The notes under the pieces: generated by a model | Seen by the model: the letters and a program-made list of their open reading frames with translations, nothing else | What the model was told of the DNA's origin: nothing | Database searches by the model: none | Source of the DNA: a virus | DNA: 49,473 nucleotides | Virus record (IMG/VR): IMGVR_UViG_3300030090_002183 | Coordinates: 12,630 to 62,102 of that record | Strand: one strand, 5' to 3' | Program-made: the position numbers and the translations under genes | Shown here: positions 1 through 49,473 of the stretch, in pieces | Layout: each line of letters opens with the position of its first letter | Position numbering within the stretch: position 1 is the first letter of the stretch

Positions 1-189
1 CCCCCCCAATAAAATACCCCCACGTAGCGCAACTTGGCACAGAATCTGCTACGACGCGCGCGTTATAGTGGTTTCTTGATTCAATTAGGGCAAAAAAAAG
101 CAAACTCATTTTTTATTGTTCCTATACGTATTTTTTCTTTCATAACTACTTGCAAATAAACCACTTACAAAAACCTATGATGATTTAAA

Positions 190-280
190 TTTACGTAAAC
201 CCTTGATAATCAACGACTTACAAAAATATGTAACACAAATAATTTACGTAAGTGCTTGGTATTCAACGACTTACAACAAA
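190..280. repeat. Palindrome-bearing direct repeats, possible origin or operator
   Basis: Two imperfect copies, 53 bases apart without gaps (190-226 and 243-279), each begin with the palindrome TTACGTAA and end with TCAACGACTTACAA. A shorter relative containing CCACTTACAAAAA lies near 162-174, and another ACGT palindrome (ATACGTAT) is at 124-131. The surroundings are very AT-rich and hold no gene. Repeats of this kind act as protein-binding iterons or operators in phage origins, but that role is inferred here. Farther left, CGTAGC (23-28) can pair with GCTACG (48-53); nothing else is evident in 1-189. Confidence 0.45.
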
Positions 281-432
281 AAAATAGGTGTAAAAAAATC
301 TTTTTAATCGATATAAAAATATCTATATCATTTTTTTTTATTTTTTTTTAAGTGCATTTGAGCCAATGTTTGCAGGGGTTTTGTGCATTTTTTAAAATTT
401 AGCCAAATTATTTTCTTCCATTTTCTAAAAAA

Positions 433-1005
433 ATTTGAGAACTTGGAATCATCGAAAGCAACAAGGCAAGTCACTCGGTGAGCTAAGACGACCGACCTAG
501 CCAAGCAAGTAGATAAAAAAGTACGAAAGCGAGTTGGAATAGTGAGAGCCAACAGTAACAAAAAAGCAAGACCGAACAAGTGTACGGGGCAGAGTGACAC
601 TATAAAAACAACTCATTGCTAGACAGAGATATTAGGCAGGCTATCAGAGTAAATGGTTATAAGCGACTCTTAAAAAACAGCGATTACCGAAGAAAACTAA
701 AGTATTATTGTAGACGGAAGAAGTCAAGATAACGGACAAAAGTAGCAGTCAGATGCTCACTACAATAAGCAGGGGGTCAACAAAAGGGCAAAAAACCTTA
801 ACTACTTACGACTAGGTAGGGTCGAGAAAAGTCCCGAAGCGAATACCGAACGAGCAATAGGATTGGTAATTCGAAGTTGAGTAGGAAGAATATAGCTGAA
901 AAGCAGTCTACTACGTCCAAAGGCAAAGAGATGGTAAATCGGAAGCAGAATATCGAGAAACGAAAAGCGAGAAACTGTTATGACGTTCAGTCCAAAAACG
1001 TCCCA
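433..1005 (+). ncRNA. Purine-rich non-coding stretch, candidate structured RNA
   Basis: About 570 bases without a believable gene. The plus strand is rich in A and G and less AT-extreme than the flanks. Local stems are visible: TCGGT 475-479 with ACCGA 491-495, CTTGG 442-446 with CCAAG 501-505, GTTGG 533-537 with CCAAC 549-553, and GACGTT 982-987 with AACGTC 997-1002, the last just before the first gene. It shares three motifs in the same order with the RNA-like stretch near 3867-3943 (CACTCGGT; GAAAG followed by GCGAGT; AGTGAGAG). It could be a large phage RNA or a long leader. No Rfam family is recognised. Confidence 0.35.
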
Positions 1006-1024
1006 ATTTATTTAACATAAAGGA

Positions 1025-1240
1025 ATGAAAATGAAAATTAAACTAACAGTAGAAGAGTGGGTATCAGAAAAAACAGTACACGAAATAATTATTGATAAAG
1101 AAAAATATGAATCTTTATCTAATAGCGAAGAAACAAATATAATATTTGAAGCTATTGGTAATGGAGAATCTACCATTGTAGATAAAGATTATGGAGATGA
1201 TACACAAATTACAGTAATTAATAAAGAGGTGGTAAAATGA
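1025..1240 (+). CDS. Small early protein of a duplicated family
   Basis: A 71-residue acidic protein, or 69 if translation starts at the second ATG (1031), which is better spaced from the AAAGG at 1019-1023. No function is recognised. It is a diverged paralogue of the protein at 5779-5985: both carry an HEI..DKE.Y..L.N pattern followed by an acidic stretch with T.ID/VD and a TD/TQ-I-I ending. It is the first gene of a tightly packed plus-strand early chain and overlaps the next start by four bases (ATGA). Confidence 0.7.
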   Translation: MKMKIKLTVEEWVSEKTVHEIIIDKEKYESLSNSEETNIIFEAIGNGESTIVDKDYGDDTQITVINKEVVK

Positions 1241-1698
1241 ATACTACAAAGATAACAAGTGATAACGAAAAAATATCAGAAAGTTATGGGGAATGGAATG
1301 ATTGTGGTGTCAGAGCATTAGCTAATAGTTGCCATATTCCTTATCCACAAGCACACAATATCATCAAAAAGAATGGAAGAAAACAAGGAAAGGGGTCGCC
1401 AAAATTTGATGAGTTAATGGATACAATATGCGATAAACTTTACTATCCAAGAAAATATAATGATGGTTACCATGAAAATAACGATTTACCAAGAACGATA
1501 GGGCAATTTTGTAAAGTATATAAGAAAGGCAGATACATACTATATACATATCGTCACGCTCTTGCAGTAGTTGACGGAGTACCACGAGACTGGACGACTA
1601 CAAAAAGCAGACACAGAATAATCCAATTTGGAAAAATAAAAGATGAAGCAATAAGAATGACTAACGAAACTTATGAGAAACTAAAAAAGGAGAAATAA
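1237..1698 (+). CDS. Putative papain-like (C39-like) cysteine peptidase-fold protein
   Basis: A 153-residue protein. The NDCGVRALAN segment around Cys23 resembles the catalytic cysteine helix of papain-like or C39 peptidases. RHALAVVDG with His near residue 107, followed by RDW about nine residues later, fits the His and Asp/Asn part of the same fold. No signal peptide or membrane helix is seen. Similar small proteins occur in marine phages, usually unannotated. The substrate cannot be inferred, and the early position argues against a virion or lysis role. It could be a catalytically active protease, a transglutaminase-like enzyme or an inactive relative. Confidence 0.55.
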   Translation: MNTTKITSDNEKISESYGEWNDCGVRALANSCHIPYPQAHNIIKKNGRKQGKGSPKFDELMDTICDKLYYPRKYNDGYHENNDLPRTIGQFCKVYKKGRYILYTYRHALAVVDGVPRDWTTTKSRHRIIQFGKIKDEAIRMTNETYEKLKKEK

Positions 1699-1700
1699 AA

Positions 1701-1970
1701 ATGGCAAAAAAAGAAATATATATTAACGGAGTAAGAGAAGATAATTATGCTTATTCTATAAGTGATGATTGGGGAAATGATAAAGTTGTTATTAGTTATA
1801 ATTCCGACAATCAATTTCCGATTGGAAAAATTGTAATTAGTCGTGAAAAATATGAAAAAATTATCGATTATTTAATTGAAGAAAGTTTCATTGAAGATCG
1901 TGAAGATTGGTGCATACCAAGAGAAGTTATAGCAGAAGCGTCTCTTTCATTTAATAAAATAGGAGAATAA
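1701..1970 (+). CDS. Hypothetical early protein
   Basis: An 89-residue protein preceded by AAAAGGAGAAATAAAA, a good ribosome binding site. It is acidic with alternating short hydrophobic stretches, which suggests a small beta-rich fold, with no membrane helix or cysteine motif. No family is recognised. It belongs to the early chain: the preceding stop is 3 bases away and the next start lies 4 bases after its stop. Confidence 0.65.
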   Translation: MAKKEIYINGVREDNYAYSISDDWGNDKVVISYNSDNQFPIGKIVISREKYEKIIDYLIEESFIEDREDWCIPREVIAEASLSFNKIGE

Positions 1971-1974
1971 AAAA

Positions 1975-2235
1975 ATGATTAATAAACAATACACAGAAGA
2001 ACAAAGTAAAAGTATTTATATGAAAGATTTTTTAATTGCTCATGACATAGCAACAAGGCAAGAAATTAATCTTGTAACTAGAATCAATCAATTCAATCAG
2101 AAAACATTAACCGATATAATCAAATGTAGAACGGGTTATGATTTTAAAGAATATTGTTTGCACGTTTTAGACGATATTGATTGGTGTGATTTTGATGAAA
2201 GACATAAAAACAGTAAATTTATTTTAACCAAATAG
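1975..2235 (+). CDS. Hypothetical early protein
   Basis: An 86-residue protein with start ATG after GGAGAATAAAAA. It appears helical and charged, with a C-terminal segment rich in D, W and C (DDIDWCDFDE). No recognised domain. It could be a small host-takeover protein like others in phage early regions, but only its position supports that. Confidence 0.6.
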   Translation: MINKQYTEEQSKSIYMKDFLIAHDIATRQEINLVTRINQFNQKTLTDIIKCRTGYDFKEYCLHVLDDIDWCDFDERHKNSKFILTK

Positions 2236-2246
2236 GAGAAACGAAA

Positions 2247-2780
2247 ATGATAAATGAAGATAGAATAGAATCAGTAAAAATACAAAACCCTGCAGAAAAC
2301 TTCGATCATGATGATGCAATCACAAATGGTACTAGTCTCGCAGGATATGTAAACGCATCATTCAATGAAATAGTTGATAAACTAGGTAGGACTATACTAA
2401 TTGACGAGTGGGAATCAGATGGAAAAGTTTTTAACGAATGGGTTTTGCTCGTAGAAGTTGAAGAACAATTGGAAAAAGTCTTTTACAAAAATCCCGATTT
2501 CGACTTAGATACAGACGAAAGTCAGCGTTTCTTATCTTGTCATGAAGATGACGTGCCATTGGCAACTAACTTTTGGCACGATACAGTCGAACACGAGTTC
2601 GTTATTACTATCTATGATTGGAAAGAAGAACACAACATGGTTGCTAGAGATCATGGAGGAGATGCTATTTATACTTGGCATATAGGTTGCGATCCTAAAT
2701 ACGCAAATATTGCAGAGCAGATTGTAAGAGATATGTTAAGTGAAAACCCAATGGATAATGGATATATAGAAATTATTTAA
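2247..2780 (+). CDS. Hypothetical protein related to the one at 38536-38943
   Basis: A 177-residue acidic protein with ribosome binding site GGAGAAACGAAA. Residues about 27-60 (GTSLAGYVNASFNEIVDKLG, then a D-E-W segment) match the pattern of the 135-residue minus-strand protein at 38536-38943 (NGSLIGYIVISYQKLVEAFG, then DAEW). The two copies therefore represent one family in both genome units, in opposite orientations. This copy has a longer middle and C-terminal part with aromatic and acidic residues. Function unknown. Confidence 0.7.
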   Translation: MINEDRIESVKIQNPAENFDHDDAITNGTSLAGYVNASFNEIVDKLGRTILIDEWESDGKVFNEWVLLVEVEEQLEKVFYKNPDFDLDTDESQRFLSCHEDDVPLATNFWHDTVEHEFVITIYDWKEEHNMVARDHGGDAIYTWHIGCDPKYANIAEQIVRDMLSENPMDNGYIEII

Positions 2781-2792
2781 ATGGAGATTAAA

Positions 2793-2882
2793 ATGTCAGA
2801 TTTAATGAAACAATTATATATAGGTGCAATAGTTTTAAATATAGTTGTATGGATTATTATGCCATATGTTTTTAAATATTAA
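2793..2882 (+). CDS. Single-helix membrane micropeptide
   Basis: A 29-residue reading frame with start ATG after GGAGATTAAA. Residues about 8-26 (LYIGAIVLNIVVWIIMPYV) form one hydrophobic membrane helix. It fits between its neighbours without overlap. Phage membrane micropeptides can act in lysis timing or superinfection exclusion; nothing here decides between such roles. Confidence 0.45.
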   Translation: MSDLMKQLYIGAIVLNIVVWIIMPYVFKY

Positions 2883-2895
2883 TGAAAGGATAAAA

Positions 2896-3387
2896 ATGAG
2901 TGAAGTAAATCATAAATTATGGAAATACTCAAACGCTTATAGATTAAGAATCTATGATGAGAGAAAAGAGAAAGAAAGAAAAAAGTTAGGATTGAAAGAA
3001 TATAATATTCATCGCAATTGTCAGTTACAAAATGATGTACCATTATCATCTGTTGAGCATTTCAGAATGATGAAACGTTTTGGTAAATACATCGCAAGTC
3101 TAGATAATAGAGTGTCTTTACGAAGCATACAAAAAATTCATAAGAATGAGTGGTATGAAGAAGACTTTTGCCATTTAGATAATTATTGTTGTGAAGTATG
3201 GACAGAGATTTCTTTTACTGTATGGGCTAAAGATTTCGATGAAGCTAATGGCATTATCGATTGGCATTATGGCAATGCAGTAGAGTATGATGATAAGAAG
3301 TATTCAAAGGTTTGCTTCGTTGATTTTAACTGCATGGATTACAATGAAGAGTTTCATAGAGATGCAATATTAGAGGAGATTAAATGA
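2896..3387 (+). CDS. Hypothetical early protein
   Basis: 163 residues from the ATG at 2896, chosen because GAAAGGATAAAA sits just upstream; the frame stays open farther left without a ribosome binding site. The N-terminal 40 residues are strongly basic and helical (ERKEKERKKLGLKEY), while the C-terminal half is acidic and rich in W, Y and C. No family recognised. Its stop overlaps the next start by four bases. Confidence 0.6.
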   Translation: MSEVNHKLWKYSNAYRLRIYDERKEKERKKLGLKEYNIHRNCQLQNDVPLSSVEHFRMMKRFGKYIASLDNRVSLRSIQKIHKNEWYEEDFCHLDNYCCEVWTEISFTVWAKDFDEANGIIDWHYGNAVEYDDKKYSKVCFVDFNCMDYNEEFHRDAILEEIK

Positions 3388-3515
3388 AGATTAAAAAATT
3401 AAATACAAATACAATTAATTACTTACCATATCAAGAGCCAATAAAAAAAGGTGCAATAATTACAGATTGGTATTTTTATATGAGGTTTTATAAATATAAA
3501 AGAGAGGATAAATAA
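3384..3515 (+). CDS. Hypothetical small basic protein
   Basis: A 43-residue frame starting at ATG 3384 (GAGGAGATTAA upstream, ATGA overlap with the preceding gene) and ending in TAATG, which couples it to the next gene. Basic and rich in K, N and Y. It ends in KREDK, encoded by the ribosome binding site of the following gene. No function recognised. Confidence 0.5.
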   Translation: MKIKKLNTNTINYLPYQEPIKKGAIITDWYFYMRFYKYKREDK

Positions 3516-3739
3516 TGAGTAAAGAAATAAGAAATAAGTATGGTGCTAAAGGTATCAAAAGATTAGGATTATTTATTGCTAAATATCTATTAGAAAAAAC
3601 AGTAACTGTTTCAACAAAGATAAGTAATTGGTGTTGGGATACTAACTGGAACAAGTTAAAAATTGATGAAAGATTATATCCCGAAAGGTATGATCACTAT
3701 CACAATAGATTTTTACAAGAGAAGATAAAAAAACTGTAA
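3515..3739 (+). CDS. Hypothetical small basic protein
   Basis: A 74-residue basic protein whose start is coupled through TAATG and whose ribosome binding site (GAGAGGATAA) lies inside the previous gene. It has two tryptophans in a WCWDTNWN segment and a basic C-terminus. No recognised family. It is the last gene before a 340-base non-coding stretch. Confidence 0.55.
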   Translation: MSKEIRNKYGAKGIKRLGLFIAKYLLEKTVTVSTKISNWCWDTNWNKLKIDERLYPERYDHYHNRFLQEKIKKL

Positions 3740-3805
3740 CGTTACAAAACGTTTTAGTTATTGAAAAATTAAAACTAATATGTAATAGTAACAACGTAAC
3801 AATTT

Positions 3806-4048
3806 CCAACTCGCAAGGTTGGTATATGGTGTGGCTGAATAACCCTAGATTTGTTAGGGGGTAAGGCACTCGGTTGTTGGGCGAAAGTGTGCGAGTAGGA
3901 CAACAACAAAAACGAACGATCCGAAAGGGTTTATTAGTGAGAGGTATGAGTTATAAAATTAAGGTACTAACAATACTTAAAGGCTCATTGGGGAATCCTA
4001 ATATCCCACCACCTAGAGAACGTGAGGGTTAGCTACCCTCTCTGTTCT
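3806..4048 (+). ncRNA. Candidate structured RNA between early genes
   Basis: The 342 bases between 3740 and 4081 lack a gene. CCAACTCGC (3806-3814) can pair with GCGAGTAGG (3891-3899) at eight of nine positions and would close a multibranch fold holding the hairpin CCCTA 3843-3847 with TAGGG 3855-3859. GTTGTTG (3873-3879) could instead pair with CAACAAC (3901-3907), so alternative folds are possible. Three motifs recur in order at 472-548. The segment ends in the strong hairpin at 4017-4048. It could be a stand-alone phage RNA or the leader of the gene at 4082. No known riboswitch or intron signature was recognised. Confidence 0.4.
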
Positions 4049-4054
4049 TGCTTT
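4017..4054 (+). terminator. Two-part hairpin followed by T-rich sequence
   Basis: AGAAC (4017-4021) pairs with GTTCT (4044-4048), and GAGGGT (4024-4029) with ACCCTC (4035-4040) around the loop TAGCT. TTGCTTTAAATTTT follows. The T tract is interrupted, so it may be an attenuator or a stable 3' end rather than an efficient terminator. It lies 34 bases before the next gene. Confidence 0.55.
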
Positions 4055-4081
4055 AAATTTTAATTAACAGAAAGGAATCAA

Positions 4082-4240
4082 ATGAAAATAATATATTGTT
4101 GGAGAACACACAAAAGTAACACATATTATACCGAAGAAGAAATTAGATTGGCTATTGATATTGCATCGGGAGATGACGGATATATGTCAAATAGAACTAT
4201 TGGTATATTAAAATATTTAATGGAGAAAACAAATGATTGA
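4082..4240 (+). CDS. Hypothetical small protein
   Basis: A 52-residue frame after AGAAAGGAATCAA. Mixed charge, with YYTEEEIRLAIDIASGDDGYMS in the middle suggesting a helix and turn. It is the first gene after the RNA-like stretch and overlaps the next gene by eight bases. No function recognised. Confidence 0.5.
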   Translation: MKIIYCWRTHKSNTYYTEEEIRLAIDIASGDDGYMSNRTIGILKYLMEKTND

Positions 4241-4508
4241 TTATAAAACAGAATTACTAATGTCTCGTGCAAAACGTAAGAAAAAAGAAAAGAAAAGAAA
4301 GCAAAGAGATTTGTATGAGAAAGGTAAGAAGCAAGGAGGAAAATACACTCACGATATTAATGCTAAAGGGAACACAGTTTCTGGAACAACTTATCGTAAA
4401 GCTAGTCCCGAATATAGAAAGCAATTAGAAGATGCAGAAAAACGTAAGCGTAAAAAGATTTTAGAAAAGATTAGAAAAATTAAATTACAAAAAAGGAGAA
4501 GTAAATGA
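4233..4508 (+). CDS. Very basic small protein
   Basis: A 91-residue protein dominated by lysine and arginine (KRKKKEKKRKQRD near residue 15, and a similar basic C-terminus), so nucleic-acid binding is plausible. Ribosome binding site GGAGAAAACAA. ATGA overlap with the following gene. No specific family recognised. Confidence 0.55.
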   Translation: MIDYKTELLMSRAKRKKKEKKRKQRDLYEKGKKQGGKYTHDINAKGNTVSGTTYRKASPEYRKQLEDAEKRKRKKILEKIRKIKLQKRRSK

Positions 4509-4837
4509 GTTACAAAAATTACGAGGGAAACGAAACAAAACCTTTAACAGTTGGTCAGTTAAAACAATTATTAGATAGTGGTTTTAAAGATACAGACCAA
4601 GTCGTTATTCATACTACAAGTGAGCGAGGAGATGAACCACTTGTTTTAGAAAATCAAATATCAAGAGTTAAAAAAGAACAAGGATTATGGACTGTAGACG
4701 TTGCAGTTATTTATACATTAGATGAAGCTGAAGAAGAATACGATGAAGAAGAAGAAGCGAGAGCATATGAAGGTGGTAAAGAAGATTACCTTTATGATAA
4801 TTATGTAGCAGAACAATTAGAAAGAGAGGATAAATAA
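4505..4837 (+). CDS. Hypothetical protein with acidic tail
   Basis: A 110-residue protein. The first 75 residues look like a small alpha/beta domain (TVGQLKQLLDSGFKDTDQVV, then a beta-rich part), followed by a highly acidic run (DEAEEEYDEEEEARAYE). Such tails suit DNA mimicry or protein-partner binding. Proteins beginning with this LxxLL-like pattern are common unannotated phage proteins. No function assigned. Confidence 0.6.
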   Translation: MSYKNYEGNETKPLTVGQLKQLLDSGFKDTDQVVIHTTSERGDEPLVLENQISRVKKEQGLWTVDVAVIYTLDEAEEEYDEEEEARAYEGGKEDYLYDNYVAEQLEREDK

Positions 4838-5005
4838 ATGACACAACATACTTACAATGTACAATGTTTATCTGTAGCTGAATTAATATCTATGGATAAT
4901 GATGGATTGTTAGAGATTGATGGAGAAATAAATTACTTTGGGAGGTTGTATAACTTTCTATTGAATGATGAAAAGATAAAAAAAATATTATCAAGAGAGG
5001 GATAA
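4838..5005 (+). CDS. Hypothetical small protein
   Basis: A 55-residue frame starting at ATG 4838 after GAGAGGATAAATA and ending directly before the next ATG. Helical and acidic. No function recognised. Confidence 0.5.
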   Translation: MTQHTYNVQCLSVAELISMDNDGLLEIDGEINYFGRLYNFLLNDEKIKKILSREG

Positions 5006-5350
5006 ATGAATAAAGAAGAGAACAGAATGAGATACAAGAATCCAAACTTATGGTTTCGAGTTATGAAAAGAAAGTACAAAGAAGACTGGGAACACATAAT
5101 GAATTGGTTGGAACATGAAACTAATACAAGTTGTATGATTAAAACTGCTTGCATATTATGGTGGGATTGTTTTGAAGAGGAAGAAGATTATGACTGGAGT
5201 GCAGTCAAGTATCATGTTGATAGATATAATAGATCAATGGAGTCAGAGTATACTAAGGAACAGTTAATAAATTGTTTAACAATTTTAGGTTTCCCTAAAA
5301 AGATTGCAACTGTTAGAGCATACCCACCTAAGTGTCAAACGAAAGGTTAA
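5006..5350 (+). CDS. Conserved early protein, counterpart of 40817-41143
   Basis: A 114-residue protein. Its central block (KTACILWWDCFEEEEDYDWS, then VKYHVDRY) and its end (GFPKKIATVRA) match the unit-B protein encoded at 40817-41143 (VACIVWWDCYKAQEEYDWT, VKSKVHEY, GYPKEIAKHRA). The shared WWDC and YDW residues suggest a conserved fold, probably helical. Function unknown. It marks where the first genome unit becomes collinear with the second. Confidence 0.75.
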   Translation: MNKEENRMRYKNPNLWFRVMKRKYKEDWEHIMNWLEHETNTSCMIKTACILWWDCFEEEEDYDWSAVKYHVDRYNRSMESEYTKEQLINCLTILGFPKKIATVRAYPPKCQTKG

Positions 5351-5358
5351 TATAGAAC

Positions 5359-5390
5359 TTGACTTTTAATTAAACATTTGAAATTATATT
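5359..5390 (+). promoter_or_regulatory. Weak promoter candidate
   Basis: TTGACT at 5359-5364 with AT-rich TTATAT/TATATT at 5384-5390, in the 65-base gap before the gene at 5416. The spacing (19-20) is long, so the call rests mainly on the -35-like hexamer and position. Confidence 0.3.
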
Positions 5391-5415
5391 TAAAGATAAA
5401 TAAGAAAGGAAAAAA

Positions 5416-5628
5416 ATGAGTTACGAAATCAAGATAGAAAAAGTCCCTGATGAGTTCGGTACTATGTATCGTATTATATGCCCCGACCTACTTTACTTAA
5501 AAGAACTAGGTCAACTTCATTCAGAGATCGATAAGATGTTTATCGAAAACAATAATGAATATACACAACAAGATGTATATAACGATATTTATAATGAAGA
5601 AAAAATATCTAAACATAAGGAGGGCTAA
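5416..5628 (+). CDS. Hypothetical small protein
   Basis: A 70-residue acidic protein after AAGAAAGGAAAAAA. No recognised domain. Its stop overlaps the next start as TAATG, so the two are probably translationally coupled. Confidence 0.55.
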   Translation: MSYEIKIEKVPDEFGTMYRIICPDLLYLKELGQLHSEIDKMFIENNNEYTQQDVYNDIYNEEKISKHKEG

Positions 5629-5786
5629 TGATAGACGTAGATTATAAAGGAGATAGATTTAAGATTACAATAGGAAGTAGAACTATTTACTTAGACTATG
5701 AGGACTTCGATACCTTATGTGCAAAGTGTGATCATATGCATTATGATTATTTAATTACTAAAAATAAAGGAGAAACAAATGAGTAA
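5628..5786 (+). CDS. Hypothetical small protein with a CxxC
   Basis: A 52-residue frame coupled by TAATG to the previous gene (AAGGAGGGC upstream). CAKCDHMH in the second half could bind a metal, but only one CxxC is present. The last residues (KGETNE) are encoded by the ribosome binding site of the next gene. Confidence 0.5.
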   Translation: MIDVDYKGDRFKITIGSRTIYLDYEDFDTLCAKCDHMHYDYLITKNKGETNE

Positions 5787-5985
5787 CAAAAAATTAAAAT
5801 TCAAAGTAGAGATATATGAAACAGTAACGGAAACACATGAAATAACTGTTGATAAAGAAACTTATGATAAATTAGGAAATGATTTTTCCTTATTCGATTA
5901 CATATCAAAAGATACCCTTATTGATAGAGAGGGAGGAAATAATACTGATTATCAAATCATACAACTGGAGAATATAAATGAGTGA
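5779..5985 (+). CDS. Small early protein, paralogue of 1025-1240
   Basis: A 68-residue acidic protein starting in the cassette AAAGGAGAAACAAATGA, which recurs at 6161-6177. It shares the HEI.VDKE.Y..L.N pattern and the C-terminal TD..II pattern with the product of 1025-1240, so the two probably arose by duplication within the early region. Function unknown. Confidence 0.6.
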   Translation: MSNKKLKFKVEIYETVTETHEITVDKETYDKLGNDFSLFDYISKDTLIDREGGNNTDYQIIQLENINE

Positions 5986-6184
5986 ATTAGAAGATAAAAT
6001 TAAAAAGTCAATCGAAGAAGCAGAGGAAGTGTTAAGTAAACATGAATCTTTTGTGGAGGATTTTGAAGAGAGAATGGATAATGCACACCCCGATTCAATA
6101 TTAGGATTGATGAAAAGCATGAAACAAAATGCAGATAATATTACTAATATATTAAATCAAAAAGGAGAAACAAATGATTCTTAA
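5978..6184 (+). CDS. Hypothetical helical protein
   Basis: A 68-residue protein with heptad-like spacing (LEDKIKKSIEEAEEVLSKHE), so probably a short coiled coil. It overlaps both neighbours by 8-11 bases. Its C-terminal residues again come from the AAAGGAGAAACAAATGA translation cassette. Confidence 0.5.
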   Translation: MSELEDKIKKSIEEAEEVLSKHESFVEDFEERMDNAHPDSILGLMKSMKQNADNITNILNQKGETNDS

Positions 6185-7118
6185 ACTAGTAGGAGTTACA
6201 TTCGCAAGTGACAGAGATGTCAGAATAAAAACATTACAACCCTCAGGTATGGTTAAGTTTGAAGCTGAGCCTGATAATGAGCATGATGCTAATGCAGTTA
6301 AAGTATTGTATGATTACAATGGAGAATATCTACATATAGGTTATGTACCTAAATCAGATATGGCTCAGAAGAAAGCCCTTGAGTATGGTTGTGCTAAGAT
6401 AATTGATTACTGTTATTGGGATTCCGATCTTAAATTTAATACCAATAACATAGGGCAATTCCAATCTCTTACTATGGAGATAGCTGATACAGAAATAGAT
6501 AATGGAAGAATTATCGGTGGCTCTTATTTAAGAGTAACTCAGTTTCTAAAATACTTTGATCCTTATGGAAGTAGTGAGGGTTTAATTAAGTGGGCATTTA
6601 ATCAAGGCTCTACTTATGATGAGTATGAAGAAGAGTTAAATAATTGTGCAGAGAATGGTACATTAATGCACGACGCAATAGAAAACTCTTTCAGAAAAGA
6701 AGATTATAATAAAGACTATATACCTAATGGTTGGAATAACTTTATAGAAAAGTATAACCCAGAATTTGAATGGGGAGAAGATAGGTTTTGGGATAACGAT
6801 TTAGGAGTTACAGGACAACCTGATTTTGCAGGTTGGATTACTCATAAAGGAAAACGTAAAAGAGTTTTATTGGATTGGAAGTCTAGTAAAAGACCTAGTA
6901 AAAAACATGAGATGCAGATTAGTATTTATGCTATGAATAGTAAGGTAGATAATCAAGATGTAGAGGGAGCTATGGTTGTAGCATTTGGATCAGATAACAA
7001 ACAAGGATTTGCTACTAAGTGGTTAGAGCCTGATCAGATTAAATCTTATTATCAAGGTTGTATTTATATTAAGAAAGCTATGGAATGTTGTAACGCAATA
7101 GTAAAGGAGTATTATTAA
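6174..7118 (+). CDS. HIRAN domain fused to a PD-(D/E)XK (Cas4/RecB-like) exonuclease
   Basis: A 314-residue protein. Residues about 1-100 show a HIRAN domain (LVGVTF at the start, then E-x-D-N-x-x-D-x-N-A-V, then HIGYVPKS), a module that binds DNA ends. Residues about 155-260 show the PD-(D/E)XK nuclease core: GTLMHDAIE near 161, TGQPDFAG near 212, LLDWKSSK near 231 and QISIYA near 246, with Asp and Glu/Lys in the usual metal-binding places. Phage nucleases of this type process DNA ends in recombination and replication. It precedes the replication initiator and helicase. Unit B has a stand-alone HIRAN-like protein at the matching place and no nuclease domain there. Confidence 0.85.
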   Translation: MILKLVGVTFASDRDVRIKTLQPSGMVKFEAEPDNEHDANAVKVLYDYNGEYLHIGYVPKSDMAQKKALEYGCAKIIDYCYWDSDLKFNTNNIGQFQSLTMEIADTEIDNGRIIGGSYLRVTQFLKYFDPYGSSEGLIKWAFNQGSTYDEYEEELNNCAENGTLMHDAIENSFRKEDYNKDYIPNGWNNFIEKYNPEFEWGEDRFWDNDLGVTGQPDFAGWITHKGKRKRVLLDWKSSKRPSKKHEMQISIYAMNSKVDNQDVEGAMVVAFGSDNKQGFATKWLEPDQIKSYYQGCIYIKKAMECCNAIVKEYY

Positions 7119-7732
7119 TGAAGAAAGATTGTCATGCGTTTAATGTAGAAGAAGCAGAAAAGTATGGTGTTGAACAAGCTATCTTGCTACAACATATACG
7201 CTTTTGGTGTATTCAAAATAAAGGTAAAGAATCACATGAACATGATGGTAAAGTGTATATGTATCAATCAGCTTCCGAAATGCAGAAGCATTATCCTTAC
7301 TGGTCTAGACAAAAGATTAGTAGGATATTAAGAGATATGGAATCTGTTGGTATTATTATATCAGGTAACTTTAATAAGTTTGGATATGATCAAACCAAAT
7401 GGTACACATTAAATATCGATTGTTCAGAATTAAATAATGGAAGTTTAAATATTGAACAACCTATACCAAATACTAAACCAAATACTAAATCAGATATATT
7501 ATTCGAGGAGTGTTGGAAAAAGTATGAACGTAAAGGTAATAAACAAATAGCACTACGTTATTGGAATAAGTTATCAACAGATGATCAACAAGCTGTTAAT
7601 AAATCTATAGCTGACTACATAAGTAGCAGAGAATATAAATATAGAAAAGATTTTCAGGGTTGGATTAATCCTTTAAATCGTATATGGGAAGATGAAATAA
7701 TTAAAGAAAGAAAGGAAGTTAGAAGCATATGA
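7118..7732 (+). CDS. Replisome-organiser-like protein (winged helix)
   Basis: A 204-residue protein coupled by TAATG. The N-terminal part (HAFNVEEAEKYGVEQAILLQ, then HIRFW, then a W-S-R-Q-K-I-S-R-ILRDME helix) matches the winged-helix domain of phage replication initiator or helicase-loader proteins. A variable linker with PNTKPNTK leads to a conserved C-terminal block (SREYKYRKDFQGWINP, then W-E-D-E-I). The same two blocks occur in the unit-B protein at 41997-42599. It lies directly upstream of the helicase and overlaps it by four bases, as expected for a helicase loader. Loader function is inferred from family and position. Confidence 0.75.
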   Translation: MKKDCHAFNVEEAEKYGVEQAILLQHIRFWCIQNKGKESHEHDGKVYMYQSASEMQKHYPYWSRQKISRILRDMESVGIIISGNFNKFGYDQTKWYTLNIDCSELNNGSLNIEQPIPNTKPNTKSDILFEECWKKYERKGNKQIALRYWNKLSTDDQQAVNKSIADYISSREYKYRKDFQGWINPLNRIWEDEIIKERKEVRSI

Positions 7733-8988
7733 GAGAAGTACCTAATGATATTAAATCAGAGAGAGCATTGATAGGCTCAATACTACTTGATCCACAGTTA
7801 TCTTTTCCAAAGATTACATTGTCTAAAGATGACTTTTATGAATATAAACATAGACTTTTATTTAATGAATTAAAAGATATGTATATTAATAATAACACTA
7901 TGGATACGATTACTATTCGTAATAGGTTAAATGATAAAAATGTTTTAGATGAAATAGGAGGAGAGAATTATCTTCTTAAGTTGCAAGATGTAGCAATAGT
8001 TCCTAGTCATGTTAAGCATTATGAAAAGATTGTACTAGATAAATCTAATCTTCGTAAAGAGATAAGTATATTATCAGAAGCATTAGATAAAACGTACGAA
8101 GGAGAAAGTAGTGCTGATAAAGTTATAAGTGAATTAAGTGTAGCTAATATACAAACTAATGAACCACTTGAAGTTATGGGCGATAGGTTTATTCAAGATT
8201 GCATTGATGGAAAAGTTGGCGAGTTTAATTGGTGGTGTCGAGAGTGGACAACTAAACTAGGAAAGATGAATAATGAATTAATGATTTTACACGCACCGAG
8301 ATCAACTGGTAAGACTGCACTTATGCTTCAATGGATAATGAACTCACATAGAAGTAAATTAAGAACACCATTAGCTAGTATTGAAATGTTAAAGCCTGAG
8401 TTACTACCTAGATTAATTGCTTATGGCAATCAAGTTAATACTTATGTGATGAGAACTAGAGGTCATGCAACTAAAGATGAAATAAATAAATCTAAAGAAG
8501 CAGTACAAGAAATTAAAACACTTGAGTTATGTGTTAGAGATAAGGGTATGAGTATTGATGATATAAGAGCATGGGCTATATCGGAATCAAGGAATGGTGT
8601 AGACGCAATCTTTATTGATAACTTATTATCCATAAATGATGGAGGTAAAACATTTCAATCTAAAACAATTATGTATGATTACTTTATTCGCAGACTAAGA
8701 GATTTACGAGATGATTTAAGAGTACCTATAATAATACTTGCTCACCCAAATAGTGAGGGGCAAGTTGCTTGGAGTAGAGATGTAGAAAACTTTGCTGACA
8801 TTATATTATATCTTGAAGAAGTAATAGATCAGATAGATGTTAGTGGTAAAAGAATAATAAAAGACCATGAGATACTAGGGGATCATGTAATTGCTAAGTT
8901 CCAAAAGAACAGACAAGGAGTGTCGCCAATAGCTAGTCTTTCATTTGATAAAACAAGACAAACATTTTCTCATATTAGATGGGAATAA
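7729..8988 (+). CDS. DnaB-like replicative helicase
   Basis: A 419-residue protein. The N-terminal DnaB domain begins with SERALIGSILLDP; the RecA-like ATPase core has Walker A APRSTGKT near residue 190 and Walker B DAIFIDNLL near 293, followed by a P-I-I-I-L-A-H segment that fits the sensor region. The size is close to DnaB (about 450). The Walker A proline-arginine variation is shared with the unit-B helicase. No primase or DNA polymerase is seen nearby, so host enzymes are probably recruited. It follows the loader-like gene with an ATGA overlap. Confidence 0.9.
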   Translation: MREVPNDIKSERALIGSILLDPQLSFPKITLSKDDFYEYKHRLLFNELKDMYINNNTMDTITIRNRLNDKNVLDEIGGENYLLKLQDVAIVPSHVKHYEKIVLDKSNLRKEISILSEALDKTYEGESSADKVISELSVANIQTNEPLEVMGDRFIQDCIDGKVGEFNWWCREWTTKLGKMNNELMILHAPRSTGKTALMLQWIMNSHRSKLRTPLASIEMLKPELLPRLIAYGNQVNTYVMRTRGHATKDEINKSKEAVQEIKTLELCVRDKGMSIDDIRAWAISESRNGVDAIFIDNLLSINDGGKTFQSKTIMYDYFIRRLRDLRDDLRVPIIILAHPNSEGQVAWSRDVENFADIILYLEEVIDQIDVSGKRIIKDHEILGDHVIAKFQKNRQGVSPIASLSFDKTRQTFSHIRWE

Positions 8989-9006
8989 AATAAATAATAA
9001 GTTGAG

Positions 9007-9035
9007 TTGACTATTATTGTAAGTTTAATTATATT
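9007..9035 (+). promoter_or_regulatory. Promoter before the SSB/recombination operon
   Basis: TTGACT at 9007-9012, 17-base spacer, TATATT at 9030-9035: one mismatch to consensus in each hexamer. It lies 21 bases upstream of the gene at 9056. Unit B has TTGACA with TAAAAT at the matching place (45013-45040), so the position is conserved. Confidence 0.65.
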
Positions 9036-9055
9036 AACAAAATAAGGAGTAAGAT

Positions 9056-9304
9056 ATGAACGCAGATATTAATTATAATCAAAGAATAAATAACTATAAA
9101 AAAGGTTATCAGGTAAAGATTAATAAACAAACAAAAGCTATTGCTGATAAGTTAAATATTAATTATCCTGAATTTAATTTATCCGATATTGATTCACAAT
9201 CAAATGAAGATATAGGATATTTAGCTTTACATAATAAAATTTTAGAATATATTAATGGTAAAATAGATTTTGAAATACAAAGTATCAATAGTGAATTGGT
9301 ATAA
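9056..9304 (+). CDS. Hypothetical protein, first gene after the promoter
   Basis: An 82-residue protein rich in N, I and K, with ribosome binding site AAGGAGTAAGAT. No recognised domain and no counterpart in unit B, where the SSB-like gene follows the promoter directly. It may be a recent insertion in the first unit. Confidence 0.55.
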   Translation: MNADINYNQRINNYKKGYQVKINKQTKAIADKLNINYPEFNLSDIDSQSNEDIGYLALHNKILEYINGKIDFEIQSINSELV

Positions 9305-9335
9305 TTAAAATAACATAAAATAAAAGGAGTAACAG

Positions 9336-9953
9336 ATGGGATTAACAAACACATCAAATAGAACAAGCAAGATAGTAACAATAGTGAGAGGGAAATTCAC
9401 AATCAGATTACCTGAGGGTGTAGATGACCCTAACGCAGTAGAACGCACACTTGAGAAAGGTGCTAATGCTGGTAAGGTAATTAAGGAATTACAATACACA
9501 GGCATTGAGGGTGTAATCAAAGGTGCTTATGTAGATGAGTCCGACTTCGGTACTAACTTTGTAACAGAGTTAGAAGATGATGAGGGTTCAAGATTCAAAT
9601 TACAGATACCTGTAGACTCACAATTTTTTGGGCAATACGCAAAACGTATTCCTAATATAGTTAAGGATAAGGCTTTATTCTTAGGTCTCGGTTACGATCG
9701 AGAAAGAGAACGTCATTTCTTGTATGCTAAACAAGAGGGAAATAAAGTTTCTATGAAGTTCACTAAAGATGAGCCTAATGATATGCCACCACCAGTACAA
9801 AAAACTGTTAAAGGCAAAACAGTTTGGAATTGGGAAGAGCAAGAAAACTTCTTATATGAGATTGCGATTGATTTTGCAGGATCATTTGAAAGCGCAGTAG
9901 ATAAAGTTATTGAAACTTTTAATGCTAAGCAGACAGAAGATATTCCTTTCTAA
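9336..9953 (+). CDS. SSB-like single-stranded DNA-binding protein
   Basis: A 205-residue protein. The middle has a beta-rich OB-fold-like pattern (GIEGVIKGAYVDESDFGTNF, then FKLQIPVDSQFF), and the protein ends in EDIPF, the acidic hydrophobic tip used by SSB proteins to dock partners. Its position behind the replication genes and before an HNH-type endonuclease supports the call. The unit-B protein at 45068 has the same kind of tip (EEIPF) but a different body. Ribosome binding site AAAAGGAGTAACAG. Confidence 0.65.
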   Translation: MGLTNTSNRTSKIVTIVRGKFTIRLPEGVDDPNAVERTLEKGANAGKVIKELQYTGIEGVIKGAYVDESDFGTNFVTELEDDEGSRFKLQIPVDSQFFGQYAKRIPNIVKDKALFLGLGYDRERERHFLYAKQEGNKVSMKFTKDEPNDMPPPVQKTVKGKTVWNWEEQENFLYEIAIDFAGSFESAVDKVIETFNAKQTEDIPF

Positions 9954-10396
9954 TGCCAAAGCTTCCACATAATCGCACTTGGTATATTAAGAAATTAGTA
10001 GCTAAGGCGAAGCTATGTGTTAAAGAACGTGACAATTACACTTGTCAATATTCAGGTAAAGAATGTTCAGGCTCTGATTGTCACGCTTCTCATGTTTTAA
10101 ATGTCGGAACTCATAAAGCATTTGAACTTGATCCAACTAATATGAAAGTATTATCTAGTTATTATCATTTACATTGGTGGCACAAAGATGTCCTTCATGC
10201 AACAGAATGGTTTAAAGAAAAGTTTCCTGAAAGATACAACTATCTTATGGAAGTAAGTAAACTTAAATGGAAAATACCTACACCAATCCTTGCTGAACTA
10301 CACGAGAATACAAAAGCTGATGGGTCAGATTATGCAGAAAAGTATTATGAGATTATAAAAGAAGTAATTAACAGATTAGAACATTGGAGAAAATAA
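9953..10396 (+). CDS. HNH-like recombination endonuclease
   Basis: A 147-residue protein starting one base into the SSB-like stop (TAATG). RDNYTCQYSGKECSGSDCHA contains the first cysteines and a D-C-H-A-S-H segment, and SSYYHLHWWHKD near residue 65 supplies further histidines. This is the layout of phage HNH or NinG-type nucleases acting on branched DNA. Unit B has a clearer NinG-like protein at the same place (45717-46169). The two may be distant homologues or functional replacements. Confidence 0.65.
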   Translation: MPKLPHNRTWYIKKLVAKAKLCVKERDNYTCQYSGKECSGSDCHASHVLNVGTHKAFELDPTNMKVLSSYYHLHWWHKDVLHATEWFKEKFPERYNYLMEVSKLKWKIPTPILAELHENTKADGSDYAEKYYEIIKEVINRLEHWRK

Positions 10397-10399
10397 AAA

Positions 10400-10495
10400 A
10401 TGAGTGATAAAACAATATTTTTAATTATATTAATATCAATGACTACAATAGTAACTAGTATTGTAATAGAATTAATGGAGTATATAAATGTATAA
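10400..10495 (+). CDS. Membrane micropeptide, first of a tandem pair
   Basis: A 31-residue frame with one hydrophobic helix (IFLIILISMTTIVTSIVI) and the ending ELMEYINV. The LME-x-I ending recurs in the next micropeptide (10488-10574) and in the unit-B one at 46151-46249, all just after the HNH/NinG-type gene. Conservation of position and ending supports translation. Function unknown. Confidence 0.55.
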   Translation: MSDKTIFLIILISMTTIVTSIVIELMEYINV

Positions 10496-10574
10496 ATATG
10501 ATTTAATGTATCCAGTATTTTTAATTTTAATGGGAACAATATTATTTTGTTTACTTATGGAGTTAATACTATGA
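10488..10574 (+). CDS. Membrane micropeptide, second of a tandem pair
   Basis: A 28-residue frame (ATG 10488, overlapping the previous gene by eight bases). Its hydrophobic helix contains FLILMGTILFCLLMELIL; the TILF..LME part matches the unit-B micropeptide at 46151-46249. It ends in ATGA overlap with the next gene, whose ribosome binding site (ATGGAG) lies inside it. Confidence 0.55.
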   Translation: MYKYDLMYPVFLILMGTILFCLLMELIL

Positions 10575-10840
10575 TATTGCCACAAGATGATAATGAAAGA
10601 AAAAAGATAAACATCTATTCAGGTGTTATTAAATACTTTCCAAAAGCATTATGTGCAGTAGCATTACGTTCAGCAGCAGGCAGTAAACAACTACACCCTA
10701 ATGAGCCTATGCATTGGGATAGAAACAAATCAAAGAATGAACTTGATTCTATGATGCGTCATATCTTAGATGAAGAATGGGACGCAGTTGCTTGGCGTGC
10801 ATTAGCTAACCTTGAAAAGAAAATAGAAGATGAGGGCTAA
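10571..10840 (+). CDS. dATP/dGTP diphosphohydrolase-type domain protein
   Basis: 89 residues from ATG 10571, chosen for the ATGA overlap and upstream ATGGAG; an upstream TTG frame lacks support. The pattern YFPKALCAVALRSAAGSKQL, HPNEPMHWDR, then RHI and VAWRALANLEKKI matches the phage family of dATP/dGTP diphosphohydrolase N-terminal domains (previously DUF5664). Members hydrolyse purine dNTPs or adjust nucleotide pools, and relatives occur in phages with altered bases. No base-modification partner such as PurZ is seen, so pool adjustment is the safer inference. Unit B lacks it. Confidence 0.7.
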   Translation: MILPQDDNERKKINIYSGVIKYFPKALCAVALRSAAGSKQLHPNEPMHWDRNKSKNELDSMMRHILDEEWDAVAWRALANLEKKIEDEG

Positions 10841-11318
10841 AGATTTCAAACAAAGTTGGCAAAGAGGTCAGGACTTAGAGGACTACTTCTTTAAACTTGT
10901 TTTGAAAAGAGATAAAAATGCAAGAAGAGCTACAAGATCAGAACAATTTAAACATATAGATTTTGTTACTTCTTTTGGAACTATAGATGTTAAAGCAAAG
11001 AAAAGACTTAATAGACATAGTGGCACTTTACAATCCGAAAGGATATGGTTAGAATATAAAAACGTACAAGGCAAAGATGGTTGGCTTGTATCTGGTGTAG
11101 ATATAATTGCTTTTGAAAGAGATGATGATTTTATATTAGCACATAGAAAAGATATAAAAGAATTAGCTGATAAGTTATGCGATATAACTAATTTAGTTAC
11201 AGATAAAACAGATGTTTTGTATAATGGTTATACAAGAAAAGGTAGACAAGACTTATTAACAATAATAACTATGAATGATCTAATGAAGTTAAATTATAAA
11301 CTTTGGAAAAAGGAGTAA
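10830..11318 (+). CDS. PD-(D/E)XK-fold nuclease, resolvase-like
   Basis: A 162-residue protein overlapping the previous gene by 11 bases. FKHIDFVTSFGTIDVKAKKR near residues 40-59 gives the D...D-x-K pattern of PD-(D/E)XK enzymes, followed by IWLEYKNVQGKDGWL, which supplies the Glu and Lys of the later core strand. The size fits a small Holliday-junction or structure-specific nuclease. It is in the recombination operon with the SSB-like and HNH-type genes. Unit B instead has a metallophosphoesterase at this position. Confidence 0.65.
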   Translation: MRAKDFKQSWQRGQDLEDYFFKLVLKRDKNARRATRSEQFKHIDFVTSFGTIDVKAKKRLNRHSGTLQSERIWLEYKNVQGKDGWLVSGVDIIAFERDDDFILAHRKDIKELADKLCDITNLVTDKTDVLYNGYTRKGRQDLLTIITMNDLMKLNYKLWKKE

Positions 11319-11320
11319 TT

Positions 11321-11515
11321 ATGATTAAAATAACTATAGAAGATGAAACAGAATTAGTAGGTATAAAGGATAAACATAGTTGGACATTAGATGATACAGT
11401 TAGTGTATTTGAAACTGCTTTAAATAAATTCTTTGATACTAATGTTGAATTATCTGTTAGAGCTAAACAAAAAGCTACTATTGAAGTACCTGTGCAAGAA
11501 GCAGAGGGAATGTAA
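11321..11515 (+). CDS. Conserved 64-residue protein before the riboswitch
   Basis: Start ATG 11321 after AAAAAGGAGTAATT. The 64-residue product is strongly conserved with the unit-B copy (47051-47245): both begin MIKITIEDETE, contain KHSWTL and end in KQKATIEVPVQEAEGM. Acidic, probably alpha/beta. In both units it is the last gene before the glutamine riboswitch. Function unknown. Confidence 0.8.
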   Translation: MIKITIEDETELVGIKDKHSWTLDDTVSVFETALNKFFDTNVELSVRAKQKATIEVPVQEAEGM

Positions 11516-11586
11516 GAATTTGCTTCAATGCGATGAAGTAATGCCCAATGGTTTACTAGTTCCATGATAAAAACTAGTAAATTTAA

Positions 11587-11644
11587 GATGACCTCTACTA
11601 TTACTTTACATGAGAAAGTCGATTATACGCAATCCTCGTAAGCC
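11587..11644 (+). repeat. 58-base element, inverted partner of 37459-37516
   Basis: The reverse complement of this segment aligns without gaps to 37459-37516 at 50 of 58 positions. The inner 33 bases (GAGAAAGT.GATTATACGC, then AATCCTCGTAAGCC) differ at one. Here it lies 27 bases upstream of the riboswitch promoter and reads towards it; the partner reads towards the small terminase gene. Unit B has no such element between its matching gene and riboswitch. It could be a regulatory, packaging or recombination site. Confidence 0.7.
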
Positions 11645-11671
11645 AATTTTTTACTATTTTAGTAATTTCAC

Positions 11672-11700
11672 TTGACTATAACTATAATATACTATATATA
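11672..11700 (+). promoter_or_regulatory. Promoter of riboswitch-peptide transcript
   Basis: TTGACT (11672-11677), 17-base spacer, TATATA (11695-11700), with the riboswitch helix beginning 13 bases later. The matching place in unit B has TTGACA at 47252-47257. Confidence 0.65.
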
Positions 11701-11712
11701 CAGTATATAACT

Positions 11713-11760
11713 CGTTCAACCTGTATGGTCGGAAGTAGCAGAAAGTCTGCGAAGGAACGC
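11713..11760 (+). ncRNA. Glutamine riboswitch (Downstream-peptide type)
   Basis: The sequence matches the conserved core of the glnA/Downstream-peptide glutamine aptamers: CGTTC (11713-11717) closes with GAACG (11755-11759); a short P2 has ACC 11719-11721 with GGT 11727-11729; CGGAAGTAG follows; P3 has GCAGA 11738-11742 with TCTGC 11746-11750; then GAAGGAACGC. The unit-B copy keeps the core but changes both arms with compensation (P3 GTAGA/TCTAC, P2 TCCC/GGGA), direct evidence for the fold. The class binds L-glutamine and controls a short downstream open reading frame, here 20 bases away. It would tie phage expression to host nitrogen state. Confidence 0.88.
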
Positions 11761-11779
11761 TAACATTGGGGGACATACA

Positions 11780-11836
11780 ATGGAAGTTATCCTTACTTAT
11801 AGAGGTGTAGCGTACAAGAAAATCCTAAAGAGGTAG
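11780..11836 (+). CDS. 18-residue riboswitch-controlled peptide
   Basis: MEVILTYRGVAYKKILKR, starting 20 bases after the aptamer. The unit-B copy (47359-47415) encodes the identical peptide although six codons differ, all silently, so translation is under selection. LTYRGVAY resembles the start of small cyanobacterial DUF4278 proteins. Downstream-peptide riboswitches are known to precede such short frames, and in cyanobacteria one controls a glutamine synthetase inactivating factor; whether this peptide acts in that way is unknown. Its end overlaps the convergent gene at 11825-11983 by 12 bases. Confidence 0.75.
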   Translation: MEVILTYRGVAYKKILKR

Positions 11837-11983
11837 TATGCGAATATGCCCTACTTCGGTAGGGCTTATTTCTATGCCGATCTGCTCACTCGCTTTTCGT
11901 ATTATCTCTTCTCTATTAAAACCTTTTACTTCAACTGTTGCTTCTTTTCCTGACTCTTTGTGAACAATACGATACATAGACAT
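11825..11983 (-). CDS. Conserved 52-residue protein opposite the riboswitch peptide
   Basis: Begins MSMYRIVHKESGKEA after AAGGGAGTT and ends TEVGHIRILPL. The unit-B copy (47404-47562) has the same length and identical ends, with differences such as T/V, N/D and EE/DE in the middle. It is probably a small beta-alpha domain. It is the last gene of the minus-strand late direction and converges on the peptide gene, with the terminator hairpin inside its 3' part. A conserved pseudoknot lies in its leader. Function unknown. Confidence 0.75.
   Translation of the reverse strand: MSMYRIVHKESGKEATVEVKGFNREEIIRKASEQIGIEISPTEVGHIRILPL
11848..11865. terminator. UUCG-loop hairpin at the convergence point
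   Basis: GCCCTAC (11848-11854), TTCG loop, GTAGGGC (11859-11865), then TTATTTCT. It sits 12 bases after the peptide stop and can act as its terminator. It also lies within the last codons of the opposite-strand gene. The copy in unit B (47427-47444) keeps the stem with one closing pair changed from G-C to G-T. Confidence 0.75.
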
Positions 11984-12017
11984 AACTCCCTTATAATTTA
12001 GATGTGAATAAAAAATT

Positions 12018-12053
12018 GTGACTTGAAAGTTTTACTACTGAGTCACGCAGCAG
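12018..12053 (-). ncRNA. Conserved H-type pseudoknot upstream of the 52-residue gene
   Basis: On the minus strand, stem 1 pairs CTGCTG (12053-12048) with CAGTAG (12040-12035). The loop of stem 1 is C plus GTGACT (12046-12041), which pairs with AGTCAC (12023-12018) downstream: the order of an H-type pseudoknot. In unit B stem 1 is CTGTTG with CAACAG: pair four changes C-G to U-A and pair three G-U to G-C, while stem 2 is unchanged. A T-rich run (ATTTTTTATT) follows, so stem 2 alone could also act as an attenuator. It matches no riboswitch class that I know. Confidence 0.6.
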
Positions 12054-12096
12054 AGAAAGGGAAATGATACCCTACGTTTACTTTCTAACGTATAAA

Positions 12097-12483
12097 TTAT
12101 TTTATTTGACTCGACCCAAAATAAAAAGAAATTATGGCTAATAAAGTTACTTTCAACTCACTTATTAAAACAAAACCAGACAGTTCTGTCCACACTTCTT
12201 TTTTGAAAATCCAAAATCCTTGTTCAGATGCAACTGTTACACCACTTTCTGAAAAAGCCATAATGAATGGTATAATAACTACAGCAAATAAACAAGCACA
12301 AACTATTAATCTTCTTACCCATGTGCCACCATCTCTTGCTGCAGCTTTATCAGCACTATTATCAGATGCTTCTTGCTTACCAATCATTGATTGTATATTA
12401 GCTTGTTGAGCTTGCACCAATGTACCTACAAGTTTAAATATAAAACCAGATAGTCCTCCACCTAACATTGCTAATAGTTCCAT
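12097..12483 (-). CDS. Holin-like membrane protein
   Basis: A 128-residue protein. A short N-terminal hydrophobic part, a polar AQQANIQSMIGKQEASDNSADKA-like linker, then two clear membrane helices: about residues 57-77 (LIVCACLFAVVIIPFIMAF) and 103-124 (LISELKVTLLAIISFYFG). The arrangement resembles the three-helix holin family of phages and gene transfer agents. The unit-B homologue (47691-48122) has the same layout. It follows the small basic genes with a one-base TAATG overlap. No endolysin is adjacent, so holin function is inferred. Confidence 0.6.
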   Translation of the reverse strand: MELLAMLGGGLSGFIFKLVGTLVQAQQANIQSMIGKQEASDNSADKAAARDGGTWVRRLIVCACLFAVVIIPFIMAFSESGVTVASEQGFWIFKKEVWTELSGFVLISELKVTLLAIISFYFGSSQIK

Positions 12484-12611
12484 TATGCCATACCTTTCTT
12501 CTTGGTAAACTTCTTTTTCTTTTTAAGTTTTGCAAAGTCAGCAGCATCAATCTTATTAGGATCGCCTGCAGCTTTAGCTATCTTCATTTGTTTTGGTGTT
12601 AAGTTTGGCAT
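12483..12611 (-). CDS. Small basic protein (42 residues)
   Basis: Begins MPNLTPKQMKIAKAAGDPNK and ends FTKKKGMA. The unit-B copy at 48122-48256 shares KQMKIAK, AGDPNKI and FAKLKKK with the same ending, so the gene is real. Very basic C-terminus, probably nucleic-acid or capsid associated. It is coupled to both neighbours by TAATG. Confidence 0.7.
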   Translation of the reverse strand: MPNLTPKQMKIAKAAGDPNKIDAADFAKLKKKKKFTKKKGMA

Positions 12612-12709
12612 TACATACCTCCATAGTTCTTACCACCCATAGGTTTCTTTACAGGTTTCTTTTTCTTAGTAAACTTCTTTTTACCTTTTTTCATACTTCC
12701 GTGATCCAT
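12611..12709 (-). CDS. Small basic protein (32 residues)
   Basis: Begins MDHGSMKKGKKKF and ends with a glycine-rich GGKNYGGM. Lysine makes up over a third. It overlaps each neighbour by TAATG. Unit B has a different 36-residue basic protein at this place (48258-48368). Confidence 0.55.
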   Translation of the reverse strand: MDHGSMKKGKKKFTKKKKPVKKPMGGKNYGGM

Positions 12710-12876
12710 TACTTACCTACTTCCTTCATTGCTTTTTTATGTGATTGAGTGAATGACATACCCTTTTTCATATCCTCTTTCATCATATCCATGTGTTTTT
12801 TGCTATGATGCTTTGAATGTTTCTTAAGAGTATCATTTTGTTTTTTACTTAATTTTTTTGTAAATTTATGTTTCAT
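12709..12876 (-). CDS. Small basic protein rich in His and Lys (55 residues)
   Basis: Contains LKKHSKHHSKKHMDMM followed by MKKGMSFTQSHKKAMKEVGK. Similar short proteins are widespread in marine phages without known function. Coupled by TAATG on both sides. Not present in the visible part of unit B. Confidence 0.65.
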   Translation of the reverse strand: MKHKFTKKLSKKQNDTLKKHSKHHSKKHMDMMKEDMKKGMSFTQSHKKAMKEVGK

Positions 12877-13202
12877 TACCACTTTACCTTATCTGCCCAC
12901 CATGCTGCTGACATCTTACCTCTTGCAATATTTTTAGCATGACGTGCTTTAAATGATTTACGTTTAGCTTTCATTCTAGCAGATTCTCCTGCTTTTGGTT
13001 TACCTGCTGTACCAGATACTGTACCAACTTTTTTACCTTGTTGTCCAAACCTAATTGTTTTAATTTTATTTCCCTCTTTAGCAACAACAATATGAGATTT
13101 AGTTCTATGATTAGGTGTTCGTTTAGGTTTATTATAACCTGATACACCTGCTCTTGCTAATCTTGGGTCTTTCTTTTTAGTATATTTTTTCTTTTTACTC
13201 AT
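12876..13202 (-). CDS. Small basic virion-cluster protein (108 residues)
   Basis: A basic protein with two conserved blocks shared with the 87-residue unit-B version (48379-48642): RAGVSGYNKPKRTPNHRTKS, then KTIRFGQQG, and the C-terminal KARHAKNIARGK-SAAWWADKVKW. The first unit has an extra stretch (VSGTAGKPKAGESARM) between them. Common in marine phages and unassigned. Its composition suggests DNA or RNA binding, possibly packaged in virions. Confidence 0.75.
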   Translation of the reverse strand: MSKKKKYTKKKDPRLARAGVSGYNKPKRTPNHRTKSHIVVAKEGNKIKTIRFGQQGKKVGTVSGTAGKPKAGESARMKAKRKSFKARHAKNIARGKMSAAWWADKVKW

Positions 13203-13432
13203 CTAAATTTTTTCGTTTTCTTTGCAATGTTCTTTGGTTGTTTAACAAATTGTTTACCCTTTCTTGTACCCTCTCTTTTTGCTTTAGTAGTTGCTGCATA
13301 TTCAGAACTAGATAAAGACTTAATAGCTGCTTCAGGTAAATATCTTTCTCCTGTTTCAGATGACTTCTTACCTGATTTAGTACGCCACTTTTGTTTTGTC
13401 CATTTCTTTAATGATTGTTGTGACTTCTTCAT
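13199..13432 (-). CDS. Small basic protein, DUF5872-like
   Basis: 77 residues containing KWTKQKWRTKSGKKSS, ETGERYLPEAAIKSLS, SEYAATTKAKR and a basic C-terminus. The unit-B protein at 48642-48881 is clearly homologous. From memory the pattern matches the phage and giant-virus family DUF5872; this needs a profile search. Function unknown. ATGA-type overlaps with both neighbours. Confidence 0.75.
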   Translation of the reverse strand: MKKSQQSLKKWTKQKWRTKSGKKSSETGERYLPEAAIKSLSSSEYAATTKAKREGTRKGKQFVKQPKNIAKKTKKFR

Positions 13433-13716
13433 GCACGATTCCTTTTCAAAAAGCTCTTAGCTCTTTTTGCTATTGCTGCTTGTTCATTCTTACCCTGCAC
13501 TTTTGATCGTTGTTCCATAACAGTTAGTATTTGTATTTTTCTTGCGTATGGCTTTTTAATTTTTTTTACTTTAGCAGCAGTTTTTTGTGCGTCAGCTATA
13601 GTAGCATATTTAATACGAACAGTATCTTTTGGATTCTCATCAGTATATAAACGTCTCCCACTACCTCTAGGCTTTTTACCTGTACCTACACGAGGATCAG
13701 CCACGATATCCTCCAC
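13429..13716 (-). CDS. Conserved basic phage protein (95 residues)
   Basis: Contains TGKKPRGSGRRLYTDENPKD, then ATIADAQKTAAKVKKIKKPY and ARKIQILTVMEQR. This is a recurrent marine phage protein with no function that I know. It is absent from unit B, where the flanking genes are directly joined by TAATG, showing that single small genes come and go within this cluster. Confidence 0.7.
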   Translation of the reverse strand: MEDIVADPRVGTGKKPRGSGRRLYTDENPKDTVRIKYATIADAQKTAAKVKKIKKPYARKIQILTVMEQRSKVQGKNEQAAIAKRAKSFLKRNRA

Positions 13717-13885
13717 CTGCTGCTTTATATCTTTTAGCTAACATCTGTGCTTTACGAGCAGACCATTGCCCAGCTCTACCACCTTTGCTACCAGCTTTGA
13801 TACGATTAAATAATGCTTTACGCATAGTAGGCTTAGTATAATTACCTGCTTCGTTTACTCTACTATGACCTTTTTTATGACCCAT
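13697..13885 (-). CDS. Small basic protein (62 residues)
   Basis: Contains SRVNEAGNYTKPTMRKALFN and AGQWSARKAQMLAKRYK, followed by GGGY. The unit-B protein at 48881-49072 keeps both blocks. It resembles a family that I recall as DUF6321, with low certainty. Start ATG 13885 overlaps the preceding TAA. Confidence 0.7.
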   Translation of the reverse strand: MGHKKGHSRVNEAGNYTKPTMRKALFNRIKAGSKGGRAGQWSARKAQMLAKRYKAAGGGYRG

Positions 13886-14037
13886 TATTTACCTAACTTT
13901 GTTTTAATGCTTACTACTAAATATACTATAGTTAATACAGATATTACAAACGATAACAATGGATTGATTGCTTGAAGATTCCAACTACTTATAAATCCTA
14001 TTGTTCCTACTGTTCCTTTTTCAATACAATCATTCAC
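13885..14037 (-). CDS. Conserved 50-residue membrane protein, GTG start
   Basis: GTG start at 14037, overlapping the end of the previous gene (GGTGAATGA). The product contains SSWNLQAINPLLSF and a hydrophobic helix to VYLVVSIKTKLGK. The unit-B copy (49072-49224) has the same GTG start, the same 50-residue length and only a few conservative changes, which settles the unusual start. It could be a small holin or pinholin-type protein, inferred only from size and the lysis-like neighbourhood. Confidence 0.7.
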   Translation of the reverse strand: MNDCIEKGTVGTIGFISSWNLQAINPLLSFVISVLTIVYLVVSIKTKLGK

Positions 14038-14299
14038 CGATTTCCTCTAGTTTCTTTTCAATAAAAGTTATTCTCATGTTTTGTTCTACATCTAATGGTA
14101 ATATTCCATCAGACTCCCATTCATCAATCCATAATTCATTAGCACTTATGTCATCTAACATTCTAACCTGTTCATGCTCAAGTAACATTATACGTTCATC
14201 TATATGAAAGTATCCTATAACTGCTACAGCAACACCTGCTATGATAGATAACAAATTCCTTAATGGAATAGTTATATCTGTTGACTCGTTTACTTTCAC
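14030..14299 (-). CDS. Membrane-anchored helical protein (89 residues)
   Basis: An N-terminal polar stretch, a membrane helix at about residues 14-30 (LLSIIAGVAVAVIGYF), then a charged helical region (DERIMLLEHEQVRMLDD) likely to form a coiled coil, ending in KKLEEIGE. The layout would fit an inner-membrane spanin-like protein, although no partner is identified. The unit-B homologue runs off the window end. Confidence 0.65.
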   Translation of the reverse strand: MKVNESTDITIPLRNLLSIIAGVAVAVIGYFHIDERIMLLEHEQVRMLDDISANELWIDEWESDGILPLDVEQNMRITFIEKKLEEIGE

Positions 14300-14847
14300 T
14301 AGTTTACTCTAACACGCAACACTCTAGTAAATATAGTACCTGCAGGGTTTTGACCATTGCCAAAAATATCAGCAGTACCATAACACTTATCGTCTTTATC
14401 TTTTTCAAAAACAGCTATACTTGCTTGAGGTACTATAAAACTAGCTTTTCTAGTTCCTACTATATCTCCAAAGTATAATTGTGTATTATTAGCTAATATA
14501 TATGCACTTCCTGATGCACTTAAAGTTAATGTTGTTGATCCATTAGTAGATGCTACAGTTGTACCTGCAGGTATTCCACCACCTGTAACTGTTAGACCAT
14601 TAGCTATTGTACCTACTGCACTATCAACAGTTAATGTACCTGAACCTCCAAATCCACTACCCATATTAACTTTAGCCCTAATTGCAGGTAAAACAAAATC
14701 ACTAGATACAATATGAACATATCTAGGATCATTAGAGTTTGCAGCATTAGTATTACCTACTAAAATTAACTCTCCATTTTCTACATTATTAGCACTATCA
14801 CTACCACTATAATTTACTGCCATTGATGTTGGTTTAACTCTATACAT
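14299..14847 (-). CDS. Tail-fibre-associated virion protein, paralogue of next gene
   Basis: 182 residues. The C-terminal part (LYFGDIVGTRKASFIVPQAS, then EKDKDDKCYG, then FTRVLRVRVN) matches that of the upstream neighbour, and the middle is a repetitive Gly/Thr/Ser-rich segment like those of phage surface proteins. It lies next to the tail fibre, so it may be a receptor-contacting or decoration protein. Function inferred from position. Confidence 0.6.
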   Translation of the reverse strand: MYRVKPTSMAVNYSGSDSANNVENGELILVGNTNAANSNDPRYVHIVSSDFVLPAIRAKVNMGSGFGGSGTLTVDSAVGTIANGLTVTGGGIPAGTTVASTNGSTTLTLSASGSAYILANNTQLYFGDIVGTRKASFIVPQASIAVFEKDKDDKCYGTADIFGNGQNPAGTIFTRVLRVRVN

Positions 14848-14848
14848 A

Positions 14849-15514
14849 TTAATCTATCCTTATTCTTTCGACTCTTGTAAAATCTATTCTACCTTGTGCA
14901 TTATTAAGCATATTACCATTTATTCCATTTGATCCATATATAAGATCACTTGGTTCTTTTTCTACTATTAACTCACATCTAGGAGGAAGTAATGTAGATG
15001 ATTTAACTCTACCTGTTATATCTCCAAACCATAAATCAGCACCTACTCCTTGTGTTAGGTTAGCAGATGTAGTCATATTATAGGTATTAGCAGATGTTCT
15101 ACTCCAAGATGCAACTGTTATATTATTTCCATTAGCATCTGTTAATGCACCTACACCTGTTCTAATTACTTTATTTAGTTGAGATGTACCATCAGTAAAA
15201 CTAGGATTAGGAGTAAAAGTAGTATTAGAAGATGTAACTACAAATGTTGTATCATTTGTTTTAGTAGTAATTCTAACTCTTGCTATAGGTTGTGCTAAAT
15301 CAGAAGTGCCTATTATAATATAACCATTGTTTCTTGCTAAACTATCTTGACCTTGTCCTCTTAAATTAGAACACATTACATAACGAGCATTGTCCATATT
15401 ACTAGGAGGAGAGTTAGGAGTTTCTCCTCCTTTTAATCCTTGAACACTTACTCTAACATTTTGTGCTACAAGTCTTTCTCTAGGTGTTATTGGTTTGGCT
15501 TTTACTATATCCAT
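14849..15514 (-). CDS. Tail-fibre-associated virion protein
   Basis: 221 residues. Its C-terminus (LWFGDITGRVKSSTLLPPRC, EKEPSDLIYG, FTRVERIRID) marks it as a paralogue of the 14299-14847 product, while the middle is beta-rich and low in charge. One base separates the pair. Start ATG 15514 overlaps the stop of the tail-fibre gene. A tail tip or adhesin role is likely. Confidence 0.6.
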   Translation of the reverse strand: MDIVKAKPITPRERLVAQNVRVSVQGLKGGETPNSPPSNMDNARYVMCSNLRGQGQDSLARNNGYIIIGTSDLAQPIARVRITTKTNDTTFVVTSSNTTFTPNPSFTDGTSQLNKVIRTGVGALTDANGNNITVASWSRTSANTYNMTTSANLTQGVGADLWFGDITGRVKSSTLLPPRCELIVEKEPSDLIYGSNGINGNMLNNAQGRIDFTRVERIRID

Positions 15515-16935
15515 TATGCGTAAATTTCCTCTGCTATCATTGTTGATACTGCTCTAGCATAATCATTATTATCAGTATCATCATGTGATCTATTTATATT
15601 TATATCTTTTGGAGAACTTGCTTGTATTTGTGCTACAAAAACTTTAAATGCTATTGATTGTCCTGCAGTATAAGAAAGTCCTGATAAATATACATCAAAG
15701 TTTGTAGTAACTATATCTGCAGGTTCTGCATTACCTTGAGATGATGCTGCGTGACAAGCCACTCTACTGCTTGGACTTGTTGGTGTTAAAAAGTCTGCAT
15801 AGCTAGCACCTGCTAAAGAATATTGAACTTTAAAAACAACATTTCCTCCTAAATCTTCTGACCCTAAAGCTATTGTAGTGCTTATTTTAAATGTTGATCC
15901 TGTAACTTTAGTTGTAAGACTTGGATTTAATCCTGTAATTTCATAAAATTGATTTTCTGTTCCTGCTTCTGATTGAGTATCTTGTTTTGCAGCAAATGCT
16001 ACATTAGGTTTATATAAATCTACATATGCTTTAATAGATTGTTGTGTTGCTACAGCAGTATCACTATTAGATGACATTGTATCTTCATCTTTTAAATCTA
16101 ATAATTCTACATCTCCATCACTTGCTGTTGTTCTACCTAATACTTTATCTGTTGCAATGTGTTGTAATTTAGCTAATGTAACACCATCTGATGTACTAGT
16201 AGAATCAGGTAATTTAGCAGTTGTTACTGCATTATCTTTTATCTCTGCTGTATCTACTGCATTTGCTTTTATCTCTGCTGAATCAACAGAATCTGTAGCT
16301 AGTTGTAATTCACCTGAACTAAATGTAAAATCACTTGTAACATCTACACTAATTTGATTACCCGTAATATCTATACCATTACCACCTGTAACAGCATCAC
16401 CAGCTACAGTAGAAAATGTTTGTGTATTTATATCACCATCAGCATCAAATCCAATAAGTTTATTTGCTCTTGATGTTGCACTTTCAGTTATATTATAAGT
16501 AATACTATCAGCATCACTTACAGGAAAACTTAAACTGTTATCTAATATTTGTTGTTGTTGTTGATTTTGTGCTACTGCTCTATCTAATCCTGTATTTAAT
16601 GCTGTAGGATCAATGGCAGCACCATCTTGTAAATCGTATTCCTGGGTCATAGAAACTATTCTTTCAATAGTTACTTTATCTCCAGAAGTATAACCAGCAC
16701 CACCAATAGTTATATCAGCACCATTTGCTGGGTCTCCACCTGTTGCATCAACTTTATATTCTGTGTTGCTTGATGGACTAGAAACTCTAGTTAAAGTTAC
16801 CTCTGATGTAGCTCCTGATACTAAAGCTGTAACAACAATATCAGCTTCATTAAAAAACTTAATATTAAAGTTAAAAACTGTCGTAGGCGAGCTAGGACTA
16901 AACTGTAATTTGTTACTTGTATTTGATAATGACAT
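15514..16935 (-). CDS. Tail fibre protein with T7 gp17-type N-terminus
   Basis: 473 residues, preceded by CAGGAGACACT. Residues 1-150 (FNFNIKFFNEADIVVTALVS, IERIVSMTQEYDLQDGAAID, LNTGLDRAVAQNQQQQQILD) follow the T7 gp17 N-terminal pattern that attaches fibres to the tail. A helical repeat-like shaft follows (VDSAEIKANAVDTAEIKDNA), then a beta-rich C-terminal domain that probably contacts the receptor. It has its own promoter at 16956-16984. Confidence 0.85.
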   Translation of the reverse strand: MSLSNTSNKLQFSPSSPTTVFNFNIKFFNEADIVVTALVSGATSEVTLTRVSSPSSNTEYKVDATGGDPANGADITIGGAGYTSGDKVTIERIVSMTQEYDLQDGAAIDPTALNTGLDRAVAQNQQQQQILDNSLSFPVSDADSITYNITESATSRANKLIGFDADGDINTQTFSTVAGDAVTGGNGIDITGNQISVDVTSDFTFSSGELQLATDSVDSAEIKANAVDTAEIKDNAVTTAKLPDSTSTSDGVTLAKLQHIATDKVLGRTTASDGDVELLDLKDEDTMSSNSDTAVATQQSIKAYVDLYKPNVAFAAKQDTQSEAGTENQFYEITGLNPSLTTKVTGSTFKISTTIALGSEDLGGNVVFKVQYSLAGASYADFLTPTSPSSRVACHAASSQGNAEPADIVTTNFDVYLSGLSYTAGQSIAFKVFVAQIQASSPKDININRSHDDTDNNDYARAVSTMIAEEIYA

Positions 16936-16955
16936 AGTGTCTCCTGTTCTTTAAA

Positions 16956-16984
16956 TTTCTAATTTTTAGCGTTGACAATGTCAA
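16956..16984 (-). promoter_or_regulatory. Promoter of the tail fibre operon
   Basis: On the minus strand TTGACA (16984-16979), 17-base spacer, TAGAAA (16961-16956). The -35 lies in a small palindrome (TTGACATTGTCAA) and is preceded by AGC, as in the capsid promoter and the unit-B riboswitch promoter. Confidence 0.6.
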
Positions 16985-16989
16985 GCTTA

Positions 16990-19900
16990 TTATCTCTCTC
17001 TTAACCTTTTCTTTCTCTCTTCTATTCCATATAATATATCACCAGCTAATGGTATGTCTTTTAACCATTCAAAATCATGTGGTTTATCTTTTGTTTTATC
17101 TAGGACCATATTTTTATACATAGATTCTAATATTCTTGTACCAAAGAACGGAGCTATGTTTACAAATGAATTTACAAATTTATCAACGTCACCAGTTTCT
17201 AATAATCTTACTATTTCAAATCCATTGAAAAAAGGATTTATACTCATAATAGATTTAAAATATTGAGTGCCTATACTAGCTTCTTTGATTTCTTCTAGTT
17301 CATATTCGTCTGGTTCTACTTTAGCTAGTTGTGCTAACTCTTTAATTCCTTTTCTAACTGCTTGTTCAATAATTAGTGTAAGAATTAAAAACTGAAATGT
17401 TCCTTTAAAGCCTTGTTTAAGTTGATCTTCACCTACACTTTTAAGTGCTTCATTATTAGTACGGCCTCCAGCAATCATATTTTCTGTACCAGATAATAAT
17501 AAACTTACACCTTGTCTTCCAAATCTATCACACATTTTAAATGCAAAACTTTGTAATACTAATAATGGTCTAGCCCAGGGATTATCAATATAAAATTTTA
17601 TATGATCAGATGTTGTAATAGGATGAAACTCTGCCATTTCCATATACAATAATAATTTAACATCTTCTGATAATTCATTTTTTCTTAAATCATTTATAAC
17701 TCCTTGAATCCAGGTATCATCTACCCATTTATCTTTTAATATATCATATAATTTTTGTGGATCATTATGTGCTAAATTTGTATATTTAATAGTTACTGAT
17801 TTAACTAAAGATGATTTACCTATAAAGTCAGCACCTCCTAATGGTGCAAACAATCTTTTTGTTAAATCTATCATTCCTTGTTCAAACTTTTTACCAAATT
17901 TTATTTTAGCTCCTGGATTAGACATTCCTTCTTGAAACTCAATATCATATTTTTCAATACCAATTTCTTCTAATCCAAGTTTTACAGCTTTTCCAGCTCT
18001 ATCAGTTAATCCTTTTATAACTTGACCAGATTTAGCTACAGCTCCTATTCCATTATATACAGCTGAAATAGCAATATCTGCTAACTGTAATAATATGGTA
18101 TCAGGTTGTAATATATTTACTGCTGATGTCATTGTTCTATATCTTGTAGCTAATCTTCCAGCTGGCCTATAGTTGATAGCAGATTTTAAAAGTCCTACTA
18201 ATTCTTTAATTTTTTGATACCCCTCTGAAGTTGTATCTAATATATATTTAGACCTACCTTCAGCATCAAATATTTGATTGCCATCTTTATCAGTAGGAGG
18301 TTTTAAAACAGATTTATCTTCTAGTAAATCAATTAGAATATTAATTATATCACTTTCAGTTGCATCATCATTACCATCTCTATCATCTATTTGAAAAACA
18401 CCATTAGATATTTCTTTTGTTTTAGGTTTTTTTCCTAAAAATTCTGATCTTGCTGATATTCTAGCTGCTCTTGAAAAATAATTTTCCATATATGATATAG
18501 GATTTCCATAGAACTTAACCATTTCTGGAGTAACTGTTTCTACTGTTCTTCTTTGCAAAAGAGCATCATGTGTTTTAGTATCAGTTAAATATGATCTAAT
18601 TATATTTTTCTTTTCTCTTGGGGTTAAAACTGCTTTTGGATTATTTTTTCTTTTCTTTTTTAAAGCTTCTCTAAACCTAGTTTGTAAAGCATCAGTTGGA
18701 GATTTTTGCATATATTCTACTAGTCCATTATAATCTACAACTTCACGTCTAAAATAATTTATGTTAGAAGGAAATCCTAGTCTTTGTGCAATATCTGCAA
18801 AAACTGCTTGTGTTGACGTTATAGCTTCATTACTCATGCCAAACTTTTTAAGTGTGGTCCAATCTCCATTTAATGTAGCTGCAATAAATTCAGCTGATTC
18901 TTTTGGTTTTAATGTTTTTTTAATTCTTTTAAATTCTTGTTCAAATGGTTGAAAAGCTAATTTAAATTCTCTTAATAATAATTTTTCATTTTGATGAAAT
19001 CTCATTAATGCTAAAAATGCTTTAGGAGAAATTGCTTTTATTCTAGTTGTTAAATTACTAGGTATTAAAAATCTCAAAGCACCTCTTGCTTTTTCAAAAA
19101 TTTGATTTGTTGGAATACCAAGTGTAGGTCTAGTTACAGCATCTTCATATTCATCACCTATTAAATCTATTCTTGTATCAATAACTAACTCATCAGGTTT
19201 TTCTTCTGCCATTGTTTTTAGTGGTAAATAACCAGGATCATCAAACTTTTTAATTTCATCTACAATAGCATATGCTTCTTTTTGCATTGTAGATTGTATG
19301 TTTTCCTCAAGACTTTTAAAACCTTGTATTTCACCAGGAGTAAAAATAGTTAAACCATTATCATCAACTATACTTAAAAATTCTCCCAAAGCAGTATTAG
19401 GTTGTACAACATCTAAAGCATCTCCTACAGTTGATGCTTCTGTAGGAAAATAATATGGACCATCAATTGAGCCATCATCTTTTATTAAATCTATAGCTAA
19501 AAAATTATTTATCACACCATCTTTTCTGGTGACCTGAATAATTTGCATACTTTTTTGTTTTTCATAAGGAGCATCATAAATTCTATCTATTTCTTTTGTA
19601 TCATAAGTAAATTCTTGTTCTACTCCTAATGCTTGATCTTCTCTTAATTCTGCTTCTAATGCTTTAACCATTGCTTTTTGCAATTCTTTTTTCTTTAGCT
19701 TTCTCCAATTCTTTGGCATCTTTCTATATGTTCTAGCTATTTGTTGTAACTCTTGTAATTTTGGTACAACTTTATTAAAAGTTTTTCCAGAAACGTAATC
19801 TTTTAACTCTGTTATTACTTCTTGTATTTTTTCTTCTGTTATTGGTTTACTAAATAAGAAATCTGTATCTTGTTTATCAACTCCTGTTTTTCTTTGAATC

Positions 19901-22900
19901 TTATCTTGTTTAAAATCAACTGTTGCTGGTTTTTTCTTAGCAAATGCTTTTCTAAAAGAAGCAATACCTGGTCCGTATTTTCTAGCACCTTTTGTTAAGT
20001 CTTCAGTATCTGATACAGGTTCTTCATTTCTTGTAAATAAAATAGCTGATATTATAAATTCTTTTTCAAAGTCTTGTAGCGTGTTGCCATTATCTTTATA
20101 CTCTTTATAAATTGAATTAAATGTAGCTTGATTTAAGTCTTTGTTAGCTATATCAAGTAACTCATCAGTTTTTAATTGTCTTAATTTATTTCTTTCTTTT
20201 TCTGTACCAACTTCCTTAAATATTCTATCTGTTCTGGCCATTGTTCTTTGAATATTTTGTTCTAAAGAAACACCTCTAAAATTAGATTGTTCAAGAAAAG
20301 CATTATAGATTGCATCTCTACTTGTTCTTGCTTCTGTTGGAATTTTTATACCTAATTCTTTTGCTTTTCTTAAAAGTTTAGGAATAGTATAAACTTGTTT
20401 ACCGTTTATTTTACTATCAAAATTTCTTAATACTGAAGTTACTGCTGTTCTATAATTATTAAATCGTTGTATAAAATCCTTATCAAATTGATATTGAACA
20501 AGAGTATTAAATTCTATTTGTTTTTTTGGTCTTGATGGTCTTTGAGCAGCTATTTCTTGAAGATTTCCTAAATCTAAAATTACATCAATAGTTTCATCTA
20601 ATAAAGTGGTTTTTCCTAATTTACCATATCCAAATATTTTTCTAATAAGAGATTTAAATTCATTCCATAATGTTTGACCTTTACTTTGTGGCATTACAAT
20701 AGATGACATTTCTGCTTGAAATGCCGGTTCCATAAAAGCTTCTGTTACAAATTCGACCATAAAAGCTCCACCATAACTTAACAATCTATCACCATCAAAA
20801 CTACCTTTTCTATAATGCTGTGACAATGTAGCCATTCTATCACCAAATCTTTGTACAAAAATATCTTGTCCAGTTTCATTTAGATATATTTCCATTAATC
20901 TTGCTAGTTGAGCCATTTCATTATCTGCATTAGAAATATCTTTAAAATATTGTCTTAAATTATCTAAAGTAAAACCATCATCTATATGGTAGTCTTGTTT
21001 TTTTGAAATAATTCCTTTTTTAAAAGCATCTGATTCAAGAGCATACATAGATCGTAAAGTAATTCCATGTATCATTTCATGTAGTAAAGTTTCTAAAGTT
21101 GGAGTACCAGCTATCATTAATATGTTTTCTCTAGGATTAAAAGAACCAGCTGCTTTGGCATCAGATGTTTTATAAACTACTGTTACGTTATTAAATATAT
21201 TTGGAAATGTTTTTTGTAATCCTTTTATTGTTGTTTTTAATGCTTGTGTTTTTCTGTTATTTATTACTGTGCTATCTAACATATTATCTATAACATCGTT
21301 AAACGCACCTAATTGATGTTTACCAGATTTTATTTCTCCTTTACTTTTACCTCTAGTAGAAATATGTTCGCCTGGTACTTTTTTCATGTTTATTGAATTT
21401 TGTTTACCTCTAGTACGAGCAATATCAAAATCACCAGAAGTCCTTACCACACCTTTAGGTAATGGCTCATCTATAAGTAATTGAGGATCATAAACATGAT
21501 AATCTAATGTAGCTGTTCCTTTTTGATTTATGTCAAAATGAAATACATCTTTATTTGATAGTCTTTGCATTTTAAGTAATTCTTCAACAAATTTTGCATC
21601 ATCTAAAGTAGTTAAATCATCTCTTTCAATAGTGTTTACAATATCACCATTTTCATCATATTCTATTGCTATATGTTTTCCATCATTATAACCAAAAACA
21701 ATTTTATTACTTAAGTTTTCTTTAACAGCTTCGTTAACACCATTTATAGCTTCACTTAAGGTCCCTACAGTTTTTTTAGTAGGATTATTTGCTGCATCAA
21801 CTCTAGCTTTTGAAAATTTATTATTAACACCAGCTATAGTATTTACAGGTACAGCAACACCTATATCTAAAAATGCACCTAATGTAGCTGCTTCTGCTAA
21901 TCCTTCACCTAATCTTGTACCCTCTCCCCATAGTTTGTGATTTAAATTACTACCAAATTGAGCAAGAGTTTCTGATCCAGCACCTGTAGCTCCTGCTTTA
22001 CCTATATTTTTAAGAAATGTAACTCCACCTCTAGAAATTTGTTTTTTAACCAAAGGATTTAATATAACATCTAATTCAAACTTTTCACTAAGTGCTTCTA
22101 TTGTCCCATCTATAATAGGCATAAACGCTGATTTATATATTTGATTAACATCACCATCATCACTAGCTGCTGATGCACCTGTTGCACTAGCTCCCATATA
22201 TACTGCACCAATTCTTTTAGAAGCTTTAAAAGAAGCATCTTTAATTGCTTTTTTAGCTAATAATGTTTCAGCTGTGGTTTTTACTTTTTTATCAATTTGT
22301 TTGCCTATTGCTTTTTTAATTTTTCTGCCACCAACTGTTTTTGCAGCACCAATACCAGCTCCAACAAAATTACCTGTAAAAAAAGATAATGCTGTAACGC
22401 CAAGTTGTATTGCTATTCTTGGTGCTTCAAATGCAATACCAGCCATTATCCATTTACCAAAATCTTGCATCTCTTGAATAGTAGCTGTACCTGTAGCCAT
22501 TCTTCTATATGTTAATTCTACATCTACATCAGGTGTCCATTTAGATCGTATTTGACTTTGTTCTTGTGAAAGCTGTTGTCCTAGTTTATTTAATCTTTCA
22601 TATCTTGCTATAGCATTTTCTAAATCTTCTGCATCACCTATACCAGTCATATCTCTACCAATAATATCTAATGCTGAAAGTATTTCTTTTCCTCCTGTTA
22701 CTTCCATTTCTAATTGTTCATCAATATTTTTAAAAGATTCTTGCCATAAACCAAGAAACCATTCAAATCCATCAACATCATTTTCAGCATAAAGGCTATC
22801 CATAACAACTGGTGCATAATCTTCATTTTTGTTATAGGTCCCATTAATTTGATTTGTTAAAACTACACTAGTAGTAGTATCAATTACATCTTCATCACTT

Positions 22901-23379
22901 AAATAAGAAGCTTCTAAATCTAAATCTCCAGAATTGTTTTGTTTATAAAAAGCATTAACCTCACCAAAAGCTGGAAGTTTTAATGGCCCTGGATTATTTA
23001 TAACAGAGTTAGATGCATTAACACCTTTCCAAGTATAGTCATCTCCATATTCAAATTTTGCTCTAGCTTCTAATAAAAAATCATCATGGTTAACTTCATA
23101 CTTACTATTATAATATGCTCTAGCTTGTTCTCTTTCTCTATCATCATCAGTAGTAGACTCAAGTATAGTTGAAGATGTATCTGGTCCAGATATTGAAAGT
23201 GGATCATGCTTCATAACATCACCAGCAACTTCATTAATAGTAGGTAAAAAACTAGTAAATTTTCCAGGATTATTAACTATAGCTTCAGTTGCTATTGATA
23301 CATCATCTTGACCTCGCAAGTGAGGATATTGAGCTTTTAATGCACGAGCTATATTTGTATATGATTGTAATTGATTCAT
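16990..23379 (-). CDS. Giant DNA-ejection protein with embedded zinc metallopeptidase
   Basis: 2129 residues, the largest gene. It follows the T7 gp14/gp15-like genes and occupies the place of the gp16 internal virion protein. A zincin motif HEMIH stands at about residues 764-768 (ETLLHEMIHGITLRS), near a hydrophobic helical region at about 310-350 (GIAFEAPRIAIQLGVTALSF) and a C-terminal hydrophobic segment (FQFLILTLIIEQAV). Long charged helical stretches dominate the rest. The mosaic design resembles phage polyvalent proteins injected with the DNA. It may cut host proteins or the peptidoglycan barrier. No transglycosylase motif was seen. Confidence 0.8.
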   Translation of the reverse strand: MNQLQSYTNIARALKAQYPHLRGQDDVSIATEAIVNNPGKFTSFLPTINEVAGDVMKHDPLSISGPDTSSTILESTTDDDREREQARAYYNSKYEVNHDDFLLEARAKFEYGDDYTWKGVNASNSVINNPGPLKLPAFGEVNAFYKQNNSGDLDLEASYLSDEDVIDTTTSVVLTNQINGTYNKNEDYAPVVMDSLYAENDVDGFEWFLGLWQESFKNIDEQLEMEVTGGKEILSALDIIGRDMTGIGDAEDLENAIARYERLNKLGQQLSQEQSQIRSKWTPDVDVELTYRRMATGTATIQEMQDFGKWIMAGIAFEAPRIAIQLGVTALSFFTGNFVGAGIGAAKTVGGRKIKKAIGKQIDKKVKTTAETLLAKKAIKDASFKASKRIGAVYMGASATGASAASDDGDVNQIYKSAFMPIIDGTIEALSEKFELDVILNPLVKKQISRGGVTFLKNIGKAGATGAGSETLAQFGSNLNHKLWGEGTRLGEGLAEAATLGAFLDIGVAVPVNTIAGVNNKFSKARVDAANNPTKKTVGTLSEAINGVNEAVKENLSNKIVFGYNDGKHIAIEYDENGDIVNTIERDDLTTLDDAKFVEELLKMQRLSNKDVFHFDINQKGTATLDYHVYDPQLLIDEPLPKGVVRTSGDFDIARTRGKQNSINMKKVPGEHISTRGKSKGEIKSGKHQLGAFNDVIDNMLDSTVINNRKTQALKTTIKGLQKTFPNIFNNVTVVYKTSDAKAAGSFNPRENILMIAGTPTLETLLHEMIHGITLRSMYALESDAFKKGIISKKQDYHIDDGFTLDNLRQYFKDISNADNEMAQLARLMEIYLNETGQDIFVQRFGDRMATLSQHYRKGSFDGDRLLSYGGAFMVEFVTEAFMEPAFQAEMSSIVMPQSKGQTLWNEFKSLIRKIFGYGKLGKTTLLDETIDVILDLGNLQEIAAQRPSRPKKQIEFNTLVQYQFDKDFIQRFNNYRTAVTSVLRNFDSKINGKQVYTIPKLLRKAKELGIKIPTEARTSRDAIYNAFLEQSNFRGVSLEQNIQRTMARTDRIFKEVGTEKERNKLRQLKTDELLDIANKDLNQATFNSIYKEYKDNGNTLQDFEKEFIISAILFTRNEEPVSDTEDLTKGARKYGPGIASFRKAFAKKKPATVDFKQDKIQRKTGVDKQDTDFLFSKPITEEKIQEVITELKDYVSGKTFNKVVPKLQELQQIARTYRKMPKNWRKLKKKELQKAMVKALEAELREDQALGVEQEFTYDTKEIDRIYDAPYEKQKSMQIIQVTRKDGVINNFLAIDLIKDDGSIDGPYYFPTEASTVGDALDVVQPNTALGEFLSIVDDNGLTIFTPGEIQGFKSLEENIQSTMQKEAYAIVDEIKKFDDPGYLPLKTMAEEKPDELVIDTRIDLIGDEYEDAVTRPTLGIPTNQIFEKARGALRFLIPSNLTTRIKAISPKAFLALMRFHQNEKLLLREFKLAFQPFEQEFKRIKKTLKPKESAEFIAATLNGDWTTLKKFGMSNEAITSTQAVFADIAQRLGFPSNINYFRREVVDYNGLVEYMQKSPTDALQTRFREALKKKRKNNPKAVLTPREKKNIIRSYLTDTKTHDALLQRRTVETVTPEMVKFYGNPISYMENYFSRAARISARSEFLGKKPKTKEISNGVFQIDDRDGNDDATESDIINILIDLLEDKSVLKPPTDKDGNQIFDAEGRSKYILDTTSEGYQKIKELVGLLKSAINYRPAGRLATRYRTMTSAVNILQPDTILLQLADIAISAVYNGIGAVAKSGQVIKGLTDRAGKAVKLGLEEIGIEKYDIEFQEGMSNPGAKIKFGKKFEQGMIDLTKRLFAPLGGADFIGKSSLVKSVTIKYTNLAHNDPQKLYDILKDKWVDDTWIQGVINDLRKNELSEDVKLLLYMEMAEFHPITTSDHIKFYIDNPWARPLLVLQSFAFKMCDRFGRQGVSLLLSGTENMIAGGRTNNEALKSVGEDQLKQGFKGTFQFLILTLIIEQAVRKGIKELAQLAKVEPDEYELEEIKEASIGTQYFKSIMSINPFFNGFEIVRLLETGDVDKFVNSFVNIAPFFGTRILESMYKNMVLDKTKDKPHDFEWLKDIPLAGDILYGIEERKKRLRER

Positions 23380-23380
23380 A

Positions 23381-26047
23381 TTATTTTTCTTCTATAAGTA
23401 TTTCTTTTTTATATTTATTACCAAATATTCCTCTTTCAGCCATACCTATAAAATCACCTAACTGAACACCAAGTGCTTTTGCATATTCTCTTCCATAGTA
23501 ATTTGACATTGCTGGTTTCATAAGATTACCATTATTTTGTATTTTAAACATTGGTATTAATCTACTTATCTTTTTTTGTCCTTTATCTAGTACAATTGCT
23601 GGATAATATGTCATTGGAATTGGTTGATCTATTGTCCAGGCATCTGGGTCAAAATCATCTGGTTCTACAGGAGTAAAAGTTACTCTTACTCCACTAGCTT
23701 GTTGAACTTCTCTTATATCTTTTGGTATACCACCAAACTCTTCTGATATATCTTCACCATCATATATATCATCTTCATAATCATATACTTTATTTTGAGG
23801 TATTTTATAAATTATAGTTGCATCTGTTTTAGGATGACTTATTAATTCATGTCTTTTAATTTTGCTTTCTATAAATGATTCTGGAAGATTAAACTTTATC
23901 ATTAATTTTCTACTTTCAGGAGTATGAACTAAATCACCATGAGACGTGCTTGCAGTTACACCTGTTCCAATAGTTTTCATTTCTCTTTTCATTAAATTAA
24001 TAACAGCTAATGCTCTATTGTCTTCTAAATCTTTTCTTCTATCAAATGCTAAATTAGCTTCTCGTGTAGACATACTTTGCTTGCCAGTTTCTTGAGTAAG
24101 TTTTTTAATATTCTTTTTTACTTGCGTATAATCTGTATCAAACATTACTAATCCATCAACAATAGTAGCTCCTGGCCCATATCTTGCTTCAACTTCATTT
24201 ACTGGTATATTTTGTCCTACAAAACCAACAGAATCTTCATCTAAAAAATTCATACCAGAAGTATCTGTAGGTATATCATTTATAACTATATCTAATCCTA
24301 AATCACCAAAGCTTTTAATTTGATTATCTAATCCTGGTACTACACTAAGATTTTCAACAACTTGTTCTATATTTTGATTATCTACATTTAGTACTGTAGG
24401 TGCTTCATCTGGTTCTACAAATGTATATGGAGATGGTGTTTCTCTCATACCAGGTTTTCCATATATATCCTGGAATGTTAATGTTCTATATGATTTCTCA
24501 ATAAGTTTATTTGCATCTACACCAAACGTGTTTCTTCTAAATTCTTCAAAAGAAATTTTTTTACCACCTTGCTCCCATCTTTTAAACTCTTTTAATTTAG
24601 ATGTAATAAATTTAGCTTCTTGATCTATATCTTGAATCATTCCTTCTTTTTCAAATAAAGCTACATAACTACCTATTTGTCTCCAAAATTCTGCTGTTTC
24701 ACTATCAAGTCGTACTTTATTACCTTTTCCATCATATATCATTCTATACATACCTTTGGCATCTTGTTCACCTAACTCTCTAGTAAAATCAGAAAATACA
24801 AACCACATTAATTCTCTAGTTGTATCATCTGTTATATTACCAATAGCTGTATACACGTCTTTCAAACCAACATTTTGACCATTAATAAGTTTAAATATTC
24901 TTTCATAAGCAATAGCAATTGGATCACTAAGTCTTTCTTTTTCTGATAAGTCTGGATCAACTCTAACAGCAAGCTGACCAAGTACCATTCTCATAAAACT
25001 ATTTTTTAAATATTCTGGCATATCTGCTGTTCTTCTAGTTAATTCTTCTGCAATCGTCATTTTGTTTGCAAAATTACCTTGTGTAATATCTAATTCTGTT
25101 TGACTATATATTTTAGCATATTCTGTAACAATTTCATCTGTTGCTACAGTTTCTTGTGCTAACAATAAATTATTTAATTCCATAGAATGTTTACCCATTA
25201 AAGGTGCATCAGCTCCACCTTCACTTAATCTATCTATTTGACTTCTAATTTTATTTAAAACTTGTATTCTTTCTTCACCTTTTAATAAATTACCAGCTAC
25301 ATCTTTTTGATATTGTCTAATTGATTTTTCAATAGTTTGATATAAAACTAAACTTTCAACTTGTTCAGCGTCACCAGGATCACTTATTTGTTTTAAGAAA
25401 TTTATATTCGATTGTTGATTACTAGTTAATTCTTGTAAAGTAGCATTATCTGCTTCAGACATTTCAGCGTTTGGATCATTACCATACTTATCTTGTAAGT
25501 CTAAAATTTTTCTAGTATCAGAAATAATAGATTGTTCTAAATCAAACTTCTTTTGAGATACATCTCTTTTAAATTCTACTTGATCTCTTTTTGCATCAAT
25601 TGATGAAAAAGTTTTATTTTTTGTAGCATTAATATAATTTAATTCAGCACTAGTATATTTTTGTTCTGATAGCCAGTTTTCATAGTCTTGTTTAGCTGGT
25701 GTAATAACTACTGATTCTATGTCTTCAAATGGTATTCTATTTTCAGTTATAGTACCATCTGCGTTTTGAGTTGGAGCAAACTGTCCTTGTCCTAATAAAG
25801 CATCTTGTTGTTGTTTTTCTACATCTACTAGAAACTCATCTGTTTTTTTATCAAAAGCAACTCTTCTTGCTCTTGAATCTAATTCATTTTTTGTTTTAAG
25901 AACTTGTTGAATTGATGATCCAACTTTTTCTGCTGCGTCTGCTAGTGCTTTTCCTGGTAGTCCAGCTGTTCTAATACTACCTTCTACAGCTCCAGACTCA
26001 GCTGATGGTTTTACTTGTTGATTATATTTTTTAAGTTGTATGGCCAT
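23381..26047 (-). CDS. Internal virion/ejection protein (T7 gp15-like position)
   Basis: 888 residues, preceded by AGGAGAATTAAT. Mainly charged helices with a coiled-coil-like N-terminal third (KNELDSRARRVAFDKKTDEF) and no membrane segment, like T7 gp15. Its place between the gp14-like and giant ejection genes supports a role in the periplasmic ejection tube. Sequence alone is too diverged for a firm domain match. Confidence 0.7.
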   Translation of the reverse strand: MAIQLKKYNQQVKPSAESGAVEGSIRTAGLPGKALADAAEKVGSSIQQVLKTKNELDSRARRVAFDKKTDEFLVDVEKQQQDALLGQGQFAPTQNADGTITENRIPFEDIESVVITPAKQDYENWLSEQKYTSAELNYINATKNKTFSSIDAKRDQVEFKRDVSQKKFDLEQSIISDTRKILDLQDKYGNDPNAEMSEADNATLQELTSNQQSNINFLKQISDPGDAEQVESLVLYQTIEKSIRQYQKDVAGNLLKGEERIQVLNKIRSQIDRLSEGGADAPLMGKHSMELNNLLLAQETVATDEIVTEYAKIYSQTELDITQGNFANKMTIAEELTRRTADMPEYLKNSFMRMVLGQLAVRVDPDLSEKERLSDPIAIAYERIFKLINGQNVGLKDVYTAIGNITDDTTRELMWFVFSDFTRELGEQDAKGMYRMIYDGKGNKVRLDSETAEFWRQIGSYVALFEKEGMIQDIDQEAKFITSKLKEFKRWEQGGKKISFEEFRRNTFGVDANKLIEKSYRTLTFQDIYGKPGMRETPSPYTFVEPDEAPTVLNVDNQNIEQVVENLSVVPGLDNQIKSFGDLGLDIVINDIPTDTSGMNFLDEDSVGFVGQNIPVNEVEARYGPGATIVDGLVMFDTDYTQVKKNIKKLTQETGKQSMSTREANLAFDRRKDLEDNRALAVINLMKREMKTIGTGVTASTSHGDLVHTPESRKLMIKFNLPESFIESKIKRHELISHPKTDATIIYKIPQNKVYDYEDDIYDGEDISEEFGGIPKDIREVQQASGVRVTFTPVEPDDFDPDAWTIDQPIPMTYYPAIVLDKGQKKISRLIPMFKIQNNGNLMKPAMSNYYGREYAKALGVQLGDFIGMAERGIFGNKYKKEILIEEK

Positions 26048-26049
26048 TA

Positions 26050-26637
26050 TTAATTCTCCGTCATTCTAAATCCTGTTTGGTCTTGATAACCACCACTACT
26101 TCCAGTACCAATTCCTGTTCCTCCTCCAGGAGATTGTAGTTTATATGCTTGTGATAAATTATAAGCTGTTCCTATACCTGATAAGAATGTACCAGCTGCA
26201 CCTAATTTAGAAGTATATCTAGCAACTCTACCTTCATAAATAGATTGTTGTGCTTTTGATTCTCCACCTAACTGTGCAATATCTGACTGACGTTTTAATT
26301 CTAATTGATCTAAACTCATTAATGCAGCTTCATCAGCTAATGCTAATAAATCTGTTCCAGCTATCATACCACCTGTACCAGATACAGCTGCTTGTTGCAT
26401 ACCTCTTAATTGTCTTTGGTCCCTTGCAAGTCTTCTAGCTCTTTCAGATATAGCCATTGATTCAGCATCTGCTTGTTGTCTAGCTACTTGAGCATTATAC
26501 TTAGCCATTGCTTCTTGTGCTTTACCAGATTGATATTGACCATAAGCTGATATACCAGCTCCAACTGCTGCAGTTCCAGCTGCTACTGTTGCTGCTGTTG
26601 TACCTAATGCTGCTGCTGTTGCTGTAAATATTGCCAT
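26050..26637 (-). CDS. T7 gp14-like internal virion protein
   Basis: 195 residues. Begins with an Ala/Thr/Gly-rich hydrophobic helix (residues about 5-35), continues with YGQYQSGKAQEAMAKYNAQV and a long amphipathic helix (ARRLARDQRQLRGMQQAAVS), and ends Gly-rich. This is the standard pattern of gp14-type ejection proteins that insert into the outer membrane. Two bases separate it from the gp15-like gene. Confidence 0.8.
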   Translation of the reverse strand: MAIFTATAAALGTTAATVAAGTAAVGAGISAYGQYQSGKAQEAMAKYNAQVARQQADAESMAISERARRLARDQRQLRGMQQAAVSGTGGMIAGTDLLALADEAALMSLDQLELKRQSDIAQLGGESKAQQSIYEGRVARYTSKLGAAGTFLSGIGTAYNLSQAYKLQSPGGGTGIGTGSSGGYQDQTGFRMTEN

Positions 26638-27035
26638 TATATAATCCTCATCATATTAATCATATCTCGATCTGTTGCTTTAAAATTATGTTTACCATAC
26701 AATTTAACTAAACTTTTTTTATTAACAGAAGTCATTAAAAATTTAAGCTTCAATATTTTTGATAGTAAAGCTGCTTCTTCTACTAATAATTTTACAGTTT
26801 TTAAACTTTCTTTATTTGTATTTTGTGGATTAGTTACCATCCATTCCATCCATCCTATTGGAGAAGTTTGGTCAGCATATACCCATACACCACCAAAAAT
26901 GTAATCATCAGTATTATTAACGCAAACAACTCCTGTAATGGGGAGTATGATTTCTGGGACAGCTTCCCAATCATGTCCTTTCCAATAAGTAACAAATTTA
27001 TGATAGTCTTCATTTTTATATCCTCTACAAAACAT
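26637..27035 (-). CDS. GNAT-like protein in the tail cluster (T7 gp13-type position)
   Basis: 132 residues from ATG 27035, chosen for the GGAGGATAAT upstream; the frame is open farther but without a site. WMVTNPQN followed by VKLLVEEAALLSKILKLKFL and KSLVKLYGKHNFKATDRD resembles the acetyl-CoA-binding and C-terminal parts of small GNAT folds found in podovirus tail clusters. It may help assemble the ejection proteins, as gp13 does. Enzymatic activity is unproven. Confidence 0.6.
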   Translation of the reverse strand: MFCRGYKNEDYHKFVTYWKGHDWEAVPEIILPITGVVCVNNTDDYIFGGVWVYADQTSPIGWMEWMVTNPQNTNKESLKTVKLLVEEAALLSKILKLKFLMTSVNKKSLVKLYGKHNFKATDRDMINMMRII

Positions 27036-27036
27036 A

Positions 27037-29331
27037 TTATCCTCCCTCTGCAACTACCCATAATGCTAAGCTGATAACAGTCATAGGATAAGGTAAATCT
27101 TGTTTTACTTCAAGTATTTTTTCTCTAGTCCAGTCATTACGAATAAAGAATTTAAACTGTCCTGTTTCTACATTTATAGGCTGTCCTGTTATGTCACTTG
27201 TATTTAATACTGGCAAACTAGTTAACTGTTTATTAAACTCTCCTACCTTTGCACCTTTTGTATTTCTAAATCTTAATATTGCTTTAGTTAAACCTTTAAC
27301 CCTGGAGTTAGGTAATCGTTGAGCTAAAGTAGGTTCTATAGGTAAGGTCCTCATAATACTATCATATTTTAAACCAGCTACAATAGTGCTTGATTTTTTA
27401 TCAATAGTAATTGATCCTCCAGATACAGTTTGTTCTGAATGAAAATTATCATCAGATACAACTTGTACTTTTTTACCTTCTAAATGTCCTAATCCAGAAA
27501 CAGAAGTTATATTAGTACCTGTAGCTTTTACTCCACTATCTACAAACCAATTTAAATCTCTTATAGGTTTAAATTTTTCTACACAATAAACAGGAGAAGC
27601 ATTTGTACCTCTGTTAACACATAACCATATAGAATCATCAGCAGTACCAGATACAGCTGCACCACTTACAATATCACCATCAGTTGTTAATCTGGACCAT
27701 CCAATAACTTCTTGGTTTCTTTCATATAATAATGAAGCCATATCTCCATCATTTTTAACACACCAGAATACTTGATTTGGTTGTTTTTGTAAAAATGTTT
27801 CAACTACACCAACATTATCTGTTCCTTCTAATATAACATCACTTAATACATTTAAATCATTTGATTGAAAAGATGCTGTGTTTGAATTAAATATTAACTC
27901 TCGTATTTTAAAATTATCTTTTTGTGTATACAAAACAGCGTTACCAGCAAGAAAGCCTTGCATAGTAGATGATCCAAAAGCATTTTCTGGAATAGTTTTT
28001 ATGTTAGTTGCTGTTACTATTTCATCTGTTGTACTAGCTGGTGATACATTTATTATTGACCCTGATGTACCAGCAAATAAATTTTCTTTTGATTCTAAAA
28101 ATCTTGTAGCTTCTGGAGAGTTAGGTACTCTTTTTATTGCAAGGTCTCCGAAACTGCCTTGTAAATTATTAAAGAAATCACCAGATACACTACCATAAAT
28201 TGTTCCTGGTTCTGCTGTTGTTCCAGAAAAAAATAATCTATTTTGAAAAAATGATGATGTTCTAGGAAAACCATTATCAACACTAAACGCACCTAATGAC
28301 CAATCTGTTGTAGCATCTGTGCTAATTATTTTACTTACTATTGTACCTGTAACTACAGTATCTGAAGTAAAACCTGTTACTTTCATAATACCTTCTGCAT
28401 ATATAGATTCAGCAGATAATTGAAAATCCATTCCATCAGTTGATACAATACTTTCTCTTTTTAATCTAATTAAAGTAGTTGCACCTTCTGTTAATGGAGA
28501 ATTAAAAATAAAGTTTTTACTAGCTACACCTGTTGTATCAAACTGTGCAAAAACATCAAACGTAACACCATTATCTGTAGATCGTTCTAATGTTATAGTA
28601 CCTGTCCATGTGCCATCTGTTTCTAGTTTCCAATCAGAAAAAGAAACATCTAGCTCTGATGATGTGCCCGTTCCTGTTAATGCTGATCCTGTAACTCTTT
28701 TAGTTGATCCACTTCTAGGATGACGTACTTTGATAAAAGTTTCTTTATTTGTAGTGGCCATTGTACTTGTAAATAAACTAGCACTAGCAGTAAGAGTTGC
28801 ACTACCACCTACAGTTAATGTACCAGATGGTGTTATTGTTGTAGTTGTAGTATTTTCATCAAGAAAATGTGGATAAATAAAATCTATTGCTGATATACCA
28901 AAAGTAGGACCAGTAGTTAATCTTTGTAATTGCTGTGGAGGATGATTAGGATGTGTAAGAATTAATGTATCAAATCTTGATATAAATTGTATATCTCTAA
29001 TCTCTGCTTGAAGATATGGTACTGTACCAGTAACAGCATAACTTGTACCAGCAGAATCAAACACTCTAGCATAAGTATTACCTATTTCTACTACATAAAC
29101 CACATCAGTAGAAAATTCAAAAGGTATTAATCTAGCAGCTGCACTACCATTACCATTATTTGTTTTAGCTATAAATTCTGTTCCTGGTCTTCTTTCTACA
29201 CCACCTTGAGGAAGTATAGTAAAGTTTTCTAAATGACTAACACCTTTTTTATATATTTGTAGATCGGTACGACCATCCATATTTGGTGATAGTTCGCCAG
29301 AATTAAAAGCTGTTGTATAAGCTATAGCCAT
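27037..29331 (-). CDS. Tail tubular protein B (T7 gp12-like)
   Basis: 764 residues. Begins with the typical FNSGELSPNMDGRTDLQIYK and ENFTILPQGGVERRPGTEFI, the signature of podovirus tail nozzle proteins, followed by a beta-rich body with S/T-rich insertions. Near the end a DNWTRE-type segment and hydrophobic strand complete the usual architecture. Length matches gp12 (about 790). It is coupled to the tail tubular A gene (overlapping ends at 29331). Confidence 0.9.
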   Translation of the reverse strand: MAIAYTTAFNSGELSPNMDGRTDLQIYKKGVSHLENFTILPQGGVERRPGTEFIAKTNNGNGSAAARLIPFEFSTDVVYVVEIGNTYARVFDSAGTSYAVTGTVPYLQAEIRDIQFISRFDTLILTHPNHPPQQLQRLTTGPTFGISAIDFIYPHFLDENTTTTTITPSGTLTVGGSATLTASASLFTSTMATTNKETFIKVRHPRSGSTKRVTGSALTGTGTSSELDVSFSDWKLETDGTWTGTITLERSTDNGVTFDVFAQFDTTGVASKNFIFNSPLTEGATTLIRLKRESIVSTDGMDFQLSAESIYAEGIMKVTGFTSDTVVTGTIVSKIISTDATTDWSLGAFSVDNGFPRTSSFFQNRLFFSGTTAEPGTIYGSVSGDFFNNLQGSFGDLAIKRVPNSPEATRFLESKENLFAGTSGSIINVSPASTTDEIVTATNIKTIPENAFGSSTMQGFLAGNAVLYTQKDNFKIRELIFNSNTASFQSNDLNVLSDVILEGTDNVGVVETFLQKQPNQVFWCVKNDGDMASLLYERNQEVIGWSRLTTDGDIVSGAAVSGTADDSIWLCVNRGTNASPVYCVEKFKPIRDLNWFVDSGVKATGTNITSVSGLGHLEGKKVQVVSDDNFHSEQTVSGGSITIDKKSSTIVAGLKYDSIMRTLPIEPTLAQRLPNSRVKGLTKAILRFRNTKGAKVGEFNKQLTSLPVLNTSDITGQPINVETGQFKFFIRNDWTREKILEVKQDLPYPMTVISLALWVVAEGG

Positions 29332-29951
29332 TAAAACCTCGGAGTATCTTCATATCTTGATAAAAGCATTTCGCTTTCTGGTTGACTATAATCACTACTT
29401 TCAAAAGTATCTATGCTTCTTGCATATGGTAGGACCACTTGTTCTAATTCTTTTAATATAGAATTTTCTATCTTATCATCAAGTTGCATAGGATATGCTA
29501 ACTTCAAAGCTAGTTTTAGTATTACTACTTGTGCAGCTAAAGAATCTAAATGTGTAATATCTGCTGGAACAGCAGCATATTTAATATAAATCTTTTCTGT
29601 ATCACACAGAATATTTTTTCCCTCAATAACATATTTTAATCTATCATTATAAGCATTGTCATTATCAAATACATCTATAACTCTAATACAATCATTAGGT
29701 AGTAAGAATGCAAATTTATATTCAAAAGTTGGTGCATCACTTAACTTAACAGGTATAGCTCTTTTTTTACATGAATTAAAAGGATATACTCTAATAGATT
29801 CTTCTAAGGCTTGATCAAAAAATACGTTGCATAAAGATGCACTTCGTATGTGTGCTTCTGTTGAAGAGGATGATGTATCTAGTGAAGCAATCATATCAGC
29901 TCCTACTTTTAAGAGTGCTTGATTGCAAATATCTATTTTAGTAAGTGCCAT
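29331..29951 (-). CDS. Tail tubular protein A (T7 gp11-like)
   Basis: 206 residues beginning MALTKIDICNQALLKVGADM, then EESIRVYPFNSCKKRA and KYVIEGKNILCDTEKIYIKY, typical of the gp11 gatekeeper that joins portal and nozzle. Ribosome binding site AGGAGAAAT. A terminator hairpin lies just upstream, so it probably depends on read-through or a promoter within the leader. Confidence 0.88.
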   Translation of the reverse strand: MALTKIDICNQALLKVGADMIASLDTSSSSTEAHIRSASLCNVFFDQALEESIRVYPFNSCKKRAIPVKLSDAPTFEYKFAFLLPNDCIRVIDVFDNDNAYNDRLKYVIEGKNILCDTEKIYIKYAAVPADITHLDSLAAQVVILKLALKLAYPMQLDDKIENSILKELEQVVLPYARSIDTFESSDYSQPESEMLLSRYEDTPRF

Positions 29952-29960
29952 ATTTCTCCT

Positions 29961-30008
29961 AAAAAAAGTAGGTCTTACACTAACCGAGAAGGATGGTTAG
30001 ATGCCTAC
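29961..30008 (-). terminator. Terminator after the decoration-type gene
   Basis: Minus-strand hairpin with GTAGG and CTAACC arms pairing to GGTTAG and CCTAC, followed by seven T (29967-29961). It lies between the 30020-30514 gene and tail tubular A, and would lower expression of tail genes relative to the capsid. Confidence 0.75.
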
Positions 30009-30019
30009 CGAATTACATA

Positions 30020-30514
30020 TTATTTGTTAACGTAGTAGAAAACTTTTCCACTAAATGTTTTACTTGCATCAAGACCAGCGTTAGCAGTAGTTATTGTAAC
30101 AAGACCAATGTCTGTTGCTGGAACTTCAGCTTGTGCCCATCCTGTATGTAATGCAAATGCAGCATTAAGACCTTCAGTACCTTCAATACCAGCGGCCTTA
30201 CCGATAGTTGTTCCATCAATCTTTGGAATTAAATCCAAAGTTGTACCACTACTTAAAGCAGCAGAACCATTGATAGTAAAATTTAAAACAACTGCATCTT
30301 TACCAAGAACTAACAAGTCTAGGACATCTCCTGTACCTGTATTACTTCCATTACTGATAGTAAATTTAGCTGTTCTAACTTGTGCTGCATTAGTAGTAGC
30401 ATCAAATAATCTTTGATCTCCTTCTAAAACAGAAGAACTAGTTATTGCGTCTGCAGCAGTACCTGAAGTACCACCATAAACTTCAATAACTTCATTTGAA
30501 CGTATGTTTGCCAT
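30020..30514 (-). CDS. Probable capsid decoration or head fibre-like protein
   Basis: 164 residues, rich in G, S, T, A and V, with beta-strand periodicity and few charges (NEVIEVYGGTSGTAADAITS at the start). It directly follows the capsid gene under the same promoter, with a terminator behind it, so high expression is expected. That fits a head decoration protein. No specific family recognised. Confidence 0.6.
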   Translation of the reverse strand: MANIRSNEVIEVYGGTSGTAADAITSSSVLEGDQRLFDATTNAAQVRTAKFTISNGSNTGTGDVLDLLVLGKDAVVLNFTINGSAALSSGTTLDLIPKIDGTTIGKAAGIEGTEGLNAAFALHTGWAQAEVPATDIGLVTITTANAGLDASKTFSGKVFYYVNK

Positions 30515-30529
30515 AATTTAATCTCCTAA

Positions 30530-31504
30530 TTAAGCAGCTTCGTTTACACCGATTTGAACAACTTTCTTTTCTTCCATACGAACAGCACCTGTTCTCATAC
30601 AAGAGTAAGCGTAGTAGTTAAATCTCTTATCGTCACGTTTGCTAATCTCTGTCATAATTTGAGGATTAGTAACTTGACGCACGGCAGATCGTGTATATGC
30701 AACACAACCTCTGATATTTGCAGCAGTTCCACCACCACTAGCAGCAACAGGAAGATCAGTAGTAGCACCCCAAGAAAGGTTTGCTAAATGATTTGTTCCA
30801 GCTGGAGCACCAGCATCATTTAAGAATGGTAGCTGGTTAGACTTAATGATTTCAAACCCAAAAAATGTGTTCAAATCGCCATTAACTAAAGACTTAACAT
30901 TGTTATAGTCAATAGAAGCAGCAGTTGTATCAGTTAATAAGTCTTGTAATGATTTAGGACTTACAGCAAGGTATGGTTTATTTAGTGGATCAGAAAGATC
31001 AATACCAAATGATTCCATGATTTCTCTTGCTTGTGCAATTTTAGCGATAGTAAGACCTGTGCTATTGTGAGCAATTTTATTGTCAGCATCTAGAACAGCA
31101 GTACCACTTCCTGTTTTACCAGTTTGTGCAGTACCAAATAGTCCTTTTAAGAACTCAATGTCATACTTACGCATAAGTGCAGTTACTTGTTGCTGAACAT
31201 ATTCTGATTCAGGATTTACAAGCATTTGTACTTTGTCGAACTTATCTAACATTAATCCAACGTCATACGCAGTAGCTGTAACTCTACGTCTGTCGTGAGA
31301 TATGTCATTTTCAGGAGAAGCAGCATATCGAGAAGTAACTTCTTCTGCGAAAACTGATCCTAACTGATCGTAATATTTTTCTTCACCTTCGATAGATTCT
31401 TCGAGGTGTGTGCCTTTGAACTTTCCACCCATAGTTTGAGTAAGAAGATCAAGAGTAGCACCATACTGCTTTACGAATGCAGTTGTTATACTAGTTGAAG
31501 CCAT
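30530..31504 (-). CDS. Major capsid protein (T7-like)
   Basis: 324 residues with a strong AAAAGGAGATGTTAAA site. The N-terminal FVKQYGATLDLLTQTMGGKF, VTSRYAASPENDISHDRRRV and the C-terminal VAYTRSAVRQV followed by a D-K-R-F-N-Y-Y-A-Y segment fit HK97-fold capsids of T7-like phages, and the length is close to T7 gp10A (345). Upstream are a dedicated promoter and a structured leader; scaffold and portal genes precede it. Confidence 0.9.
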   Translation of the reverse strand: MASTSITTAFVKQYGATLDLLTQTMGGKFKGTHLEESIEGEEKYYDQLGSVFAEEVTSRYAASPENDISHDRRRVTATAYDVGLMLDKFDKVQMLVNPESEYVQQQVTALMRKYDIEFLKGLFGTAQTGKTGSGTAVLDADNKIAHNSTGLTIAKIAQAREIMESFGIDLSDPLNKPYLAVSPKSLQDLLTDTTAASIDYNNVKSLVNGDLNTFFGFEIIKSNQLPFLNDAGAPAGTNHLANLSWGATTDLPVAASGGGTAANIRGCVAYTRSAVRQVTNPQIMTEISKRDDKRFNYYAYSCMRTGAVRMEEKKVVQIGVNEAA

Positions 31505-31519
31505 TTTAACATCTCCTTT

Positions 31520-31650
31520 TTAATAATTGGCTAATTAATTTACACGACTAATCGGCTCTGATTATCTCCTAAAGGAGGTCTTGCCTGCCAGTTTACGTCT
31601 GGTTCGACGACAACTTACAGAGGTCTTAAAAGATTGTCTCTTTCGTTAAA
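31520..31650 (-). promoter_or_regulatory. Structured leader of the capsid mRNA
   Basis: The 150-base leader carries several hairpins: CCAG with CTGG around ACGTAAA, TAATC with GATTA around AGAGCC, and CTCCT with AGGAG. AAGACCTC occurs twice. It may stabilise the abundant capsid messenger. The GGTTCGA on the plus strand is not part of a tRNA. Confidence 0.4.
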
Positions 31651-31654
31651 AAAA

Positions 31655-31684
31655 TTTGTACTAAAAGTAAATCTTAGCTGTCAA
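31655..31684 (-). promoter_or_regulatory. Promoter of the capsid operon
   Basis: Minus strand TTGACA (31684-31679), 18-base spacer, TACAAA (31660-31655). It is preceded by TAGC, resembling the tail fibre promoter. It lies between the scaffold and capsid genes. Confidence 0.6.
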
Positions 31685-31692
31685 GCTAAAAA

Positions 31693-32562
31693 TTACAAAT
31701 CATCTCCAAGCTTATCCATAAGGTCCTGTCTCTTTTGTGCAATATGAGGAGGTATAGGCTGTCCTTTTTTAAGATACTCTGTTACATCTATATTAACTTC
31801 AGCTAATTGATCACGAATACCAGCTTGTGTTTTAGTTTGTAAATGACCTATCTCTGGATCATCAGCAAATCTGTTTGCAATATTACCAAGAGTAATAGCT
31901 AATGTTGGTTCATTTAAGATTCCAGATTGTTTGGCCCATTCAATATGTTCGTCTTCCATACCATTATTTCTTAACAAACCTTCAATGCTTTTATTCATAC
32001 CATCATAGGATTCACCCCATGCTTTTTTTAGCTCGTCAGTTTTTTCTTTTTCAGCTGTTTCAAAAGCTTCTTTAGTTTGTAAAGTTGTATTAGCTGCTCT
32101 TTCTAAATACCAATCAACTAATCCTTCTGCTTGATCTGCATTAGCACCTATTTTAAAGATTTCTTTTTTAAACTCTTCAATAGCAGTTGCATATGCACTA
32201 GCAGCATCTTGACCAACTATATCAGCAAAATCCTGGTTAATACTAAAATCATATCCTTCAACATTTTCAGGTCTACCTAGCTTTGAATAAAAATCATTCC
32301 ATTCATCTTCTGAAGCATCTGATTTAGGAATATCACCTTTTTTACCAGCAAAACTTTGTAGCTCTTTAATATACTGACCTACTTCGTTTGCATTTTTGCC
32401 TTGTAAGTTTTTCCAAAAACCAGCTCCCTTTACATCTTCATCATCTATTTGTTCTAACATAGAATCAACAAATGCAACTGAACCGGCATCTTGTTCTGTG
32501 GTTTCTTCAACAGGTGTTTCTACTACTTCTTCAGTAGACTCTACTACTTCTTCTTCACTCAT
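31693..32562 (-). CDS. Capsid assembly (scaffolding) protein
   Basis: 289 acidic, mostly helical residues (starting SEEEVVESTEEVVETPVEET; later AETAEK- and KKAWGE-type helices, with WKNLQGKN near residue 47). This composition and its place between portal and capsid are typical of T7 gp9-type scaffolds that guide procapsid assembly and then leave. Length is close to T7 gp9 (307). Ribosome binding site GAGGAGGATACTA lies within the preceding gene. Confidence 0.85.
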   Translation of the reverse strand: MSEEEVVESTEEVVETPVEETTEQDAGSVAFVDSMLEQIDDEDVKGAGFWKNLQGKNANEVGQYIKELQSFAGKKGDIPKSDASEDEWNDFYSKLGRPENVEGYDFSINQDFADIVGQDAASAYATAIEEFKKEIFKIGANADQAEGLVDWYLERAANTTLQTKEAFETAEKEKTDELKKAWGESYDGMNKSIEGLLRNNGMEDEHIEWAKQSGILNEPTLAITLGNIANRFADDPEIGHLQTKTQAGIRDQLAEVNIDVTEYLKKGQPIPPHIAQKRQDLMDKLGDDL

Positions 32563-32830
32563 TAGTATCCTCCTCTATGGGTTTCATATTTATTTGATTT
32601 TTAATTGCTAATATGACATTTCTTAGTGCATTCATTTTTGCTTCTATTACAGGATCATTGTATTCTGTTTGATCTTGCCATTTGCAAACGCCTACTAGAA
32701 ACTTCATTATTAATAACGCATTATTATTTGATGGATCGAAAAGGTCTACAAAAGCTTTTCTAGTTTCTTCTGATAAATCCTTCTCGTTATCCCACTCAAA
32801 ATCGTAGGTAACTTTATCTATTATGTCCAT
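32555..32830 (-). CDS. Hypothetical protein between portal and scaffold
   Basis: A 91-residue acidic protein (YDFEWDNEKDLSEETRKAFV at the start, helical C-terminal half). Coupled at both ends, overlapping the scaffold start by eight bases. Small genes occur at this place in many podoviruses; the function is not known. Confidence 0.65.
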   Translation of the reverse strand: MDIIDKVTYDFEWDNEKDLSEETRKAFVDLFDPSNNNALLIMKFLVGVCKWQDQTEYNDPVIEAKMNALRNVILAIKNQINMKPIEEDTNE

Positions 32831-34476
32831 TATTCTTGTCCTACTCCTAATTGTTCCATTAATTGTGCTGCACCACTACCTCCTTCTGGAGATTTAGTAG
32901 TTTTAGAATATACATCACCTAAAGTTTGTGCTTCTTTCATCTGAGCCATTTGTTGTGCTTGCATAGCTTGTGCTTCTCGTCTTTGAGCAACTTCTTCTTC
33001 AGAAGCTTGTAAAGATATTGGGACCATATTTACTTCTTGAATAAATCTAGCTGTTTCATCAGCATTTATATTATCAAGTATTTCTGGTTTGAATTGTGCA
33101 ATTTGCATCATTTGTTGCATAGCAGTCATTGTTCCAAACAATTCTATTTGTCTTGATGCTATAGATGCTTTACCAACTAAATCAAACTCCAGGTCAGCAC
33201 CAGATAATTCTTCAATTTCTAATTCTTTAAACATATTAGCACGTAGCATAATAGCAAATGCTCTTTCTAATGCTGGTGTTACAAAATATTTATTTAATCT
33301 ATTAACTGCTGGTGATAAAAATTGTAATGATAAATTTAATCTTTCAGCAGATTCAAATGCTGTCATATTTTTTCTATTCATTAGTGGATTAAACAATGGT
33401 ACATAGAAAGCATCTAATATATCTTCTTCTTTCTTTTGAATCATTGCATCATTAACAACAACATTATCTTGTGGCCGTAGTTGTTCAGGTTTAGATAGTG
33501 GATTACCAGCATTCCAATATATGATAGCACCTTGATCATTAGATATACGTCTAACACTACCATCATTAGGAGCTAACCAAGGAGGATTAGATACTCTTTC
33601 AGCACCACGAATACGAGATACTTCCATTCTATTTATCATTGGAAGAGTTGCAGCTACTTCTAATGCTGGACTACGACCATACTTTTCATAGTTTGTTTTA
33701 TAAAATCTACCAACAGAGTATGGCATTTCATCAAAACCAGACTCTAATACTATCTCTTTGCTTTTTAATTCAATATATATAGAAGCTACTTTCTTTTTAC
33801 TTTTAATTTGTTCTGTAGGAGAAGCATTTTCTCTAGGCATTACAATGTGAATAAAAGTATATTCTTTTGTAGATGTTTTAGGATCAGTTGATTCTTCTAA
33901 AATGTTTCCAGGAACAGACTCTCCAAACTGTTGAACTGCTTGACGAGCTGTAAGTTTAAACTCACGAATAACTGTATCTACTTCTCCTAGATAATTTTCA
34001 CAAAAATAAAATTGATTAATATAGTGTGATCTCCAATTTAACATTCTTTTTGGTGTTGATTCACAAAATAATGCTGTTGTTCCTATATATGCACAATGAT
34101 CAATACATTGACCCATCTCTTCATAAAAGTTTGAATCTTCGATTGCTCTCATAAATTTAGAAGTAGTTGCACTTAATGCTCTAACTACATTATCATTTTG
34201 CATTAAGTCACGATTTGTAGGTAATATTCTTATCCAGTTTTGTCCTTGTGGAAAAAGATGTGACATCATACCAGCTGTAAACATACGTCTAGCTTTTATA
34301 CCAATATCTGTAATTCTTTGAGCATCATCACGCTGACCTTTTGATTTTCGGTCCTGGATATTATCTTTACTTGGACTACAAAATTCTGCAGCAGCTTGAT
34401 ATAAAGTTTCAAAGTTAGCTCTTTCTGAACTAGTCTTCTCACGTTTATACATTTCAATAAGTGAGTTTACATTCAT
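32830..34476 (-). CDS. Portal (head-tail connector) protein
   Basis: 548 residues, the usual length for T7 gp8-like portals. Starts LIEMYKREKTSSERANFETL, followed by FCSPSKDN; later GRSPALEVAATLPMINRMEV and NRKNMTAFESAERLNLSLQF are typical portal blocks. The C-terminus is rich in Q, M and A (EEEVAQRREAQAMQAQQMAQ). The ring of this protein forms the DNA channel and docks the terminase, whose gene lies just upstream. Confidence 0.9.
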   Translation of the reverse strand: MNVNSLIEMYKREKTSSERANFETLYQAAAEFCSPSKDNIQDRKSKGQRDDAQRITDIGIKARRMFTAGMMSHLFPQGQNWIRILPTNRDLMQNDNVVRALSATTSKFMRAIEDSNFYEEMGQCIDHCAYIGTTALFCESTPKRMLNWRSHYINQFYFCENYLGEVDTVIREFKLTARQAVQQFGESVPGNILEESTDPKTSTKEYTFIHIVMPRENASPTEQIKSKKKVASIYIELKSKEIVLESGFDEMPYSVGRFYKTNYEKYGRSPALEVAATLPMINRMEVSRIRGAERVSNPPWLAPNDGSVRRISNDQGAIIYWNAGNPLSKPEQLRPQDNVVVNDAMIQKKEEDILDAFYVPLFNPLMNRKNMTAFESAERLNLSLQFLSPAVNRLNKYFVTPALERAFAIMLRANMFKELEIEELSGADLEFDLVGKASIASRQIELFGTMTAMQQMMQIAQFKPEILDNINADETARFIQEVNMVPISLQASEEEVAQRREAQAMQAQQMAQMKEAQTLGDVYSKTTKSPEGGSGAAQLMEQLGVGQE

Positions 34477-34676
34477 AAGTTATAGTTTCCAGATTGATTA
34501 CCAAGTCTTTCTTTAGCACTTCCCATAGGCTGGCCTTTAGTAACAAACAAAGATTCATTACCTTTTTTTTCTTTAATTTGTTTTTTAGTTGCTCGTGCAG
34601 CTTGCTCACCCTCTACTACTGTTGCAATCGGTGGTGGAGGTGGAGGTGGTGGTGGTGGTTTTGGTGCTGATCCCAT
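34473..34676 (-). CDS. Poly-proline small protein before the portal
   Basis: 67 residues: MGSAPK, then a run of about ten prolines, then a charged region (ATKKQIKEKKGNES) and GKERLGN-like end. Good ribosome binding site (ACGGAGAAAA). It overlaps the portal start by four bases. Short proline-run proteins at this position are common in marine podoviruses. The GGT/GGA repeats in the DNA (plus strand about 34632-34661) invite slippage. Confidence 0.6.
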   Translation of the reverse strand: MGSAPKPPPPPPPPPPIATVVEGEQAARATKKQIKEKKGNESLFVTKGQPMGSAKERLGNQSGNYNL

Positions 34677-34986
34677 AAATTTTTCTCCGTAATCTTTCTA
34701 AATTATAAACTTTTAATTTGCCATCAAATCTTTCAAATACAGCATATTCTAATTCTACTGGCATCAACGCAAATAGGCGTTTTAGGTTGCCTGTGAAGTA
34801 GTGAACAAAATAACAATCACACCTGTCAAGCTTATTTAATTGTTTTTTACCTAGTAACACATCTTTGTTATGGTACATGGCCATGACAAATGTTTTATCG
34901 TCACTATATACTATTCCATTTTTTAAATAATAATCAAAAATTTCCTCGAAATCTTTGCCATAATGGTTTTTCGCTTTGTTTATCAT
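34606..34986 (-). CDS. Hypothetical protein between terminase and portal
   Basis: 126 residues from the ATG at 34986, an uncertain start because the frame is open into the terminase gene. LDRCDCYFVHYFTGNLKRLF, then ELEYAVFERFDGKLKVYNLE and RLRRKIYG suggest a compact alpha/beta protein. The last 23 residues (STKTTTTTSTSTTDCNSS) are the proline run of the next gene read in another frame, so the natural end may be determined by frameshifting or simply by chance. Confidence 0.6.
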   Translation of the reverse strand: MINKAKNHYGKDFEEIFDYYLKNGIVYSDDKTFVMAMYHNKDVLLGKKQLNKLDRCDCYFVHYFTGNLKRLFALMPVELEYAVFERFDGKLKVYNLERLRRKIYGISTKTTTTTSTSTTDCNSSRG

Positions 34987-36358
34987 CAAACCAATTATCC
35001 TCTGCATATTCTTCTGGACCACTTACTTGTTTTGGTAGCTTTATATTATTATCAGTAGACAAATATACTTGTACTAAATTTAAATGTTTAGCCATAATCA
35101 TTGTTCTAAATGCATCAGCACCATGAGAATGTTTATCATGTACAGGTTTACCAGATGCATTTTCTCGATAGTTTTCTAAATGATTCATTAAATCTTCACA
35201 TAAAGTAGATATGTAAACTTTTTTCATATTACGTCTACATATTTCTATATCTTCTAAAATAGAATTAGTTTTTGGAACACGTCTAAAATTTATACCTACT
35301 TCTTTTGCTTTAGATACTAAATCTCCAAACAACATACGTTTAGATACATCATGTGGTGCATAATGACCACCATATTTATAATTTTTGCTATGAATAACTA
35401 CACCATAGTCTTCAATTTTTTTACCACTAGATTCGTGATAATCAATAATATAAAAATTATCGTTTATTATTTGAGCAAAAATAATTGATGTAGCATCACT
35501 AGTACCAAGGTCCCAAAAAGTATACACATGGTTATTTGAAATTTCCATAGAATCATATCTGTTTTCTCCTTTCATAATATCTAATTCATGTCCGTAGTAT
35601 GAATTTTCAACTTGAGATACAGCTTCATTCATATACTCCTGGCGAGCCATAGAGTAAGATATAATACCAGAATCTATTTCTTCTTGAATATTTTTATAAG
35701 GCTTTTGATCGTATGGACTAATTTGTCCTTGCAATTCTTTATTAATGTTAATATCTTCGTTAATCCAATAGTTAGTTTTTGTATCAGATAACGTAAGCCA
35801 TTGCGTAAACCAGTTATTGCGTTCTTTATTATTTTCATATAATCTCCATAAATGATTTCCTCTACCACGAAGTGTTCCATTAAATGTGACAAATGCACTA
35901 CCCTCTGTTAAGATTGGTGCAAGGAATCCAGATACTTCTTCTTTATGTAGAGAAAATTCTGATAATACATATCCCGATCCACCTTGTCCTACGAAATTTA
36001 AATTGTCTGTGCCGTCAATCTTTATTCTACTACCATTAATCAAGTCAAGAAAGAAGTCTGAATTGTTTTTGCGAGCTACTATTTGTTCTGGACAAATAAG
36101 GTCTACTAGTTTTTTACCACCAGCCCACTCACAAATGTTATCCCATAATGCTCTAGCTGCCCAAGCCCTGGTCGGAAATAAATAATAATAGTTACCTGGT
36201 GTTTCAATTGCTCTATTTACTAGACACGCAAATGAGGCCACATCTTTACCAGCCCTCCTGGGCCAACTTATCAACGAATACTGTACTCCATTATCAAAAG
36301 CTTTAAAGTATGGTAGTTGATAATCTCTAGGCTGAATTGTTGGTAATGTTATTTTCAT
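34934..36358 (-). CDS. Terminase large subunit
   Basis: 474 residues. Walker A-like WPRRAGKD at about 32-39; the ATPase acidic motif YVLSEFSLHKEE near 130; the nuclease domain starts at YTFWDLGTSDAT near 277 and ends with the conserved HSHGADAFR near 440. It drives DNA into procapsids through the portal and cuts the concatemer. The start overlaps the preceding small frame, with no strong ribosome binding site. Gene order (small terminase, large terminase, portal) is the podovirus norm, in minus orientation. Confidence 0.92.
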   Translation of the reverse strand: MKITLPTIQPRDYQLPYFKAFDNGVQYSLISWPRRAGKDVASFACLVNRAIETPGNYYYLFPTRAWAARALWDNICEWAGGKKLVDLICPEQIVARKNNSDFFLDLINGSRIKIDGTDNLNFVGQGGSGYVLSEFSLHKEEVSGFLAPILTEGSAFVTFNGTLRGRGNHLWRLYENNKERNNWFTQWLTLSDTKTNYWINEDININKELQGQISPYDQKPYKNIQEEIDSGIISYSMARQEYMNEAVSQVENSYYGHELDIMKGENRYDSMEISNNHVYTFWDLGTSDATSIIFAQIINDNFYIIDYHESSGKKIEDYGVVIHSKNYKYGGHYAPHDVSKRMLFGDLVSKAKEVGINFRRVPKTNSILEDIEICRRNMKKVYISTLCEDLMNHLENYRENASGKPVHDKHSHGADAFRTMIMAKHLNLVQVYLSTDNNIKLPKQVSGPEEYAEDNWFDDKQSEKPLWQRFRGNF

Positions 36359-36491
36359 TTATATTTTTTGCAAAACACATCATACATAAACTTTTGACTA
36401 AATAATCTCCATCAAACTCTTCAATAATTGGATTATCTTTAGAATCTACGCAACAACACTCTTCACAACTTTTATATCTTTTCTTTTTCAT
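36327..36491 (-). CDS. Possible small cysteine-rich protein
   Basis: A 54-residue frame with CEECCC near the start and CMMC near residue 38, a possible zinc-binding pair. It overlaps the terminase start by 32 bases and the end of the previous zinc-ribbon gene by 20. It could be real or an overlap artefact. Confidence 0.4.
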   Translation of the reverse strand: MKKKRYKSCEECCCVDSKDNPIIEEFDGDYLVKSLCMMCFAKNINENNITNNSA

Positions 36492-36645
36492 ATTCAAACT
36501 CTAATCCACAGAATGGACAATACAATGGGTCGTTTAATATGCTATCATATATTACATGAACGAAAAAATAATTTTTACATTTTAAACATATGATGTAATC
36601 CATATCGGTTATTTCTAATTTTAGTATTTCATCTGGTCTTAACAT
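36472..36645 (-). CDS. Small zinc-ribbon protein
   Basis: 57 residues from ATG 36645. The frame is open farther left, but into a region with different base composition. CLKC and CPFC spaced by 25 residues form a classic zinc ribbon. Such proteins next to terminase genes may be nucleases or DNA-binding cofactors; no further motif allows a choice. Confidence 0.55.
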   Translation of the reverse strand: MLRPDEILKLEITDMDYIICLKCKNYFFVHVIYDSILNDPLYCPFCGLEFEYEKEKI

Positions 36646-37056
36646 TGTAAATCTCAAATTTATAAAAGTTTGTTCATGGTCTAAATACCAAACAAATTGC
36701 GAGCTGGCTGCCCGAGCCACCCCAAAACTAATGCCCCACCCATTTTGCTAGCGTTTTTGCTATATTTATTAAGGTTTTTGACAGGTTTGAGCTCCCTGTG
36801 AGCCAAATCACCAGCTCTCCTGGAACTCTCAGAGCTGTGCAGTTCGCACCGAGCTCCTGGTAATACAAAATTAGTTATCTCCAGGTAGTCAGCATCTCCA
36901 TCCTTTGACCCTATGTTTATTAGGTTTAAGAGTGGCCCAATTATCGTACCTCTGAGGGACCTGAACAAGATTCCGATCACCACCGTCGCTGCTCGCTGCA
37001 TGACGGATGGATTAGATAAATGTGGCAAATGAGCAAATGAGAGAAATTGCGTTCGG
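36646..37056. other. GC-richer non-coding island next to the small terminase gene
   Basis: About 400 bases with visibly more G and C than either flank and several AGCTC-type repeats (near 36789, 36812, 36833 and 36851), plus an exact tandem of GCAAATGA at 37025-37040. Motifs AGCTCCTG and GCAAAT also form the iteron region of unit B (40646-40777). A 163-codon frame crosses the area but reads like non-coding sequence. It may be a packaging or replication site. Confidence 0.45.
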
Positions 37057-37422
37057 CTATTTTTGTAGGCAACCACCACACTCCCCACAGTAACTTTTTC
37101 TGATGATAGTAATGTCTTGGGATTCTTCGCCGAGGTTTGCGAGCTGTCCAAGTTTAGCTGAGGCTTGAGCATTGCCTTTGGATGACTCCTCGAATAGATG
37201 CTCTAATACACGTGTGCGTAAGAGAGATTTATCCTCGAGTATCTGAGAGAGGTCTACACCCCCTGATTTTTTTGTCTTGTCTTTTTCTTTCTCTATATAT
37301 GTTTGTAGTCTCTTATGAATGTTTGCGTATGTGTTAGCTAGTGACCATAACTGTTTGTTATCTGATGATTTGATTTCGTTGTAGATTTCTTGTTGTGTTT
37401 TCATAAAAGTAGAATAATTCAT
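37057..37422 (-). CDS. Probable small terminase subunit
   Basis: 121 residues from ATG 37422. Helical N-terminus (QQEIYNEIKSSDNKQLWSLA, NTYANIHKRLQTYIEKEKDK), a central LSQILEDKSLLRTRVLEHLF helix and a C-terminus with YCGECGGC. Size and composition fit small terminases that bind pac/cos DNA. It is the first gene of the minus-strand late block, with the terminase large subunit about 700 bases downstream. Confidence 0.6.
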   Translation of the reverse strand: MNYSTFMKTQQEIYNEIKSSDNKQLWSLANTYANIHKRLQTYIEKEKDKTKKSGGVDLSQILEDKSLLRTRVLEHLFEESSKGNAQASAKLGQLANLGEESQDITIIRKSYCGECGGCLQK

Positions 37423-37458
37423 CAATATGACCTAAATAAATGTAAATCTATAAAAAAC

Positions 37459-37516
37459 GGCTTACGAGGATTGCGTATAATCAACTTTCTCCTATCAAGT
37501 AATGCTACGGGTCATC
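37459..37516 (-). repeat. 58-base element, inverted partner of 11587-11644
   Basis: Starts GGCTTACGAGGATTGCGTAT on the plus strand; aligned to the reverse complement of 11587-11644 it matches 50 of 58 bases. Read on the minus strand it lies directly upstream of the small terminase gene. The flank at about 37439-37453 (TAAATGTAAATCTAT) recurs at 47270-47284 in the unit-B riboswitch promoter region. Together the two elements bracket the whole late block of the first unit. Confidence 0.7.
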
Positions 37517-37581
37517 TGATATTTGGGGTTTTTTGTTCCTTAACTTAATTCACCCTAGGGATTTGTTATTGCCAGAAGTAC

Positions 37582-37610
37582 AAAAAAAAAGGACACCATT
37601 TCTGATGTCC
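37582..37610 (-). terminator. Terminator of the unit-B minus-strand early genes
   Basis: Minus strand GGACA (37610-37606) pairs with TGTCC (37595-37591), followed by nine T (37590-37582). It ends leftward transcription coming from 37632-40552 and separates it from the late block of the first unit. Confidence 0.8.
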
Positions 37611-37631
37611 TCTCTGATACTTTGTTTGTCG

Positions 37632-37703
37632 TTAAGTTATGATTAAAATAAACAACACAACTATTAACAGATATAACAAAGTTGCACCTATTGTTTTATC
37701 CAT
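37632..37703 (-). CDS. Membrane micropeptide (23 residues)
   Basis: MDKTIGATLLYLLIVVLFII-type single membrane helix ending IIT. Its ribosome binding site (GGAGGAGGC) lies in the end of the previous gene, which it overlaps by eight bases. Last gene before the terminator. Confidence 0.5.
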   Translation of the reverse strand: MDKTIGATLLYLLIVVLFILIIT

Positions 37704-37884
37704 TAGCCTCCTCCTCTGAAACAAGAAAGATACCACTACCTTCTAACTCATCCATACTTTCTACACCGATAAAAGATAACGCATCCTCTTGATTTTCAAA
37801 TGTCTTGAGGTCGTTATTTTCATCAAGAATATATTCATCTCCATTTATAGAGATGCCATTAATATGTCTAGCAATACACCACAT
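37696..37884 (-). CDS. Hypothetical small acidic protein
   Basis: 62 acidic residues containing DEYILDENNDLKTFENQEDA and a second acidic helix. Start overlaps the previous stop. No family recognised; an early host-interaction protein is possible. Confidence 0.55.
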   Translation of the reverse strand: MWCIARHINGISINGDEYILDENNDLKTFENQEDALSFIGVESMDELEGSGIFLVSEEEANG

Positions 37885-38549
37885 TATGAAACCTCCTCTA
37901 CTTCAGTTTGATAGCCACAATGATAAACATAATTACACTCATTATTCTGTTGAATAATAGTTAACACATCCTCAAACCAATCAATTAATTTAGATGGCGT
38001 ATATTCTCTTTCGTATTGTGTGCATCTTTTACGAAGAGTAACACCTTTCATGGCATATGTTCCACTAATTGATTTTTTAGGCGTTTCTAGTCGTCTAGAA
38101 GGCAAGCTTGGTAACTGTTGCTTTGAACATCCTACAATATATAATTTAGTAGGCTTGGATGCGACATGACCAAAATCGAATTGGTCAATCTCTATTACGA
38201 ATCCACCAAAATTATCGTAGTCACCAATCAATGGTAATCTATGTTCACCACCATTGTATTTATGCTTGAATAATTTTGACCCATGAGGATGTTCCAAGAT
38301 ACCACCTCGTTCACGAACAGTATCAATAGACCACAAAGCTAATTCCTTTTCATCTAATCTAGGTTTAGCCATATGAGACAACTGACCCCATGCTCTACAT
38401 GGTGGATGACATACAACGGGGTCATTCCCATTGTATGTTTTTGCACCTCTATCAATATCATAACAATCCCAAGACATTCTTAATTTGTAAGAAGAATCTC
38501 TACGAACAAACAACGCTATGAATTTCTTTGCACATTTAAACATTATCAA
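37884..38549 (-). CDS. Conserved phage protein with CHPPCRAW motif
   Basis: 221 residues. NDPVVCHPPCRAWGQLSHMA near residue 45, LALWSIDTVRERGGILEHPH, and FDFGHVASKPTKLYIVGC form three blocks seen in many phage proteins of unknown activity. The PPC with flanking residues recalls cytosine-C5 methyltransferases, but no SAM-binding loop is visible, so a methyltransferase call is not justified. Translation starts within the previous gene (14-base overlap). Confidence 0.6.
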   Translation of the reverse strand: MIMFKCAKKFIALFVRRDSSYKLRMSWDCYDIDRGAKTYNGNDPVVCHPPCRAWGQLSHMAKPRLDEKELALWSIDTVRERGGILEHPHGSKLFKHKYNGGEHRLPLIGDYDNFGGFVIEIDQFDFGHVASKPTKLYIVGCSKQQLPSLPSRRLETPKKSISGTYAMKGVTLRKRCTQYEREYTPSKLIDWFEDVLTIIQQNNECNYVYHCGYQTEVEEVS

Positions 38550-38943
38550 CCTCCATTATTGGTTTTTCTTGATAGTTATAACATCTAAGTAATGATGCTA
38601 ATCCACTACCTTGTGAAATGAAATGCCTTATCTTTCTTTCATTAAGATATTTGCTCAAGAACAAGATAGTAAAAGAAGAATCGTTTGCACCGATATTCCA
38701 ATTATCAATATCTTTGATTGGTGTTCCACCTTCTCCACAATAATTAACCCCATCTTTCCAATTATATATTCTGAACACATTGCCAGAGTCACAATCTTCA
38801 AGAATCCATTCAGCATCAATCTTATAATCGTCACCCGTAGAGTTAGGAAGACCGAATGCTTCAACAAGTTTCTGATAGCTAATAACAATGTAGCCAATAA
38901 GACTACCATTGATAACATCAGAAAATTTAACCTCATGTTTCAT
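38536..38943 (-). CDS. Hypothetical protein related to 2247-2780
   Basis: 135 residues. NGSLIGYIVISYQKLVEAFG, DDYKIDAEWILED and VFRIYNWKDG form the core shared with the first-unit protein at 2247-2780, and the ending carries a conserved W-x-I-G segment. Function unknown. A small domain found in both early regions is likely to be useful in infection. Confidence 0.65.
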   Translation of the reverse strand: MKHEVKFSDVINGSLIGYIVISYQKLVEAFGLPNSTGDDYKIDAEWILEDCDSGNVFRIYNWKDGVNYCGEGGTPIKDIDNWNIGANDSSFTILFLSKYLNERKIRHFISQGSGLASLLRCYNYQEKPIMEVDNV

Positions 38944-38945
38944 AC

Positions 38946-39098
38946 TTATACCTCATCTTTCTTTTTATCTATTTTTTGAATTATTTCCATTTTATCGCCA
39001 TCAAGATTAACAACATTACCCTCCACCTCAAAACCTAGGTTTGATAATGATTTTATTAATTGATTACGATACTCAACGTCTTGCTTTGTACTTCTCAT
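38946..39098 (-). CDS. Hypothetical small protein
   Basis: 50 residues; start ATG 39098. Ends in KKKDEV, like the following upstream gene (IKKDEV), because a TTATACCTCATCTTTCTT segment is repeated at both ends. Helical and charged. No function recognised. Confidence 0.5.
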   Translation of the reverse strand: MRSTKQDVEYRNQLIKSLSNLGFEVEGNVVNLDGDKMEIIQKIDKKKDEV

Positions 39099-39099
39099 T

Positions 39100-39315
39100 T
39101 TATACCTCATCTTTCTTAATTGAATCTATGAATGATTTTTTAAAAACTCGATAGATGATACTATGCTCATCCCACCAATCATCCTTATCCAATTTTGCTA
39201 ATACTTTTTCTACCTCATCGGATGTACTTCCGTCATCCCCTACAACGATGTCAATAGCCTCTTTGATTATAGGCGTTGTGTACATCATCGTATCTGTGTA
39301 ATCTTTATTTTTCAT
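39100..39315 (-). CDS. Hypothetical acidic protein
   Basis: 71 residues from ATG 39315, preceded by GAAAGGAAAAAA. Contains TTPIIKEAIDIVVGDDGSTS and DDWWDEHS. No recognised family. Confidence 0.55.
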   Translation of the reverse strand: MKNKDYTDTMMYTTPIIKEAIDIVVGDDGSTSDEVEKVLAKLDKDDWWDEHSIIYRVFKKSFIDSIKKDEV

Positions 39316-39371
39316 TTTTTTCCTTTCATTAAAAAAACAATGTACCATGACCTGTAAAACTTATCGAGAAC

Positions 39372-39410
39372 ATAATAAAAAAAAACCCACCATTTTACTG
39401 ATGAGTTTTT
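39372..39410 (-). terminator. Terminator between minus-strand early genes
   Basis: Minus strand ACTCATC and GGTGGGT form a seven-pair stem with G-U pairs around AGTAAAAT, followed by nine T (towards 39377). On the plus strand the same hairpin is followed by five T, so it may work both ways. Confidence 0.7.
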
Positions 39411-39621
39411 ATGCCTTCATTGTAAAAAATCAGGATCAAAGTTTCCACGCAAAACTAGTAAACGAATTGGTGGCTTTGAGTTTCAACAATTTTTACAATG
39501 TAATATGTACCATGTGGTAGTTGATTTCCTAAATCATTAAATACAGTATTGCCAGAGACAGCTGGCTTCATCTTGTGTATTTCATCCATAGGAATTGCTA
39601 AATAATCATCTATTTCGTACA
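39411..39621 (-). other. Short gap with one possible micro-frame
   Basis: About 210 bases between a terminator and the next gene. A minus-strand frame starting at the ATG near 39622 (MYEIDDYLAIPMDEIHKMKP, continuing through a TVFND segment) is open and plausible as an additional small protein of roughly 40-50 codons, preceded by GGGAGGTAGATTA. Its end was not settled by eye. Confidence 0.4.
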
Positions 39622-39789
39622 TTAATCTACCTCCCTTGCTTCTGCTTGAGTATTAAGATAAGCCATACTGAAATGTTTTTCTAAAAACTTTGTTTCAGAT
39701 GTCCATGCTTCACAGCAAGCTTCTTGTTCTGAATTAGCTTCAATATCTACACTCCAAGTTGATGTGAATTCTACAGTATATTTAGCCAT
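39622..39789 (-). CDS. Small acidic protein, one of a duplicated MAKY pair
   Basis: 55 residues beginning MAKYTVEFTSTWSVDIEANS. It is a diverged copy of the 46-residue neighbour (MAKYIVTFSGSIEVEDESSE). A 25-base identical segment covering ribosome binding site and start occurs at both starts (39779-39803 and 39912-39936). Probably a small beta-sheet domain. Function unknown. Confidence 0.6.
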   Translation of the reverse strand: MAKYTVEFTSTWSVDIEANSEQEACCEAWTSETKFLEKHFSMAYLNTQAEAREVD

Positions 39790-39922
39790 GATTTACCTCC
39801 TTTGCTTCAAACTCTAAATCGTCTGATAGGTTAAGATTTTGAACGTATGCGATTGCACTAGCTTCTGAAGATTCATCTTCAACTTCAATACTACCACTAA
39901 ATGTTACTATGTATTTAGCCAT
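39782..39922 (-). CDS. Small acidic protein, second of the MAKY pair
   Basis: 46 residues, MAKYIVTFSGSIEVEDESSE at the start and KEVNHG at the end. The KEVNHG ending is also that of the upstream zinc-finger gene, because the duplicated segment includes the next ribosome binding site. Local tandem duplication is the simplest explanation. Confidence 0.6.
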   Translation of the reverse strand: MAKYIVTFSGSIEVEDESSEASAIAYVQNLNLSDDLEFEAKEVNHG

Positions 39923-40121
39923 GATTTACCTCCTTTACAAATTCAGCTTCTTGTTCAGCTGCACAATCACCACAAATCCATCCCTCGATTATAGCGTTTT
40001 CTAATTCAAGATAACCACTATATCGATTGACAAATCTGCCACTACCAAAGTGACATGGTTTTTTACACTCCAAACATACTTGAACACCATGTACATTTAT
40101 TGTCGGAATTTTATCAGTCAT
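39915..40121 (-). CDS. Small zinc-finger protein
   Basis: 68 residues with CLECKKPCHFGSGRFVNR and, 18 residues later, CGDC: a four-cysteine zinc site. Short proteins with GSGRFVNR are common in marine phages. Likely nucleic-acid or protein binding. Confidence 0.6.
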   Translation of the reverse strand: MTDKIPTINVHGVQVCLECKKPCHFGSGRFVNRYSGYLELENAIIEGWICGDCAAEQEAEFVKEVNHG

Positions 40122-40552
40122 TATTTTATCCTCATATTAGATGTTATAAACTCACGAATCACGTTATGAATTTGTCCATAACAATCATCATCTTTATCAG
40201 TACTACTATCAGTTTCATATTCTGTTCGGAATATATCCATGATTTTATTTGTTAACTCATCAGTTACTGTATTCAGAGAAGACAATCGTTCCCACCAAAT
40301 ATCTTTAACTACTCTAGTCATAGAGTCATCCCAAAACATATCCTTTCTTTCATCAAAAGGATTATCTTTATCAAACCCTACAACGTGTTCAACAACACCC
40401 ATTGTTGCTGCTAATTCAGACGGCAAATTTAATATAGCATCCACAGTTGATTTACCTGTAGTTTCATAAGTTTGTGAATACTCATTATCTCCGTCTCTGA
40501 TAGTCCATCCTATACGATATGGCATATCATAATTTATCTTTGGCACTGCCAT
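40121..40552 (-). CDS. Hypothetical protein, first of the leftward early operon
   Basis: 143 acidic residues beginning MAVPKINYDMPYRIGWTIRD. No family recognised. It faces the iteron region and should be transcribed from a leftward promoter in 40553-40640. Its stop overlaps the next start as TAATG. Confidence 0.6.
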   Translation of the reverse strand: MAVPKINYDMPYRIGWTIRDGDNEYSQTYETTGKSTVDAILNLPSELAATMGVVEHVVGFDKDNPFDERKDMFWDDSMTRVVKDIWWERLSSLNTVTDELTNKIMDIFRTEYETDSSTDKDDDCYGQIHNVIREFITSNMRIK

Positions 40553-40645
40553 TTATTACCTACCTTTCTTTGATTAAAAAAGTAAAGTATCAAACGACAT
40601 TTACATTTAAAAGAAAATAAATAACTTTTTTTTTGGTTCAATTTT

Positions 40646-40777
40646 AGCTCCTGTCAGCTCCTGTACAGCTCCTTCAAATGAACCGGCATCTATCTCGCAA
40701 ATAGGCAAATTGACAAATAGGCAAATTTATTTTTAAGCAAATAGGCAAATTTAGGTTTGACATATAAACGCAAATAG
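40646..40777. repeat. Iteron cluster in the divergent early region
   Basis: Three copies of AGCTCCTG-type repeats at 40646-40674 with about ten-base period, then three nearly identical copies of CAAATAGGCAAATT (40697-40711, 40714-40728, 40737-40752) and a half copy (40770-40777). The cluster lies between diverging transcription units and overlaps the rightward promoter. Iterons in this setting bind an initiator or repressor, so this is the best origin or operator candidate of unit B. Confidence 0.65.
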
Positions 40778-40786
40778 TTTTACATA
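40757..40786 (+). promoter_or_regulatory. Rightward early promoter of unit B
   Basis: TTGACA at 40757-40762, 18-base spacer, TACATA at 40781-40786; the last half-iteron lies inside the spacer, so iteron-binding protein could regulate it. The strong AGGAGG at 40806-40810 follows. Confidence 0.55.
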
Positions 40787-40816
40787 TCCCAGGATAAAAA
40801 CAAAAGGAGGTGTAAA

Positions 40817-41143
40817 ATAAAAAGAAAAACAAAAGCTGAAGTTGAAAGAGATAACATTTGGTCCCGTAAAATTAAAAACAAAAACAAAGAAAGATGGCCT
40901 ATTGTTTTTGATTTTTTAGTTTTAAACGAGCAAGAAAAAATAAAGGTAGCTTGTATTGTTTGGTGGGATTGTTATAAGGCCCAGGAAGAATATGATTGGA
41001 CCTTTGTGAAATCAAAAGTACATGAGTACAAGTTTGATGAGAGTGAAGTCAATCATAGTAATGTTGAAAAAGCATTATGTCAAATTGGTTATCCAAAAGA
41101 GATAGCAAAACATAGAGCAATAATAAAGAGAGGTAGATTATAA
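40817..41143 (+). CDS. Conserved early protein with an apparent ATA start
   Basis: 108 codons in frame with homology to the product of 5006-5350 (VACIVWWDCYKAQEEYDWT, VKSKVHEY and GYPKEIAKHRA). At ideal distance from the strong AAAGGAGG stands ATA, not ATG, GTG or TTG, and there is no alternative start before the conserved part. Either ATA is used, or an A/G sequencing or assembly error replaced ATG. The stop overlaps the next start as TAATG, which supports real coding. Confidence 0.65.
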   Translation: MKRKTKAEVERDNIWSRKIKNKNKERWPIVFDFLVLNEQEKIKVACIVWWDCYKAQEEYDWTFVKSKVHEYKFDESEVNHSNVEKALCQIGYPKEIAKHRAIIKRGRL

Positions 41144-41370
41144 TGGCAATAGAAATTAGTTATATTGAAGAAGAAGGTATGTATAACATAAGTGGTTTGA
41201 AATATTCTGTTGAAGAAGCAGAAAGCATTGCACATTTTATTGAAGCAACAGAATTTGATAAGTATGTGAAAAAAAATCCTACGTATTTGGATCAAATGTT
41301 TCAGCTTCATTTAGATGATGATGATTTCTTATCGATAAGACCACCTAATTCAAATGGGAGGAATAAATAA
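41143..41370 (+). CDS. Hypothetical early protein
   Basis: 75 acidic residues beginning MAIEISYIEEEGMYNISGLK. Beta-hairpin-like N-terminus and acidic helix. Coupled by TAATG to the previous and next genes. No family recognised. Confidence 0.6.
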   Translation: MAIEISYIEEEGMYNISGLKYSVEEAESIAHFIEATEFDKYVKKNPTYLDQMFQLHLDDDDFLSIRPPNSNGRNK

Positions 41371-41759
41371 TGATGATAATTAATTTAGCTGGCATTCAAA
41401 GTATTGACTACAAGTTTCCTATTGAAAAAAATATGGATGTTGAAGTCTTACATGATGTTGATAACAAGTATCAAACCAATGAAGAAAAAGCATTGGTTGT
41501 TAAACACGAAAACTTTATACTTGGTTATCTTCCACGGCCATCTACATTGAAAGCATGGATGGAAGATGCCAGGAAGATTGGCAATCATCAAAAATATGAT
41601 TACAACAAGGATAGATTTATAGCTACTACATATGTTAGAGATCAAATTGAATGTGATTTGTTTAGAAATGATATGCCAGTAACAGGAAAGATATATCGTG
41701 TAGGATATTCTGATAATGGAGATGTGCAAAGCATCTCTTGTAGTTTTGATTATATGTAG
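41370..41759 (+). CDS. Stand-alone HIRAN-like protein
   Basis: 129 residues. INLAGIQSIDYKFP, then DNKYQTNEEKALVVK and FILGYLPRPST follow the HIRAN order (start strand, N-x-x-x-N-E/A-V-V, then GY-P), but with changes at several usual positions. In the first unit the HIRAN domain is the front part of a nuclease (6174-7118) at the same place in gene order. Presumed DNA-end or fork binding. Confidence is moderate because the match is by eye. Confidence 0.5.
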   Translation: MMIINLAGIQSIDYKFPIEKNMDVEVLHDVDNKYQTNEEKALVVKHENFILGYLPRPSTLKAWMEDARKIGNHQKYDYNKDRFIATTYVRDQIECDLFRNDMPVTGKIYRVGYSDNGDVQSISCSFDYM

Positions 41760-41769
41760 AGGAGGTATC

Positions 41770-42000
41770 ATGCCAAAATTAAAAAGAAAAGTAATGGTGA
41801 AAGCTATTGTTCCATCAAGACAAAGTGTTTCACAAGATTGGGTTGAGGAGTTAGGAGATAGAATACAATATGTTGGACAAGAATATATGTCCGTCTCAGA
41901 TGCAGCTAGAGAGTTGAAAGTAGGTCGAACGCATATACTTGCTAACTTATCTGGTAAAGTGCCTCATGTAAGAGGCTTTGTATTTAAGAGGTGTCCATGA
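41770..42000 (+). CDS. Small DNA-binding protein with NUMOD1-like helix-turn-helix
   Basis: 76 residues from ATG 41770 (GAGGAGGTATC upstream). YMSVSDAARELKVGRTHILA, then NLSGK, then RGFVFKR follows the NUMOD1 pattern known from homing endonuclease tails, here as a stand-alone module after a basic N-terminus. It could be a regulator or a remnant of a homing enzyme. It overlaps the next gene by four bases. Confidence 0.6.
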   Translation: MPKLKRKVMVKAIVPSRQSVSQDWVEELGDRIQYVGQEYMSVSDAARELKVGRTHILANLSGKVPHVRGFVFKRCP

Positions 42001-42599
42001 AAGAAGCACACGCATTTATTGTAAAGGATGCTGTTGAGTTTGGTCTTGATAAGGCCATTCTCTTACAGCATATTCGTTTTTGGATTAATCAGAATGATGG
42101 GAAGAAGACACATACACATGATGGTAAAGTATGGATGTATCAATCTGCTTCTGATATGACCAAGCATTATCCTTATTGGTCTAGGCAAAAGATTAGTAGA
42201 TTACTAAGAGATATGGAGGATGATGGATTAATTATATCTGGTAACTTTAACAAGTTAGGTTATGATCAAACTAAATGGTACACCATCCAATGTTCAGAAT
42301 TAAACAATCGAAGTTTTGAAATTGAGCAGCCTATACCATATACTAAACAAGATACTAAAACAGATATATTGTTTGATGAATGTTGGGCTATGTATGGTAG
42401 AAAAGGTAATAAGAAAACTGCTATTAGATATTGGAAAAAATATTCTGAAGAAGATAAGTTAAAGATTCAATCAAAGATTATTCCTTATATTAGTAGCAGA
42501 GAATACACATATCGTAAAGATTTCCAAGGATGGATTAATCCTACATATAGAATGTGGGAAGACCAAATAGAAGAAAAAGAAAAGAGGATTAGTATATGA
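41997..42599 (+). CDS. Replisome-organiser-like protein, unit B
   Basis: 200 residues from ATG 41997 (ATGA overlap). AHAFIVKDAVEFGLDKAILL, HIRFW and SRQKISRLLRDMEDDG form the winged-helix part; SREYTYRKDFQGWINP and W-E-D-Q-I the conserved end. It matches the 7118-7732 product over its whole length, with the linker most diverged. Expected to guide the helicase to the origin. Confidence 0.75.
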   Translation: MKEAHAFIVKDAVEFGLDKAILLQHIRFWINQNDGKKTHTHDGKVWMYQSASDMTKHYPYWSRQKISRLLRDMEDDGLIISGNFNKLGYDQTKWYTIQCSELNNRSFEIEQPIPYTKQDTKTDILFDECWAMYGRKGNKKTAIRYWKKYSEEDKLKIQSKIIPYISSREYTYRKDFQGWINPTYRMWEDQIEEKEKRISI

Positions 42600-42829
42600 T
42601 TGAAAGCTTTGAAGATCGTGAGATGAGAGAAAAAGAGATTCAAGAGAATCTCGATAAACAAGAAGGTGAGTGGCGAGTGTTAGAAAAAGCTGCTGATCCT
42701 GATTTTTTATCTGGACCAATAGCAGATGATTTTCCCATACGAGTGTATGATGAAAACTGTAAATGTATTTATGATTCAAGAAAGGATGGTGACTATGGAA
42801 AATGGAAAGCCTCATTGCCAGGAGAGTGA
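42596..42829 (+). CDS. Hypothetical protein between loader and helicase
   Basis: 77 acidic residues, helical N-terminus (FEDREMREKEIQENLDKQEG). It has no counterpart in the first unit, where loader and helicase genes are directly coupled. It overlaps the helicase start by 35 bases. Confidence 0.6.
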   Translation: MIESFEDREMREKEIQENLDKQEGEWRVLEKAADPDFLSGPIADDFPIRVYDENCKCIYDSRKDGDYGKWKASLPGE

Positions 42830-44066
42830 GAAAGGAGTGCTAGGGTCAATGCTTCTTGATCCACAAAGAGTTATTCCTAAAATGCAATTATCTGATAGTG
42901 ATTTCTATGTAGTTAGACATCAGTTATTATATCAAGTATTGAAAAAAATGTACGTTAATAATGAAGTCATAGATTCGTTAACAATTAGAAATTATTTAAG
43001 TGATAAAAAATTATTGGATGATATTAATGAAGAGTATTTATTAGAACTTCAAGATAGTGCCATTATATCTAGCCATTCAGAAGCATACGAAAGTAGAGTA
43101 AAAGAGCTGTCTGAATTAAGATTTCAGTCAGATGTTATGGAGACTGGAATACGTATGATTAATGATGGAAAGAGTTGTACTGATTTTATTATGAGTAGTT
43201 TAATTAGAAAGAGTACCGATAATAAACAACAGTCTATTTATAAATTAGGTCAAGAATGGATTGATAAAGTAGCTTCTGGTAATACAGGCCATCTAAATTG
43301 GTGGTGTGCTGAATGGGATTCTTATTTAACTAAATTAAGTAGTGAGGTTTGTATTGTTCATGCACCACGCTCAACTGGTAAGACTGCTTGGTTATTACAA
43401 TATATATGTTACTTACATCAACAAGGATTAAAGTGTAGCTTTGCATCTATTGAAATGATTAAGCAAGAATTACTACCAAGATTGATAGCACATCTAGGTC
43501 AGATAAATACATATACTATGCGTACTAGAGGGTTTATTAAAGAACATGAAAGACAAGCTTCATTAAAAGCTAATGAAAAACTACGGGACCTAAATTTAAA
43601 TGTACGGGATGGTAGTATGAATATATTTCAATTACGTTCATGGGCATTAACTGAAAAAAAGAAAGGTGCTGATGCTATATTTATAGACAATCTTTTGTGT
43701 ATTAATGATGGTGGTAAAAGTTATGTAAATAGAACGGCTATGTATGATTATTTTATACAACAGATTATTGATCTTCGTAATGACATCAAGATACCTATAT
43801 TTTTACTTGCTCATCCTAATGCTGATCATGGTGTATCTTATAGTAAGAACATTGAAAACTTGTGTGATATAATTATTTATTTACACAACGTGCCATCAGA
43901 GGGTATAGATGTTGATGGTAGAACAATAATGCCAAGGAGTGATATTCCAGGAGATACAGTTTGTTGTAGATTCCAGAAGAATAGACAAGGTAGATCACCA
44001 TGTGCATTGTTATCTTTAGATAAACAAACACAAACATTTAAACATTTAAGTTGGGAGATAGAATGA
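42795..44066 (+). CDS. DnaB-like replicative helicase, unit B
   Basis: 423 residues from ATG 42795, chosen because the homologous region (SEKGVLGSMLLDP) begins about ten residues later, as in the first unit. Walker A APRSTGKT near residue 190, Walker B DAIFIDNLLCINDGG near 293, LLAHPNADHG later. Clearly homologous to the 7729-8988 product yet well diverged. The following methyltransferase gene overlaps it by four bases. Confidence 0.9.
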   Translation: MENGKPHCQESEKGVLGSMLLDPQRVIPKMQLSDSDFYVVRHQLLYQVLKKMYVNNEVIDSLTIRNYLSDKKLLDDINEEYLLELQDSAIISSHSEAYESRVKELSELRFQSDVMETGIRMINDGKSCTDFIMSSLIRKSTDNKQQSIYKLGQEWIDKVASGNTGHLNWWCAEWDSYLTKLSSEVCIVHAPRSTGKTAWLLQYICYLHQQGLKCSFASIEMIKQELLPRLIAHLGQINTYTMRTRGFIKEHERQASLKANEKLRDLNLNVRDGSMNIFQLRSWALTEKKKGADAIFIDNLLCINDGGKSYVNRTAMYDYFIQQIIDLRNDIKIPIFLLAHPNADHGVSYSKNIENLCDIIIYLHNVPSEGIDVDGRTIMPRSDIPGDTVCCRFQKNRQGRSPCALLSLDKQTQTFKHLSWEIE

Positions 44067-45016
44067 ATCAATTATTTAATTTTGTTACAGATGATTTAGA
44101 TATTTTAGTGGGAGATTGTTTAGAAACTTTAAAAAGTTTACCAGATAATCACATCAATTGCTGTGTTACTTCTCCTCCATATTATAATTTAAGAAACTAT
44201 GATAATGATAATCAGATTGGTTTAGAATCTTCTCCAGAAGAATATGTAAATAATCTTGTTAAAGTATTTAGAGAAGTTAAAAGAGTTTTAAAAGATGATG
44301 GTACATTATGGTTAAATCTTGGAGATAGTTATGCTTCAAGACAATCAGCTAGAGATAGAGTAAGTGGTTATTCTGATAAGCAATCTACTAACAAAGGAAA
44401 ACTTGGTGGAAAACAAGATATACCTTTAGGATTAAAACAAAAAGATTTAATTGGAATCCCCTGGAGAGTTGCTTTTGCTTTACAGCAAGATGGTTGGTAT
44501 TTAAGACAAGATATTATCTGGCATAAACCTAATCCAATGCCAGAGTCTGTAAAAGATAGATGTACTAAATCACATGAGTATATATTTTTATTAAGCAAGT
44601 CTCCTAAATATTATTATGATTACAAAGCTATCAGAGAAGATAGTATTAATCCAAAAGAAACGGCCAGAAGAATGAAGTTACCTGTAATGACTGGAAGTAA
44701 ACATGAGTCTGGAGGCTTCTCAAAGAATGGTGCAAAACATACTCCTGGAATAAAACCATTTGATGGTAAGAAAAATAAAAGGTCTGTATGGACAGTAAAT
44801 GTAAAGTCATACAGAGAAGCACACTTTGCAACATATCCTCCTAAGTTAATAAAACCTTGTATATTAGCTGGTTGTCCAGAAGGAGGTGTTGTTCTTGATC
44901 CATTTGCTGGTGCTGGAACAACAGGTTTAGTTGCATTAAGTAATAAAAGAAAGGCAATACTTTGCGAGTTAAATAAAGACTACGTTGAAATAATAAAACG
45001 TAGGTTGTTAGATTGA
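44063..45016 (+). CDS. DNA methyltransferase, N4-cytosine/N6-adenine type
   Basis: 317 residues from ATG 44063. TSPPYYNLRNYD at residues 36-47 is catalytic motif IV, and LDPFAGAGTTGLVAL near 278 is the SAM-binding motif I; the order IV before I marks the beta class. SPPY is commonest in N4-cytosine enzymes, though N6-adenine cannot be excluded. The target-recognition region lies between. No restriction partner is adjacent, so it is an orphan enzyme, perhaps protecting phage DNA. It is absent from the first unit. Confidence 0.88.
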   Translation: MNQLFNFVTDDLDILVGDCLETLKSLPDNHINCCVTSPPYYNLRNYDNDNQIGLESSPEEYVNNLVKVFREVKRVLKDDGTLWLNLGDSYASRQSARDRVSGYSDKQSTNKGKLGGKQDIPLGLKQKDLIGIPWRVAFALQQDGWYLRQDIIWHKPNPMPESVKDRCTKSHEYIFLLSKSPKYYYDYKAIREDSINPKETARRMKLPVMTGSKHESGGFSKNGAKHTPGIKPFDGKKNKRSVWTVNVKSYREAHFATYPPKLIKPCILAGCPEGGVVLDPFAGAGTTGLVALSNKRKAILCELNKDYVEIIKRRLLD

Positions 45017-45040
45017 CAGTAAAGTATTTTTTGTTAAAAT
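45013..45040 (+). promoter_or_regulatory. Promoter before the unit-B SSB operon
   Basis: TTGACA (45013-45018), 16-base spacer, TAAAAT (45035-45040). The -35 overlaps the last codon and stop of the methyltransferase. It matches in position the promoter at 9007-9035. Confidence 0.65.
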
Positions 45041-45067
45041 TAACTCTTAAATATAAAGGAGAATTAA

Positions 45068-45715
45068 ATGAGTCTATCAGAAGAATATATCAAACCAGCA
45101 GATACTAATCCAATTAGTGCCTATGCTAGATGGAAAGGGTCTAAAGGTTTGTGGGAAATATATTCCAGAAAGACTGGTGAAACTGTATTAACAGACAAGT
45201 TAGATTTTGTTGTATTAGATCAACTTAATTCTGTTAGAGGTTTTACTAGATCAAAAGGATTATATTCCTGTGCTGAAGTTAGAGATATTCATGCTCAGCC
45301 TATGAGTGTATATCTAACAGAAAATGGTAAATCAACTTTGTTTAAAGAAGGTGTATATAGTGACATCAAAGCAGAGTTAAAAGAAAAAGGTATTAAGTTT
45401 CAAAAAGTTGTTTATGCTATGGCTAACAGCGACCATGAAAATTCTACACTAAATGATGGTATCGTTAAGTTAGAATTACAAGGTGCAGCTATGTCTGCTT
45501 GGTTTGATGCTGGACCAATGGATGGTCAAAGAATTGAAATGGAAGATTCTATTTTCCAGGAAGGTGCAATTAGTTATTATATTCCTAAATTTATATGCAC
45601 AAAAGCAACTGAAAATATGTTGGAGAAAGCTAAAGAAAAAGATATTGCTCTTCAACAGTATTTGAAAAACTTCCAAAAAGAGGAGGAGGAATCTCAAGAA
45701 GAGATACCTTTCTAA
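45068..45715 (+). CDS. SSB-like protein, unit B
   Basis: 215 residues. The body (SAYARWKGSKGLWEIYSRKT, then FVVLDQLNSVRGF, FQKVVYAMANSD) is unlike the first-unit SSB-like protein, but the tail is similar in kind: FQKEEEESQEEIPF, acidic and ending in I-P-F. Position after a conserved promoter and before the NinG-like gene supports single-strand binding. The same role appears to be filled by two unrelated or strongly diverged proteins in the two units. Confidence 0.65.
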   Translation: MSLSEEYIKPADTNPISAYARWKGSKGLWEIYSRKTGETVLTDKLDFVVLDQLNSVRGFTRSKGLYSCAEVRDIHAQPMSVYLTENGKSTLFKEGVYSDIKAELKEKGIKFQKVVYAMANSDHENSTLNDGIVKLELQGAAMSAWFDAGPMDGQRIEMEDSIFQEGAISYYIPKFICTKATENMLEKAKEKDIALQQYLKNFQKEEEESQEEIPF

Positions 45716-45716
45716 T

Positions 45717-46169
45717 ATGACCAAGAAGAGAAAGCGATCCATTAAATCTGCTAAACAAGGTGCTTGGGTTGCTTTCTCTAAATATATTCGCTTGCGAGAT
45801 TCTCTTGCAACAACTGGTACAGCTGATCAATGTGTTTGTATTACTTGTAAAGAAACTGTACCTACTAAATACTATCCAGGATTTAACTGTTTACAAGCTG
45901 GCCATTCTATAGCTGGAAGATCAAAGAATATTTTATTTGATGAAGATTTAGTATATGGACAATGTGCTGCTTGTAATTGTATACATGGTGGTAGGCTTTC
46001 AGAGTTTGCTATTATTATGATAGATAAGTTTGGTAAAGAATGGTTTGAAGAAAAATGTTTTATATCTAGAAAGCCATCAGAAACCAGGTGGTCTATACAA
46101 GAGTTAGATGAAATCAAACATAAATATAAAAATAAATATGAGGAGTTACTATGTACAACAAAGACATGA
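45717..46169 (+). CDS. NinG/Rap-like recombination endonuclease
   Basis: 150 residues. GAWVAFSKYIRLRDS, CVCITCKETV, LQAGHSIAGR and YGQCAACNCIHGGRLSEFAI follow the lambda NinG (Rap) pattern, with two zinc-like cysteine pairs and the AGH histidine. Rap enzymes cut recombination intermediates. It begins one base after the SSB-like stop. Confidence 0.8.
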   Translation: MTKKRKRSIKSAKQGAWVAFSKYIRLRDSLATTGTADQCVCITCKETVPTKYYPGFNCLQAGHSIAGRSKNILFDEDLVYGQCAACNCIHGGRLSEFAIIMIDKFGKEWFEEKCFISRKPSETRWSIQELDEIKHKYKNKYEELLCTTKT

Positions 46170-46249
46170 TGTATTATGTGTTAGTAATTACGTTAGCTAC
46201 AATATTATTTGTTGGATTAATGGAGATGATAAATGGCATACAGTATTAA
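46151..46249 (+). CDS. Membrane micropeptide, unit B
   Basis: 32 residues with a single helix (MYYVLVITLATILFVGLMEM). TILF..LME is shared with the micropeptide at 10488-10574, also right after the HNH/NinG-type gene. It overlaps both neighbours (19 and 17 bases) and carries the ribosome binding site (ATGGAG) of the next gene. Confidence 0.55.
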   Translation: MYNKDMMYYVLVITLATILFVGLMEMINGIQY

Positions 46250-47054
46250 AAAAGCTAAAGAAATATATGATAGTGTAGTTGATATTGGTATTGCAGAAAC
46301 ATCTCAAAAATATGGCATATCAGCAGAGTCAGTTAAGCGAGCTGTACGAGAGCTAAAGTTAAAACAAAATATGCCTAGTCCAATAGAGCAATGTGTTTTG
46401 AATGGAGGTAAAAAAGTGCTTTGTGTAGGGGACCTACATTGTCCATTTGATTTAGATGGATACTTAGATTTTATTATTGATGTATACCAGAAACACGTTT
46501 GTGATACAGTTGTTTTTATAGGTGATGTTATAGATAATCATTATAGTTCTTATCACGAATCTGATCCAGATGGATTAGGTGGTAGAGAAGAATTAGAATG
46601 TGCTATAGAAAGATTAGCACCATACTATAAAGCATTCCCTGATGCGTATGTAACTATCGGTAATCACGATAGAATTATTATGAGAAAGTCTATGTCCTCA
46701 AGTGTCCCCAGGAGATGGATTAAATCATATGCTGAAGTATTAGAAACTCCAGGATGGATATTTACAGATGAAGTATCTATTGATAAAGTAATGTATATTC
46801 ATGGAGAAGTAGGTAACGCCAGAATAAAATCAATAAATGAAATGTGTTCAGTAGTACAAGGACATAGACATACAGAGATATTTACTCATTGGACCTTTGG
46901 TAGAAATAGATCAGTCTTTGGATGTCAAGTAGGCTGTGGAATAGACTTTGAAAGCTATGCCATGGGGTATGCAAAAAGAGGAAAGAAACCAGCTATAGGT
47001 TGTGCTGTTATATTAGATGGTACAACTTGTATAAATGAGGTTATGCCATTATGA
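46233..47054 (+). CDS. Calcineurin-like metallophosphoesterase with N-terminal HTH
   Basis: 273 residues. Residues about 20-45 form a helix-turn-helix (TSQKYGISAESVKRAVRELK). The phosphoesterase motifs follow in order: GDLHCPF near 65, GDVIDN near 96, GNHD near 142, YIHGE near 188 and GHRHTE near 210, all metal ligands present. Phage enzymes of this type act on nucleic acids, nucleotides or phosphoproteins; the HTH suggests DNA. It sits where the first unit has the dNTP diphosphohydrolase and second nuclease. Confidence 0.85.
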   Translation: MAYSIKKAKEIYDSVVDIGIAETSQKYGISAESVKRAVRELKLKQNMPSPIEQCVLNGGKKVLCVGDLHCPFDLDGYLDFIIDVYQKHVCDTVVFIGDVIDNHYSSYHESDPDGLGGREELECAIERLAPYYKAFPDAYVTIGNHDRIIMRKSMSSSVPRRWIKSYAEVLETPGWIFTDEVSIDKVMYIHGEVGNARIKSINEMCSVVQGHRHTEIFTHWTFGRNRSVFGCQVGCGIDFESYAMGYAKRGKKPAIGCAVILDGTTCINEVMPL

Positions 47055-47245
47055 TTAAAATAACTATAGAAGATGAAACAGAAGTAACAGGTGTTAAAAG
47101 AAAACACAGCTGGACATTAGAAGATGCAGTCCATGATTTTGAAACTGTGTTAAATAAACACTTTGGTACTGAAGTTGAAGTATCTGTTAAAGCTAAACAA
47201 AAAGCTACTATTGAAGTACCTGTACAAGAAGCAGAAGGTATGTAA
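47051..47245 (+). CDS. Conserved 64-residue protein before the riboswitch, unit B
   Basis: Near-identical ends to the product of 11321-11515 (MIKITIEDETE and KQKATIEVPVQEAEGM) and the same length; the middle differs (VTGVKRKHSWTLEDAVHDFE). ATGA overlap with the phosphoesterase gene. Because its upstream neighbours differ between the units, its link to the riboswitch module rather than to the recombination genes is notable. Confidence 0.8.
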   Translation: MIKITIEDETEVTGVKRKHSWTLEDAVHDFETVLNKHFGTEVEVSVKAKQKATIEVPVQEAEGM

Positions 47246-47251
47246 TAAAGC

Positions 47252-47280
47252 TTGACAGGATATATGACTAAATGTAAATC
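47252..47280 (+). promoter_or_regulatory. Promoter of the unit-B riboswitch transcript
   Basis: TTGACA at 47252-47257, preceded by AAGC. The -10 is less clear; TAAATC (47275-47280) has 17-base spacing. The riboswitch starts 13 bases later. Confidence 0.5.
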
Positions 47281-47292
47281 TATGTTATAACT

Positions 47293-47340
47293 CGTTCATC
47301 CCACAAGGGACGGAAGTAGTAGATAGTCTACGAAGGAACG
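47293..47340 (+). ncRNA. Glutamine riboswitch, unit B copy
   Basis: Same core as 11713-11760: CGTTC (47293-47297) with GAACG (47336-47340), P2 TCCC (47299-47302) with GGGA (47307-47310), CGGAAGTAG, P3 GTAGA (47319-47323) with TCTAC (47327-47331), then GAAGGAACGC. Both arms differ from the first copy with pairing kept, so covariation supports the three-way junction fold of the glutamine aptamer. The peptide start is 18 bases downstream. Confidence 0.88.
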
Positions 47341-47358
47341 CTAACATGGGAGAGTATC

Positions 47359-47415
47359 ATGGAAGTTATCCTTACATATCGAGGAGTAGCATACAAAAAA
47401 ATCCTAAAGAGGTAG
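47359..47415 (+). CDS. 18-residue riboswitch-controlled peptide, unit B copy
   Basis: Encodes exactly the same peptide as 11780-11836 with only synonymous codon differences. Another ATG at 47346 is out of frame. Stop overlaps the convergent gene at 47404-47562 by 12 bases, as in the first copy. Confidence 0.75.
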   Translation: MEVILTYRGVAYKKILKR

Positions 47416-47562
47416 TATGCGAATATGCCCTACTTCGGTAGGGTTTATTTTTATACCGATCTGCTGACTAGCTTGGCGTATCATCTCATCCCTATCAAAC
47501 CCTTTTACTTCTACTACTGCTTCTTTCCCTGATTCCTTGTGAACAATACGATACATAGACAT
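47404..47562 (-). CDS. Conserved 52-residue protein, unit B copy
   Basis: Begins MSMYRIVHKESGKEA and ends TEVGHIRILPL, as in 11825-11983; about eight conservative differences in the middle. AAGGGAGTT upstream. The hairpin with UUCG loop lies inside its 3' end, so two strands share this constrained segment. Confidence 0.75.
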   Translation of the reverse strand: MSMYRIVHKESGKEAVVEVKGFDRDEMIRQASQQIGIKINPTEVGHIRILPL

Positions 47563-47596
47563 AACTCCCTTGTGATTTAAATGTGAATAAAAAAAT

Positions 47597-47632
47597 GTGA
47601 CTTGAGAGTTTTACTGTTGAGTCACGCAACAG
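47597..47632 (-). ncRNA. Conserved H-type pseudoknot, unit B copy
   Basis: Minus strand stem 1 CTGTTG (47632-47627) with CAACAG (47619-47614), fully Watson-Crick; stem 2 GTGACT (47625-47620) with AGTCAC (47602-47597). Linkers have the same lengths as in 12018-12053. The T-rich run after stem 2 is conserved too. Confidence 0.6.
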
Positions 47633-47690
47633 AGAAAGGTACAATGAATACCCTAGGTTACTCTCTAACTATTGAGGTAATAAAACTTAA

Positions 47691-48122
47691 CTATTTAGTA
47701 ACTTTAGCAGCACCTGTTCCAAACAGAAATGAAATAACACTCATTACAGACACTTGAAAATATGGAGGTAATGCTAAACCATTTACTGTAATTACTTTAG
47801 TACCTCCTCCATATTCAATCAAGCCTAAAAATGATTTAGATTCATTTTCTTCAATAATGCTAACAGGTATGTCTGGAAAGAAAGCTATTAAATATAAACC
47901 AACAAAAGCAACTATTAATATTACCATTGCTGCAAACTTACGAAGAAAAGGATTAGACCTTTTAGCTGCTGCGTCTGCTGATTTAGTATGAGCTTCTTGT
48001 CTTTGTATAGCTATCTTCATTAGCTCTTGTTGATTAGCTGTCTTTTGTGCTTGCATCTTCATAATGAAACCACCAAGACCAGATGCTAAACTAACAAATA
48101 CTTCCATGGGTAATCCAAACAT
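47691..48122 (-). CDS. Holin-like membrane protein, unit B
   Basis: 143 residues, same layout as 12097-12483: short hydrophobic N-terminus (GLGGFIMKM), polar KSADAAAKRSNPFLRK linker, then membrane helices AAMVILIVAFVGLYLIAFF and FQVSVMSVISFLFG. About 20 extra residues between the helices. Starts in TAATG overlap with the previous small gene. Confidence 0.6.
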   Translation of the reverse strand: MFGLPMEVFVSLASGLGGFIMKMQAQKTANQQELMKIAIQRQEAHTKSADAAAKRSNPFLRKFAAMVILIVAFVGLYLIAFFPDIPVSIIEENESKSFLGLIEYGGGTKVITVNGLALPPYFQVSVMSVISFLFGTGAAKVTK

Positions 48123-48256
48123 TATGCCATACCTTTCTTTTTAGTAAACTTACGTTTCTTTTTAAGTTTTGCAAAGTCAACAGCTTCAATCTTATTAGGA
48201 TCACCAGCTACTTTAGCTATCTTCATTTGTTTTGATGAATATTTTTTTCCTGGCAT
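48122..48256 (-). CDS. Small basic protein (44 residues), unit B
   Basis: MPGKKYSSKQMKIAKVAGDP at the start, FTKKKGMA at the end; homologue of 12483-12611. Confidence 0.7.
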   Translation of the reverse strand: MPGKKYSSKQMKIAKVAGDPNKIEAVDFAKLKKKRKFTKKKGMA

Positions 48257-48257
48257 A

Positions 48258-48368
48258 TTAATATCCTTTCATCATTTTAACTTTTTTACCAGACTTTTTA
48301 GCTTCTTTCTTAGCAGCAGCCATGCCTGATTTTGTATACTTGAATTTCTTTTTTCCTACTTTTGGCAT
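48258..48368 (-). CDS. Small basic protein (36 residues), unit B
   Basis: MPKVGKKKFKYTKSGMAAAK followed by a Lys-rich end and MMKGY, preceded by AGGAGGGCATT. It takes the place of the 32- and 55-residue basic proteins of the first unit (12611-12876). Confidence 0.6.
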   Translation of the reverse strand: MPKVGKKKFKYTKSGMAAAKKEAKKSGKKVKMMKGY

Positions 48369-48378
48369 AATGCCCTCC

Positions 48379-48642
48379 TTACCATTTTACTTTATTTGCC
48401 CAATATGCTGCAGATGATTTACCTTTAGCTATATTCTTCCTGTGTCTTGCTTTAAATGATTTAGCTCGTTTAGTCATAGTACGATCTCCTGTCTTACCTT
48501 GTTGACCAAACCTAATTGTCTTTGGTTTACCATTAACAACAGTAACTACTACATGAGATTTAGTTGGATGATTAGGTGTACGTTTTGGTTTATCAATACC
48601 ACTAACTCCAGCTCTTTTTATTGATGCAGTATACTTTCCCAT
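48379..48642 (-). CDS. Small basic virion-cluster protein (87 residues), unit B
   Basis: RAGVSGIDKPKRTPNHPTKS, KTIRFGQQGK, KARHRKNIAKGK and SAAYWANKVKW match 12876-13202; the extra middle segment of the first-unit protein is missing. Coupled by TAATG to the previous gene. Confidence 0.75.
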   Translation of the reverse strand: MGKYTASIKRAGVSGIDKPKRTPNHPTKSHVVVTVVNGKPKTIRFGQQGKTGDRTMTKRAKSFKARHRKNIAKGKSSAAYWANKVKW

Positions 48643-48881
48643 TATCTAAACTTCTTTACTTTCTTTGCTATATACTTTGGTTGTTTACTAAATTGTTTAC
48701 CTTGAGCTTTTGCTTTTCTTTTAGCTCTAGTAGTAGCTGCGTATTCAGCACTAGATAAAGACTTAATTGCTTTCTCTGGTAAATATCTTTCTCCTGTTAC
48801 AGAAGATTTCTTACCAGATTTTGTGGTCCACTTTTGCTTACCCCAATCCTTTAATGATTTTTGTGATTTAGCCAAGGCCAT
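48642..48881 (-). CDS. Small basic protein, DUF5872-like, unit B
   Basis: 79 residues with KDWGKQKWTTKSGKKSS, TGERYLPEKAIKSLSS and AEYAATTRAKR; homologue of 13199-13432. The gene upstream in the first unit (13429-13716) is missing here, and the start is directly coupled to 48881-49072. Confidence 0.75.
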   Translation of the reverse strand: MALAKSQKSLKDWGKQKWTTKSGKKSSVTGERYLPEKAIKSLSSAEYAATTRAKRKAKAQGKQFSKQPKYIAKKVKKFR

Positions 48882-49072
48882 TACTTATAACCTCCACCAG
48901 CTTTCTTATATGCTTTAGCTAAAGCTTGAGCTTTCCTGGCACTCCATTGACCAGCTGCTGTCCCGTGAGAAGCTTGTGCTTTTATACGATTAAAAATTCT
49001 TTTACGCATACTTGGTTTAGTATAGTTACCAGCTTCATTTACTCTTGATTTCTTTTTAGTATACTTAGCCAT
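48881..49072 (-). CDS. Small basic protein (63 residues), unit B
   Basis: SRVNEAGNYTKPSMRKRIFN and AGQWSARKAQALAKAYK, ending GGGYK; homologue of 13697-13885. Confidence 0.7.
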   Translation of the reverse strand: MAKYTKKKSRVNEAGNYTKPSMRKRIFNRIKAQASHGTAAGQWSARKAQALAKAYKKAGGGYK

Positions 49073-49224
49073 TACTTGCCTAACTTTGTTTTAATACTTA
49101 CTACTAAATATACTATAGTTAATATAGATATTATAAACGACAACAAAGGATTAATAGCTTGCAAATTCCAACTACTTACAAATCCTATTGTTCCTACCAT
49201 ACTTTTTTCAATACAATCATTCAC
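49072..49224 (-). CDS. Conserved 50-residue membrane protein, GTG start, unit B
   Basis: GTG start at 49224 inside the end of the previous gene; same length as 13885-14037 and nearly the same sequence (SSWNLQAINPLLSF, VYLVVSIKTKLGK). The conserved GTG and overlap confirm the reading frame. Confidence 0.7.
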   Translation of the reverse strand: MNDCIEKSMVGTIGFVSSWNLQAINPLLSFIISILTIVYLVVSIKTKLGK

Positions 49225-49473
49225 CGATTTTCTCTAATTTCTTTTCTATAAAATCTAATCTCATATTCTGTTCAGCATCTGCTGGTAAACTACCAAGTTC
49301 TCCTCTTGGCCACTTAATTCTAAATTCACTATTATTTTCTACATCAAGCATCATTTTTTCTTGTTCGTGTTCAAGCATCATTATACGTTCATCTATATGA
49401 AAGTATCCTATTACTGCTATAGCTACACCACCTATAATAGATAGTAAGTTACGCAATGGTATAGTTATATCTG
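49217..49473 (-). CDS. Membrane-anchored helical protein, cut by the window end
   Basis: At least 85 residues. DITIPLRNLLSIIGGVAIAV and GYFHIDERIMMLEHEQEKMM match 14030-14299, and the frame is open to the last base, so the true start lies outside the window. It belongs to the beginning of a second late block. Confidence 0.65.
   Translation of the reverse strand, partial: DITIPLRNLLSIIGGVAIAVIGYFHIDERIMMLEHEQEKMMLDVENNSEFRIKWPRGELGSLPADAEQNMRLDFIEKKLEKIGE

Follow-up and report, generated by a model that had tools for sequence, protein, structure and literature searches.

Does a glutamine riboswitch followed by only 18 codons form a gene of its own in a marine phage, and what could such a small peptide do? 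We analyzed a window of 49,473 nucleotides (the whole stretch of DNA studied here, positions 12,630 to 62,102 of the IMG/VR record IMGVR_UViG_3300030090_002183), in which two such units are located (Table 1). Each unit spans ~160 nt and stands alone as a gene.

Table 1. Features of the two riboswitch-peptide units (window coordinates)
Feature	Position	Strand	Basis or remark
Promoter-like boxes TTGACT-17 nt-TATATA	11672..11700	+	By eye; just 5' of the aptamer
Type 1 (glnA) glutamine aptamer	11711..11763	+	RF01739; covariation in 29 relatives
Aptamer P1	11713-11717 with 11755-11759	+	
Aptamer segments CGGAAGUA and GAAG			Predicted sites of glutamine-dependent modulation
Start-codon hairpin CATTG (11764-11768)/CAATG (11778-11782)	11764..11782	+	29 relatives
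18-codon ORF MEVILTYRGVAYKKILKR	11780..11836	+	Synonymous-only variation; 11 distinct loci with identical peptide
TCCTT in codons 4-5	11790..11794	+	Complementary to aptamer-core AAGGA 11752-11756; proposed ligand-free switch helix
Convergent 52-aa ORF MSMYRIVHKESGKEATVEVKG...GHIRILPL	11825..11983	-	Kept in 11/11 loci of the class
Intrinsic terminator GCCCTAC-TTCG-GTAGGGC, T-rich tail	11848..11865	+	
Orthologous type 1 glutamine aptamer (second unit), in the record's other genome	47291..47344	+	RF01739
Second 18-codon ORF, identical peptide	47359..47415	+	
Convergent 52-aa ORF beside the second unit	47404..47562	-	
Intrinsic terminator of the second unit	47427..47444	+	

Both aptamers belong to the type 1 (glnA, RF01739) glutamine riboswitch class. 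The Rfam covariance model detected the first with 47.1 bits (E 2.7e-7) and the second with 52.1 bits (E 1.1e-8), above the gathering score of 35. The original prediction of a glutamine aptamer at both sites, with P2 and P3 arms that differ between the copies yet stay paired, was confirmed, but its assignment to the Downstream-peptide class (RF01704) had to be replaced. That class is unsupported because a permissive Rfam search of the first aptamer region returned RF01739 alone, with nothing for RF01704 even at E<=1. As a control, 14 well-known genomes were searched, and the single one positive for the riboswitch was Synechococcus elongatus. Binding of l-glutamine and regulation of the downstream ORF by the window aptamers are predicted.

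The aptamer structure was additionally supported by covariation, consistent with RF01739 membership. In 29 aligned leaders of relatives, 8 of the 13 aptamer pairs were changed on both sides, including a C-G to G-C change in P1, and compensatory changes were present in P1, P2, and P3. Sliding the pairing partners by one column reduced the pairing from 98% to ~30%. The native leader arms in the YRG-peptide family matched better than the swapped arms (11.3 vs 9.0, sd 0.4).

The ATG starts within 20 nt 3' of each aptamer and lies in the 3' arm of a conserved hairpin, with the Shine-Dalgarno sequence (GGGGGA in the first unit) in the loop. This start-codon hairpin occurs as CAUUG/CAAUG, CAUAG/CUAUG or CAUG/CAUG in the 29 relatives, with 93% of the cells paired and 11 compensatory cells at one pair. 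An intrinsic terminator, a GC-rich hairpin of 7 bp with a T-rich tail, lies within ~12 nt past the peptide stop codon. A candidate promoter precedes the aptamer: a TTGAC box ~40-45 nt 5' of the aptamer recurs in most relatives, and the consensus scan flagged no promoter on the + strand at either unit. We also observed that the 3' end of the convergent 52-aa ORF (MSMYRIVHKESGKEA...GHIRILPL) overlaps the peptide gene (its last 12 nt) and that this ORF runs through the terminator hairpin.

The same 18-residue peptide was originally reported after both aptamers with different synonymous codons, and indeed the two ORFs differ by five synonymous and no replacement changes. The chance that all five differences are synonymous is ~7e-4 under random substitutions (0.235^5). 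For 25 distinct coding sequences of the family (codons 2-16), pN/pS was 0.28. The ORF is thus under selection at the protein level, and the synonymous-only differences together with this ratio support the earlier reading of a translated and selected peptide.

A degenerate pattern covering only the peptide was run against IMG/VR and detected 39 loci, with a glutamine aptamer immediately 5' in 38 of them; some of these 38 have a variant or extended P2 and one is cut by a contig end. The family consists of 15-20-aa peptides with the consensus MEV-x-(L/F)-(N/T)-YRG-xx-Y-x-K, in which the invariance of the ATG-GAR-GTN and YRG residues is partly by construction because the search pattern required them, while conservation of the residues outside this core was not set by the pattern. 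Locus L149 was rejected as a family member, being a chance match in a 125-aa protein without an aptamer. A greatly extended aptamer P2 arm was seen ahead of the YRG peptide family in three loci (L122, L123, and L137). The blastn search of INPHARED with the riboswitch-peptide unit gave no match, and neither did tblastn with the 20-aa peptide. The minimal phage riboswitch-peptide family appears undocumented in the literature surveyed, the coverage of which is incomplete, and the link between the switch and small peptides is already known.

The nucleotide pattern of the ORF suggests a translational switch that extends into the gene. Codons 2-5 are invariant at the nucleotide level in eight alleles, including an Ile ATC codon with 3.8% usage in the window's genes, and codons 6-13 vary synonymously. 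All 11 loci of the window's class (MEVILT) carry TCCTT in the first 33 nt, vs 1 of 91 other ORFs of the record. In modeled ligand-free folds of this class, the aptamer AAGGA pairs with the UCCUU of codons 4-5, and imposing the aptamer raised the predicted unpaired probability of the AUG from 0.00-0.02 to 0.09-0.43; in most of the sister class MEVT the imposed aptamer left the AUG unfreed. The energy models behind these folds omit the tertiary contacts of the aptamer and the ligand. The AAGGA/UCCUU helix is not backed by covariation, since the aptamer already fixes its 5' strand. Codons 14-18 likewise do not vary, but this stretch is overlapped by the convergent 52-aa ORF in all 11 loci.

The capsid is closest to those of HTVC010P-type Pelagibacter (SAR11) phages (~36% identity over the full length), and the genes are arranged as in HTVC034P, with early + and late - genes that converge; both the major capsid family and the gene order place the phage in the HTVC010P type. 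The G+C content is ~30-35%. Of 11 reference phages, including nine that infect Pelagibacter, none had RF01739 above the cut-off. The psbA gene was absent from the MEV-peptide phages tested, which therefore provide no cyanophage evidence, whereas some contigs encoding longer YRG peptides did carry it. From sequence relationships, a SAR11-like heterotroph is a plausible host. The host scan of genome contigs gave a single contig, binned as Porticoccaceae; its gene content looked phage-like on inspection, and we did not count it as host evidence.

Several other explanations of the locus were considered. The two units lie in one assembled record, and the original prediction implied two copies within one phage, which would mean a true duplication serving dosage or redundancy. 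However, the record of 62102 bases has a doubled gene order: its first 27 kb are collinear with its last 23 kb at ~60-82% DNA identity, and the capsid (95% amino acid identity), portal (73%), terminase (76%), and many other genes are present twice. Of 18 related IMG/VR records, mostly 33-43 kb, 17 have one riboswitch each and the exception has two, at opposite ends. Because of the doubled gene order and the single riboswitch of the relatives, the best reading of the record is that two related HTVC010P-like genomes, ~36-38 kb, were joined in assembly, and we consider duplication in one phage very improbable. Since each copy belongs to a different genome, the two riboswitch-peptide units are orthologues, and the synonymous pattern gains weight because the comparison spans two phages. 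The unit could alternatively be a glutamine-responsive small RNA with an incidental ORF; it is short, has its own terminator, and shows the nucleotide-level constraint on codons 2-5 and 14-18. The low pN/pS (0.28), the exclusively synonymous changes of codons 6-13, and the start codon and Shine-Dalgarno sequence kept across divergent leaders argue against a non-coding RNA, leaving this reading improbable. A short ORF behind a regulatory RNA is also reminiscent of a leader peptide or attenuator for a downstream gene, but the terminator closely follows the stop codon and the neighboring gene beyond it is encoded on the other strand, so that this explanation is strongly disfavoured and has hardly any probability in our estimation.

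The original prediction also saw in the peptide a possible minimal viral inhibitor of a host nitrogen enzyme, considered here as glutamine synthetase or PII. The family shares its YRG core with the cyanobacterial DUF4278 domain (PF14105, gathering score 25.3), where it likewise forms the core. The 20-aa members gave no Pfam match to this domain and the 18-aa peptide is below the length limit, while longer riboswitch-linked phage peptides with several YRG units pass as DUF4278 (26.5-37.5 bits, E 4.9e-9 and 3e-9). The 18-20-aa peptides may thus represent one DUF4278-type unit, by resemblance rather than by a passed family test. AlphaFold predicted each YRG unit of a three-YRG peptide as a beta-hairpin, with a mean pLDDT of 62.5, too weak for a fold search; a longer YRG peptide, searched by sequence against the PDB, gave no match. 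The glutamine synthetase-inactivating factor IF17 has DUF4278 as its N-terminal part, and cyanobacterial IF17 and DUF4278 genes are under glutamine riboswitches (PMC6316151), which together with the DUF4278 scores of the longer YRG peptides favors the inhibitor. There is also precedent for phages delivering a small metabolic regulator, in that case CP12 (PMC7760959). However, a review states that IF17 can inhibit glutamine synthetase without its DUF4278 part, which has a role in stability (PMC6316151), the IFs and PirA were reported absent from marine picocyanobacteria (PMC8092223), and the likely host of the lineage is not a cyanobacterium. We therefore regard inhibition of glutamine synthetase or PII as unlikely.

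The reading we favor is an autonomous phage micro-gene that would consist of a promoter, a type 1 glutamine aptamer, an 18-codon ORF, and a terminator. Glutamine binding would stabilize the aptamer, P1 included. In the absence of glutamine, the AAGGA strand would pair with UCCUU of codons 4-5, lengthening the AUG hairpin and lowering initiation; with glutamine, this extension would be lost and the peptide made. Type 1 riboswitches turn expression up with glutamine in cyanobacteria (PMC6316151). The peptide, potentially a single DUF4278-type YRG beta-hairpin unit, would probably dock on a protein of the host or of the phage under nitrogen-rich conditions. We hold this whole model, with the ON switch and the docking peptide, to be reasonably probable. 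It describes a small testable unit that would couple a peptide of the phage to the nitrogen status of its host.

The riboswitch-peptide arrangement extends beyond the YRG family. A peptide-blind aptamer scan of IMG/VR provided 91 distinct downstream ORFs among the matches listed (119 loci), and 88 of these 91 were <=70 aa, with a median of 41 aa and none >100 aa; these lengths are approximate because the start was chosen by a best-Shine-Dalgarno rule (best start with a Shine-Dalgarno sequence within 60 nt). By a rough count, 14 of the 63 HTVC034P genes are equally short (<=70 aa). The glutamine riboswitch of these uncultured marine phages is thus found almost exclusively with micro-ORFs, which ordinary annotation misses. 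The riboswitch-linked ORFs form several unrelated families, one of them ending in DPR(L/M)QGI. The micro-ORF families (loci L003-L121) include basic proteins of 28-65 aa, for example MTLWSEYCRR..., MNRFDHLHK...GTSGY..., and MTKYQ...YIxxNPFYP, and three loci (L010, L043, and L078) carry tandem glutamine aptamers ~10 nt apart, followed by a single micro-ORF. In the Pelagibacter phage Mosig (MT647606, 92025-92250, - strand), we detected the riboswitch followed by the 51-aa hypothetical protein Mosig_00116, which resembles the metagenomic ORFs of the DPR(L/M)QGI-ending family; the pair of Mosig and SAR11 thus makes this arrangement available in culture. We tentatively suggest that glutamine riboswitches in marine phages are a general control of unrelated 15-80-aa micro-proteins, delivering nitrogen-status-gated peptides to the host, with the 15-20-aa YRG peptides as the minimal case in which the coding sequence is part of the switch.

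Glutamine riboswitches were previously described in T4-like cyanophages (PMC9964418) and in the phages Melnitz (OM43) and Mosig (SAR11) (PMC9004378). With the latter two, whose hosts are streamlined marine bacteria, the window units have the RF01739 aptamer in common (PMC9004378); Melnitz and Mosig are in contrast T4-like myophages, and the small protein of Mosig is unrelated to the YRG peptides. The Downstream-peptide (type 2, RF01704) riboswitches are likewise followed by short ORFs (17-100 aa) with synonymous variation (PMC2864571), but their model fails to match the window aptamer. The YRGVxY core is common to the phage peptide and DUF4278 (PF14105, including the IF17 N-terminus), whereas the phage peptide has one short unit and its 20-aa relatives are under detection. 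The closest parallel is the cyanobacterial type 1 (glnA, RF01739) riboswitch, which is similar in aptamer sequence and structure and also precedes DUF4278 genes, the window units being followed by a DUF4278-like ORF (PMC6316151). The window units differ from it in their non-cyanophage-like phage lineage, in an ORF of 15-20 codons, and in the proposed expression platform, which would run into the ORF itself.
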